Positions 1-64,000 of a stretch of DNA of 64,000 bases are shown here, in pieces; the stretch's first letter is position 1, and every line of letters begins with the position of its first letter. The position numbers were made by a program, and so were the translations under genes. Source of the stretch: Streptomyces sp. NBC_01353 (lineage in GTDB: Bacteria > Actinomycetota > Actinomycetes > Streptomycetales > Streptomycetaceae); NCBI RefSeq assembly GCF_036237275.1, contig NZ_CP108352.1, forward strand, positions 7,961,501 through 8,025,500, written 5' to 3'. The notes below the pieces were generated by a model. The model saw nothing but the letters and a program-made list of their open reading frames with translations, had not been told where the DNA came from and ran no database searches.

Positions 1-611
1 TTCCGTCCGGCGCGTGCCGACGCTGCCTCGAGGAGACCGCTGATGCCGGCGAAACCGCGCCGCCGCGCGTGCGCGAGCGGAGTCGTACCGTCGTGGTCCG
101 CCAGCAGGGGATCCGCCCCGGCGGTGATCAGCAGCTCGACGATCTCCTCGTGCCGGCGACAGCCGTCGCCGAGGATGACCGCCTCCAGCAGTGCGGTCCA
201 GCCGAGCCGGTTGACGTGGTCGACGTCCATCTCGGTCTCGCGCAGGACGGCCCGCACGTACGCGACATGGCCGCACTCCGCGGCGGGGATGAGCGAGGTC
301 CCGCCGAAGCGGTTGGTGAGCGTCAGATCAGGGTTCGCGCGGAGCAGTACGCGCATCATCGCCACGCTGCCCGTCACCCCGGTGACCAGCCACGGCGTGT
401 CCGCCCGGCTGTCGGGCGCGTCGGGATCGGCGCCCGCATCGACCAGCAGAGAGGCGGCGTCGACCTGGTCCGCCCGCGCGGCCACCAGCAAGGGGGTGCG
501 ACGCTCCGCGTCACGGCACTCGACGTCCGCTCCGGCACCGAGCGCTGCAGCGACCCCGGCGGTGTCCCCGCGGTGGGCGGCCGCGAGCAGCAGCCGGTCG
601 TTCGGATCCAT
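1..611 (-). CDS. Ankyrin-repeat protein (3' end cut by window edge)
   Basis: The minus strand reads an open frame from an ATG at 611 off the left edge, giving 203 visible residues starting MDPNDRLLLAAAHRGDTAGV. A GGAGAA ribosome-binding site lies just upstream. The protein is built of ankyrin repeats: turns such as GADVECRDAERRTPLLVAA, GADPDAPDSRADTP and GADPLLADHDGTTPLAHA recur at roughly 33-residue spacing. There is no signal peptide or membrane segment, so it is probably a cytoplasmic protein-binding module; its partner cannot be told. The C-terminus lies outside the window. No neighbour suggests a pathway. Confidence 0.85.
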   Translation of the reverse strand, partial: MDPNDRLLLAAAHRGDTAGVAAALGAGADVECRDAERRTPLLVAARADQVDAASLLVDAGADPDAPDSRADTPWLVTGVTGSVAMMRVLLRANPDLTLTNRFGGTSLIPAAECGHVAYVRAVLRETEMDVDHVNRLGWTALLEAVILGDGCRRHEEIVELLITAGADPLLADHDGTTPLAHARRRGFAGISGLLEAASARAGR

Positions 612-852
612 GGACGTTCTCCTTCTCGCGGCTGTCGGCAGCACGGGCGTCGTCTCTTCCCGGTGGACGGCGGAGGCGGGTCGGTCCGCTCTCCTCACCA
701 TCGTGTGCCCGCCGACACCCACCGCCGGTCGACCCGGTGGATCTCTGTGGAGCACCGTCCGGTGGACGGCAGGGTCATCCGATCGGACGACCCCCTATGT
801 GCCGCTAAAGTGATCACTTACGACCAACTCTGTTCATTCTTTTGGGGGATTC

Positions 853-1317
853 GTGCGTTTCAAGCACACTCTGGCCGGCGCCTGCGCGACGGCCGTGGCC
901 GCCCTGATCGTGCCGCTCGCCGCCACGCCCGCCGCGGCCGCCGTCCCGACCACGGGGGACTCCGTGGAGGCGACGGACTTCTCGTTCTCCGGCAGCTTCG
1001 AGATCGGGTGGCGGGCGGACAAGCTGGACCCCGTCAAGATCACGATTCGGGACCAGGCGACCGACGGCTACGCGGTCGGCGCGCGGCTGGTCACCGGCGG
1101 CACGAGCGGCAAGATCACGTGGCGGATGCGGACCATCCCGTCCGGCCAGGACACCGCCTCGTGGACGACGTACGCGGCCCCCGGCGGCTGGATCAGCTAC
1201 GCCTACTTCGAGGTCTGCAAGGTCAAGGTGAGCAACGGCGCCGTGTCGTACTGCCACACCACGCGGGTGATGAACAACCCGATCTCGGACGAGGACAACG
1301 TTCCTTTCCCGGGCTGA
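853..1317 (+). CDS. Small secreted protein of unknown function
   Basis: 154 residues from a GTG start preceded by GGGGGAT. The first 30 or so residues form a classic Sec signal peptide: MRFK, a hydrophobic AAALIVPLAA core, and an A-A-A cleavage region before VPTTGDSV. The mature part of about 124 residues is rich in Thr, Gly and Trp in alternating patterns, as in a beta-sandwich, and has two cysteines (in FEVCKVK and SYCHTT) spaced as a possible disulfide. I do not recognise a named domain. It stands alone and is followed by a degenerate tandem repeat and a strong terminator, so it is probably transcribed by itself. Confidence 0.8.
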   Translation: MRFKHTLAGACATAVAALIVPLAATPAAAAVPTTGDSVEATDFSFSGSFEIGWRADKLDPVKITIRDQATDGYAVGARLVTGGTSGKITWRMRTIPSGQDTASWTTYAAPGGWISYAYFEVCKVKVSNGAVSYCHTTRVMNNPISDEDNVPFPG

Positions 1318-1320
1318 CCG

Positions 1321-1430
1321 CGACTGCTCGCACGAGCCGAGAGTTCGCATGATCGAGAGGTCACGTGAGCCCGAGAGTTCGTGTGAGTCGATGGCTCACG
1401 CCAGTCGAGAGCTCACGCGAGTCGAGAGGA
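1321..1430. repeat. Degenerate ~17-bp tandem repeat, about six units
   Basis: Directly after the stop of the secreted protein, units beginning CGAGAG recur at 16-18 base spacing. Unit starts are near 1321, 1338, 1354, 1372, 1389, 1406 and 1423, with a typical unit reading CGAGAGCTCACGCGAGT. Copies differ at several positions. The last one runs into the terminator stem. No protein is evident. Confidence 0.6.
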
Positions 1431-1460
1431 GGGGCGCCCCGTGACGGGCGCCCCTCCTCT
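1425..1460 (+). terminator. Intrinsic-type hairpin terminator
   Basis: A perfect 15-bp stem (AGAGGAGGGGCGCCC pairing with GGGCGCCCCTCCTCT) closes a six-base loop CGTGAC. It lies between the secreted-protein gene and the RNA-repair genes. There is no T-tract, as is usual for Streptomyces terminators. Confidence 0.75.
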
Positions 1461-1538
1461 CCCGCACCACCACGAAAAGCAGTGTCCGACCAGGGTCTTC
1501 GCAGGTGAGAATGGACCATCACCGACCAGGAGGAACCC

Positions 1539-2759
1539 ATGAGCCAGGCATACCTGACTCTCCAGGAGCTGCTGCCGCCGCAGGAGTTGACCGCGGCCAT
1601 CGACGCCGGGCACGTCACCCGCAAGGCGCACCCCGAGCTGCCGCTGTCGATCTACACGTACACCCGCGCCTGCCAGTACGAGCGGATCTGGAACCGGGTG
1701 ACCACGCGCTGCCGTGGACTGGTCGCCGACGACACCACGGGCGAGATCGTCGCGCTGCCCCTGCCGAAGTTCTTCAACATCGGTGAACACGAGAGCGGTC
1801 AGCCCTATGCGCCCGCGCTGCCCGACGAGCCCTTCGACGTCTACGACAAGGTCGACGGCAGCCTCGCGGTGATCTTCCACTACGCGGGCCGTTGGCAGGT
1901 GGCCTCCAAGGGCTCCTTCATCAGCACGCAGGCGACCTGGGCGCAGCGCCGGCTCGACGCCCGGGACACCGGCGCGCTGACTCCCGGAGTCACGTACCTC
2001 GCCGAGATCCTCTACCCGCAGAACCGGATCGTCGTGGACTACGGAGACCGCCGGGACCTGGTCCTCCTCGCCGCATTCGGCCACGACGGCACGGAGGTAC
2101 CCCTGGCCGAGGCCGCCACCGCGTGGACGGAGATAGGAACGGTCGTACGGACCTGGCCCGCGATGTCCCTCACCGAACTGATCGCGCTCACCGAGTCGAA
2201 CACGCTGCCCGGTGGCCACGCCGCCACCGGCACCGACGCCGAGGGCTTCGTCCTGCGGTACGCCTCGGGCGTACGGGCCAAGGCCAAGCTGAGCGAGTAC
2301 GTACGGCTCCACAAGGTACTGACCGGGGTCACCGAGCGGGACATCTGGCGCAGCCACGGCATCCAGCGCTTCGCCGGAATGTCCGTCAAGCGGCTGGCGT
2401 CGGGCCTGGGGTGCTCGGTCGCCGAACTCGGCGGCATCAGGGCCACGGGCGGCCGGCCGCTGGACGCCCTGCTGGAACAGGTGCCGGACGAGTTCGACAC
2501 CTGGGTGCGCGGGGTCATCGCCCGGCTCGAGGACGAGGCGGCAGCCCGCGAGCACGCCATCGACGAGGCGTACAAGCGCGTCGCCCACCTGGCCGCGGAA
2601 CGGGGCGCCTTCGCCCGGGCGGTCAAGGCGCTGCCGGTCGCCCCGGAGATCCGCTCGGCCATGTTCCTGCGCCTCGACGGACGACCGACCGACCTGGTCG
2701 TCTGGCGCTCCGTCAGGCCGGAGGCGGCCGACCCGTTCACGATCGACGAGGAGAACTGA
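1539..2759 (+). CDS. T4 Rnl1-type RNA ligase
   Basis: 406 residues, ATG start with AGGAGG about 7 bases upstream. The nucleotidyltransferase motifs of T4 RNA ligase 1 are visible in order: motif I KVDGSL with the adenylated lysine at about residue 104, a Rnl1-like VASKGSF near 121-127, motif III-like EILYPQNRIVVDY near 156-168, motif IV EGFVLRY near 235-241, and motif V KAK near 248-250 followed by KLSEYVRLHK. The C-terminal third is helical, like the tRNA-recognition domain of Rnl1. Such enzymes join 3'-OH and 5'-phosphate RNA ends with ATP. Two bases after its stop comes a kinase-phosphatase that would make those ends, so the pair forms a complete end-healing and sealing system. Family assignment is from motifs; the substrate (for example cleaved tRNA anticodon loops) is inferred from T4. 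Confidence 0.88.
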   Translation: MSQAYLTLQELLPPQELTAAIDAGHVTRKAHPELPLSIYTYTRACQYERIWNRVTTRCRGLVADDTTGEIVALPLPKFFNIGEHESGQPYAPALPDEPFDVYDKVDGSLAVIFHYAGRWQVASKGSFISTQATWAQRRLDARDTGALTPGVTYLAEILYPQNRIVVDYGDRRDLVLLAAFGHDGTEVPLAEAATAWTEIGTVVRTWPAMSLTELIALTESNTLPGGHAATGTDAEGFVLRYASGVRAKAKLSEYVRLHKVLTGVTERDIWRSHGIQRFAGMSVKRLASGLGCSVAELGGIRATGGRPLDALLEQVPDEFDTWVRGVIARLEDEAAAREHAIDEAYKRVAHLAAERGAFARAVKALPVAPEIRSAMFLRLDGRPTDLVVWRSVRPEAADPFTIDEEN

Positions 2760-2761
2760 CC

Positions 2762-3679
2762 GTGCCCGTAGTACACGTCATGACGGGCCTCCCCGCCTCG
2801 GGGAAGACCACGGCCGCCCGGCGGCTGCAGGCGGAGTCCGAGGGCCGGATGCGCCGCGTCAACCTCGACGACCTGCGCACGATGCTCGACATCCCCGCCC
2901 CCGAGCGCGGGCGCTCGCACGCGCACGAGCGGACCGTCCTCGACATCCAGGACGCCGCGGTCCGCTCGGCCGTCGAGGGTGGCTTCGACGTGGTCGTCGA
3001 CAACACGCACCTGACCCCGCACATCCCCAAGCGGCTCATCGCCGCCGTCACCGGCGTCGACGCCGACTTCGTCGTGCACGACTTCACCGACGTGCCCGTG
3101 GAGGAGTGCGTACGACGCGACGCCGCGCGCGAGCGATACGTCGGCGAGGAGATCATCCGCATCCTGGCCGACAAGCACGCCAAGGCCACCCGCGGCGGCT
3201 GGCGGCTGACCGCCGAGTGGCTGAGCAGGCGGCCCTCGGCCGCGCCCTACGTCCCCGACCCGGCGCTGCCGTCGGCGGTGATGTGCGACATCGACGGCAC
3301 GCTCGCGCTGCGCGGTGACCGAGGCCCGTACGACTTCTCGCGCTGCGACCTCGACTTGATCAACGTCTCGGTACGGCAGGCCCTGCGAGCCTTCCGTAGC
3401 GCCGAGAACGACACGATCGTCCTGGTCTCGGGCCGCAGCGAGGACCACCGGGTGATGACCGAGGCGTGGCTCGCGCAGCACGGAGTCCCCTACGACGAGC
3501 TGTGGATGCGAGCCTCGGACGACGGCCGCAGCGACGACATCGTGAAGGCCGAACTCTTCGACGCGCACGTGCGCCACCGCTACGCGGTACGGGTCTCGCT
3601 CGACGACCGCGACCGTGTGGTCGCCCTCTGGCGCCACATGGGCCTGCCGACCTGGCAGGTCAACTACGGCAACTTCTAG
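2762..3679 (+). CDS. Polynucleotide 5'-kinase / 3'-phosphatase (T4 Pnkp-like)
   Basis: 305 residues; the GTG at 2762 is chosen because it lies two bases after the ligase stop with GAGGAGAA upstream, implying translational coupling. The N-terminal half is a P-loop kinase: GLPASGKTT at residues 9-17, NLDDLR near 34-39, and a helical lid with Arg residues near 118-125. The C-terminal half is a HAD phosphatase: DIDGTLA with D176 and D178, then VSGR near 222-225 and SLDDRDRV near the end. Kinase first and phosphatase second is the T4 Pnkp order and length. It would phosphorylate 5'-OH ends and remove 3'-phosphate or 2',3'-cyclic phosphate, preparing RNA for the neighbouring ligase. No prophage genes are nearby. 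Confidence 0.9.
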   Translation: MPVVHVMTGLPASGKTTAARRLQAESEGRMRRVNLDDLRTMLDIPAPERGRSHAHERTVLDIQDAAVRSAVEGGFDVVVDNTHLTPHIPKRLIAAVTGVDADFVVHDFTDVPVEECVRRDAARERYVGEEIIRILADKHAKATRGGWRLTAEWLSRRPSAAPYVPDPALPSAVMCDIDGTLALRGDRGPYDFSRCDLDLINVSVRQALRAFRSAENDTIVLVSGRSEDHRVMTEAWLAQHGVPYDELWMRASDDGRSDDIVKAELFDAHVRHRYAVRVSLDDRDRVVALWRHMGLPTWQVNYGNF

Positions 3680-3777
3680 GCCCTGTCCGGGCGCCAGGCA
3701 GAGGCGCGCCCGGCTTCGGGATCGTGGGCTTCGTCTCGTAGGGCACTGGAGAGCCCAGGGCCATCTCCAGGACCGCG

Positions 3778-4473
3778 TTACTTCCGGGCCGCGTCGAGGA
3801 GGATCCGGGCCAGCTCGTGCGGCTGGGAGAACATGGGCCAGTGGCCCGTGTCCATCCGCACGAGCTCCCAGCGCTCGCTCTTCAGCAGCGCCGCCACGTC
3901 GTTGTTCGGTTCGGCGCCGTCCAACAGGCACTTGATGTACGTCGCCGGCAGCTCGCCGAGCGGGCGGGCCAGTTCGGCGGGTTCGGTGAGCGAGGCGCCC
4001 GGGTGGGGAGTCGAGCCGACGATCCGGGCGATCTGGGCGTCGTCGAGGCCCTGTCCCGCGTAGTCGGCCGCGCCGAGCGGCGCCCAGAAGCCTCCGTTCT
4101 CGGCGATCGAACGCTCCACCATCGCCCGGCCGTCCGGCCACGCGGAGACGAACGACTCCCCGTCGGCGGGCACGTTGGAGTCGACGAAGACCACCCGGGC
4201 CAGCCGGTCGCCGATCCGCTCGGCGGCCTGGCCCACCGGGATGCCCGCGTAGCTGTGCCCCACCAGGACGACATCACGCAGATCGAGCCGCTCGACCACG
4301 TCGACGATGTCCGCCACATGTGCCTGCTGCCCTGCCTCGACGCCCCGCCGCTCGGCGAGCCCGGACAGCGTCACCGCATGTACCCCATGACCGCCCGCCT
4401 GCAACTCGGGCACCACCTCGTCCCACGCCCACGCTCCGAGCCATGTCCCTGCCACCAGTACGTATTCGCTCAT
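3778..4473 (-). CDS. Alpha/beta hydrolase (esterase-like)
   Basis: 231 residues from ATG at 4473. The alpha/beta hydrolase fold is shown by VLVAGTWLGAWAWDEV at the N-terminus (oxyanion-hole region), the nucleophile elbow GHSYAG near residue 84 with the catalytic Ser, an acidic residue region after strand 6, and the C-terminal DTGHWPMFSQPHELA carrying the catalytic His. The pattern matches the small esterase / salicylate-esterase-like group widespread in Streptomyces. There is no signal peptide, so it acts in the cytoplasm. It is transcribed alone, converging on the kinase-phosphatase gene. The substrate cannot be told. Confidence 0.85.
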   Translation of the reverse strand: MSEYVLVAGTWLGAWAWDEVVPELQAGGHGVHAVTLSGLAERRGVEAGQQAHVADIVDVVERLDLRDVVLVGHSYAGIPVGQAAERIGDRLARVVFVDSNVPADGESFVSAWPDGRAMVERSIAENGGFWAPLGAADYAGQGLDDAQIARIVGSTPHPGASLTEPAELARPLGELPATYIKCLLDGAEPNNDVAALLKSERWELVRMDTGHWPMFSQPHELARILLDAARK

Positions 4474-4607
4474 GGCGGCAACGTAGCGGAGGGGTCTGAC
4501 ATCGGGACGCCCGAGGATCTGGCCGGCGGCGCTCGCCGTGCACGGCCCGCCCGTCCGGCCTGCCTGGGTGAGGGGAGATGCCTTCGGCTGCTGGCAGGAG
4601 GCCTTCC

Positions 4608-4903
4608 ATGAGTAGCTCGCACGTGCCTTCACAGGCGCGCTGGCGCCGGGTCTGCGTGGTTCTGGCCGCGACCGGCATGTTGGCCGTCCCCGCCTCCGCC
4701 GGGTCGCGCTCTCGATCCCCGCAGCCGCCCCTACCGTGTACAGCGTCCCGGCCGTCCCGTCCGCCACGAACGGCGAGTTCGTCGAACTCACCCCGGCCGC
4801 GGAGGCCCGCTTGGACAACGCGATCCGGGACGTCATGCGGGAGGCCCAGATCCCGGGTGTGATGGTCTCACTCTCCGCTCCCGGCAAGGGAGAGTACGTC
4901 AAG
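4608..4903 (+). pseudogene. 5' remnant of a secreted serine hydrolase (beta-lactamase / DD-carboxypeptidase type)
   Basis: A strong AGGAGG precedes ATG 4608 and a signal peptide (MSSSHVPSQARWRR, a hydrophobic stretch, ending MLAVPASAG). A frameshift near 4703-4712 moves the reading into another frame, which continues VALSIPAAAPTVYSV and then LTPAAEARLDNAIRDVMREA and QIPGVMVSLSAPGKGEYVK, the typical N-terminal part of class C-like serine hydrolases. The SxxK, YxN and later motifs are absent. At about 4904 the sequence passes without a break into lutB. It is clearly a remnant created by deletion or recombination plus a frameshift. Confidence 0.8.
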
Positions 4904-5133
4904 ACCCCGTACGCCTCCACTCTCTGCGGCGCCTGCTACGACGTCTGCCCCGTCGCCATCGACATCCCCGAAGTCCTCGTCCACCTCCGCGAACGCATCG
5001 CCCAAGGCGGGCCGGTCACCCGCGACGGTAAGGCCTGGACAGCGACGAGGGACCTGCCCACCATGCCGACCGAACCCTCCCAGACCGGTGGCAGCGCACG
5101 CACGGCGCGGCAGCGAAGGAGACCGGCCGATGA
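4904..5133 (+). pseudogene. lutB: Remnant of lutB (lactate-utilisation iron-sulfur protein)
   Basis: Only C-terminal parts of LutB remain. TPYASTLCGACYDVCPVAID carries the CxxCxxxCP iron-sulfur motif and is followed by IPEVLVHLRERI. After a deletion, GKAWTATRDLP appears, and after a frameshift near 5080 the normal tail RWQRTHGAAAKETGR and a TGA at 5131-5133. The TGA overlaps the lutC start in the ATGA fashion of intact lutBC operons. The main iron-sulfur body of about 350 residues is missing, so it cannot work. Identification is from memory of LutB tails in Streptomyces. Confidence 0.75.
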
Positions 5134-5534
5134 GCGGCAGGGACGTCAACCTGGGGCGGATTCGGCGCGCGCTCGGCCCGCACGAGGCCCCCGGGCACGT
5201 ACGAGCACGCTGTCGAGCAGGCCATCGACCGCGACTATCTGCGCGAGCACGGGTCACGGATGACGGAACGGACGGTCGACCTGTTGGCCGAGAACCTCGC
5301 CGACTACCGGGCGATCGTGCACCGCACGGACGCCGAGGAGCTTCCGTATCTGATCACGAGGCTGCTCGCCGCGCGGGGGCCCCGGTACGTCCTCGTGCCT
5401 TTCGGGCTGCCGCACGAGTGGATGTCGGTCGCGGATCCCACCCGGGTCCACGACCGGGCCGTGAGCACCTCTACCGAGTGGAAGGAGTACCCGGCCCACG
5501 CACCCTGGAGGTCGTACTGGTGGGCGGGGCCTGA
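5130..5534 (+). pseudogene. lutC: Remnant of lutC (lactate-utilisation protein C)
   Basis: The start (MSGRDVNLGRIRRALGPHEAP) and the end (YRVEGVPGPRTLEVVLVGGA, then TGA at 5532-5534) lie in one frame. The middle (GTYEHAVEQAIDRDYLREHG and MTERTVDLLAENLADYRAIV) lies in another. A frameshift near 5190 and an internal deletion near 5480 explain this. The central LutC region with the conserved TGCAVA...ETGTIVLD block is lost. This is a broken gene directly following the lutB remnant and ending 40 bases before the next intact gene. Confidence 0.75.
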
Positions 5535-5574
5535 TCCCCGGCCGCTCCCGCCCCACCGCGTCTACCCTGGGTGT

Positions 5575-6687
5575 ATGGGCAGTGACCTGGTCGGACTGTT
5601 CCTCTGCGGCGATGTGATGCTGGGCCGCGGGGTCGACCAGATCCTTCCCCATCCCGGCGATCCGGCTCTCCGCGAGCGGTATGTGCATGATGCACGGTCC
5701 TATGTGGCGCTCGCGGAGGCGGTGAACGGACCCATTCCCCACCGCGTGGACTTCGCCTATCCCTGGGGCGTCGCGCTCGGCGCCCTCGACGACGTCGCGC
5801 CCGACGTCCGGATCACCAACCTGGAGACGGCCGTCACCACGAACAGCGAGTTCGCCCCCGGCAAGGCGGTCCACTACCGGATGCACCCGGAGAACCTGCC
5901 GAGCCTGACGGCCGTCCGCCCCGATGTCTGTGTGCTGGCCAACAACCACGTCCTGGACTACGGCCGGGCCGGTCTCGACGACACCCTCGCCGCGCTCTCC
6001 GCGAGCGGGCTGCGCACGGTGGGAGCCGGCCGGAACACCGAGGAGGCCGGTCGGCCCGCCGTCGTCGACCTCCCCGGCGGCGGACGGCTCGTCGTCCACG
6101 CCCTGGGCATGGCCTCCAGCGGTATCCCGAGCTACTGGGCCGCCACGGACGAGCTGGGCGGCGTCCACTTCGCCGCCGCGCCGACCGACGCCACCGCCAC
6201 CCGCCTCACCACCCGGATACGGGAGACCAAGAGACCGGGCGACATCGTCGTGGTGTCGGTCCACTGGGGTTCGAACTGGGGTTACGCGCTCTCCCGCGCC
6301 GACGTCGACTTCGCGCACGCCCTGATCGACAGCGGCGCCGACATCGTGCACGGGCACTCCTCGCACCACCCCCGGCCCGTGGAGGTGTACCGGGGCAGAC
6401 TCGTCCTCCACGGCTGCGGCGACCTGATCAACGACTACGAGGGCATCACGGGCTACGAGCAGTACCGCGACGACCTGCGGCTGCTCCCCGTCGCCTCGGT
6501 GAGGCCCGAAGACGGCGGACTCCAGGAGGTGCGCATCATTCCCCTGCGGGCCAAGCGCATGAGGCTGGAGCACGCCCCCGGCCGGGATGCGCGGTGGCTC
6601 CACGACGTACTCGGCCGGACGAGCCGGCCCTACGGCGCGCAGGTCGCCCTCGACGAGGACGGAACCCTCGTCGCCCGTCCCGCCTGA
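5575..6687 (+). CDS. CapA-family protein (PGA_cap metallophosphatase-like)
   Basis: 370 residues from ATG 5575, chosen because the domain starts at once (LVGLFLCGDVMLGRGVDQIL) and upstream sequence belongs to the lutC remnant. Signature blocks of the CapA / poly-gamma-glutamate family are present: GDVMLGRGVD near residue 12, NLETAVT near 85, VCVLANNHVLDYG near 120, VVVSVHWGSNWGY near 225, and DIVHGHSSHHPRP near 250 with clustered metal-binding His and Asp. Members have a calcineurin-like fold; in Bacillus CapA takes part in poly-gamma-glutamate export. There is no signal peptide or capB/capC neighbour here, so the actual role is open. Confidence 0.85.
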   Translation: MGSDLVGLFLCGDVMLGRGVDQILPHPGDPALRERYVHDARSYVALAEAVNGPIPHRVDFAYPWGVALGALDDVAPDVRITNLETAVTTNSEFAPGKAVHYRMHPENLPSLTAVRPDVCVLANNHVLDYGRAGLDDTLAALSASGLRTVGAGRNTEEAGRPAVVDLPGGGRLVVHALGMASSGIPSYWAATDELGGVHFAAAPTDATATRLTTRIRETKRPGDIVVVSVHWGSNWGYALSRADVDFAHALIDSGADIVHGHSSHHPRPVEVYRGRLVLHGCGDLINDYEGITGYEQYRDDLRLLPVASVRPEDGGLQEVRIIPLRAKRMRLEHAPGRDARWLHDVLGRTSRPYGAQVALDEDGTLVARPA

Positions 6688-6745
6688 CGGGACACGGCAC
6701 GGCACCGACCGCGCGCACGCTCCGGACCAGGGAGACGAGCGGGAC

Positions 6746-8023
6746 ATGTACTTCACCGATCGTACGGACGCCGGACGGCAACTAGCCGCCCGCCTGGACC
6801 ATCTCAAGGGCCACGACGTCGTGGTCCTGGGCCTTCCGCGCGGCGGCGTGCCGGTCGCCGAACAGGTTGCCGACGCACTCGGGGCTCCACTCGACGTCTG
6901 TCTCGTACGCAAGTTGGGGGTGCCCTTCCAGCCCGAGCTGGCCATGGGCGCCATCGGGGAGGGGGACGTGCGGGTGCTCAACGACAACGTGCTGGTCGAG
7001 ACCGGCGTCTCCGACCGTGACGTCGCCGCGGTCGAGGAACGGGAACGGGCGCTGTTGCGCCGGCGGGCCGAGCGTTATCGCGGGACGACGCCACCGGCCC
7101 GCCTCGACGGCCGTACGGCCGTGGTCGTCGACGACGGACTGGCGACGGGTGCCACAGCACTCGCCGCCTGCCGGGTCGTCCGCGCACGGGGGGCCGCGCG
7201 GATCGTGCTCGCGGTCCCGGTCGCACCGGCCGGTTGGCCGGCCCGCATCGGCGGGGAGGCGGACGAGACGGCCAGCGTGCACGAGCCGGAGTTCTTCTAC
7301 GCGATCGGCCAGTTCTACGAGGACTTCTCGCAGACCGCCGACGAGGAGGTCCTCGCCTGCCTGGCGCGCAACCGCGCCGCGCGCGGCGCGGGCGCGACGG
7401 ACGCGGAAGTACGTATCAAGGTAGGGGAGTTGGATTTGGCAGGGCATCTGGTGGTGCCTCAGGGCGCGGCAGGGGTCGTCCTGTTCGCCCACGGCAGCGG
7501 CAGCAGCCGGCACAGCCCCCGTAATCGCGCCGTCGCGGAGGACCTGAACCGAGCCGGCCTCGGTACGCTCCTTTTCGACCTGCTCACCGAGGAGGAAGCA
7601 GCCGACCGGGCCAACGTGTTCGACACCGAACTCCTGGCCGACCGTCTGGCCCGGGCCACGGCGTGGCTCGGGGGACAGCCCGGCATCGGCGGGCTGCGCA
7701 CCGGTTACTTCGGCGCCAGCACCGGCGCGGCGGCCGCCCTCTGGGCCGCCTCCGACCCTGCCGCAACCGTGGCCGCCGTGGTCTCCCGCGGCGGACGCCC
7801 GGACCTCGCCGGTCCACGTCTCGCCGCCGTACGCGCCCCCACCCTCCTCATCGTCGGCGGCCACGACCCCCTTGTCGTGGACCTGAACGAACAGGCGCAA
7901 CGTCAACTGCGCTGCGAGAACGAGCTCGTGATCGTCCCCGGCGCCACTCATCTCTTCGAGGAACCGGGCACCTTGGAACGCGTCGGTGAACTCGCGGCCG
8001 GTTGGTTCGGCGACCACTTCTGA
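6746..8023 (+). CDS. Phosphoribosyltransferase fused to an alpha/beta (dienelactone-type) hydrolase
   Basis: 425 residues, ATG 6746. Residues 1-215 are a type I phosphoribosyltransferase: VVLGLPRGGVPVAEQVADAL at the N-terminus and the PRPP-binding VVVDDGLATGATALAA near 130-145. Residues 225-425 are an alpha/beta hydrolase: VVLFAHGSGSSRHSPRN, nucleophile elbow TGYFGASTGAAAAL, DPLVVDLNEQA for the acid and GATHLFEEPG for the His. This two-domain arrangement occurs in other actinobacteria, but the shared job is unknown. A 7-bp hairpin (8020-8042) overlaps the stop and may be a weak terminator. It follows the CapA-like gene by 58 bases, possibly as one transcript. Confidence 0.88.
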   Translation: MYFTDRTDAGRQLAARLDHLKGHDVVVLGLPRGGVPVAEQVADALGAPLDVCLVRKLGVPFQPELAMGAIGEGDVRVLNDNVLVETGVSDRDVAAVEERERALLRRRAERYRGTTPPARLDGRTAVVVDDGLATGATALAACRVVRARGAARIVLAVPVAPAGWPARIGGEADETASVHEPEFFYAIGQFYEDFSQTADEEVLACLARNRAARGAGATDAEVRIKVGELDLAGHLVVPQGAAGVVLFAHGSGSSRHSPRNRAVAEDLNRAGLGTLLFDLLTEEEAADRANVFDTELLADRLARATAWLGGQPGIGGLRTGYFGASTGAAAALWAASDPAATVAAVVSRGGRPDLAGPRLAAVRAPTLLIVGGHDPLVVDLNEQAQRQLRCENELVIVPGATHLFEEPGTLERVGELAAGWFGDHF

Positions 8024-8050
8024 ACGGCCCCGTAGCGTTCAGCTCCCATA

Positions 8051-8112
8051 CGTTGCAACGAGCAGCGTGAAAGTCGTTGCGTTAGCCTCCAGGGCCGTTG
8101 CAACGATTTCAC
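8051..8112. promoter_or_regulatory. Pair of CGTTGCAACG palindromes within a larger inverted repeat
   Basis: The 10-bp palindrome CGTTGCAACG occurs at 8051-8060 and again at 8096-8105, 45 bases apart. In addition GTGAAAGTCGTTGC (8067-8080) is mirrored by GCAACGATTTCAC (8100-8112). Further GTTGC/GCAAC half-sites lie at 8154-8158 and 8172-8176. It precedes the DUF4097 gene and looks like an operator region; the binding protein is unknown. Confidence 0.5.
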
Positions 8113-8241
8113 TATGTCTACCTGCAGTGATGGCAGTTGTGCGCAATGAGAATGTTGCCAAGATTCTGAACGCAACGTAGCTTTCCATCATCAGAAACAG
8201 CGGGCCGACGGAGTGCACGCTGCTGAATCGAGGAGAGCGTC

Positions 8242-8910
8242 ATGCAGAAGTTCGCCACCACCGCCCCCGTCTCCGCCGTCCTGGACATCCCCGCCGGACG
8301 GGTCCGGTTCGTCGCCGCCGACCGGGCCGACACCGCAGTCGAGATCCTGCCCGCCGACGCCTCGAAGAGCCGTGACGTGAAGGCCGCGGAGCAGACCACG
8401 GTCGAGTTCGCCGACGGTGTCCTGCGGATCCAGGCCCCGGAGGCGAAGAACCAGATCCTCGGCAGCTCCGGATACATCGAGGTGACCGTCCAGCTGCCCA
8501 CCGGTTCCAGCGTCGAGGTGAAGGGTGCCGACGCCGAACTCCGGGGCGTCGGACGGCTCGGTGGCGTCGTCTTCGAGGCGGCGCAGGGTGCGGTCGAGCT
8601 CGACGAGGCCGAAAGCGCCCGCCTCACGCTCCAGGCCGGCGACATCGTGGTCGGCCGCCTGGGCGGCGACGCGGAGATCCGCACCCAGAAGGGTGACCTC
8701 CGCGTCGCCGAGGCGGTGCGCGGCACGGTCACGCTGCACACCGAATCCGGCGAGATCTCGGTCGGCGCCGCAGCCGGGGTCTCCGCCTCCCTGGACGCCG
8801 GCACTGCCTACGGCCGGATCCACAACGCCCTCCGGAACACCGACGGCGCCGCCGGCCTGAACATCCACGCCACCACCGCCTACGGCGACATCACCGCCCG
8901 CAGCCTCTAG
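8242..8910 (+). CDS. DUF4097-family beta-helix protein
   Basis: 222 residues, ATG with GAGGAGAG upstream. The sequence is a series of short beta-strand repeats (VSAVLDIPAGRVRFVAADR, VEVKGADAELRG, GDIVVGRLGGDAEIRTQKGD, HTESGEISVGAAAG, TAYGDITARSL), which is the right-handed beta-helix pattern of DUF4097 (putative adhesin) proteins. There is no signal peptide. In many Streptomyces such genes follow a small DNA-binding partner, but here it is the first gene after the palindromic region and is followed 66 bases later by the S9 peptidase. Function is unknown. Confidence 0.85.
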   Translation: MQKFATTAPVSAVLDIPAGRVRFVAADRADTAVEILPADASKSRDVKAAEQTTVEFADGVLRIQAPEAKNQILGSSGYIEVTVQLPTGSSVEVKGADAELRGVGRLGGVVFEAAQGAVELDEAESARLTLQAGDIVVGRLGGDAEIRTQKGDLRVAEAVRGTVTLHTESGEISVGAAAGVSASLDAGTAYGRIHNALRNTDGAAGLNIHATTAYGDITARSL

Positions 8911-8976
8911 AGCCGCTACGGTGGCGTGAAACCGATCAAGATCATCACCGATCAACACCAAGGACAGATAAGAAGA

Positions 8977-11253
8977 ATGAGTACCACTCAGGACTACCAG
9001 GCCGCCGAGCAGCTCCTCCGTCGCCCCGCCCGCCCCGGCGAACTCGTCGTCGGCGACAAGGTCAGGCCGCAGTGGATCGACGGAGGCGCCCGCTTCTGGT
9101 ATGCGGTGAGTAACGGTGCCGGCAGACGGTTCGTGCTGGTCGACCCGGCGGCGGGCACCCGCGAGCCGGCCTTCGACCACGCCCTGCTCGCCACCGCGCT
9201 GTCCGACGCCTCCGGGCAGCAGGTCGACCCTGAGGCCCTGCCGTTCATGGGCATCGAACTGGCCGGGAACGCCGTGGAGTTCTTCGCGCTCGGCGAGTAC
9301 TGGCACTGCGGACTGGACAGTTATGTCTGTGAGCGGGCCGAGTTCACCCCGCCGGGCAACCCCCTCGAAGTACTGTCGCCGGACGGGAAGGTCGCGGTGT
9401 CGCGACGGGGGCACGACCTGTGGGCGCGTTCGCTGTCCGACGGGCGTGAGTGGGCGCTGACCACCGACGGCGAGCCCGACCACGGGTACGGCTACGGCCC
9501 GGACTGCACGAGCAACGCCACCCTGCTGCGCAAGATAGGCCTGCCGTACCTGCCGCCGGCGGTGGCGTGGTCGCCCGACTCGACGAAGGTCCTTGCGCAC
9601 CGGACCGACGAGCGCAGCGTCCGGCAGACCCACCTCGTGGAGGCCCGGCCCGCCGACGGCGGCGCGCCCCGCCTGCACACCCAGCGGTTCGCCTACGCCG
9701 GGGACGAGAACATGCCGCTGGCCGAGCTGGTCGTGCTGGACGTCGCCGAGGGCGCCGTGGTCCGGGCGCAGGCCGACCCGCTGCTCATGCCGGTGATGTC
9801 GCCGATCATGGCCAAGTGGGCGTGGTGGGCTCCGGACGGCTCCGCGGTGTACTACCTCGGCCGGCCCCGCGACCAGCGCACGCTCACCCTGTACCGCCTC
9901 GACCCGGTCACCGGCGAGGTCACCACGGTGCTCAGCGAGACCGGGGCCACCCGGGTGGAGCCCAACCAGTCGATGTACGAGCCGCCGATCGTGCAGGTCC
10001 GTGCCGACGAAGTTCTGTGGTACTCGCAGCGGGACGGCTGGGGCCACCTGTACCGGTACGACCTGCGCACGGGCGCGCTGCTCGGGCAGGTCACCTCCGG
10101 GCAGTGGGCGGTACGGCAGATCCTGCGCGTCGACGAGACCGAGCGGGTGGTGTACTTCACCGCCGGCGGCCTGGTGGAGGAGGATCCGTACCGGCGCACG
10201 GTGTGCCGGGTGGGTCTGGACGGCTCCGGCTTCGCCAAGGTCACGGACGACGAGCTGGACCACGTCGTCACCATGAGGGAAGACCAGGAGTACTTCATCG
10301 ACTCCGCGTCCACCGTCGACACCGCGCCGGTGACCAGCGTCCGTGACTGGAGCGGGCGGGTCCTCGTCGAGCTGGAGCGTGCCGACATCGGCAAGCTCGT
10401 CGCCACCGGCTGGACAGCGCCGGAACGTTTCTGCGTCAAGGCGGCCGACGGCGTGACGGACATCTACGGGGTGCTCTACCGACCGCGAGGGTTCGACCCC
10501 GCAGAGCGCTACCCGGTGGTGGACAACGTCTACCCCGGGCCGCAGGTCACCCGGGTCGCCCCGTGTTTCGACCCCGGCGGCATGGGCCTCGACGCGGAAC
10601 CCCTCGCGGCACTGGGCTTCGTCGTGGTGGCGCTGGACGGGCGAGGCACTCCGGGGCGGAGCAAGTCCTTCCACGACGCCTCCTACGGTCACTTGGCCGA
10701 CGCGGGTTGCCTGGCCGATCACGCTGCTGCGCTGCGGCAGCTGGCCGAGACCCGGCCTTGGATGGACCTGGACCGGACGGGAGTGTTCGGCCACTCAGGA
10801 GGCGGGTTCGCCGCAGCGCGGGCGATGCTGGACTTCCCCGAGGTGTACAAGGTCGGAGTCGCCCTCTCCGGCTCGCACGACGCCCCCCACTTCAACCTGG
10901 GCTTCGTGGAGACCTACGACGGCGCGGACAATCCCGAGGCCTGGGCCCGCACCTCCAACCTGGACCTCGCGGACCGGCTGGCGGGCAAGCTGCTGCTCAT
11001 CCACGGCGAGATGGACGACCAGGTCCACCCCGACCAGACGCTGAGGCTTGCCGACCGGCTCCTCGCCGCCGGCAAGGACTTCGAGCTGCACATCGTGCCC
11101 GGCGCCGAGCACACGTTCATCGACTGTCTGGCCTACGTCCGCACCCGTTGCTGGGACTACCTGGTGCGCGAGCTGATGGGTACGCAGCCCCCTGCGTACC
11201 GCCCGGCCCCCATAGCCATCGGCCCCGAGCTGCTCGGCGAGCTGTTCGGCTGA
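8977..11253 (+). CDS. S9-family prolyl oligopeptidase / dipeptidyl peptidase IV-like enzyme
   Basis: 758 residues. ATG 8977 is chosen over an in-frame start 51 bases upstream because it is closer to the GGACAGATAAGAAG stretch and the family begins near here. Residues 1-480 form the beta-propeller (DPP IV N-terminal type, with repeats such as VAVSRRGHDLWARSL, VAWSPDSTKVLA and WAWWAPDGSAVYYLG). Residues 500-758 form the alpha/beta hydrolase with nucleophile GHSGGGFA, acid GEMDDQVHP and His PGAEHTF. No signal peptide is present, so it is an intracellular peptidase acting on short proline-containing peptides. A clear terminator follows. Confidence 0.92.
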   Translation: MSTTQDYQAAEQLLRRPARPGELVVGDKVRPQWIDGGARFWYAVSNGAGRRFVLVDPAAGTREPAFDHALLATALSDASGQQVDPEALPFMGIELAGNAVEFFALGEYWHCGLDSYVCERAEFTPPGNPLEVLSPDGKVAVSRRGHDLWARSLSDGREWALTTDGEPDHGYGYGPDCTSNATLLRKIGLPYLPPAVAWSPDSTKVLAHRTDERSVRQTHLVEARPADGGAPRLHTQRFAYAGDENMPLAELVVLDVAEGAVVRAQADPLLMPVMSPIMAKWAWWAPDGSAVYYLGRPRDQRTLTLYRLDPVTGEVTTVLSETGATRVEPNQSMYEPPIVQVRADEVLWYSQRDGWGHLYRYDLRTGALLGQVTSGQWAVRQILRVDETERVVYFTAGGLVEEDPYRRTVCRVGLDGSGFAKVTDDELDHVVTMREDQEYFIDSASTVDTAPVTSVRDWSGRVLVELERADIGKLVATGWTAPERFCVKAADGVTDIYGVLYRPRGFDPAERYPVVDNVYPGPQVTRVAPCFDPGGMGLDAEPLAALGFVVVALDGRGTPGRSKSFHDASYGHLADAGCLADHAAALRQLAETRPWMDLDRTGVFGHSGGGFAAARAMLDFPEVYKVGVALSGSHDAPHFNLGFVETYDGADNPEAWARTSNLDLADRLAGKLLLIHGEMDDQVHPDQTLRLADRLLAAGKDFELHIVPGAEHTFIDCLAYVRTRCWDYLVRELMGTQPPAYRPAPIAIGPELLGELFG

Positions 11254-11262
11254 GCGTGACGC

Positions 11263-11298
11263 GTGCCGGAGGAGAGCGTCTTCGCCCTCCTCCGGCAC
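11263..11298 (+). terminator. Hairpin terminator of the S9 peptidase gene
   Basis: A 12-bp perfect stem (GTGCCGGAGGAG with CTCCTCCGGCAC) encloses a 12-base loop and starts 9 bases after the stop codon. Confidence 0.75.
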
Positions 11299-11408
11299 AA
11301 CGGCAACAGGCGAGTCGCACGGAGGCCTCTGATGCGCGTGTGATCAACAACCCGTAACCTCCACCCGACAAGGGGAAGCACGGGGTCCGATCAAGGCGGG
11401 GGACGTAC

Positions 11409-12584
11409 ATGACATATCGGCGCGCGGCGATACCGGCACTGGTGGGAGGGCTGCTGCTCACGGCGTTGCTGTGGTGGGCGGGAGCGAGTGCCCAGGCACT
11501 GCACCTGCCGGGCTCCACCGGCGTCCTCGGCGGTCAGGCCGCCGCCGAGCTCGAGCGCTGGCTGCTTCCCTGGTCGTACGACCCTCCGGCCTCGGTCCGG
11601 TTCGGCGCCGAGGTGGCCGGCGGGGGCGGGGACACGGCCGGGACCGACGGCAGCCGCTATCTCGGGCTGTACAGCACCGCGATGCAGATCCGGTTCTTCG
11701 CGGTCTTCGCCTTCTTCGTGCCCGGGGCGCTGCTCCTGGTCCGCAGGCTGCCGCCCGTGCAGGGCCGGCTGCCCGCCGCGCTGCTCGCGCTGTGGGCCTG
11801 GGGCCTCGTGGCCGGGACGTTGGCGGTCACCGTCTCCGCACCGTGGCTGATCGCCTCGCACGGGCGCGGCAGTTACCGCATCCTGCCCCAGCTGGCGAGC
11901 GTGATCTCCACCGGGCGGCAGGCCCTGGTCGCGGCCGCACTGGTCACGGCGGTCGTGACCGTGCTCGTCGCGCGGATCACCGCGAAGGGTGCCGGTCCGC
12001 TGCCGCAGGAGGTGGTCCCGGCGCGGGCCGCCCGCCTCGCCGCCACCGTCGGGACCGCTGCGATCGCCCTGTCCCTGGTGGTCCTCTCGTACCAACCGGT
12101 GGCCGCCGCCATCCAGACGGTCTCCCCGGACGGCGGGCTGTTCGCCGAACCGGGCGACCTCCTGCGGCAATGGCTGCTGCTCGGCGCATGGGACAGCCCG
12201 GCGGGCGTGCAGCTCGGCGACTGGCTCCTGTACCGCGCCGCCGACGTGCTGATTCTCGTCGTCGTGTGGTGGGCACTGCGGCGGCTGCCCCTGCTGCTCA
12301 CCCGGGCCACCGTCCCGGCGATGGCGGCGGGCGCGGTCTGCGCGACCGTCCTCGCGCTGCTGGCCGGCCAGCTGCTGCGGATCGCGACCGACGGGTCGGG
12401 CCTGCGCTGGGGGCTCCTGCACATGTCCGCCGTCCTCGGCGGAGGCGTTCCGGCCGCCCTGACCTGGGGCCTGGTGGCGGGAGTCGTGGCTGCCGTGACG
12501 CTACGGGTGTCCGTGAGCCGCACGAGGACCACGGACGTCACGACCTCCGCACCGGAGTCCGTCCGGCCCCGGCTCGACGCCTGA
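11409..12584 (+). CDS. Polytopic membrane protein of unknown function
   Basis: 391 residues from ATG 11409. About eight hydrophobic segments are visible: an N-terminal one (AIPALVGGLLLTALLWWAGA), then FFAVFAFFVPGALLLV, LLALWAWGLVAGTLAVTV, ALVAAALVTAVVTVLVA, a TVGTAAIALSLVVLS segment, VLILVVVWWALRR, AGAVCATVLALLAGQLL and a C-terminal TWGLVAGVVAAVTLRV. Two large loops after segments 1 and 5 contain similar LLPW / LLLGAWDSPAGVQ stretches, so the protein may be an internal duplication. I recognise no named family. It stands alone between terminators. Confidence 0.75.
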   Translation: MTYRRAAIPALVGGLLLTALLWWAGASAQALHLPGSTGVLGGQAAAELERWLLPWSYDPPASVRFGAEVAGGGGDTAGTDGSRYLGLYSTAMQIRFFAVFAFFVPGALLLVRRLPPVQGRLPAALLALWAWGLVAGTLAVTVSAPWLIASHGRGSYRILPQLASVISTGRQALVAAALVTAVVTVLVARITAKGAGPLPQEVVPARAARLAATVGTAAIALSLVVLSYQPVAAAIQTVSPDGGLFAEPGDLLRQWLLLGAWDSPAGVQLGDWLLYRAADVLILVVVWWALRRLPLLLTRATVPAMAAGAVCATVLALLAGQLLRIATDGSGLRWGLLHMSAVLGGGVPAALTWGLVAGVVAAVTLRVSVSRTRTTDVTTSAPESVRPRLDA

Positions 12585-12605
12585 CCTCTCGACGCCTGAC
12601 CTGTC

Positions 12606-12699
12606 GGGGCGCGGACCTGGGCAACGCCCGTGCTGCGTGTCCTGTCCGCGCCCCTTGCCGGTCAGGGGCGCGGACCCCGGTGTGTCCCGTCCGCGCCCC
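12606..12699. terminator. Two tandem GC-rich hairpins between convergent genes
   Basis: GGGGCGCGGAC (12606-12616) pairs with GTCCGCGCCCC (12644-12654), and the same arms recur at 12665-12675 and 12689-12699. The 11-bp arms are identical in both hairpins, so the unit is duplicated. It lies between the membrane-protein gene and the oppositely oriented secreted protein and can serve both strands. Confidence 0.7.
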
Positions 12700-12719
12700 G
12701 ACGCCGCCTGCCGGCCCCG

Positions 12720-13877
12720 CTACGAGCCCTGGGGCACGTACGCCTGTCGGCTCGCGCAGTTCCAGATCACCGGACGGGCGACCCACGACGCGTCAACGGC
12801 GACTCCGCCGACCCGGTCGTCGTCGGACACGGCGCGGGCCTTCGCGTCGCGGTCCGCGTCGAGCGACGGCAGCGCGAGGACCGGGCCGTGCCCTGGCCAC
12901 AACTGGGCCTGGGAGGGGAGGGCCGGGGTGTCCTCCCGGTGGGTCGTCGCCGTACCCACCGCGACGCCCGTCGTCGGGCTGATCGCACCGAACTCGCCCT
13001 CCTGCTGCCCGGCAAGGACGCCGGGGGACGAGCCGTGATCCTGGTAGGGGGGCGTCCACGACCAGGGCTCGCCCTCCGGGTCGAACCGGTCGCTGACCGA
13101 GACGTACCCGACCACCTGCCCCGCGTCGTCGATGCCCTCGGCCATGTTGTGGACCAGGTACTCGGCGCGCGCGACCGGCAGCGCGCGGGCCGGCCCACCG
13201 TCCCCCGGCCACAGGACCGGGAAGGAGCTCCAGGTGAAACCGTCGGGGCCGTCGTACGACTGCTCGGCCGCGCCGATCACATCACCGCGCGCGTTGACAC
13301 CGGTGATCCGCGTCACGACCGTGCCCGGCCCCGCGTCCGGCGGCAGCGCCAGGATTCGCGTGACCTTCCCGCCCCGCCACACCTTCGCCGTGCCGTCGCT
13401 GTCGACGGCCGCGATCCGCCCGGCGTCGTCGACGTCCACGTCGGACGCGCCCCGTGCGACCCCCTCGGCGAACAGCCGCACCGACGCGGCCCCGGGGCGG
13501 TAGCTGAACAGGGCGGTCGAACCGTCGGAGCGGCGGCCCACCCAGCCGGCCATGAGCCCCTGCCGGTTGACGGCCCGGACCACGCCCTCGTCGTAGCCCT
13601 CGGGCAGTGGCACACGGTGGAGCCGCTCACCCCTCCAGTACACCGGCAGGCCGCCGCTCGCGCCCACGGCCAGGCCGCGGGGGCCGAGATCGTGCACGCC
13701 CTCGGCGGAGGTCCCGCCACGGGCGTCCGGCGGGAGCGAGGGCAGTACGGTCGGGCCGGGCGTGCACCGTGAGGCACCGGAGGCGGTGCCGGGCGTCTGT
13801 GCGACGGCCGGACCGGCAGCCGTGAGCAGACCGGCCAGCGCGGCTGCGGCCGCGGAGACGGCAAGCGTTCTCTTCAT
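12720..13877 (-). CDS. Secreted HAF-type beta-propeller-like protein
   Basis: 385 residues from ATG 13877. A Sec signal peptide (MKRTLAVSAAAAALAGLL, cleavage near PAVA-QT) leads into repeats of the form (D/N)xxGxxVG: DLGPRGLAVGASGG, VNRQGLMAGWVGRR, VDDAGRIAAVDSDG, VNARGDVIGAAEQS, IDDAGQVVGYVSV, ISPTTGVAVGTA, VSDDDRVGGVAVD. These resemble HAF repeats of extracellular beta-propellers. Two cysteines (near residue 39 and in WNCAS near the end) could join first and last blades. Function and ligand are unknown. It lies downstream of the LysM gene, separated by a terminator. Confidence 0.8.
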   Translation of the reverse strand: MKRTLAVSAAAAALAGLLTAAGPAVAQTPGTASGASRCTPGPTVLPSLPPDARGGTSAEGVHDLGPRGLAVGASGGLPVYWRGERLHRVPLPEGYDEGVVRAVNRQGLMAGWVGRRSDGSTALFSYRPGAASVRLFAEGVARGASDVDVDDAGRIAAVDSDGTAKVWRGGKVTRILALPPDAGPGTVVTRITGVNARGDVIGAAEQSYDGPDGFTWSSFPVLWPGDGGPARALPVARAEYLVHNMAEGIDDAGQVVGYVSVSDRFDPEGEPWSWTPPYQDHGSSPGVLAGQQEGEFGAISPTTGVAVGTATTHREDTPALPSQAQLWPGHGPVLALPSLDADRDAKARAVSDDDRVGGVAVDASWVARPVIWNCASRQAYVPQGS

Positions 13878-13999
13878 GCGTCGTTCCCCCCAGGGACGGG
13901 ATCCGCGATCCCCGGCCGCGGATCATCAGTCGCCCATGGTGCACGCCATGAACGCGACATGGGGACGGAATGCCCCAGACCGCTTGGTGGGACGCCGAA

Positions 14000-14030
14000 G
14001 CCCCGGCCCACGAGGGACCGGGGCCGGGGC
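14000..14030 (-). terminator. Hairpin terminator after the LysM/transglycosylase gene
   Basis: Perfect 10-bp stem GCCCCGGCCC / GGGCCGGGGC with an 11-base loop, about 23 bases beyond the stop of the minus-strand gene. Confidence 0.7.
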
Positions 14031-14053
14031 GTGGAGCCGACGCGGAGCGGGGG

Positions 14054-14941
14054 TCAGTACGCCCCGTTGACGTTGTCGATGGAGCCGTAGCGGTCCGCGG
14101 CGTAGTTGCAGGCCGCGGTGATGTTGGCGACGGGGTCGAAGAGGTCCATCGACGTGCCCGGCACGTGGTAGGCGAGGAAGGTCGGCTCGATGACCTGGAG
14201 GAGACCCTTGGACGGGGTGCCCTTGACGGCGTTCGAGTCCCAGAGGTTGATGGCCTGCGGGTTGCCCGAGGACTCGCGCATGATGTTGCGGTGGATCCCG
14301 TCGTACGAGCCCGGGATGCCGTAGCGCGCCATGACGTCCAGCGACTCACGGATCCAGCCGTCGAGGTTGTTGGCGTAGTTCTTCGCGGGGGCGGCCTTGG
14401 GGGCCGCGGCGGCGGCCTTCCCGGAAGCCGCGGCGGCGGGCTTCGCGGGAGCGGCCTTGGCGGGAGCGGCGCTCCGCTGCTGCGAGCGGTCGGCCCGGTC
14501 GGCGTCCGAACGGGCCGAGGACTTCGACTGCTTGGGCTGCTTCGGGGCGGTGGCGGATTTCCCGCTGAGCGTCAGTTCGAGGCCGGGGTGGATAAGTGAC
14601 GGGTTGTCACCGACGGCGCTGCGATTCGCGCGGTACAGGGCCTTCCATCCACCCTGGACATCCTGCTCGTGCGCGATCACCGAAAGGGAGTCGCCGCGGA
14701 CGACCTTATAAGTCTTGGCAGCGGAATTCTGGGCAGCCGGAATTGATTCCGCGATCTTCGCCGGGGCGCTGAAGACGGTCTTCTCGGCGGGGGCGGTCGC
14801 GGGGGCCGACTGGGGCGTCGCATGAGCGGTGGCCGTGGCGACCAGGGGCAGGGCCAGTGCGGCGCCACCCGTGCTCGCAAGGGCGATACCGCGGGTCAGG
14901 GGACGTCGCTTGGGGCGCCGGTGCTTACCGTGTGCGGGCAT
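14054..14941 (-). CDS. Secreted LysM lytic transglycosylase-like protein
   Basis: 295 residues from ATG 14941, which has GGAGAGG about 8 bases upstream; longer frames would run into the riboswitch. Order: a basic N-terminus and signal peptide (RGIALASTGGAALALPLVATATAHA), a LysM domain near residues 75-125 (YKVVRGDSLSVIAHEQ ... NPSLIHPGLELTL), an Ala/Lys/Pro-rich low-complexity linker, and a C-terminal transglycosylase-like SLT domain with the catalytic Glu in NIMRESSGNP and GLLQVIEPTF. It would bind and cleave peptidoglycan outside the cell, as resuscitation- or germination-linked wall enzymes do. The leader carries a c-di-AMP riboswitch, the usual control of such genes in Streptomyces. Confidence 0.9.
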   Translation of the reverse strand: MPAHGKHRRPKRRPLTRGIALASTGGAALALPLVATATAHATPQSAPATAPAEKTVFSAPAKIAESIPAAQNSAAKTYKVVRGDSLSVIAHEQDVQGGWKALYRANRSAVGDNPSLIHPGLELTLSGKSATAPKQPKQSKSSARSDADRADRSQQRSAAPAKAAPAKPAAAASGKAAAAAPKAAPAKNYANNLDGWIRESLDVMARYGIPGSYDGIHRNIMRESSGNPQAINLWDSNAVKGTPSKGLLQVIEPTFLAYHVPGTSMDLFDPVANITAACNYAADRYGSIDNVNGAY

Positions 14942-14949
14942 GATGCATT

Positions 14950-15110
14950 CCTCTCCGGCGCCTGCGGGGTGAGCTGTCGGGTTCGGGCTGGAGATGCCCG
15001 GCCGCACACGTGCGACTTCACCCCGAGCCGCTCCGGAGAATCCGGACCGGCGAATAGTGGGTCCCCCGCTCCTGCCTTCGGGTGAATGATCGGTCTTTTC
15101 GGACGGTGGC
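14950..15110 (-). promoter_or_regulatory. ydaO/yuaA-type (c-di-AMP) riboswitch
   Basis: On the minus strand the leader contains, in order, the conserved pieces of Streptomyces ydaO elements: AGGAGCGGGGGACCC, then CGGCTCGGGGTGAAG, then CCCGAACCCGACAGCTC, then CCCCGCAGGCGCCGGAGAGG just before the start codon. Such elements sit upstream of rpf and LysM/SLT wall-hydrolase genes and turn expression off when c-di-AMP binds. The GACAGCT...GCAGGCG core is close to the family consensus as I remember it. Exact ends are approximate. Confidence 0.85.
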
Positions 15111-15343
15111 AGGATTCGGCGATCCGCCCGAGTCGAGGTGACCGTAGGCGAGAAATGTCGACAGAAACAAGACGTCTCGTACGTGGGTAATTCGCCGAGG
15201 GGTTTCTCACCGCGTCCGCCCCGCTGAACTTCCTTGACGGGCAAGGGGACGGAAGGTGCGAGGAGATCACTGAAGGCCCTTTGCGTGATTCATCTCACCA
15301 GGGGTGTGAAATCGGTCATTACGGTAAAGTCAGGTGAGTTAAG

Positions 15344-15385
15344 AAAAGGGACACAAGGGAGAATAAAAGCCCTTGTGTCCCTTTT
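15344..15385. terminator. Strong bidirectional terminator
   Basis: AAAAGGGACACAAGGG (15344-15359) pairs perfectly over 16 bp with CCCTTGTGTCCCTTTT (15370-15385) around an AT-rich 10-base loop. With A and T runs at the ends it fits the classical rho-independent form on both strands. It lies 21 bases past the stop of the minus-strand phospholipase gene. The rest of 15111-15343 shows nothing recognisable beyond the promoter region of the riboswitch transcript. Confidence 0.9.
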
Positions 15386-15406
15386 GGTGGGGAGTGCGGT
15401 TGTGTG

Positions 15407-17431
15407 TCAGCCCGTGATGCTCGCGGCGCCGGTTTCGATGTGGCCCGTGTAGCGGCGTGACCAGGTGCCGTCGACGTCGGCGAGGACCGTGAAGTCGTAC
15501 CAGCCGTTCTGGTACGCCACGGCGTTGAAGTAGTCCTCGCGCGAGGAGTTCGCCGCCACCGTGTACGTCCACGGCCCGTCGGAACGGTAGGCGTGCGAGC
15601 GGATGGTGAACGTCACCGGAGTGGTGGAGGTGTTCTTCATCGCGAAGTAGATCGCCGTCTTTCCCGTGCCCGGCTCGGTCGCGAAGCGCGCAGCGACCTC
15701 GATCGCCTTGCCCGGCTTCGAGGCGTCGCCGATGAAGCGGCGCAGGAAGCGGTTGGGGCCCATCATCGAGATGTCGTATTTGCCCGATCCCGAGCCCGTC
15801 CCGATGTTGAAGTAGTCCGTGGACGTCGTGCCCACGTCGACGGTGTACTGCCAGGCCGCCGTGTCCCGGTGCTGGTGCGGATGGATCGTGAAGTGCGCCG
15901 CGCGCTTCGCCTGCGCGCCCTGGTTCGTCATGGAGAACCAGGCCAGGATCTTGCCCGCGGCGCCGAACTCGAACCGGTCGAGGTTGCCGTTCACCTGGTA
16001 CGGCAGGGCGCGTGCCGGGCGGGTGCCGGCCTCCTGCGCGGGCAGGGCGTTGTCCTGCGGGACCGGGTTGGGGAGCGGGCCGCAGGTCGACTGCCCGATC
16101 ACCTTGGCGGTCGACGGGAGCCCCGAGGGGACACCGAAGACGGGGTTCCCGAAGTCGAAGACCCCGGTCAGATCGCCCGTGACCTTGCGCCGCCAGGCGC
16201 TGATGTTCGGGCACGCGGCGGGGGTGCCGAGGGCAGCCGTCCAGGTCTCCATGAACCGCAGGACCGAGGTGTGGTCGAAGACCTCCGAGCTGACCCAGCC
16301 GCCACGCGTCCACGGGGACATGACGAGCATCGGGACCCGGAAGCCGAGACCGATCGGGACACCGTCGAGGTACTCGCCCGGGGTGCCGGGCGGGGCGACC
16401 GGCGGCGGGACGTGGTCGAAGAAGCCGTCGTTCTCGTCGTAGTTGAGGAAGAGGACCGTCCCGTCGAACACCTCGGGATTCGCGGCGAGCGCGCGGTATA
16501 CGAGGTCCACGAAGTGCGCGCCGTCGCCGGGCGGGGCGTACGGGTGCTCGGAGAAGGCCTCATTGGCCACGACCCAGGAGACCTGGGGGAGCGTGCCTGC
16601 GACGACGTCGGCGCGGATCGCGGCGGCGATGTCGTCCGGGGTCGAGCCGGTGACCTTGGGGACCGACCCCATGCCGCGGTCGTACAGCGGGTCGCCGGGC
16701 CGCGCGTCGGTGAACTTCTTGAAGTACGCGAGGCCGTTGTCGCCGTAGTTGTCCTGCGCGTTCTGGTAGACCTTCCAGCTCACCCCGGCGCGCTGGAGCG
16801 CCTCCGCGTACGTCTCCCAGGTGAGCCCGGACTCGTCGCCGCCGTCCTTGCTGGAGGCGTCGATCCTGCCGCTCCAGAGGAAGGTGCGGTTCGGGCCGGT
16901 GGCGCTGAGCGCCGAGCAGAAGTACGCGTCACAGGTCGTGTAGTTGTCGGCGAGGGCGTAGTGGAAGGGGATGTCGCCACGGTCGAGATGGCCGAGGGTG
17001 CGGGTGTTGCCGACGCCGGTCACCCAGTTGTCCATACGGCCCTTGTTCCATGCCGCGTGCTGCGAGGTCCAGCTGTGCGGAAGGTCGCCGTTGCACTGGG
17101 CCAGGGTCTCGCCGTCGACGCCCCCGGCGGGCGGGGTGGCGCTGAGCTTCCACGGGTACTGGCGGCCGCCCCAGTTGGGCTGGTTGAACATGCCCCAGCC
17201 GCCCGGGATGTTGCCCGCGGCCCGGTCGCCGAAGCCGCGGACGCCGCGCAGCCGGCCGAAGTAGTGGTCGAAGCTGCGGTTCTCCTGCATGAGGATCACG
17301 ACATGCTTGACGTCGGTGAGCGTGCCGGTGGCGGCTGCGGCGGTGGCCGATGCCGTGCCCGGGGGGAGGGCGGCACCCGCCATGAGACCTGCCCCGATCC
17401 CGACGAATCCCCTGCGGCTGATGGGAGTCAT
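15407..17431 (-). CDS. Phosphocholine-specific phospholipase C (Tat-exported)
   Basis: 674 residues, ATG 17431. The N-terminus is a twin-arginine signal (ISRRGFVGIGAGLMAGAALP). The phosphoesterase domain follows: VKHVVILMQENRSFDHYFG near 40-58, HSWTSQHAAWNKGRMDNW, PFHYALADNYTTCDAYFCS, WVVANEAFSEHPYAPP, NYDENDGFFDHVPPP, and GFRVPMLVMSPW. These are motifs of the non-hemolytic phosphocholine-PLC family. After about residue 470 two C-terminal beta domains (DUF756 type, each ending near GxYDxSM/GWYDFTV) follow. The enzyme splits phosphatidylcholine or sphingomyelin outside the cell. On its strand a GTTCACCC (17526-17533), similar to half a PHO box, and TATACC (17502-17507) hint at phosphate control, but this is weak. 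Confidence 0.93.
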   Translation of the reverse strand: MTPISRRGFVGIGAGLMAGAALPPGTASATAAAATGTLTDVKHVVILMQENRSFDHYFGRLRGVRGFGDRAAGNIPGGWGMFNQPNWGGRQYPWKLSATPPAGGVDGETLAQCNGDLPHSWTSQHAAWNKGRMDNWVTGVGNTRTLGHLDRGDIPFHYALADNYTTCDAYFCSALSATGPNRTFLWSGRIDASSKDGGDESGLTWETYAEALQRAGVSWKVYQNAQDNYGDNGLAYFKKFTDARPGDPLYDRGMGSVPKVTGSTPDDIAAAIRADVVAGTLPQVSWVVANEAFSEHPYAPPGDGAHFVDLVYRALAANPEVFDGTVLFLNYDENDGFFDHVPPPVAPPGTPGEYLDGVPIGLGFRVPMLVMSPWTRGGWVSSEVFDHTSVLRFMETWTAALGTPAACPNISAWRRKVTGDLTGVFDFGNPVFGVPSGLPSTAKVIGQSTCGPLPNPVPQDNALPAQEAGTRPARALPYQVNGNLDRFEFGAAGKILAWFSMTNQGAQAKRAAHFTIHPHQHRDTAAWQYTVDVGTTSTDYFNIGTGSGSGKYDISMMGPNRFLRRFIGDASKPGKAIEVAARFATEPGTGKTAIYFAMKNTSTTPVTFTIRSHAYRSDGPWTYTVAANSSREDYFNAVAYQNGWYDFTVLADVDGTWSRRYTGHIETGAASITG

Positions 17432-17620
17432 GCCCCGCCTCTCGCGTCACTGTGTGCCCCAGCGGCACACCGTGGACAGGATGGGGGAGGGTGGCTTAAA
17501 GGTATAGATCCGTGCGGTAATTCTTGGGTGAACTTCCGAGGGGTGGCGGGTGCTTGGTCGCTGATTGGTGGATCCGCAAACCAATGACACACAACGATCG
17601 CATGGGGATCATGTCCATGC

Positions 17621-19189
17621 TCACCCGTCGCGGTCCGTGGCCATCTCCGCGCGCTTCTCCGCCGATCGTGCCGCGAGCACCTGCGCCAGTGGGATCGGTG
17701 CCAGCGTGCGGTCCAGGTTCGTGCGCATCGTGGTCGCCGCGTCCAGGACGTAGTTCTGGCGGACCTTCCACGGGCCCCGGTCGCCCTGACGCGGGAAGGC
17801 GTCGATCGAGCGCCGGACGTAGCCCGAGGCGAGGTCGAGAAGGGGGCGCTCGCGCAGCGTGCCCTCCGGCTTCGGCACCACTGCCGCGTACCGCCGCCCG
17901 CCCATGTGGTTGAGCACCTTGCAGACGAGGCGCGAGGTCAGGTCGGCGCGCAGCGTCCAGGAGGCGTTCGTGTAGCCGATGCAGAAGGCGAAGTTGGGCA
18001 CCGAGGTGAGCATCGTGCCCTGCCACACGAACTGGTCCGACAACTTCACCGGCCGGCCGTCCACCGTCGGCTCGATGCCGCCGAAGGCGAGCAGTTCGAG
18101 TCCGGTGGCCGTCACGACGACGTCCGCCTCCAGCACCCGGCCCGACGCCAGCCGGATCCCCTCCGGCACGAAACGGTCGATGCGGTCGGTGACGATCTCG
18201 GCCTCACCCCTCTTCAGGGCGTGGAAGAGATCGGCGTCCGGAACGGCGCAGAGCCGCTGGTCCCAAGGGTCGTAACTGGGCGTCAGATGCTCCTGGATCA
18301 GCCCCTTGTCCCGCAGGACACGCTGGTTCAGCCCGCTCAGGACACGCCGTGCCGTCCTCGGCGCGCGGCGGCAGAACTGGTACACGCCGATGGTGAACAG
18401 GATGTTCTTCGTACGGACCACCCGGTGCGCCGCCTTCGCCGGCAGCACCGCCCGCACGGCATCGGCCACCACGTCCCTCGACGGCAGCGAGCTGATCCAG
18501 GTGGGGGTGCGCTGGAGCATCGTGACGTGCGCGGCCCGGCCGGCCATGGCGGGCACGAGAGTGACCGCGGTCGCCCCGCTGCCGATGACGACCACGCGCT
18601 TGCCAGCGTGGTCGAGGTCCGCGGGCCAGAACTGCGGGTGCACGACCCGTCCCTCGAACGAACCGATCCCCGGGAAGTCCGGGGAGTGGCCGCGCTCGTA
18701 GTTGTAGTAGCCCGCACAGGTGTACAGGAAGTCGCAGGTCAGCGTCTGCCGTGTCACCTCGCCGCGCGCGTCCGTGCGTTCCAGTGTGAGCGTCCACCGG
18801 GCGGTCGGCGAGGACCAGTCGGCGGCCAGGACGCGCGTGCCGTAGTGGATGTGCCGGTCGATGCCGAACTCGGCGGCGGTCTCCTTGATGTAGCCGAGGA
18901 TGGATGCGCCGTCGGCGAGCACTTTGGAGTCCCGCCAGGGCTTGAAGGGATACCCCAGCGTGAACATGTCCGAGTCGGAGCGCACACCCGGGTAGCGGAA
19001 CAGGTCCCACGTCCCGCCCATGCTCTGCCGGGCCTCGAGGATCGCGTAGGAGCGGTCGGGGCACTCCGTCCGGAGCCGGTAGCCGGCACCGACGCCGGAC
19101 AGGCCGGCGCCGACGACCACGACATCGATGTGCTCGGGCAGTGCGGAGGAGGGAGAGGGCGTGGTGGATGCACCGGTGCTCGTCGTCAT
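17621..19189 (-). CDS. Flavin monooxygenase of Baeyer-Villiger / MymA-EthA type
   Basis: 522 residues, ATG 19189. An FAD Rossmann motif VVVGAGLSGVGAGYRL near residue 24 and GGTWDLFRYPGVRSDSDM are followed by the exact Baeyer-Villiger fingerprint FEGRVVHPQFWP (FxGxxxHxxxWP) near 180 and the NADPH motif VVVIGSGATAVTLVP. Group members MymA and EthA of mycobacteria oxidise ketones, fatty compounds and thioamides. An AraC regulator of the VirS type starts 69 bases away in the opposite direction, copying the virS-mymA arrangement; this supports the MymA-like reading. The substrate is not visible. The enzyme is cytoplasmic, with no signal peptide. Confidence 0.9.
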   Translation of the reverse strand: MTTSTGASTTPSPSSALPEHIDVVVVGAGLSGVGAGYRLRTECPDRSYAILEARQSMGGTWDLFRYPGVRSDSDMFTLGYPFKPWRDSKVLADGASILGYIKETAAEFGIDRHIHYGTRVLAADWSSPTARWTLTLERTDARGEVTRQTLTCDFLYTCAGYYNYERGHSPDFPGIGSFEGRVVHPQFWPADLDHAGKRVVVIGSGATAVTLVPAMAGRAAHVTMLQRTPTWISSLPSRDVVADAVRAVLPAKAAHRVVRTKNILFTIGVYQFCRRAPRTARRVLSGLNQRVLRDKGLIQEHLTPSYDPWDQRLCAVPDADLFHALKRGEAEIVTDRIDRFVPEGIRLASGRVLEADVVVTATGLELLAFGGIEPTVDGRPVKLSDQFVWQGTMLTSVPNFAFCIGYTNASWTLRADLTSRLVCKVLNHMGGRRYAAVVPKPEGTLRERPLLDLASGYVRRSIDAFPRQGDRGPWKVRQNYVLDAATTMRTNLDRTLAPIPLAQVLAARSAEKRAEMATDRDG

Positions 19190-19258
19190 GTTCTCAGTGT
19201 CGGAAGCAACACGGAGCAGGAATTGACTCCGGACGACAGATTCTTGACCCTGGGCGAC

Positions 19259-20266
19259 ATGCCAGTGATCAGGTCGGCCGGTCTACGGGGCTTCCGCGCG
19301 GCCGTCGCGGAGCTCGGCGGCGATGCCGAGGAGTTTGTACGAAGGGTGAATCTGCCCCTCGCGGCCCTCGACTCCGACGACCTGCTGGTCGAGGACGAGG
19401 CCGTGGCCACGGTCCTGGAGCTCGCCGCCGTCGAACTCGGCTGCCCCGACCTCGGCCTGCGCATGGCGGCACGTCAGGAGCTCGGAATGCTCGGCGCCCT
19501 GGCGCTCGCCATCCAGAACTCGCCCACGCTCGGCGACGCCCTCGCGTGCACCGTTCGCTATCTCTTCGTCCACACCGAATCGATGCGGTTCGGTCTGGAG
19601 CCGGATCCGTACGGAACACCGGGCATCGTCGCGCTCGGCCTGGGTGTCGCGCCCGGGCGGGAGTTCCCGCCGCAGGCGCTGGACCTGAGCCTCGGCTTCA
19701 TCCACCGCTCGATCGTGTTCCTGACCGGACCCTACGGCCTGCGGACGGTGGAGCTGCCACACGTACCGGCCGCGCCTCTGTCCGCGTACGAGGGCTTCTA
19801 CGGAGTGCCCGTTCGCACGGGTCGGCCCGCCGCCCTGCTGCGCGTACCGCACACGCTCGAGAGCCGTCCGCTCGCCGGCGGCGACACCCATCTGAGGGAC
19901 CTGGCCGTCGCGTTCCTCGCCGAGCACACCCCCGGCGGGAGCCCGGACCTCCCCACCCGCGTCCGCGCCGCGGTCCGCCAGTCGCTGGGCACCTCGGCAC
20001 CCACGATCGCGACCGTCGCCGACCTGCTGAACCTCCATCCCCGCACGCTCCAACGCAGGCTCGCGGAGCAGGACACGACATTCGCCGCGCTCCTCGACGA
20101 GGAACGCCGACGCGCCGCCCGCCGCTATCTCACCGCCACCGACCTTCCCTTCGGCCAGATCGCGGGCCTGCTCGCCCTCTCCGAACAGTCGGCGCTCAAC
20201 CGCTGCTGCCGCAGATGGTGGGGCACGACGCCCAAGGAAGCCCGCCGCCACGGCCTCCCCGCCTGA
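19259..20266 (+). CDS. AraC-family regulator (VirS/OruR type)
   Basis: 335 residues; ATG 19259 begins the typical N-terminus MPVIRSAGLRGFRAAVAELG. Residues 20-205 form the N-terminal ligand domain (Arabinose_bd type, with GDAEEFVRRVNLPLAALD and LGMLGALALAIQNSPTLGDAL). Residues 235-335 form the AraC DNA-binding domain with two helix-turn-helix units (IATVADLLNLHPRTLQRRLAEQ and LPFGQIAGLLALSEQSALNRCCRRWWGTTPKEAR; the second is given here only as its region). Divergent from the monooxygenase, it most likely controls it. Confidence 0.9.
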   Translation: MPVIRSAGLRGFRAAVAELGGDAEEFVRRVNLPLAALDSDDLLVEDEAVATVLELAAVELGCPDLGLRMAARQELGMLGALALAIQNSPTLGDALACTVRYLFVHTESMRFGLEPDPYGTPGIVALGLGVAPGREFPPQALDLSLGFIHRSIVFLTGPYGLRTVELPHVPAAPLSAYEGFYGVPVRTGRPAALLRVPHTLESRPLAGGDTHLRDLAVAFLAEHTPGGSPDLPTRVRAAVRQSLGTSAPTIATVADLLNLHPRTLQRRLAEQDTTFAALLDEERRRAARRYLTATDLPFGQIAGLLALSEQSALNRCCRRWWGTTPKEARRHGLPA

Positions 20267-20299
20267 AACATGGCCTCCCCGCCACCTGAGCCACAGCGG

Positions 20300-21934
20300 T
20301 TACGGCCCGTCCCGGCGCAGCATCAGCAGCGCGGCATCGTCCTCCGCGTGGGGGCCCGGGGTGAGCGTGTCGAGGAGGTGGTCGGCGAGCTCCTCCAGAT
20401 CGGCCGGGCCTGCCGAGAACGCGGCGGTCAGCCGGGCCAGGCCTCGGTCGATGTCCTCGCCCGGCCTCTCGACCAGGCCGTCGCTGTACAGCAGCAGGGT
20501 CTCGCCCGGAGCCAGCCGTGCCGAGGTCGGCGGATACGGCGTGAGGCCCCAGTCGGCCGGGAGCCCCAGCGGCGGACCGCCGGCCAGCTCCAGACGGTCC
20601 ACCGTGCCGTCGGTTTGGCGCAGCAGCGGCGGCGGATGGCCCGCGTTGGCCGCGTCGACCGCGCCGGTGGCGAGAGTGATCCGCAGGTACTGGCAGGTGG
20701 CGAAGCGGTCGGCGCCCAGCTCGGCGAGGAAGGCCGACGCCTTGGCGAGGACCCACTCGCACGGATGGCCCTCCGCCGCGTACGCGGTCATGGCCACGCG
20801 CAACTGCCCCATGAGCGCCGCCGCCTCGGTGTCATGGCCCTGCACGTCCCCGATGGCCACGCCCACCGCGCCGTCGGGCAGCGTCACCGCGTCGTACCAG
20901 TCCCCGCCGACCCGCACCCCCTGCCGCGCGGTCCGGTACCGCACGGTGATCCGCCCGCCGGGGGTCTCGGGGATCCTGCGCGGCAGCATGGCGTTCTGGA
21001 GACCGGCGGCGATCTCCCTCGAACGGTCGAGCATCGTGACCCGGTGCAGGGCGCGGGCCACCGCCTTCGACCACGCGGTCATCAGGGTGTGGTCCGCGAG
21101 GGAGAACGAGTTCGTGTTCTCGTAGAACATGCCCATGGCGCCGAGCGGCTGCCCCCGCTCGACCAGCGGCAGGAACGCGGCGGCCGTCGCGTGGAAGCCG
21201 TGCTGGTGCGGCGCCAGCCGCGGGTAGCGGTCGAGGAAGTCGGGCACCGACGTGAAGAAGAGTGGCCTGGCGGAGCGTACGACGTCGTTCAGCGGCCAGG
21301 AGTCGGCGAGCCGGGACTTCTGCGGGGGCTCGGTGTCGTCCAGGGACAGCACGGTGCGGACGAGACGGAGTCGGCCCTGCTCGAGCACGGCGAGTGACAT
21401 GGCCTTCACTCCGAGCCTGCGCAGGCACGGCTCGTCGCCGAGGACCGCGGCGACCTCGCGCACGCTCATCGCCCGGGCCAGGGCGATCGCCGCCTCACCC
21501 AGGGCGTGCAGGTGATCGCTGTCCTCGTCGGCCGGCGGCCGAAGCGACGAGTGCGACAGATCCAGGGTGGCGTCACGGACCACCCCCACGACCCGCGTGG
21601 GCCCGTCCGCGCCGTCGCGCACGACGTTCCCCCGGACGTGTGTCCAGCGGCTGCGACCGTCGTGGAGGGCGACGCGGAAGTAGGCGCTGTACGCGTCCTT
21701 GCGGCCGCCCCGCAGCTCCGCGGAGAGACCCGACAGCAGTGTCCAGTCGTCCCGGAGGATCTTGGGCCGGAGGTCGGTGGCCAGCCCGTGGTACTCCCCG
21801 GGGAGCAGATCGAGCGCGTCGCGGCCCACGGGATCGAGGATCAGCTGTCCGGTGGCCGGCACCCAGAGGAAGCAGCCCACGCCTGTGACGGCGAGCGCCT
21901 CCCCGCGGTCCAGCCGCGGTTCCGTGTCGCGCAT
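20300..21934 (-). CDS. PAS-GAF-PP2C (SpoIIE-type) serine phosphatase
   Basis: 544 residues from ATG 21934; sequence further upstream lacks family features. A short PAS-like region (residues 20-115, with TGVGCFLWVPATGQLILDP and SRWTHVRGNVV) is followed by a GAF domain (about 150-310) and the PP2C SpoIIE domain (about 325-540). The phosphatase metal motifs are visible: VGGDWYDAVTLPDGAVGVAIGDV with the Asp residues, GHDTEAAALMGQLR, ANAGHPPPLL, LLLYSDGLVE and DDAALLMLR. Such proteins dephosphorylate anti-anti-sigma factors in response to a sensed signal. No anti-sigma partner is adjacent. It is the first of three phosphatases of this kind in the window. Confidence 0.92.
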   Translation of the reverse strand: MRDTEPRLDRGEALAVTGVGCFLWVPATGQLILDPVGRDALDLLPGEYHGLATDLRPKILRDDWTLLSGLSAELRGGRKDAYSAYFRVALHDGRSRWTHVRGNVVRDGADGPTRVVGVVRDATLDLSHSSLRPPADEDSDHLHALGEAAIALARAMSVREVAAVLGDEPCLRRLGVKAMSLAVLEQGRLRLVRTVLSLDDTEPPQKSRLADSWPLNDVVRSARPLFFTSVPDFLDRYPRLAPHQHGFHATAAAFLPLVERGQPLGAMGMFYENTNSFSLADHTLMTAWSKAVARALHRVTMLDRSREIAAGLQNAMLPRRIPETPGGRITVRYRTARQGVRVGGDWYDAVTLPDGAVGVAIGDVQGHDTEAAALMGQLRVAMTAYAAEGHPCEWVLAKASAFLAELGADRFATCQYLRITLATGAVDAANAGHPPPLLRQTDGTVDRLELAGGPPLGLPADWGLTPYPPTSARLAPGETLLLYSDGLVERPGEDIDRGLARLTAAFSAGPADLEELADHLLDTLTPGPHAEDDAALLMLRRDGP

Positions 21935-21945
21935 GCGTGGTCCGG

Positions 21946-22140
21946 TCAGCGCCGTGCGCGCTGACGGGCGATGTACAGGCCGAGGACGATCCCCACGAGG
22001 AGCGTGACCGTGAGGACGCTCCAGAGGGGCAGGGTGACGGTGGGGATCCACAGTCTGATCGTGACCGACCCCGTGTTCGCGGCGATGAACCAGATCGCCA
22101 GGACTGCGAGGACCACGAAGGCGATCGTGCGCAGACGCAT
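21946..22140 (-). CDS. Small LapA-like (DUF1049) membrane protein
   Basis: 64 residues from ATG 22140, which has AAGGG upstream; an in-frame ATG at 22203 would add 21 polar residues. Two transmembrane segments: TIAFVVLAVLAIWFIAANTG and LWSVLTVTLLVGIVLGLYIA, with the between-strand pattern NTGSVTIRLWIPTVTLP typical of LapA/DUF1049 proteins, and a basic RQRARR tail. It ends 12 bases before the start of the phosphatase gene on the same strand, so the two are probably cotranscribed. Function in Gram-positives is unknown. Confidence 0.8.
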   Translation of the reverse strand: MRLRTIAFVVLAVLAIWFIAANTGSVTIRLWIPTVTLPLWSVLTVTLLVGIVLGLYIARQRARR

Positions 22141-22241
22141 GTCCCGGCCCTTGTAGGACAGGGTCGAGTGGGGATGAGGCGGAGCTGCTGCCTTACGGCT
22201 CATGAGGTCCATTATCGGCCGTTTTGCCCAGGACCTCGACC

Positions 22242-22958
22242 TCAGCCGGACGCGCTGCGCGGAGCGGGCGCAACGGCGGCCGACGCCGTACGGGACTCGT
22301 CCCGCGCCCACAGGGACCGTACGTGGCTGAGATGGCGGACCATGCAGGCCTCGGCGCCCATGGCGTCACCCGCCAGCATGAAGTCGAGCAGCTCCAGATG
22401 CTCCTCCGCGGAGGGCAGCAGCTCACCCCGCTCGTCCAGTGCCGTCAGACCGTAGAGCCGCGACCGTTTGCGCAGGTCGCCGACCGTCTCGACCAGGCGT
22501 TCGTTGCCGGAGAGGCCCAGCAGCGTGAGGTGGAAGCGACGGTCGGACTCCAGATAGCCGATGAGGTCGTGGGCGCGGGCCGCCGCCACGATCTCCTCGG
22601 CGATCGGACGCAGCGCATGGAGCTCGTCGCGGTCCGCCGTCAGCGTCACCCGGCCCACGGTCGGCACCTCGATGAGCAGCCGGATGTCCGTGTACTGGTC
22701 GAGGTCGCGTTCATTGACCTCGGTGACCCGGAAGCCCTTGTTGCGCACCGGCTCGACCAGGCCCTCACGGGCCAGGTCGAGCATCGCCTCCCGTACCGGG
22801 GTGGCCGAGATCCCGAAGTCCTCGGCCAGACCCGGCGCCGAGTACACCTCGCCGGGTTTGAGCTCGCCGGAGATCAGCGCCGCCCGCAGAGCGTGGGCCA
22901 CCTGGTCGCGCAGGCGCTCCCGGGTGGTGATCAGATGACTCTGCTTCAGATGGCCCAT
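22242..22958 (-). CDS. GntR-family (FCD) regulator, likely of hydroxyproline use
   Basis: 238 residues from ATG 22958, with GGAGAACGGCAC upstream. The N-terminal winged helix (LRDQVAHALRAALISGELKPG, YSAPGLAEDFGISATPVREAML, GLVEPVRNKGFRVTEV) is classic GntR, and the all-helical FCD ligand domain follows with metal-binding Asp/His positions (DRRFHLTLL, EEHLELLDFMLAGD, MVRHLSHV). It is the last gene of a minus-strand series of hydroxyproline genes, 97 bases after the epimerase stop, so it is the natural candidate for their regulator. Confidence 0.9.
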   Translation of the reverse strand: MGHLKQSHLITTRERLRDQVAHALRAALISGELKPGEVYSAPGLAEDFGISATPVREAMLDLAREGLVEPVRNKGFRVTEVNERDLDQYTDIRLLIEVPTVGRVTLTADRDELHALRPIAEEIVAAARAHDLIGYLESDRRFHLTLLGLSGNERLVETVGDLRKRSRLYGLTALDERGELLPSAEEHLELLDFMLAGDAMGAEACMVRHLSHVRSLWARDESRTASAAVAPAPRSASG

Positions 22959-23025
22959 GTGCCGTTCTCCGACTTCCGCTTGTCGCGCCGTCCGGCCGCC
23001 GGGGCGTGGCGCCGCACCACCGTAC

Positions 23026-23035
23026 AATTTCACGT
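23026..23035. promoter_or_regulatory. AATTTCACGT motif upstream of the GntR gene
   Basis: This AT-rich 10-mer stands out in the GC-rich surroundings 68 bases before the GntR start. On the gene strand it forms a direct repeat CGTGAAAACGTGAAAT. Close relatives occur at 26129 and 26279. It is a possible GntR site; no experiment supports it. Confidence 0.35.
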
Positions 23036-23054
23036 TTTCACGGCGCGTGACAGT

Positions 23055-24056
23055 TCACAGCAGGAACCCGCCGGGGAACGGGTCCTCCGGGTCGAGGAAG
23101 TACTGCGCGGTGCCCGTGAGCCACGCGCGCCCCGTGATGGTCGGCACCACCGCGGGCACGCCACCCACCTCGGTCTCCTCGATCAGCCGGCCGGTGAACC
23201 GGGTGCCGATGAAGGACTCGTTGACGAAGTCCTGGTGCAGCGGAAGCTCCCCTCGGGCGTGGAGTTGCGCCATGCGCGCGGACGTGCCCGTGCCGCAGGG
23301 GGAGCGGTCGAACCAGCCGGGGTGGATGGCCATGGCGTGGCGCGAGTGGCGCGCGTCCGAGCCGGGCGCGGTCAGGTGGACATGCTTGACGCCGCCGATC
23401 TCCGGCCGGACCGGGTGGACGGGGCGTTCGGTGGTGTTGATCGCCTCCATGATCGCAAGGCCGGCCCTGAGCAGCTCGTCCTTGCTGTCCCGGGCGAACG
23501 GCAGCCCGAGTGCGTCCAGATCGACGAAGGCGTAGAAGTTGCCGCCGAAGGCCAGGTCGTAGGGGACCGTGCCGAAGCCGGGCACCTTCACCTCCCGGTC
23601 CAGGGCGGCGCAGAACGCGGGCACATTGGTCAGCGTCACCGCCTTCGCGACACCGCCCTCGACCCGTACCTCCGCACGCACCCGGCCGGCGGGGGTGTCG
23701 AGGCGGACGGTCGTCACCGGTTCGACCACCGGCACCATCCCGGTCTCCACCAGCACGGTCGCCACCCCGATCGTGCCGTGCCCGCACATCGGCAACAGTC
23801 CGGACACCTCGATGAACAGCACGCCGACATCGGCGTCCGGCCTGGTCGGCGGCTGAAGGATCGCCCCGCTCATGGAGGCGTGACCGCGGGGCTCGTACAT
23901 CAGCAGCGTACGGAGATGGTCCATGTGCTCGATGAAGTGCAGCCGACGTTCGGCCATGGTGGCGCCGGGGATCGGGGGGACTCCACCGGTGATGACACGG
24001 GTGGGCATTCCCTCGGTGTGCGAGTCGACGGCGTGGAACACATGACGGGTGCGCAC
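23055..24056 (-). CDS. 4-hydroxyproline 2-epimerase (proline racemase family)
   Basis: 333 residues; GTG 24056 is chosen because GAGAGGAG lies 7 bases upstream. The two catalytic thiols are present: MCGHGTIG with Cys91 and RSPCGTGTSA with Cys254. Cys/Cys marks racemase or epimerase members rather than the Ser/Cys or Thr/Cys dehydratases. Other family blocks: DSHTEGMPTRVITGG at the start, RGHASMSGAI, FGGNFYAFVD and HPVRPEIGGVKHVHLT. It converts trans-4-hydroxy-L-proline to cis-4-hydroxy-D-proline, the first step of bacterial hydroxyproline breakdown. The neighbouring DHDPS-family gene, FAD oxidase remnant and GntR regulator support this over proline racemase. The next gene upstream ends 13 bases away, so they form one operon. 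Confidence 0.9.
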   Translation of the reverse strand: MRTRHVFHAVDSHTEGMPTRVITGGVPPIPGATMAERRLHFIEHMDHLRTLLMYEPRGHASMSGAILQPPTRPDADVGVLFIEVSGLLPMCGHGTIGVATVLVETGMVPVVEPVTTVRLDTPAGRVRAEVRVEGGVAKAVTLTNVPAFCAALDREVKVPGFGTVPYDLAFGGNFYAFVDLDALGLPFARDSKDELLRAGLAIMEAINTTERPVHPVRPEIGGVKHVHLTAPGSDARHSRHAMAIHPGWFDRSPCGTGTSARMAQLHARGELPLHQDFVNESFIGTRFTGRLIEETEVGGVPAVVPTITGRAWLTGTAQYFLDPEDPFPGGFLL

Positions 24057-24069
24057 GACGGGGCTCCTC

Positions 24070-24993
24070 TCAGTGCCGGCCGTCGGCGACGGCCTTCTCG
24101 GTGGCGGCGCGGACCTCGGCCTCGGTGATGCCGGCGAGAGGCGAGCGCGGCGGGCGGCAGGGTCCGCCGCGCCGGCCCGCGATGTCCATGGACAGCTTGA
24201 TCGACTGGACGAACTCCGTCTTCGAGTCCCAGCGCAGCAGAGGGTGCAGCGCGCGGTAGAGCGGCAGCGCACGCTCGAGGTCGCCGGTGACGGCGGCACG
24301 GTACAGCTCCGTGCAGGAGGCCGGGAAGGCGTTCGGGTAGCCGGCGACCCAGCCGACCGCGCCCGCGACGGCCAGTTCGAGCAGGACGTCGTCGGCCCCG
24401 ATCAACAGATCGAGCTCCGGGGAGCGTTCGGCGATCTCGTACGCCCGGCGGACATCGCCGCTGAACTCCTTCACCGCGACGATGTGGCCGTCCCCATGCA
24501 GCGCGGCGAGCAGGTCGGCGGTGAGGTCCACCTTGGTGTCGTGCGGATTGTTGTACGCGACGACCGGCAGTCCGACACCGGCGACCTCGGCGTAGTGGGC
24601 GCGTACGGCGGAGGCATCGCACTTGTATGCGTTGGGTGGGAGCAGCAGGACCGATCCGCAGCCGGCCTCGGCGGCCTGTTCGGTCCAGCGGCGCGCCTCG
24701 GCGCTGCCGTAGGCCGCGACCCCGGGCATCACCCGCGCCCCGTCGCCGGCCGCCTCGACGGCCGAACGGACGACCCGGGCGCGCTCCTCGTCGGTGAGGG
24801 CCTGGTACTCGCCGAGCGAACCGTTGGGCACGACTCCGTCGCAGCCGTTGTCGAGCAGCCATCGGACGTGCGCGGCATAGGCGTCGTGGTCGACGGTGAG
24901 GTCGTCGTCGCGGAAGGGGAGGGCGGTGGCGACCATGATGCCGCGCCAGGGGCGGGTGGCGGTCCAGTCGGCGTGTGCGGGGGTGGCGGTCAC
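24070..24993 (-). CDS. DHDPS-family lyase/deaminase, probably pyrroline-4-hydroxy-2-carboxylate deaminase
   Basis: 307 residues, GTG 24993. The (beta/alpha)8 dihydrodipicolinate synthase fold is clear: GIMVATALPFRDDDLTVD, GCDGVVPNGSLGEYQALT (phosphate-loop region), the catalytic Tyr in VVAYNNPHDTK and the Schiff-base Lys in IVAVKEFSGD. In hydroxyproline operons this family member deaminates delta1-pyrroline-4-hydroxy-2-carboxylate to alpha-ketoglutarate semialdehyde. The position between epimerase and amino-acid oxidase fits that role well. The stop is 13 bases before the epimerase start. An aldehyde dehydrogenase for the last step is not in this cluster. Confidence 0.87.
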   Translation of the reverse strand: MTATPAHADWTATRPWRGIMVATALPFRDDDLTVDHDAYAAHVRWLLDNGCDGVVPNGSLGEYQALTDEERARVVRSAVEAAGDGARVMPGVAAYGSAEARRWTEQAAEAGCGSVLLLPPNAYKCDASAVRAHYAEVAGVGLPVVAYNNPHDTKVDLTADLLAALHGDGHIVAVKEFSGDVRRAYEIAERSPELDLLIGADDVLLELAVAGAVGWVAGYPNAFPASCTELYRAAVTGDLERALPLYRALHPLLRWDSKTEFVQSIKLSMDIAGRRGGPCRPPRSPLAGITEAEVRAATEKAVADGRH

Positions 24994-25020
24994 GTGGAGC
25001 CCTTCTAGGCGAGATGTGAC

Positions 25021-25303
25021 ATGATACTGATTGATCGTCAGTTGGGTCTCTGTCGGTACGGGATCCAGCCCGTACGGGAATCAGTTGCCGCCCCGCGCAC
25101 GGTCCGGGTCCGGTTCGAGCACCGCGAGCGCGCCCAGCGTCACCGGGACGGCCAACGGGCGGCGTTCGGGGGAGCCGGGGAGTGTGACGTCCCGCCCCGC
25201 ACCACCACGGGCCGGTCACCGTCCCCGTCCGGCCCGGTAGCGGCGTGCACCGCCCACGAGGCGCCCTCCGTGCCCGCGCCCGGCACCCCGGTCCGCTCCG
25301 AGG
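25021..25303 (-). other. Non-coding scar downstream of the truncated oxidase
   Basis: No intact gene fits here. On the minus strand short open pieces switch frame: one reads HHVWTVTSERTGVPGAGTEG and ASWAVHAATGPDGDGDRP before stopping, another reads VTLPGSPERRPLAVPVTLG and ALAVLEPDPDRARGGN before a TGA at 25081-25083. They look like the eroded C-terminus of some protein, but I cannot name it. The stretch 25003-25080 also holds the promoter region of the DHDPS-family gene, including ATGTGACATGAT at 25014-25025. Confidence 0.5.
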
Positions 25304-26119
25304 TCACGGTCCAGACGTGGTGCCGGGGAAGGTGGATGCCGCGGCTCGCCCCCCACCGCCGCCGCAGCCCGTCGAACCGTCGAAGGCCGCCCAGTCGTGG
25401 TGCAGCGCCTCCGGCCGGGCGGCGCCGAGCGTGGCCGCGGGCTGCCGGTAGAACTGACCGCCGAGGCCTGCGTCACCGCCGAGCTGCGCCACCCAACTCC
25501 CGGCCGCGTTCACCACGTACGGGGCGTGCAGCGCGCCGCCCTCGGCGGTCCGTACCCCGTGCACGGAACCGTCCGCACCGGTGAGTACGGAGGTGACCTC
25601 CGTGCCGGTGCGGACGGCGGCGCAGGAGGCGCGCAGCAGCCGGGACGCTGCCAGCGCCGGCTGCACCTGCGCGTCCTGCGGGTAGCGGAACGCGCCCGCT
25701 AGGCCTGGTGCGAGATGGGGCTCCAGGTCGTGGAGCCCGTCACCGGGGATCTCGTACGCCTCGACTCCCGCGGCGCCCTGCGCCTTGGCGAACCGCCGCA
25801 GGGCGTCCAGGCCGCTCTCGTCAGAGGCGACCACGAGGCCGCCCTTGGGCTCGAACTCGGCCTCCGTCCGAAGAGCGGGGGAGAGTTCGCGCCACAGGCG
25901 GTTCGACAGCAATGCCAGATCCAGCTCGGGCCCCGGCTCCTTGTCGGAGACCAGGAGGTTGCCCTCGCCGGCGCCGGTCGTGCCGCCCGCGACGGGGCCG
26001 CGGTCGAGGACGGTGACGGAGAGGCCCGCGCGTACGGCGTAGTACGCGCAGGCCGCGCCGATCATTCCGGCGCCGACGATGATGACGTCGGTCGCCGCGG
26101 AGAGGTGTCTCGTGGGCAC
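25304..26119 (-). pseudogene. Truncated FAD-dependent amino-acid oxidase (D-hydroxyproline dehydrogenase-like)
   Basis: GTG 26119 opens a frame of 271 residues. The first 205 or so match the DAO family: FAD motif DVIIVGAGMIGAACAYYAVRAG, VLDRGPVAGGTTGAGEGNLL, FEPKGGLVVA and APYVVNAAGSWVAQLGG. After about residue 215 the similarity stops and the tail (TGCGGGGGRAAASTFPG) is low-complexity and out of family. The usual length is near 380, and the substrate-domain end and the C-terminal FAD-contact block (GHxxxG near HEGAGIG in relatives) are missing. In the operon it should oxidise cis-4-hydroxy-D-proline. As it stands it is probably inactive, unless a separate gene elsewhere replaces it or an assembly error is present. 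Confidence 0.7.
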
Positions 26120-26128
26120 GTCGGTAAT

Positions 26129-26137
26129 ATTTCACAT
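26129..26137. promoter_or_regulatory. ATTTCACAT motif at the start of the oxidase gene
   Basis: The 9-mer lies 10 bases before the GTG of the oxidase remnant, on its strand reading CATGTGAAATATTAC. The gene has no visible ribosome-binding site, so the mRNA may be leaderless and the site would overlap the promoter. Confidence 0.35.
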
Positions 26138-26278
26138 GCCACTGGGCTTGCCAAGAGGCCCAACACGCCCTGGTGGCAACGGCTTTCGCAGGCGATCCGC
26201 AGCCTCTCGCCCGTTGCCTCGACCCCTCAAGTGGCCCCCACGTCACAGAAACTGACGACGCACAAGGCTTCTCAGTGC

Positions 26279-26288
26279 AATTTCACAT
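26279..26288. promoter_or_regulatory. AATTTCACAT motif upstream of the collagenase gene
   Basis: The 10-mer lies about 90 bases before the collagenase start and shares 9 bases with the site at 26129 and 9 of 10 with the site at 23026. An AT-rich stretch with TATGTTACATGTCATGTT follows, a likely promoter. The remaining bases of 26138-26375 show no gene. Confidence 0.35.
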
Positions 26289-26375
26289 TGCTATGTTACA
26301 TGTCATGTTCAGGGCGCCGTCACCTCAACAGCCCTGCCTTCAAAGGAAGTTCACCCCCCCATCACAGGAGACTTC

Positions 26376-28730
26376 GTGTCCCAGCACAGATCCGTGCGCA
26401 CGACCCTTCTCGCCGCAGTGCTCGCGACCGGCCTCACGGCCCCGCTCGCGTACTCGGCCCAGGCCGCCGCCCCCATGGAGACACCGGCCACCTTCGCGCC
26501 GCGGAACGCCGGTCCGACCGCCCCGGCGACCTACGCCCCGAACCCGCACGACGAGGTCGACCGCCTCGCCGAGGCGCCCGCGGCGAAGACGGGACCCGCG
26601 GCCGCCCCCCGCGGTGTCACCGCGGGACGTGTCCCCGGTCCGCAGAGCGGCCCGAGCTCCCAGGACCGGGCCCGTATCGGAAGCACGGCCACCACCCGGG
26701 CCGGCGTTCCCTGCACGCTCGACGGCATCACCGGACTGACCCCCGCCCAGTTCGCCGACTTCCTCGCCGATCCCGCCGTCGAGGCCGACGGCTGCCTGCG
26801 CGGACTCATCTGGACGTGGGACGCCCGCCTCGCCCCCGTGATGTCGGACGCGCATGTGCAGGCCGTAGCCAAGCGGATCACCGGCCTCGCCGCCGACCAC
26901 GACGGCACCAACTCCAGCCACCTCCTGGAGATGTTCACGTACCTCCACGCCGTCGCGTACCACGACTTCAGCCGGTCCGAGATCGACATCACCGACGCCC
27001 CCACCGTCGAGACCATGCGCGCGGCCACCGCGGCCTACGCCTATGCCTCGCACACCTTCGACGTCACGCCGGAGAACGCCCAGACGCTCCGCGAGGCCCT
27101 CTACACCGGTAGCGCCCCCGGCCTGCGGCAGCACCAACTCGGCCTGATCGCCCAGGTCCTCGCCCGCATGGGCGCCGGCCACCCGCAGACCTCGGGAGAC
27201 CCCGGCTGGGGCGGTGCGGCCCTCGCCGCGCTCTCCGTCAACTACCTCGGCGTCTACCCCGGCAACCAGGACACCGCCTTCCGTACCGCCGTCGCCCAGA
27301 ACGCGGGCTACCGCGCGGCGTTCAAGGACTTCTCCACCCACACGCACCTCAAGAACACCGCCAACGCCTGGATCGTCCGCGACGCTCTGGGCGAGTACGG
27401 GCGCTTCGGCCAGATCGACAGCCTCAAGAGCAGGATCGTCGCCGACCTCGGCGGGCTGCTCGGCCCGGTCGAGACCGGCTTCGGGATGGGAAGTGCCCCC
27501 TGGGCCTCCCTGGTGGGCTGGCTCAACTTCTACGACGCCTGCGCCCCGTACAAGGTCTGCAAGGCCGACATCGAGGCGAGGATCTTCCCGTACACGTACA
27601 CCTACGACAACGGGGCGATCAAGGTCCGTACCGGCCTCGACCGCGCCACCGTCGACCAGCTCTACTACGCGAGCAAGCAGGTCAAGGCCCAGTTCCACCG
27701 GGTACTCGGCACGGAGCAGCCGCTCGCCGGCGATCCCAACACCGCCCTGAACATCGTGCTCTACGCCTCCCGCCAGGACTACGAGACGTACCACCCGATC
27801 CTGACCGGGATGGGCACCGAGAACGGCGGCATCTACATCGAGCGCGGCGCGACGTTCTACACGTACCAGCGGCGCGTGCCGCAGGACTCCAGCCTCACGC
27901 TCGAAGAGCTCTTCCGGCATGAGTACGTCCACTACCTCAACGGTCGCTTCGCCGTCCCCGGCTTCTTCGGTGAGGGGCCGTGGTACGAGAACGACCGCAC
28001 CACGGCCATGGACGAGGGCACCGCCGAGTTCTTCGACGGCGCCACCCGCGACGACGGCATCGCGGTCCGCAAGTCACTCGTCGAGAGCGTCATCAGGGAC
28101 ACCGCCTCGGGCGGCCCGCGCATGACCGTCGACCAGATTCTGCACGCCACCTACGACGGCGACGGCTTCCGCTTCTACAGCTACGCGGGCACGTTCTTCG
28201 AGTACCTGTGGACCGAGCGCCCCGCGCTGCTGCGCGCCATGTACGGCTATCTCCGTGCCGGAGACGTCCAGGGCTACGACACCTGGCGCGACACCGTCGG
28301 CAAGGACGCGGGGACACAAGCCGCCTATGACGCCTTCCTCGACCGGCAGATCGCCCGGGTCGACGAGCTGTTCGTGCCCGACACCACTCACGAGCCGACC
28401 GCCGGCCTGCGACACGTCACCCCCGACCAGATACGGTCCGCCTTCGCGGCCGCCACCGGAAACACGCCCACCTGCACCGGAAGCGGCGATCCCTTGCTGC
28501 CGCGCTTCGTGTGCGGCGGCCGGATCACCGCCAACCTCGCCGACGCCACCGACCCCGACAAGGTCTTCAAGGACATGTCCGAGACCGTCGACTACTTCGT
28601 CCTCGACCGGAGCCGGAGCGGCGGAGACAACTTCAACGACATGAACTGCTCCTTCGGCCCGGTGGAGATCTGGACCGGCGGCCGCGCCGGAACGGCCGGC
28701 TTCACGTGTGAGGGTCCGCTGCGCCGCTGA
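26376..28730 (+). CDS. Secreted microbial collagenase (peptidase M9)
   Basis: 784 residues, GTG 26376. Signal peptide: SVRTTLLAAVLATGL to the AYSAQA-AAP cleavage region, then a Pro/Ala-rich propeptide-like stretch to about residue 110. The activator (M9 N-terminal) domain spans about 115-400 (LTPAQFADFLADPAVEADGCL, HVQAVAKRITGLA, helical repeats). The peptidase domain spans about 420-680, with the zinc motif HEYVH at 515-519, the downstream Glu in DEGTAEFF near 546-551, and GPWYENDRTT. The last 100 residues with four Cys form a small C-terminal domain. It cleaves triple-helical collagen or gelatin outside the cell. Standing head-to-head with hydroxyproline catabolic genes, it suggests one collagen-use locus. 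Its 3' end overlaps the next gene by 29 bases. Confidence 0.93.
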   Translation: MSQHRSVRTTLLAAVLATGLTAPLAYSAQAAAPMETPATFAPRNAGPTAPATYAPNPHDEVDRLAEAPAAKTGPAAAPRGVTAGRVPGPQSGPSSQDRARIGSTATTRAGVPCTLDGITGLTPAQFADFLADPAVEADGCLRGLIWTWDARLAPVMSDAHVQAVAKRITGLAADHDGTNSSHLLEMFTYLHAVAYHDFSRSEIDITDAPTVETMRAATAAYAYASHTFDVTPENAQTLREALYTGSAPGLRQHQLGLIAQVLARMGAGHPQTSGDPGWGGAALAALSVNYLGVYPGNQDTAFRTAVAQNAGYRAAFKDFSTHTHLKNTANAWIVRDALGEYGRFGQIDSLKSRIVADLGGLLGPVETGFGMGSAPWASLVGWLNFYDACAPYKVCKADIEARIFPYTYTYDNGAIKVRTGLDRATVDQLYYASKQVKAQFHRVLGTEQPLAGDPNTALNIVLYASRQDYETYHPILTGMGTENGGIYIERGATFYTYQRRVPQDSSLTLEELFRHEYVHYLNGRFAVPGFFGEGPWYENDRTTAMDEGTAEFFDGATRDDGIAVRKSLVESVIRDTASGGPRMTVDQILHATYDGDGFRFYSYAGTFFEYLWTERPALLRAMYGYLRAGDVQGYDTWRDTVGKDAGTQAAYDAFLDRQIARVDELFVPDTTHEPTAGLRHVTPDQIRSAFAAATGNTPTCTGSGDPLLPRFVCGGRITANLADATDPDKVFKDMSETVDYFVLDRSRSGGDNFNDMNCSFGPVEIWTGGRAGTAGFTCEGPLRR

Positions 28731-30165
28731 TCCCGCCGGCACCCTCCAGGGCCGGACCCGCCTCCTCCAGGGGGCGGGTCGCGGGCCCCTGGAGCACCCG
28801 CCCGTCGGCCGCGGCGAAGCGCGAGCCGTGACAGGGGCACTCCCAGGTGTCCTCCAGCTCGTTGAAGCCGAGCTCGCAGCCCATGTGGGTGCAGCGCGGC
28901 GCCCGCGCGATCAGGTAGTGCCGGGCCACGGATGCCTGCGCCCGCACCACGTCCGGGAACTCCCGCAGGGGCAGATGACGGCGCGGATCGAAGAGTTCGG
29001 TCCAGTCCGGGCGCGGGGCGCCCGTCACATGGGCGGCCAGCAGACGGCCCGCCATCACCCCGTTGCTCATGCCCCAGCCGCCGAAGCCGGTGGCGACGAA
29101 GACATGCTGCGTGTCCGGGTGCTCATGACCCACGTACGGAACGTGGTCCGCCGACCGCACGTCCTGCGCGGCCCACCGGAAGGTGGTCCCGGACTCACCG
29201 AACCCCGGGAAGGTCCGGCGGGCCCACCCGGTCAGCCGCTCGAGCCGGTCGCCCGCGTGATCGGTACCGGGCTCGAAGGCCTCGCCGGTGACGATCAGCA
29301 GCCGGTGGCCGTCGTCGAACGGGGCGGTGCGCACCGACCGGGTGCGGTCCTCGGGCGTCAGATACATGCCCTCGGGCGCCGTCGCCGTGGGGACAGGGGC
29401 GGCGACCACCAGTTCCCGGCGCACCGTCAGCCTGGTGATCAGCGAACTGTGCACGATCAGCGGGAAGTTGGTCGCGACGACCACATCCTTGGCGTGGACG
29501 GTCGCGCCGCCCTCCGTGACCAGCCTGCACTCCGCGAGCTCCCGCAGCTCGGTGACCCGGGTGTGCTCGTGGACGAGGCCGCCCCGGGCGACGAGATCCT
29601 CGGCGAGACCCAGCAGAAACCTGCGCGGATGGAAGAGGAGCTGGCCGTCCAGCCGCACCGCCGCCGCCACCGGGAAGGGCAGATCGGTCTCCGTCACATA
29701 CGCGGCGTCGAGCCCGGCCTCCAAGGTCGCGGCCGCCTCCGCGCGGATCTCCCCGGCCCGCTTCTCGTCCGTGACATAGGTGAAGGCCGGCGCTCGCTCC
29801 AGCTCGGCATCGATGCCGAGTTCCGCGCACAGGCCCACCACATGGTCGAGCGCCTCCTGCTGCGCACGGGCGTACCGGGTGGCGGCGAGGATTCCATGGG
29901 CGTCGCGCAGCCGCGCGTAGGTGAGACCGTGCAGGGCGGTGAGCTTGCCCGTGGTGTGGCCGGAGACCCCGCCGGCGACCCGCTCGGCCTCCAGCAGCAC
30001 GACCTCACGTCCTGCGCGGACCAGCTCGTGTGCCGTGCACAGACCAGCGATCCCGCCCCCGATGACGACGACGTCGGCCGTCAGGTCGTCGGCGAGGGCG
30101 GGGTGGTCGGGAGAGGGCGTGCCGTGCATCCAGTACGAGGTACCGATGTGCGCGTCCGCGGGCAT
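28702..30165 (-). CDS. FAD oxidoreductase with C-terminal Rieske domain
   Basis: 487 residues, ATG 30165. Residues 25-370 are a DAO-type FAD domain (ADVVVIGGGIAGLCTAHELVRAG, VLLEAERVAGGVSGHTTGKLTALHG, HVFVATGFGGWGMSNGVMAG). Residues 385-475 are a Rieske [2Fe-2S] domain with both ligand pairs: CTHMGC and CPCHGSRF. The GGVSGHTTGK start and Rieske tail define a common actinobacterial protein whose substrate is unknown. It is not the missing hydroxyproline oxidase, since that lacks Rieske domains. Its last 29 bases overlap the collagenase gene tail to tail. Confidence 0.92.
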   Translation of the reverse strand: MPADAHIGTSYWMHGTPSPDHPALADDLTADVVVIGGGIAGLCTAHELVRAGREVVLLEAERVAGGVSGHTTGKLTALHGLTYARLRDAHGILAATRYARAQQEALDHVVGLCAELGIDAELERAPAFTYVTDEKRAGEIRAEAAATLEAGLDAAYVTETDLPFPVAAAVRLDGQLLFHPRRFLLGLAEDLVARGGLVHEHTRVTELRELAECRLVTEGGATVHAKDVVVATNFPLIVHSSLITRLTVRRELVVAAPVPTATAPEGMYLTPEDRTRSVRTAPFDDGHRLLIVTGEAFEPGTDHAGDRLERLTGWARRTFPGFGESGTTFRWAAQDVRSADHVPYVGHEHPDTQHVFVATGFGGWGMSNGVMAGRLLAAHVTGAPRPDWTELFDPRRHLPLREFPDVVRAQASVARHYLIARAPRCTHMGCELGFNELEDTWECPCHGSRFAAADGRVLQGPATRPLEEAGPALEGAGGISGAADPHT

Positions 30166-30253
30166 GGCGCACTCCTTCCCGAAGGGCTGCTGCCCCGCGC
30201 GTGCCCGCCCGGCGGCCGACCATGCGCCGTGGGGCGGTCGAGCTGCGTGAAGT

Positions 30254-30267
30254 GAGTACGGGTACTC
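30254..30267. promoter_or_regulatory. GAGTACGGGTACTC palindrome
   Basis: A perfect 14-bp palindrome 62 bases before the small membrane-protein start. Its GGGTAC core also resembles the -10 box of Streptomyces SigB-like promoters. A looser copy, TGAGTGCGCGTACTCA, lies at 38812-38827 before the KAS III gene. Confidence 0.35.
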
Positions 30268-30329
30268 AGGACGACGGCCGGTGGAGTCCCGAGGATGGGA
30301 CTCTGCCGTCCGAGACCGAGGAACCCCGC

Positions 30330-30857
30330 ATGTACGTCGAGAAGCTGCCCAAGACCTGGACCGTCCTCTGCGTCGCCGTCTACCTGGCGATGGTCGTCCG
30401 GCTGGGAGTGGACGCGCTGCCCGAGGACACCGGCGTCTGGCTGCTCGTGTCGGCGGCCTACCTGCTGGTCCTGGTGCCCTGCATCGCGGTCCCGATCTCG
30501 AAGGCGATCTACCACCGCGTCCGCGTCGACCCGGGCAGCGGCCTGCTCCGCGTCGGCCGCGAGCGCATCCCCCTCGCCGACATGGACCCCGACTCCGTCC
30601 ACGCGGCGCTGCGACTCGTGAAGCCCCGCGCGGGCTGGCGGTACGCGGCGTCGGCAGGCGCGGTGCAGAGCCCCCTCGCCGGCCTGCAGGCGGCCGACCG
30701 CAGCGCGCCGCGGCTGGTCGGCGGCGGCTGGGCCGTGCCGATGGGGATGGACAGCGTGGTCGTCACCACTCGCCGGGGCGAACGCCTCGTGATCGCGACC
30801 CATGACGGTGCGGCCCTCCTCACCGCCCTGGCCCGCGCGCTCGCCCCCACGCCCTAA
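30330..30857 (+). CDS. Small membrane protein (DUF3093-like)
   Basis: 175 residues; ATG 30330 is chosen because the predicted protein starts with the two-helix membrane anchor (WTVLCVAVYLAMVVRLGVDAL and VWLLVSAAYLLVLVPCIAV) and GACCGAGGAA lies upstream. The soluble part has a PH-like strand pattern (YHRVRVDPGSGLLRVGRERIP, DSVVVTTRRGERLVIATHD, LLTALARAL), similar to DUF3093 proteins of actinobacteria. Function is unknown. Its stop overlaps the stop of the convergent phosphatase gene by four bases. Confidence 0.75.
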   Translation: MYVEKLPKTWTVLCVAVYLAMVVRLGVDALPEDTGVWLLVSAAYLLVLVPCIAVPISKAIYHRVRVDPGSGLLRVGRERIPLADMDPDSVHAALRLVKPRAGWRYAASAGAVQSPLAGLQAADRSAPRLVGGGWAVPMGMDSVVVTTRRGERLVIATHDGAALLTALARALAPTP

Positions 30858-31999
30858 GCGGCGCTCCTACGCTCCGGTGCCAGCCGCTCGATCGCGACGA
30901 GCGCCGCGTCGTCGCCGAGGTGGCCGCCCGCGTACGCGTGGAGGTCGTTCCGGAGATGGCCGAGCAAGGTCTGCGGGTCGTCCCCCGCCCATGCCGCGAG
31001 CCGCTCGACCAAGGGGTAGAAGGCGCGGTCGCGGCTGCGAGCCTCGATGACACCGTCGGTGTACAGCAGCAGCACGTCCCCGACGTCGAAGGGAAAGGAC
31101 TCCACGGCTACCACGGGGGAGAGGACGTCCGCGAGCCCCAGCGGCGGGCTCGGTTCGGCGCTGTCGAGGGCGACGACCCGCCCCTTTCGCAGGAGCAGCG
31201 GCGGGGGATGCCCGCAGTTGGCAAGCCGCACGACCGGCTCGTGATCGGGGATGTCCAGCACCAGTGCGGTGACGAACGCCTCCTGGGCCTCGTCGTCCAC
31301 GGACATCCCGACCTCGTCCGCGCGTTCGTCCGCCTCGGCCGAACCGACACCGGCCTCCAGGTGCCGGATCAGTTCGGGCAGCTCCCGCTCCCGGCGGGCG
31401 GTGACGCGGAAGGCGCCGAGCACGAGCGAGGCCTCGCTGATCGCGTCGAGCCCCTTGCCGCGGGCGTCACCGATCAGCAGCCTCGTCCCCGACTTCGTAC
31501 GGGCGGCCGCGTACAGGTCGCCGCCCATCTGCGCCTCCTCCTCCGCCGCCAGATAGATCGAGGCGATCCGCAGCGGACCCGACCGGCGGGGGAGCGGACG
31601 CAGGACGACGCTCTGCGCGGCCTGCGCGATGGAGCGCAGCTGAGTCACTTTGCTCTCGTGCGCCTCGCGCAGGTACGCGAAGAAGGTGACGATGATCGAG
31701 ATCAGGATCAGCGCGGCGATCTGATACGTGTGGTTGAGGTCCGTCAGACTCGTCCGCACGATCGCCACCACCGCCTGCGCGAGGACCGCGACCGCGCCCA
31801 CGAAGGCCGTCATCCGAGGACCGGCGAACGACGCCGTCACCGCCGGCGCGGCGATCAGGAACGGGCCGAGATGGACCTCCGGCGGCAACAGGATGTCCAC
31901 CACCGTGACCGTCGCGATCAGCGCGAAGGGAGCGGCAAGAAGCAGTCGCCCACCGCGCCGGGAGAGGCGGGGTGCGAAGCCTCGCGGCCGGGGATCCAT
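30854..31999 (-). CDS. Membrane-anchored PP2C (SpoIIE-type) phosphatase
   Basis: About 381 residues from ATG 31999. No start has a good ribosome-binding site; ATGs at 32029 and 32077 are alternatives and would add 10 and 26 residues. The N-terminal third has four to five membrane helices (LLLAAPFALIATVTVVDIL, GPFLIAAPAVTASFAG, TAFVGAVAVLAQAVVAIV, IAALILISIIVTFFAYL). The rest is the SpoIIE phosphatase domain: EAQMGGDLYAAARTKSG, LIGDARGKGLDAI, NCGHPPPLLL, LLLYTDGVIEARS and DDAALVAIERL. The membrane part resembles the 5TM group of SpoIIE phosphatases common in Streptomyces. No anti-sigma gene is adjacent. Confidence 0.9.
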   Translation of the reverse strand: MDPRPRGFAPRLSRRGGRLLLAAPFALIATVTVVDILLPPEVHLGPFLIAAPAVTASFAGPRMTAFVGAVAVLAQAVVAIVRTSLTDLNHTYQIAALILISIIVTFFAYLREAHESKVTQLRSIAQAAQSVVLRPLPRRSGPLRIASIYLAAEEEAQMGGDLYAAARTKSGTRLLIGDARGKGLDAISEASLVLGAFRVTARRERELPELIRHLEAGVGSAEADERADEVGMSVDDEAQEAFVTALVLDIPDHEPVVRLANCGHPPPLLLRKGRVVALDSAEPSPPLGLADVLSPVVAVESFPFDVGDVLLLYTDGVIEARSRDRAFYPLVERLAAWAGDDPQTLLGHLRNDLHAYAGGHLGDDAALVAIERLAPERRSAA

Positions 32000-32092
32000 G
32001 GGAAAGGCATACCGCAGGTGGTGGGGCATGTCCTGTTGCCGGGCATTCCGGCGCGGTGTGTCGCCCGGCGACGACATACCGTGATTCGCGGT

Positions 32093-32326
32093 CTACCGAG
32101 GAGCCGGGCGGTACTCGACGGGCCTGTCGTTGATCTTCACGATGTGGCTCCCGCGCGCCAGGTCGCGCAGCGCCTTCCGGGCCTGCTTCTCCCCGGACTC
32201 CCGGTCGGGCGCGGCGACCCCCGCGTCCCGGAGGGTCGAGAGCGCCCGGTTCGCGTCCCAGGACCCGCCGAGCGCGTGGATCGCGCGCAGCAGAATGTCC
32301 GCGTGGGTCGGTGGGCTGCTGCTCAA
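32093..32326 (-). CDS. Small conserved-looking protein, unknown function
   Basis: 77 residues. A TTG start at 32326 is chosen because a full GAGGAGG lies six bases upstream; the in-frame ATG at 32356 has none. The protein (THADILLRAIHALGGSWDAN ... ALSTLRDAGVAAP ... QARKALRDLARGSHIVKIND) is helical with a wing-like end, so a small winged-helix fold is possible. I do not recognise the family. It sits between the phosphatase and the lipid-like biosynthetic operon, on the same strand. Confidence 0.65.
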   Translation of the reverse strand: MSSSPPTHADILLRAIHALGGSWDANRALSTLRDAGVAAPDRESGEKQARKALRDLARGSHIVKINDRPVEYRPAPR

Positions 32327-32434
32327 AGGGGCCTCCTCGGGTGGTGACGGGCGCAAGGGGGACGCTAGCGGGCGGTCGGCGCGGCCGGAGGCGGTTTCCG
32401 GCAGGTGCGCCGACGGCTGCGCGCCCGTTCCGCG

Positions 32435-33346
32435 TCAGCTGCGGGCCACGGCCGCCGTGAAGTCGGCGAGGGTGCGCCGCGCCCGCCAGCCCTGGCCCTC
32501 GGCCCTGGAGACGTCGAGGACGACCGAGTGGGCCAGCTGGTCCACGGCGTACCGGGTCAGCGCCGGCTCGGTGTGCGGCCGGAGGCGGGACAGGGACTCC
32601 GCGGTGGCGGCCGCGGCGCGCGCCAGGGGCAGCGGAAGTCGGCGGATCCTCGCGTGTACGCCATGGGCGCGCAGGACGGTTCGTACCGCCTCGTCGCGGT
32701 GGTACGGCACCGGGTCCGCGATGTTGTACGCGCCCGGCTGCCAGTCGGCGGCGGAGAGACACGCGTCGGCGAGGTTCTCCACGGCCGTCAGGCTCAGGAG
32801 CACGTCGCGGCCGGGCAGGAGCAGCAGTCCGGCGCGGACGCGGGCGAGCAGCCGCGGCACGAGGTGGGGGTCGCCGGGACCGTAGACCGCCCGCGGGCGG
32901 AGCACCACCGCGCCGGCCGCGAGCGCGAGGGCCTCTCCGGCCGCCTTCGTGCGACCGTAGGCGTTCAACTGCCCGCGCACGGGATGGTCCTCCGCGATCC
33001 GGGCCCGACTCGGCCCCGGGGCGTACACGCTGGCACTGCTCACCCAGACCACCGGCCGGCCGGCGGCCGCCTCCAGGAGGTGGGCGGTGCCGTCGACGTT
33101 CACGGCCCGCATCGTTGCCTCGGCCGGCGAACCGGGCACCGGGTCGCCGACGGCCGCAGCGCAGTGCACGACGAGATCGGCGCCGCCCAGGTCGGGCGGC
33201 CCGCACTCGGCGTCCCAACGCACGTGCCGACCGACGGGCCCCGGCCGCCGCCCCACACACAGGACATCGGCACCGCGCGCGGCGGCAAGGACGGCTACAT
33301 GGGAACCGCAGAAGCCGCTGGCTCCGGTGACGGCGATGGTGGTCAT
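32435..33346 (-). CDS. OleD-like NAD(P)-dependent reductase (extended SDR / 3beta-HSD type)
   Basis: 303 residues, ATG 33346. Rossmann motif TIAVTGASGFCGSHVAVLAAARG (shown by its first residues TGASGFCGS), NVDGTAHLLEAA, catalytic SSASVY and YGRTK, and the OleD-typical RAVYGPGDPHLVPRLLARVR, then LTRYAVDQLAHSVV near the end. OleD enzymes reduce the 2-alkyl-3-ketoacid made by OleA to the 3-hydroxy acid. It is the last gene of the operon that starts with an OleA-like KAS III and includes an OleC-like ligase, which supports this role; other sugar-epimerase functions remain possible. About 280 bases with two decayed copies of its own 5' end separate it from the P450 gene. Confidence 0.85.
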   Translation of the reverse strand: MTTIAVTGASGFCGSHVAVLAAARGADVLCVGRRPGPVGRHVRWDAECGPPDLGGADLVVHCAAAVGDPVPGSPAEATMRAVNVDGTAHLLEAAAGRPVVWVSSASVYAPGPSRARIAEDHPVRGQLNAYGRTKAAGEALALAAGAVVLRPRAVYGPGDPHLVPRLLARVRAGLLLLPGRDVLLSLTAVENLADACLSAADWQPGAYNIADPVPYHRDEAVRTVLRAHGVHARIRRLPLPLARAAAATAESLSRLRPHTEPALTRYAVDQLAHSVVLDVSRAEGQGWRARRTLADFTAAVARS

Positions 33347-33416
33347 GTTCGGCTCTCTTGGGCGTGGGGGGCGGCGGTCGGGTGGACGGTCAGCGGCATC
33401 GTCGGTCCACTCTGGC

Positions 33417-33636
33417 GGGGGCTCGCGCGACGAGGACGTGGGCGCCGCCGGCTCCCGTGATGGCGTTCGTCGTCATGCTCGGGACTCGGGGGGAGGTCGG
33501 TGGTCTCGCGTGGACGGCCGGCCCATGCCGCCCGTCGGCGCACCCGGCGGGGAGGACGGTCGGTCGGTGCGGGGCTCGCGCGACGAGGACGTCGGTGCCG
33601 CCGGCTCCCGTGACGGTGTTCGTCGTCATGCTCGGG
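33417..33636 (-). pseudogene. Two decayed tandem copies of the reductase gene's 5' end
   Basis: On the minus strand, ATG 33629 reads MTTNTVTGAGGTDVLVARAP and ATG 33476 reads MTTNAITGAGGAHVLVARAP, both related to the true start MTTIAVTGASGF...GADVLCVGRRP, with the middle deleted. At DNA level the 66-67 base blocks 33417-33483 and 33571-33636 are nearly identical. The first copy's ATG overlaps the P450 stop (ATGA), exactly where the next operon gene would be expected to begin. The two copies are in frame with each other but not with the functional gene. Confidence 0.75.
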
Positions 33637-34759
33637 TCGCCGTACGGACGTCGGCGGTCGTCGCGCGGATGGTCAGCTCGCGCCAACCCGGCAGTGCCGC
33701 GCGGCGATCCACCCGGGCGCGGGCGACCGACGGGCGGTGTGGGGCGAGCGCGGCGAGGAGGTCGTCCAGTTGTGCGCGGGCCAGCCTCGCGCCCGGGCAC
33801 GCGTGGGGGCCGGCGCCGAAGACGAGTTGGGCGACGGCGGGCGGGGCCGGGCTCCGGGCGTCCGGCGGAGTGCTGTGCGCGCCCACGGCATTGCGTGCCA
33901 CCAACACCAGCCGGTCCCCGGCCCGCACCGGGCACCCGCCGAGCGTGGCGTCGGCTGCTGCCACGCGTGGCAGCAGCGGGGACGGGGCGACGACCCGGAG
34001 CAGCTCGGTGACAAGGGCCGGCCGCAGCCGTTCGTCGCCGGCCTGCTCCCACAGCCCGCCGTCCGCACACCACGCGACCGCGCGCGGCAGCGCGGCGACG
34101 GTCGTGTTGACGGCGGCGACGGCGAGCATCGCCCGCAGCCCGGCGTCGTCCTCCCCGCCCGCGAGCAACGCCTCCAGACGGGCCGTCGCCTCGGCCGCCG
34201 CACGGGCGGAGCCCGGGAGCCGAGGGCCGGGCAGATGGTCCCGGACCGCGGCTGCCGCAGCGTCGGCGGCGGCCTCGGCCAGGGCCGACGGGTCGGCGGT
34301 GGTGTCCAGCAGGGCACGGACCGTCGCCCCGGACAACTCGCGTGCCAACGGGACGAGGTCGACCGCGAGGCCCGCACCGAGCGGGGCGAGCCGACGCGCC
34401 AGGACGGCCTGCCAGACCGGCCGCAGCCGCGCCACACCGTCCGCGCCCAGCTCCCCGGCCACGGCCCGCCGGGTGTCGCGGTGCCCCGCGCCCTCCTGGT
34501 CGAACAGCAGCCCGCCGCCCGACAGTTCACGGGCCGCGCCTCCGGTGGTGCCGGCCGCGGCGCGGTCCAGCGGGATCCGGGTGAGGGCCTGACGGTACGG
34601 CTCCGCGCCGCTCACCAGCACGGCCCGGCCGACGCGGACCACCGGCCTGCGCCGGACCGCGGCGAGCAGGGCGAACAGCAGCGGGTGGGAGCGCGTGTAG
34701 ACCCGCCGGTCACGGCGCCGCGCCGCACGCACGCCGGGCGTCGTCGGGATGCCGGTCAC
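33626..34759 (-). CDS. Cytochrome P450
   Basis: 377 residues from GTG 34759, which overlaps the glycosyltransferase stop (GTGA). Heme-binding FGAGPHACPG with the thiolate Cys321 and the K-helix ExxR (E252, R255 in TELLRVVAP) are present. The I-helix reads AVAAVNTTVA: the acid that normally precedes Thr (as in GHETT or GDDT) is Asn218, with Thr219-Thr220. This atypical oxygen-activation site may indicate peroxygenase-like or unusual chemistry. It is short for the family but complete. In the operon it probably hydroxylates or desaturates the lipid product. No ferredoxin is adjacent. Confidence 0.92.
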   Translation of the reverse strand: MTGIPTTPGVRAARRRDRRVYTRSHPLLFALLAAVRRRPVVRVGRAVLVSGAEPYRQALTRIPLDRAAAGTTGGAARELSGGGLLFDQEGAGHRDTRRAVAGELGADGVARLRPVWQAVLARRLAPLGAGLAVDLVPLARELSGATVRALLDTTADPSALAEAAADAAAAAVRDHLPGPRLPGSARAAAEATARLEALLAGGEDDAGLRAMLAVAAVNTTVAALPRAVAWCADGGLWEQAGDERLRPALVTELLRVVAPSPLLPRVAAADATLGGCPVRAGDRLVLVARNAVGAHSTPPDARSPAPPAVAQLVFGAGPHACPGARLARAQLDDLLAALAPHRPSVARARVDRRAALPGWRELTIRATTADVRTATRA

Positions 34760-35535
34760 CGGACGTGCACCTTCCGCGGGTCGCTGGGGCGGTAGCGGCG
34801 ATCCCAGGACCACAGCAGGGTCCGGCGGGCGCCCCACGCCCGCAGCCTGCGCAGGCTCGCCCGCACCACCATCCGCTCGGCCCGCGCGATCCGATCGCTG
34901 TGCCTGCGCGCCCGGTTGAGCAGCACGACGTCCTCGGGCGGCCCTTCCAGCGGCACCCTCGGGGCGCCCCCGCACCGTACGTACAGATCCGCGGTCAGGG
35001 CGATGTTGTGGCCGTGGCACAGGACGTACGGCGTGCGGTAGTGCGGATGCCGGTGCTCCCTGCGCAGGCGCCCGTACACCGCCGTCGCCCGGACCACAGC
35101 CGGCAGGACGTACCGCTCCGCGACGGAGGGGGACTCGTCGGGGCGCGGGATGCTGCGCCCGCAGGCCATCTCCGCGCCCCCGGCGAACGCCGCCTTCGCG
35201 GCGGCGATCCAGTCACGAGCCGGCAGACAGTCGGCGTCCGTACGCACCAACAGCGCGGCGCCCCCGGCGATGGCGTACCGGAACCCGGTGTCGGCGGCCG
35301 CCCCCGCGCCGGGTTCGCGCTCCTCGACGAGATGGACGGGGAAAGGCGCGGCGGCGGCGAAGCGCCGCACGATGTCGGGGGTCCCGTCGGTGGAGGCGTT
35401 GTCCACGACGACAAGGGTGAACCGGGTGTCGGACTGCGCCGCGAGGGCGGCGAGCGTCGCGCCGATCGAGGCCTCCTCGTCGAAGGCGGGCACCACCGCC
35501 CACAGAGCCCCCTTCGCCTCCGGAGCGGCCGTCAT
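34756..35535 (-). CDS. GT2-family glycosyltransferase
   Basis: 259 residues, ATG 35535, overlapping the ligase stop by four bases (ATGA). The GT-A fold is clear: LWAVVPAFDEEASIGATLAAL, the nucleotide-binding VVVDNASTDGTPDIV, the DxD-like RTDADCLPARDWI near residue 100, GAEMACGRSIPRP, and the acceptor-side GPPEDVVLLNRAR with a conserved acidic pair. There is no membrane anchor. It is related to the second GT2 gene of the operon (shared VVVPA, DNAS, TDADCLP and NRxRR blocks), so the two are paralogues. Confidence 0.9.
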   Translation of the reverse strand: MTAAPEAKGALWAVVPAFDEEASIGATLAALAAQSDTRFTLVVVDNASTDGTPDIVRRFAAAAPFPVHLVEEREPGAGAAADTGFRYAIAGGAALLVRTDADCLPARDWIAAAKAAFAGGAEMACGRSIPRPDESPSVAERYVLPAVVRATAVYGRLRREHRHPHYRTPYVLCHGHNIALTADLYVRCGGAPRVPLEGPPEDVVLLNRARRHSDRIARAERMVVRASLRRLRAWGARRTLLWSWDRRYRPSDPRKVHVR

Positions 35536-37010
35536 CGGGCAGCACCCGTGGTGCGGGCGGCGGCCAGCCTCGCCGTCGCCGCCCGGTCGGGCTTCGACGA
35601 GCGGCCGGACAGCGGGATGTCGGCGAGCAGCAGCGCGTCCGGACGCGCTGCGCCCATCCGCTCCAGCGGCCCGGCCAGCGCTGCGCGCACCCGGCTGTGG
35701 TCCGCCGCCCGGCGCGGCTGGACGACGGCGACGAGCCGCTCGTCCCCGTCCCCGGCCGGAAAACCGACCAGCACGGCCAGTTCGACACCGGGCACGTGCA
35801 GCGCGGGTTCGTAGAGACCCGGGTAGATGTTCTCCGCCCGCCGCAGGACCATGTCCTTGCAGCGGCCCTCCAGGACGATACGGCCTTCGTCGTCGAGGCG
35901 AGCCCGGTCGCCGGTGTCGACCCAGGGCGTCGGCTGCTCGCCGAGGTAGCGGTCCCGGGCCGCCGGACCGGACAGCGACAGCTCCCCGGTCGACCGGGTC
36001 TTGGCCTCGACCCCCGGCAGCGGCGCGCCCACCAGATCGCCCTCGCCGCCGAACGCGGCCTTGTCCGCCTGCTCGACGGCCGCCGCCGGGAACAGCTCCG
36101 TGAGCGCGTACACACCCCATGCCTCGTCCGCCCCCGCCGCCTTCACCCGCGTGAGCAGCTCGGCGCTCGCCGGCGCGGAGCCGGTCCACACCCGACCGGT
36201 GAACCGCGCCTCCTCGGCCAGTGCCGCCCGTAGTTGAGGAGGCGTCAGATAGGTGGCCTGCGGCGCCAGTCGGCGCAGCTGCCGCGCGAGGACGCGCGGC
36301 GATCGGGCGGGCAGCGCGACCGGCGCACCGCTCGCCAGGGACGGTACGAGGACGAAGAACGTACCGCCGAGGACCGGGCGACCCGGTTCGGGCGCCACGA
36401 GGTCGGTCACCGTGGCCATCCCGGCGGCCAGCGAGGAACGGGTGTGGACCACCGCGCGGGGCCGCGAGGTGGTGCCCGAGGTGAAGACGATGACCGCGTC
36501 GCCGTCCCCGTCCACCGGGCGCGGCAGGACCGCCGTACCGGCGCCGCTGTCCAGCGCGGGGGCGCTGCCCGGCAGCCGGCGGCCGACCGTGGCCACCGGT
36601 CCGAGCTCGGCGAGGTCCGGCAGCGCGAGACGGGCCCGGCGGGCCAGCGGCCTCGCCCATCCCGCGACCGCCTGCGCCGTCGCGTCGGCCAGGACCACGT
36701 CCGGGCGGGCCAGTGCGAGCCGGGCGCACAGGACGTCCGGGCCGGCCGAGGGGTCGAGGACCGCGGCGCGCAGTCCCAGCCGGTGCACGGCGAGCATCAC
36801 GGCCAGCGCGCGCGGCCCGGGCCGTACCGCGACACCGACCGTGCCGCCGCGCGCGATTCCGCGCGCGTGCAGGGCGGCGGCGTACGAGTCGGCGAGATCG
36901 GCGAGCTCCCCGCAGGTGGCCTTCGTACGGACGGCGCCGGTGCGCGTGGTGCCGAGAACGGCGGGCCGGTCGGGGTGCGACCGCAGGGTGTGGGCGAGAG
37001 CGTCCAGCAT
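35532..37010 (-). CDS. AMP-dependent acyl ligase, OleC (beta-lactone synthetase)-like
   Basis: 492 residues, ATG 37010, sharing one base with the upstream stop (TGATG). ANL-superfamily motifs: A3 VIVFTSGTTSRPRAVVHT near 170-190, A5 WGVYALTELFPAA near 320, A7 WVDTGDRARLDDEGRIVLEGR, A8 KDMVLRRAENIYPG, and the C-terminal catalytic Lys in SGRSSKPDR. The TELFPAA A5 box and the company of OleA- and OleD-like enzymes resemble OleC, which adenylates a 3-hydroxy acid and closes it to a beta-lactone. A plain fatty acyl-CoA or acyl-ACP ligase is the main alternative. Confidence 0.85.
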   Translation of the reverse strand: MLDALAHTLRSHPDRPAVLGTTRTGAVRTKATCGELADLADSYAAALHARGIARGGTVGVAVRPGPRALAVMLAVHRLGLRAAVLDPSAGPDVLCARLALARPDVVLADATAQAVAGWARPLARRARLALPDLAELGPVATVGRRLPGSAPALDSGAGTAVLPRPVDGDGDAVIVFTSGTTSRPRAVVHTRSSLAAGMATVTDLVAPEPGRPVLGGTFFVLVPSLASGAPVALPARSPRVLARQLRRLAPQATYLTPPQLRAALAEEARFTGRVWTGSAPASAELLTRVKAAGADEAWGVYALTELFPAAAVEQADKAAFGGEGDLVGAPLPGVEAKTRSTGELSLSGPAARDRYLGEQPTPWVDTGDRARLDDEGRIVLEGRCKDMVLRRAENIYPGLYEPALHVPGVELAVLVGFPAGDGDERLVAVVQPRRAADHSRVRAALAGPLERMGAARPDALLLADIPLSGRSSKPDRAATARLAAARTTGAAR

Positions 37011-37750
37011 CAGCGCGGGTCCTCCCCGTGACGGCCCGGGCCCTTGTCGAGGTACCAGCGGGCGGTTCCGACGATTCCGTAGGCGCGCAGGCGCCGGGTC
37101 GAGTTCTCCACCACCATGTCGCGGGCGTGGACGATGGCGGTCGTGCGCCGCCGCACCCGGTTCAGGAAGAGCCGGTCGGTGGGGGAGGGGCGGCGGGGCA
37201 TCCCGCCGACGGCCTCGTACAGTCGCGCGGTGATGGCCATGTTGTTGCCCGCGTGCATCCGGTACGGCGCCAGATAACCGTTCCCGCGCCGGTGCGCGGG
37301 GCGCACCCGGCCGAAGAACGCGGCGACGCGCACGAGCGTACGGAACAGGGCGCGGCCCAGCGGCCCGTGCTCGTCCCGGCGGGCGTCGATGCGCCCGCAC
37401 ACCAGTCCGGCGCCGCTCCGCAGCGCGCCCCGGGCCGCCGCCGTCCAGCCGGGGTGCGGCAGACAGTCGGCGTCCGTGCGCGCGAGCAGTGTGGCCCCGC
37501 GCCCGATCGCGAACCGGAACCCGGTGTCGACGGCGCAGCCCACGCCCTTGTCCCGCTCGTCGAGCACATGGACGGGGAACGGCGCCCGCTCCGCGAAGGC
37601 GCGGGCGATCGCGGCCGTGTCGTCCTCGGAGGCGTTGTCCACCACGACGAGTTGGAAGTCCCGGTCCGTCTGCTCGGCGAGCGCCGCCAGCGTGTCGCCG
37701 ATGCGCGCGGCCTCCTGATGCGCGGGCACCACCACCCACAGCGCGCTCAC
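37010..37750 (-). CDS. GT2-family glycosyltransferase (paralogue)
   Basis: 246 residues; GTG 37750 is chosen because it overlaps the KAS III stop (GTGA) and has GGGAGAAGG upstream. GT-A motifs: LWVVVPAHQEAARIGDTLAAL, VVVDNASEDDTAAIARAF, RTDADCLPHPGW, and SPTDRLFLNRVRRR. It parallels the second GT2 gene two positions downstream, with the ligase between. Donor and acceptor cannot be read from sequence. Two paralogous transferases could attach two sugars, or work as a pair. Confidence 0.9.
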   Translation of the reverse strand: MSALWVVVPAHQEAARIGDTLAALAEQTDRDFQLVVVDNASEDDTAAIARAFAERAPFPVHVLDERDKGVGCAVDTGFRFAIGRGATLLARTDADCLPHPGWTAAARGALRSGAGLVCGRIDARRDEHGPLGRALFRTLVRVAAFFGRVRPAHRRGNGYLAPYRMHAGNNMAITARLYEAVGGMPRRPSPTDRLFLNRVRRRTTAIVHARDMVVENSTRRLRAYGIVGTARWYLDKGPGRHGEDPR

Positions 37751-38775
37751 GCCTTCTCCCAGACCATCGTCATGATGCTGACACCGCCGCCGAGACCGAC
37801 GAACAGGACCCGGTCTCCCGGGCGCAACCCGTCGTGTATCCGGTCGAGTTGCACGCCCAGGCTCGCGCTGGCGATGTTCCCGAGCTCCGGGACGGTGACC
37901 ACGAGCCGGTCCCTGGGGACGCCGGTGATCTCCACGAAGCGCTCCAGGTACGGCAGGGTGACCTGATGAACCAGGACGTGACGGAAGTGACGCCACTCAA
38001 GCCCCGTACGGTGCCGGACCCGGTCGATCACCGACGTGCCCACCTTCTCGAACACCTCGCGCAGCTCGCTGCCGTCGCCGTGGAAGTACGTGTGCTCGTC
38101 GCCGCGCGGATGGCGTGAACCGCCGCCGAATATCCCGCCGACGCGCCAGTGCTCGGAGTGGGTCTCGCTGTCCACGTCGAGGATCCCGCCGCGGTCCACC
38201 GCTTCGAGGACCACCGCCGCGCCCGCGTCGCCGAAGGTGTAGCCGGCGAAACCGTCGCGGAACTGGGCCAGATCGGCCGGGTCGTGCCGGACGGCCCGGC
38301 TCGGCGTCTCACCGGTGACGACGAGGGCCCGCCGGGCGCGCCCCGCAAGGATCATGGTGCGGGCGAGGTCGATGCCGTTGACGAAGCTGTTGCAGGCGTT
38401 GGTGACGTCCAGGGCATGCGCCCGGGAGCCGAGTTCGGCCTGCACGATGTGCGCGGTGGCCGGCTCCACCATGTCGCGCGTGGCGGAGGCGAACACCAGC
38501 AGGTCGATGTCGGCGGGCCCGACCCCGGCCCGCTCCAACGCCTCGCGGGCGGCCCCGACCGCGAGGGTGGAGGCGTACTCGTCCGGCCGTGCGACCCGAC
38601 GGGTGAGGATCCCGGTGGCCCGCTCGAACATCCCGCCAGGCAGCGCGAACCCACTGCCGGCGACCACCCGCTGCCGCAGCTGCTCCGAGTCCACCACCTG
38701 CTCGGGCAGGCAGGAGCCGGTCCCGGTGATCCCGACGCGGAGGGGGCCGTCGGCGACGGCATCATGACTTTCCAT
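37747..38775 (-). CDS. KAS III-family synthase, OleA-like
   Basis: 342 residues, ATG 38775; first gene of the operon. The thiolase-fold triad is present: Cys128 in VTNACNSFVNG, His270 in VHQVTLP and Asn300 in ELGNIASAS. Other blocks: LLVFASATRDMVEPATAH and FGDAGAAVVLEAV. OleA condenses two fatty acyl-CoAs head-to-head to a 2-alkyl-3-ketoacid; FabH makes acetoacetyl-ACP; other relatives transfer acyl groups. The adjoining OleC- and OleD-like genes favour the OleA-type reaction, but this is inference. The next gene overlaps it by four bases, and all six operon genes appear translationally linked. Confidence 0.87.
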   Translation of the reverse strand: MESHDAVADGPLRVGITGTGSCLPEQVVDSEQLRQRVVAGSGFALPGGMFERATGILTRRVARPDEYASTLAVGAAREALERAGVGPADIDLLVFASATRDMVEPATAHIVQAELGSRAHALDVTNACNSFVNGIDLARTMILAGRARRALVVTGETPSRAVRHDPADLAQFRDGFAGYTFGDAGAAVVLEAVDRGGILDVDSETHSEHWRVGGIFGGGSRHPRGDEHTYFHGDGSELREVFEKVGTSVIDRVRHRTGLEWRHFRHVLVHQVTLPYLERFVEITGVPRDRLVVTVPELGNIASASLGVQLDRIHDGLRPGDRVLFVGLGGGVSIMTMVWEKA

Positions 38776-38939
38776 GCCACGGAGGCTACGAGCGGATCGC
38801 GGCGGGCGTCCTGAGTGCGCGTACTCAACTCCCGTGGGGGAAAGCCCCTGTCGCCCGGTGGGGGAGACGCAGTCCAGGGCGTGCGGAATCCGCCGCGGGC
38901 GGCTCGGCTCACGGCGGGCAGGAAGCCGCTACGGGGGAC

Positions 38940-39326
38940 TCAGCCCAGGGCCGCCATGAATCCGCCGCGGGCGGCCCCGCCCGTCAGCAGGCTCTCCCAG
39001 TCGAGTGCCTCCGGCAGCTCGGGCAGTGAGAGGACGACCGCCCCGCCCGCCCGCTCGACGTCCTCGCACCAGCCCACCATGTCGTCGGGGCTTCCCGAGC
39101 CGCCGAACACCGGCGCCATCAGAGCGGGCACGACGCACCCGGCATCACCGGGGCCGTCCACCACGCACAGCGTGAGCCGGGGCACGACACTCCAGCCCTC
39201 GCACACCGGAACCGTCCCACCGGGCGCGGCCACGGTGGGCAGGTCGGCGTGGACGGGTGCGCCGCCGAGCAGCAGCGCGGGTGTGGTGCCGGGCACGAAC
39301 AGGGTGTTCTCGGGAGGCATGAGCAT
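38940..39326 (-). CDS. Hypothetical protein
   Basis: 128 residues from ATG 39326 (AAAGGG nine bases upstream); GTG 39335 is an alternative. The protein has short strands (NTLFVPGTTPALLLGGAPVH, TVPVCEGWSVVPRLTLCVVD) and a Gly/Asp-rich middle, with VGWCEDVERAGGAVVLSLPEL near the end. No signal peptide or known domain is seen. The 3' end contains AATCCGCCGCGGGCGGC (38958-38974), which also appears at 38889-38905 just beyond the stop: a short direct repeat. Its role is unknown, and it may or may not belong to the KAS III operon that starts 164 bases away. Confidence 0.6.
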   Translation of the reverse strand: MLMPPENTLFVPGTTPALLLGGAPVHADLPTVAAPGGTVPVCEGWSVVPRLTLCVVDGPGDAGCVVPALMAPVFGGSGSPDDMVGWCEDVERAGGAVVLSLPELPEALDWESLLTGGAARGGFMAALG

Positions 39327-39487
39327 GGGCGGCACCCTTTCACAGCCGCGGACCGCGGTGACGGCCGGGGAGTGATCGTCTGTCGCCCGGGAGGTCTCAC
39401 CGGATACGGTGGTCGGAAGATCGTCCTGGAGGGAAGTGACGGGATCATGCGACTCTTGGCGGCCCCCGGCCCTGCGGAGCCCCTGCG

Positions 39488-40534
39488 ATGACCGCGGCCG
39501 ACAACCCGCACGTCCTGGTGTGCACCGAAGGGCGGGCCGGGTTCCTCACGCTGAACCGGCCCAAGGCCATCAACGCGCTCACCCACGCCATGGTGCGCCG
39601 CGTCGACGAGGCGCTGACCGCGTGGGAGGACGATCCGGCGATCGAGACCGTCGTCATCCAGGGCGCCGGTGAGCGGGGGCTGTGCGCCGGCGGCGACATC
39701 CGGGCGATCCACGACGACGCCCGCGCCGGCGGCCGCGCCACCGTCGACTTCTGGCGCGACGAGTACCGGCTCAACGCCCGCATCGCCCGCTATCCCAAGC
39801 CCTACGTCGCCTTCATGGACGGCATAGTGATGGGCGGCGGCGTCGGCGTCTCCGCCCACGGCTCCCTCCGCCTCGTCACCGAACGCTCCCGAGTGGCGAT
39901 GCCCGAGACCGGCATCGGCTTCGTGCCCGACGTCGGCGGTACGTATCTGCTCAGCCGGACGCCCGGCGAACTGGGCACCCATCTCGCGCTGACCGGCGCC
40001 CAGGCCGGCGCCGCCGACGCGCTCCTGGCCGGGCTCGCCGACCACTTCGTACCGTCGCACGAGCTGCCCCGGCTCGCCGAGGAGCTCACGCGAGCCCCCG
40101 CACACGAGGTCGTGCGGCGGTTCGCCCGGCAGGCCCCGCCCGGCGAACTGGCCACCCGGCGCGAGTGGATCGACGCCTGCTACGCCGCGAAGACCGTCGA
40201 GGCCGTGATCGACCGGCTGATCGACTCAGGGGTCCCCGAGGCCAAGGAAACGGCCACCACGCTCCTGGGCCGCTCGCCCGTCGCCCTCAAGACCACGCTG
40301 GCGGCGCTCCGGCGCGCCCGGCACCTCGACTCCCTGGAAGCCGTCCTGAACATGGAGTTCCGGCTCTCCTGCGCCGCCCTGTCCTCCGCGGACCTCGTCG
40401 AGGGCATTCGCGCGCAGGTCGTCGACAAGGACCGCGACCCCCATTGGTCCCCGCCCACGCTCGCCGAGGTCACGGACGAGACCGTCGCCCGCTACTTCGA
40501 CCCGGCCGGCGCCCCGGAGCCGTTCTCGGCGTGA
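39488..40534 (+). CDS. Enoyl-CoA hydratase/isomerase family, 3-hydroxyisobutyryl-CoA hydrolase type
   Basis: 348 residues, ATG 39488 with GGAG upstream. Crotonase-fold motifs: GFLTLNRPKAINALTHAMV, the oxyanion-hole segment GLCAGGDIRAIHDDA near 68-80, and MDGIVMGGGVGVSAHGSLRLVTERSRVAMPE near 118 (shown by its GGGVGVS core). The catalytic E/D pair in MPETGIGFVPDVGGTY and the long C-terminal half (SPVALKTTLAALRRA, FRLSCAALSSADLVEGIRA) identify the 3-hydroxyisobutyryl-CoA hydrolase subgroup of valine breakdown. Its 3' end overlaps the convergent Lrp-type gene by 43 bases. Confidence 0.9.
   Translation: MTAADNPHVLVCTEGRAGFLTLNRPKAINALTHAMVRRVDEALTAWEDDPAIETVVIQGAGERGLCAGGDIRAIHDDARAGGRATVDFWRDEYRLNARIARYPKPYVAFMDGIVMGGGVGVSAHGSLRLVTERSRVAMPETGIGFVPDVGGTYLLSRTPGELGTHLALTGAQAGAADALLAGLADHFVPSHELPRLAEELTRAPAHEVVRRFARQAPPGELATRREWIDACYAAKTVEAVIDRLIDSGVPEAKETATTLLGRSPVALKTTLAALRRARHLDSLEAVLNMEFRLSCAALSSADLVEGIRAQVVDKDRDPHWSPPTLAEVTDETVARYFDPAGAPEPFSA

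Positions 40535-64000: not shown

Follow-up and report, generated by a model that had tools for sequence, protein, structure and literature searches.

Six genes of Streptomyces sp. NBC_01353 (Table 1) form an operon that we consider, on balance, to encode a lipid pathway derived from OleACD, in which a trio made up of a condensing enzyme, a ligase and a reductase is joined by cytochrome P450 and GT2 glycosyltransferase steps. Its product is probably a sugar-bearing beta-lactone or hydroxy-acid lipid. The operon lies in a window of 64,000 nucleotides (contig NZ_CP108352.1, positions 7,961,501 to 8,025,500), which is the whole stretch of DNA that was analysed. It is a new member of a gene set already reported, and the product proposal has likewise been published, as the excerpt of PMC7064751 indicates. 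The distribution, the second GT2 and the divergent subtypes described below are new.

Table 1. Features of the operon, with positions in the window
Feature	Position	Strand	Description and basis
OleA-like KAS III (thiolase-fold condensing enzyme)	37747..38775	-	342 aa; translation, Pfam, NCBIfam, PDB alignment, conservation, tree
GT2 glycosyltransferase a (GT2a)	37010..37750	-	246 aa, TDAD motif; Pfam, AlphaFold2, Foldseek, synteny
AMP-forming ligase	35532..37010	-	492 aa; Pfam AMP-binding, motifs, tree and AU tests
GT2 glycosyltransferase b (GT2b)	34756..35535	-	259 aa; Pfam, alignment to GT2a
Cytochrome P450	33626..34759	-	377 aa; Pfam p450, conservation
Spacer	33347..33625	-	279 bases, between P450 and SDR
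Extended SDR, OleD-like 2-alkyl-3-oxoacid reductase	32435..33346	-	303 aa, YxxxK motif; NCBIfam, alignment, tree

The six minus-strand genes of the preliminary description are all open reading frames at these positions, and their proteins match the Pfam families ACP_syn_III, Glycos_transf_2 (twice), AMP-binding, p450 and Epimerase. The stop/start overlaps it had listed (GTGA, TGATG, ATGA, GTGA) are correct for the first five genes, but the SDR gene does not overlap its neighbour. The gap before it is seen in this strain, and it holds two broken copies resembling the 5' end of the SDR gene (from 33629 and 33476), which match each other at 53/57 positions.

The KAS III, the ligase and the SDR had been likened to OleA, OleC and OleD, and both the trees and the presence of the OleA glutamate (Glu104 in the KAS III) agree with this. 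The catalytic residues proposed for the KAS III (Cys128, His270 and Asn300) were named correctly and are invariant in 77/77 aligned rows. In a PDB alignment its E104-P105 aligns with Glu117 of the Xanthomonas OleA (6b2s numbering). A glutamate is found at this position in 77/77 rows of type 1, 4/4 of type 2, 2/2 strays and 10/10 OleA, versus 1 of 30 other KAS III, themselves a selection from 64 such matches. The protein also has the HQV and NAC motifs of OleA; in the alignment, the OleA GPA motif after Asn300 is absent from it, which counts against the assignment. We built a tree of 46 rows after removing 8 near-duplicates and 3 rows of very high divergence. A single clade (support 100/98) unites the 12 operon-type KAS III (7 of type 1, 3 of type 2 and 2 strays) with 9 OleA and an additional KAS III, L225, and is separated from the 24 remaining rows; like our other trees, this one has few outgroups and long branches, as flagged by the tree program. 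The operon-type proteins are the sister group of OleA, placed neither inside OleA nor with FabH, and a topology that leaves L225 outside the clade survives the AU test (p-AU 0.214). The alignments and the tree support kinship of the KAS III with OleA.

The ligases of the operon group with actinobacterial OleC (support 100/99) and apart from 13 stand-alone ligases of the NBC_01353 genome. The latter were taken from 51 AMP-binding matches, of which 30 were fetched, leaving out NRPS domains and odd lengths; 7 of 10 OleC were used (L121, L125 and L126 omitted), and near-duplicates were also left out. The ligase is the sister group to OleC, three other placements being rejected (p-AU 0.0021, 0.0002 and 0.00005), and its kinship, too, is supported. 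The letters of its A8 and A10 motifs, N[IVL]YPGLYEP and GR[ST]xKPDR, occur in 69/69 operon ligases and fit a CoA ligase better than OleC: those of OleC were not found in the operon ligases, with 8/8 OleC rows differing from 15/15 operon rows. These letters argue against an ordinary OleC, though the tree favours kinship. Because the ligase keeps these CoA-ligase-like C-terminal motifs, absent from eight OleC rows, we only infer the closure of a beta-lactone.

Profile searches, which had been proposed as a check of the trio, were informative for the SDR and did not separate the candidate families of the other two enzymes. The KAS III has 176 bits with FabH (PRK09352) and 168 with PRK09258, which we take to be the nearest profile model for OleA; both scores are far under the cut-offs (285 bits for PRK09258). 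For the ligase, the values are 92 bits with PRK09274, 91 with PRK06187 and 61 with the OleC model, all far under the cut-offs, and BLAST bits do not separate OleC from acyl-CoA ligases. Bit scores were thus discarded as the deciding test for these two proteins, because their best two models tie. The best NCBIfam matches of the SDR are two models of 2-alkyl-3-oxoalkanoate reductases of the OleD type (93 and 86 bits), versus 42 bits for HpnA, 34 for LegB, 32 for RmlD and 30 for GalE. The OleD-type scores are far under the cut-off of 580, and the cut-off of NF042422 is reached by none of 296 genomes of the phylum. In a tree using 12 of the 23 own-genome matches, the SDR falls beside the actinobacterial OleD and not with sugar epimerases, with a support (94/93) that is under the program's threshold. 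Kinship with OleD is supported, less strongly than the kinships of the KAS III and the ligase.

The preliminary description had seen no OleB-like decarboxylase, and we found no match at E<0.1 among 83 loci. A weak match (E 0.010) lies inside the window but 28 kb from the operon, and the best one in the genome (36% identical) is about 270 kb distant. Since no OleB was found, no olefin is expected.

Both paralogous GT2 enzymes, which had been regarded as built into the operon, are present in the window and are 52% identical. GT2a is present in 66/68 long loci (defined below), but GT2b is optional: it is whole in 32 of the 68 and broken or a remnant in 4. The AlphaFold2 model of GT2a (mean pLDDT 88.5) has general sugar transferases as best Foldseek matches, and the fold search thus does not fix the sugar. 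The P450 had been called odd. It scores 32 bits with Pfam p450 (cut-off 22.8), and its best NCBIfam match is a model of P450-derived glycosyltransferase activators (55 bits, cut-off 343). Its main catalytic residues are not odd: because the heme ligand Cys321, Glu252 and Arg255 of the ExxR motif and Thr219 are invariant in 66/66 rows, we rejected an odd P450 or a heme-less glycosyltransferase activator.

We used the KAS III alone to scan for relatives, which gave 165 loci, and retained the best 80 of these. The synteny count covers the 68 loci in which 6.7 kb or more of sequence follows the KAS start; the other 12 were dropped as too short. The order KAS III-GT2a-ligase-P450-SDR is kept on a single strand in 66 of the 68 long loci (tblastn), a count of presence of sequence and not of intact genes; the listing of genomes with conserved order proposed in the preliminary description recovers a five-gene core. 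All five core genes are whole frames in 57/68 long loci by a rule of length and absence of stops. The exceptions to the order are L052, with KAS and SDR only, and L079, which lacks GT2a. The KAS-GT2a junction overlaps in 69/74 loci, taking the start codons nearest to the start of the window's gene, a choice that favours overlaps. The core gene set occurs in Streptomyces and in Actinoplanes-type genera. When the best 5 to 10 candidates per genome were scored, it was present in 19 of 199 sampled Streptomyces (about a tenth) and in 56 of 200 genomes sampled from the Paractinoplanes family (more than a quarter). The flanking genes vary from locus to locus. A larger cluster with common flanks was discarded: the commonest family clearly outside the core is in 10/80 loci, in a survey where the gene picker was poor in GC-rich DNA and shadow frames were grouped too. 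Two divergent subtypes contain the same five enzyme families. One of them adjoins genes of the PurF family and of fatty acyl-AMP ligases, and the clusters of subtype 2 have an extra fatty acyl-AMP ligase and an ORF that, judged by eye, resembles a carrier protein.

In the order of steps that we infer, the KAS III would condense two acyl thioesters head to head and release no CO2, with Cys128 carrying one acyl group and Glu104 of the partner subunit deprotonating the other. The SDR would reduce the 2-alkyl-3-oxo acid to a 2-alkyl-3-hydroxy acid, whose carboxylate the ligase would convert to an adenylate, followed by beta-lactone closure or by transfer to a thiol. The P450 may hydroxylate one of the chains, and sugar would be attached by a single GT2 enzyme or by two. 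The glycosylated, oxidised beta-lactone or hydroxy-acid lipid suggested earlier is consistent with the kinship of the trio and with the lack of OleB in the loci; substrates, site of oxidation, sugar and lactone closure are all proposals.

The ligase might instead be a true acyl-CoA or acyl-transfer ligase that either supplies the KAS III with an unusual acid in loaded form or activates the hydroxy acid so that it can be transferred to form an ester or amide. The trio would then make a 2-alkyl-3-hydroxy acid and the product would be an open glycolipid, not a beta-lactone. The A8/A10 letters fit this, as do the fatty acyl-AMP ligase and the carrier-protein-like ORF of subtype 2, but the ligase groups with OleC rather than with 13 other ligases of its genome, and beta-lactones are known from OleACD clusters that lack OleB (PMC7064751, excerpt). 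We regard this alternative as possible, if unlikely.

CerJ and DpsC represent acyltransferase families, and a KAS III of this kind could esterify a sugar or an alcohol, with the SDR acting on a sugar and the GT2 enzymes building an acylated glycan. The two glycosyltransferases, the slightly higher FabH score of the KAS III and the low-scoring match of the P450 with the activator model point this way; we nevertheless find such a role improbable, given the Glu104, HQV and NAC motifs of the KAS III, its place beside OleA and the preference of the SDR for OleD-type over sugar-enzyme models. That these are adjoining metabolic genes without a common product is hardly credible. The product is not known and the flanks differ between loci, but the conserved core order contradicts this and rules out chance neighbours, and overlapping junctions in many loci and the same five families in two divergent subtypes also speak against it.

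If the reading as an OleACD-derived pathway is right, an Ole-type pathway to which no product has been assigned is present in about a tenth of the sampled Streptomyces and in over a quarter of the sampled Paractinoplanes family. Lipase and proteasome inhibitors are found among the beta-lactones, and a glycosylated one would be, to our knowledge, an unusual structural type. Comparing natural variants would help to define what relatives of OleA, OleC and OleD accept. More speculatively, non-mycolate actinomycetes might use an Ole-type route to make a mycolate-like glycolipid (a sugar-bearing 2-alkyl-3-hydroxy acid) or a glyco-beta-lactone, a widespread and chemically unseen class, in which the subtype with PurF/PurM-like and fatty acyl-AMP ligase genes would yield a nucleotide-derived lipid; we put this forward tentatively, as a rather doubtful idea.

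Like the oleABCD olefin pathway of Xanthomonas and Micrococcus, the operon combines a condensing enzyme with a ligase and a reductase, and it has the catalytic glutamate. It differs in the lack of OleB, the added GT2 and P450, and ligase motifs unlike those of the aligned OleC. The lipstatin and N. brasiliensis clusters, likened here by description, also have OleACD without OleB, and their products are beta-lactones; the lipstatin cluster includes an NRPS, whereas the operon has GT2 and P450. Both clusters, the former from S. toxytricini, are named in the excerpt of PMC7064751, according to which lipstatin uses an LstA/LstB pair, where the operon has one KAS III. Among the literature matches listed, only this paper bears on the product or the gene set, and its excerpt overturns the earlier statement that no such gene set was described: Actinoplanes atraurantiacus (Micromonosporaceae) has OleA, a glycosyltransferase, OleC, a P450 and OleD, without OleB (PMC7064751, mBio 2020). 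A glycosylated, hydroxylated beta-lactone was already proposed there, with no product isolated. According to the same excerpt, the A. atraurantiacus OleA is very divergent (29% versus the Xanthomonas OleA); once purified it precipitated and condensed none of the acyl-CoAs tried, yet was active on p-nitrophenyl esters, and two OleA of that study lack Glu117. The failure to condense acyl-CoAs speaks against our reading. Compared by text description and not by sequences, this cluster and the operon of the window share the same five domain types, the absence of OleB and, as listed in the excerpt, the gene order, and the window has in addition a second GT2.

The operon on the minus strand is real and conserved, and the preliminary description had read it correctly in outline: its six genes are present, and the order of the core genes is kept in relatives. 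Within this genome of 8.57 Mb in two contigs, neighbours among the first five genes, from the KAS III to the P450, share 1 or 4 bases. In relatives, the P450 and SDR genes overlap in 42 of 64 loci and are separated by more than 100 bases in 8, so the spacer found here looks like a local duplication. The two broken copies that it contains are identical to each other at 53 of 57 positions, and both end in stops.

Coordinates of the features in the window and in loci of other genomes (L-numbers)
Feature	Position	Strand	Remarks
Six-gene operon	38775-32435	minus	KAS III, GT2a, AMP-forming ligase, GT2b, P450, extended SDR
P450-SDR spacer	279 bases, within 33347-33629	minus	two broken copies of SDR-5'-end-like sequence, starting at 33629 and 33476
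131-aa ORF upstream of KAS III	38940-39335	minus	no Pfam or NCBIfam match
Protein with T4 Rnl1-type RNA ligase domain	1509-2759
SpoIIE-type phosphatase proteins	20300-22192; 30854-32077; 49253-51391		three in the 64-kb window
Elongation factor G-like protein, 779 aa	44433-46772		possibly ribosomal protection type (Pfam only)
Divergent operon beside FMO-like, PurF-family and fatty acyl-AMP ligase genes	L085:304-7016; L086; L087:14333-15466		PurM-family gene in L087
OleA-clade KAS III with glutamate	L098:9405-10394		adjoins single-module PKS KS-AT-DH-MT-ER-KR-ACP (L098:1601-9199)

We scanned for the KAS III and found 165 relatives, of which the best 80 loci were retained; we take their genera to belong all to Streptomycetaceae or Micromonosporaceae. 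Gene order was read by tblastn in the 68 loci that were long enough. The complete order KAS-GT2a-LIG-GT2b-P450-SDR (LIG being the ligase) was found in 36, the same order lacking GT2b in 30, and fewer core genes in 2; all five core genes are whole frames in 57 of the 68. When 199 genomes of the genus were sampled, own genome counted, 19 had the KAS III with at least 73% identity, and 4 others had homologues at 44-45%. Of 200 genomes from the family to which a Paractinoplanes genome belongs, 56 have it at 64-74% (two with an internal stop), and 11 more at 47-50%. Because an even phylum-wide draw gave only 3 of 396 genomes, all of the window's own genus, this KAS III is a trait of certain families rather than of actinobacteria at large.

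We compared the KAS III, ligase and SDR with OleA, OleC and OleD from ten Actinomycetota ole loci, located via OleD. The curated OleD cut-off was reached by none of 296 genomes, and it thus means little that the operon SDR misses it. In BLAST, the KAS III scores 85-118 bits to the OleA references, whereas the genome's own two FabH proteins give 47 and 71, and in a tree of 46 rows the operon KAS III and OleA form a clade with support 100/98. Its Glu104 aligns with OleA Glu117; PMC7064751 reports that this residue is essential and that only two of its OleAs lack it. Glutamate is found at this position in all rows of type 1, the operon studied here (77/77), of type 2, the divergent operon (4/4), of stray OleA-clade KAS III (2/2) and of OleA (10/10), versus 1 of 30 other KAS III examined. 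This one (L225) has Glu-Pro at the OleA position and, though its branch is long, also groups with OleA in the tree. The SDR scores 77-104 bits to nine of the OleD references and 60 to the remaining one, while none of 16 further SDRs in the genome scores above 44 with it; its grouping with OleD has support 94/93. BLAST fails to set apart the ligase's kinship with OleC (72 bits, versus 73 to other ligases of the genome); the tree groups operon ligases with OleC at 100/99, against 13 own-genome ligases, with long branches that call for caution. Alternative groupings of the operon ligases with the own-genome loci OWN_L151 (p-AU 0.0021) or OWN_L134 (p-AU 0.00005), or with a three-ligase group (p-AU 0.0002), were rejected. 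The A8/A10 letters of the ligase are closer to CoA-type ligases in all 69 operon rows. The strongest case for a joint descent of these three genes from an ole-like set is that their trees agree.

The P450 keeps Cys321, E252xxR255 and Thr219 in all 66 rows. The residue before this threonine is usually acidic in P450s; here it is Asn in 54 of 66. The structure model of GT2a (mean pLDDT 88.5) has its best PDB matches in WrtF fucosyltransferase, PcManGT and chondroitin polymerase, at 16-23% identity; such fold matches point to sugar transferases in general and to no particular donor or acceptor. GT2a shares 52% identity with GT2b, and the GT2 of other subtypes resembles both about equally, which suggests that GT2b may be a duplicate peculiar to type 1. 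It is whole in 32 of 68 loci (16/45 in Streptomycetaceae, 16/23 in Micromonosporaceae), and broken or remnant copies in L011, L019, L053 and L077 point to repeated loss.

The four homologues at 44-45% (L084-L087) lie in a run KAS-GT2-P450-LIG-SDR, with a single GT2 and an extra P450 upstream. In the three such loci searched (L085-L087), an FMO-like monooxygenase gene and two genes of unknown family precede the operon, as do genes for a PurF-family protein, which in L085 passes the profile cut-off, and for a fatty acyl-AMP ligase. An ORF that by eye resembles a carrier protein is present in L085; a PurM-family gene lies downstream of the operon in L087, and a search for one in L086 gave no match. 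This region looks like a cluster joining purine-type and lipid chemistry, and our literature search on operons of this kind beside PurF and fatty acyl-AMP ligase genes found no paper. Among the 11 homologues at 47-50%, the four inspected (L232-L235) have the same five gene families, no PurF or FMO match and, in three, a divergently oriented extra P450. Since the subtypes keep all five families, the core is conserved across two gene orders.

OleB queries from two ole loci had no match at E<0.1 in 83 loci (80 relatives and three own-genome) and one weak match in the window (E 0.010), about 28 kb from the operon. The best sequence match in the genome is about 270 kb away (36% identity, E 6e-15). 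A decarboxylase remote from the operon, elsewhere in the genome, is possible.

The operon is not categorically new. The preliminary description proposed a glycosylated, oxidised beta-lactone or hydroxy-acid lipid, and this repeats a published idea, since PMC7064751 lists OleA, a glycosyltransferase, OleC, a P450 and OleD, with no OleB, in Actinoplanes atraurantiacus and proposes a glycosylated, hydroxylated beta-lactone; the OleA purified from there condensed none of the acyl-CoAs offered to it. Beyond that paper, the present analysis gives trees that support all three Ole relatives, finds the catalytic glutamate, maps where the operon occurs, shows that the second GT2 is optional, describes the subtypes and raises doubt on the ligase's OleC role. 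The A. atraurantiacus cluster is a putative member of type 1, judged by the gene types listed for it, by its family and by the low identity of its OleA to Xanthomonas OleA (29% according to PMC7064751).
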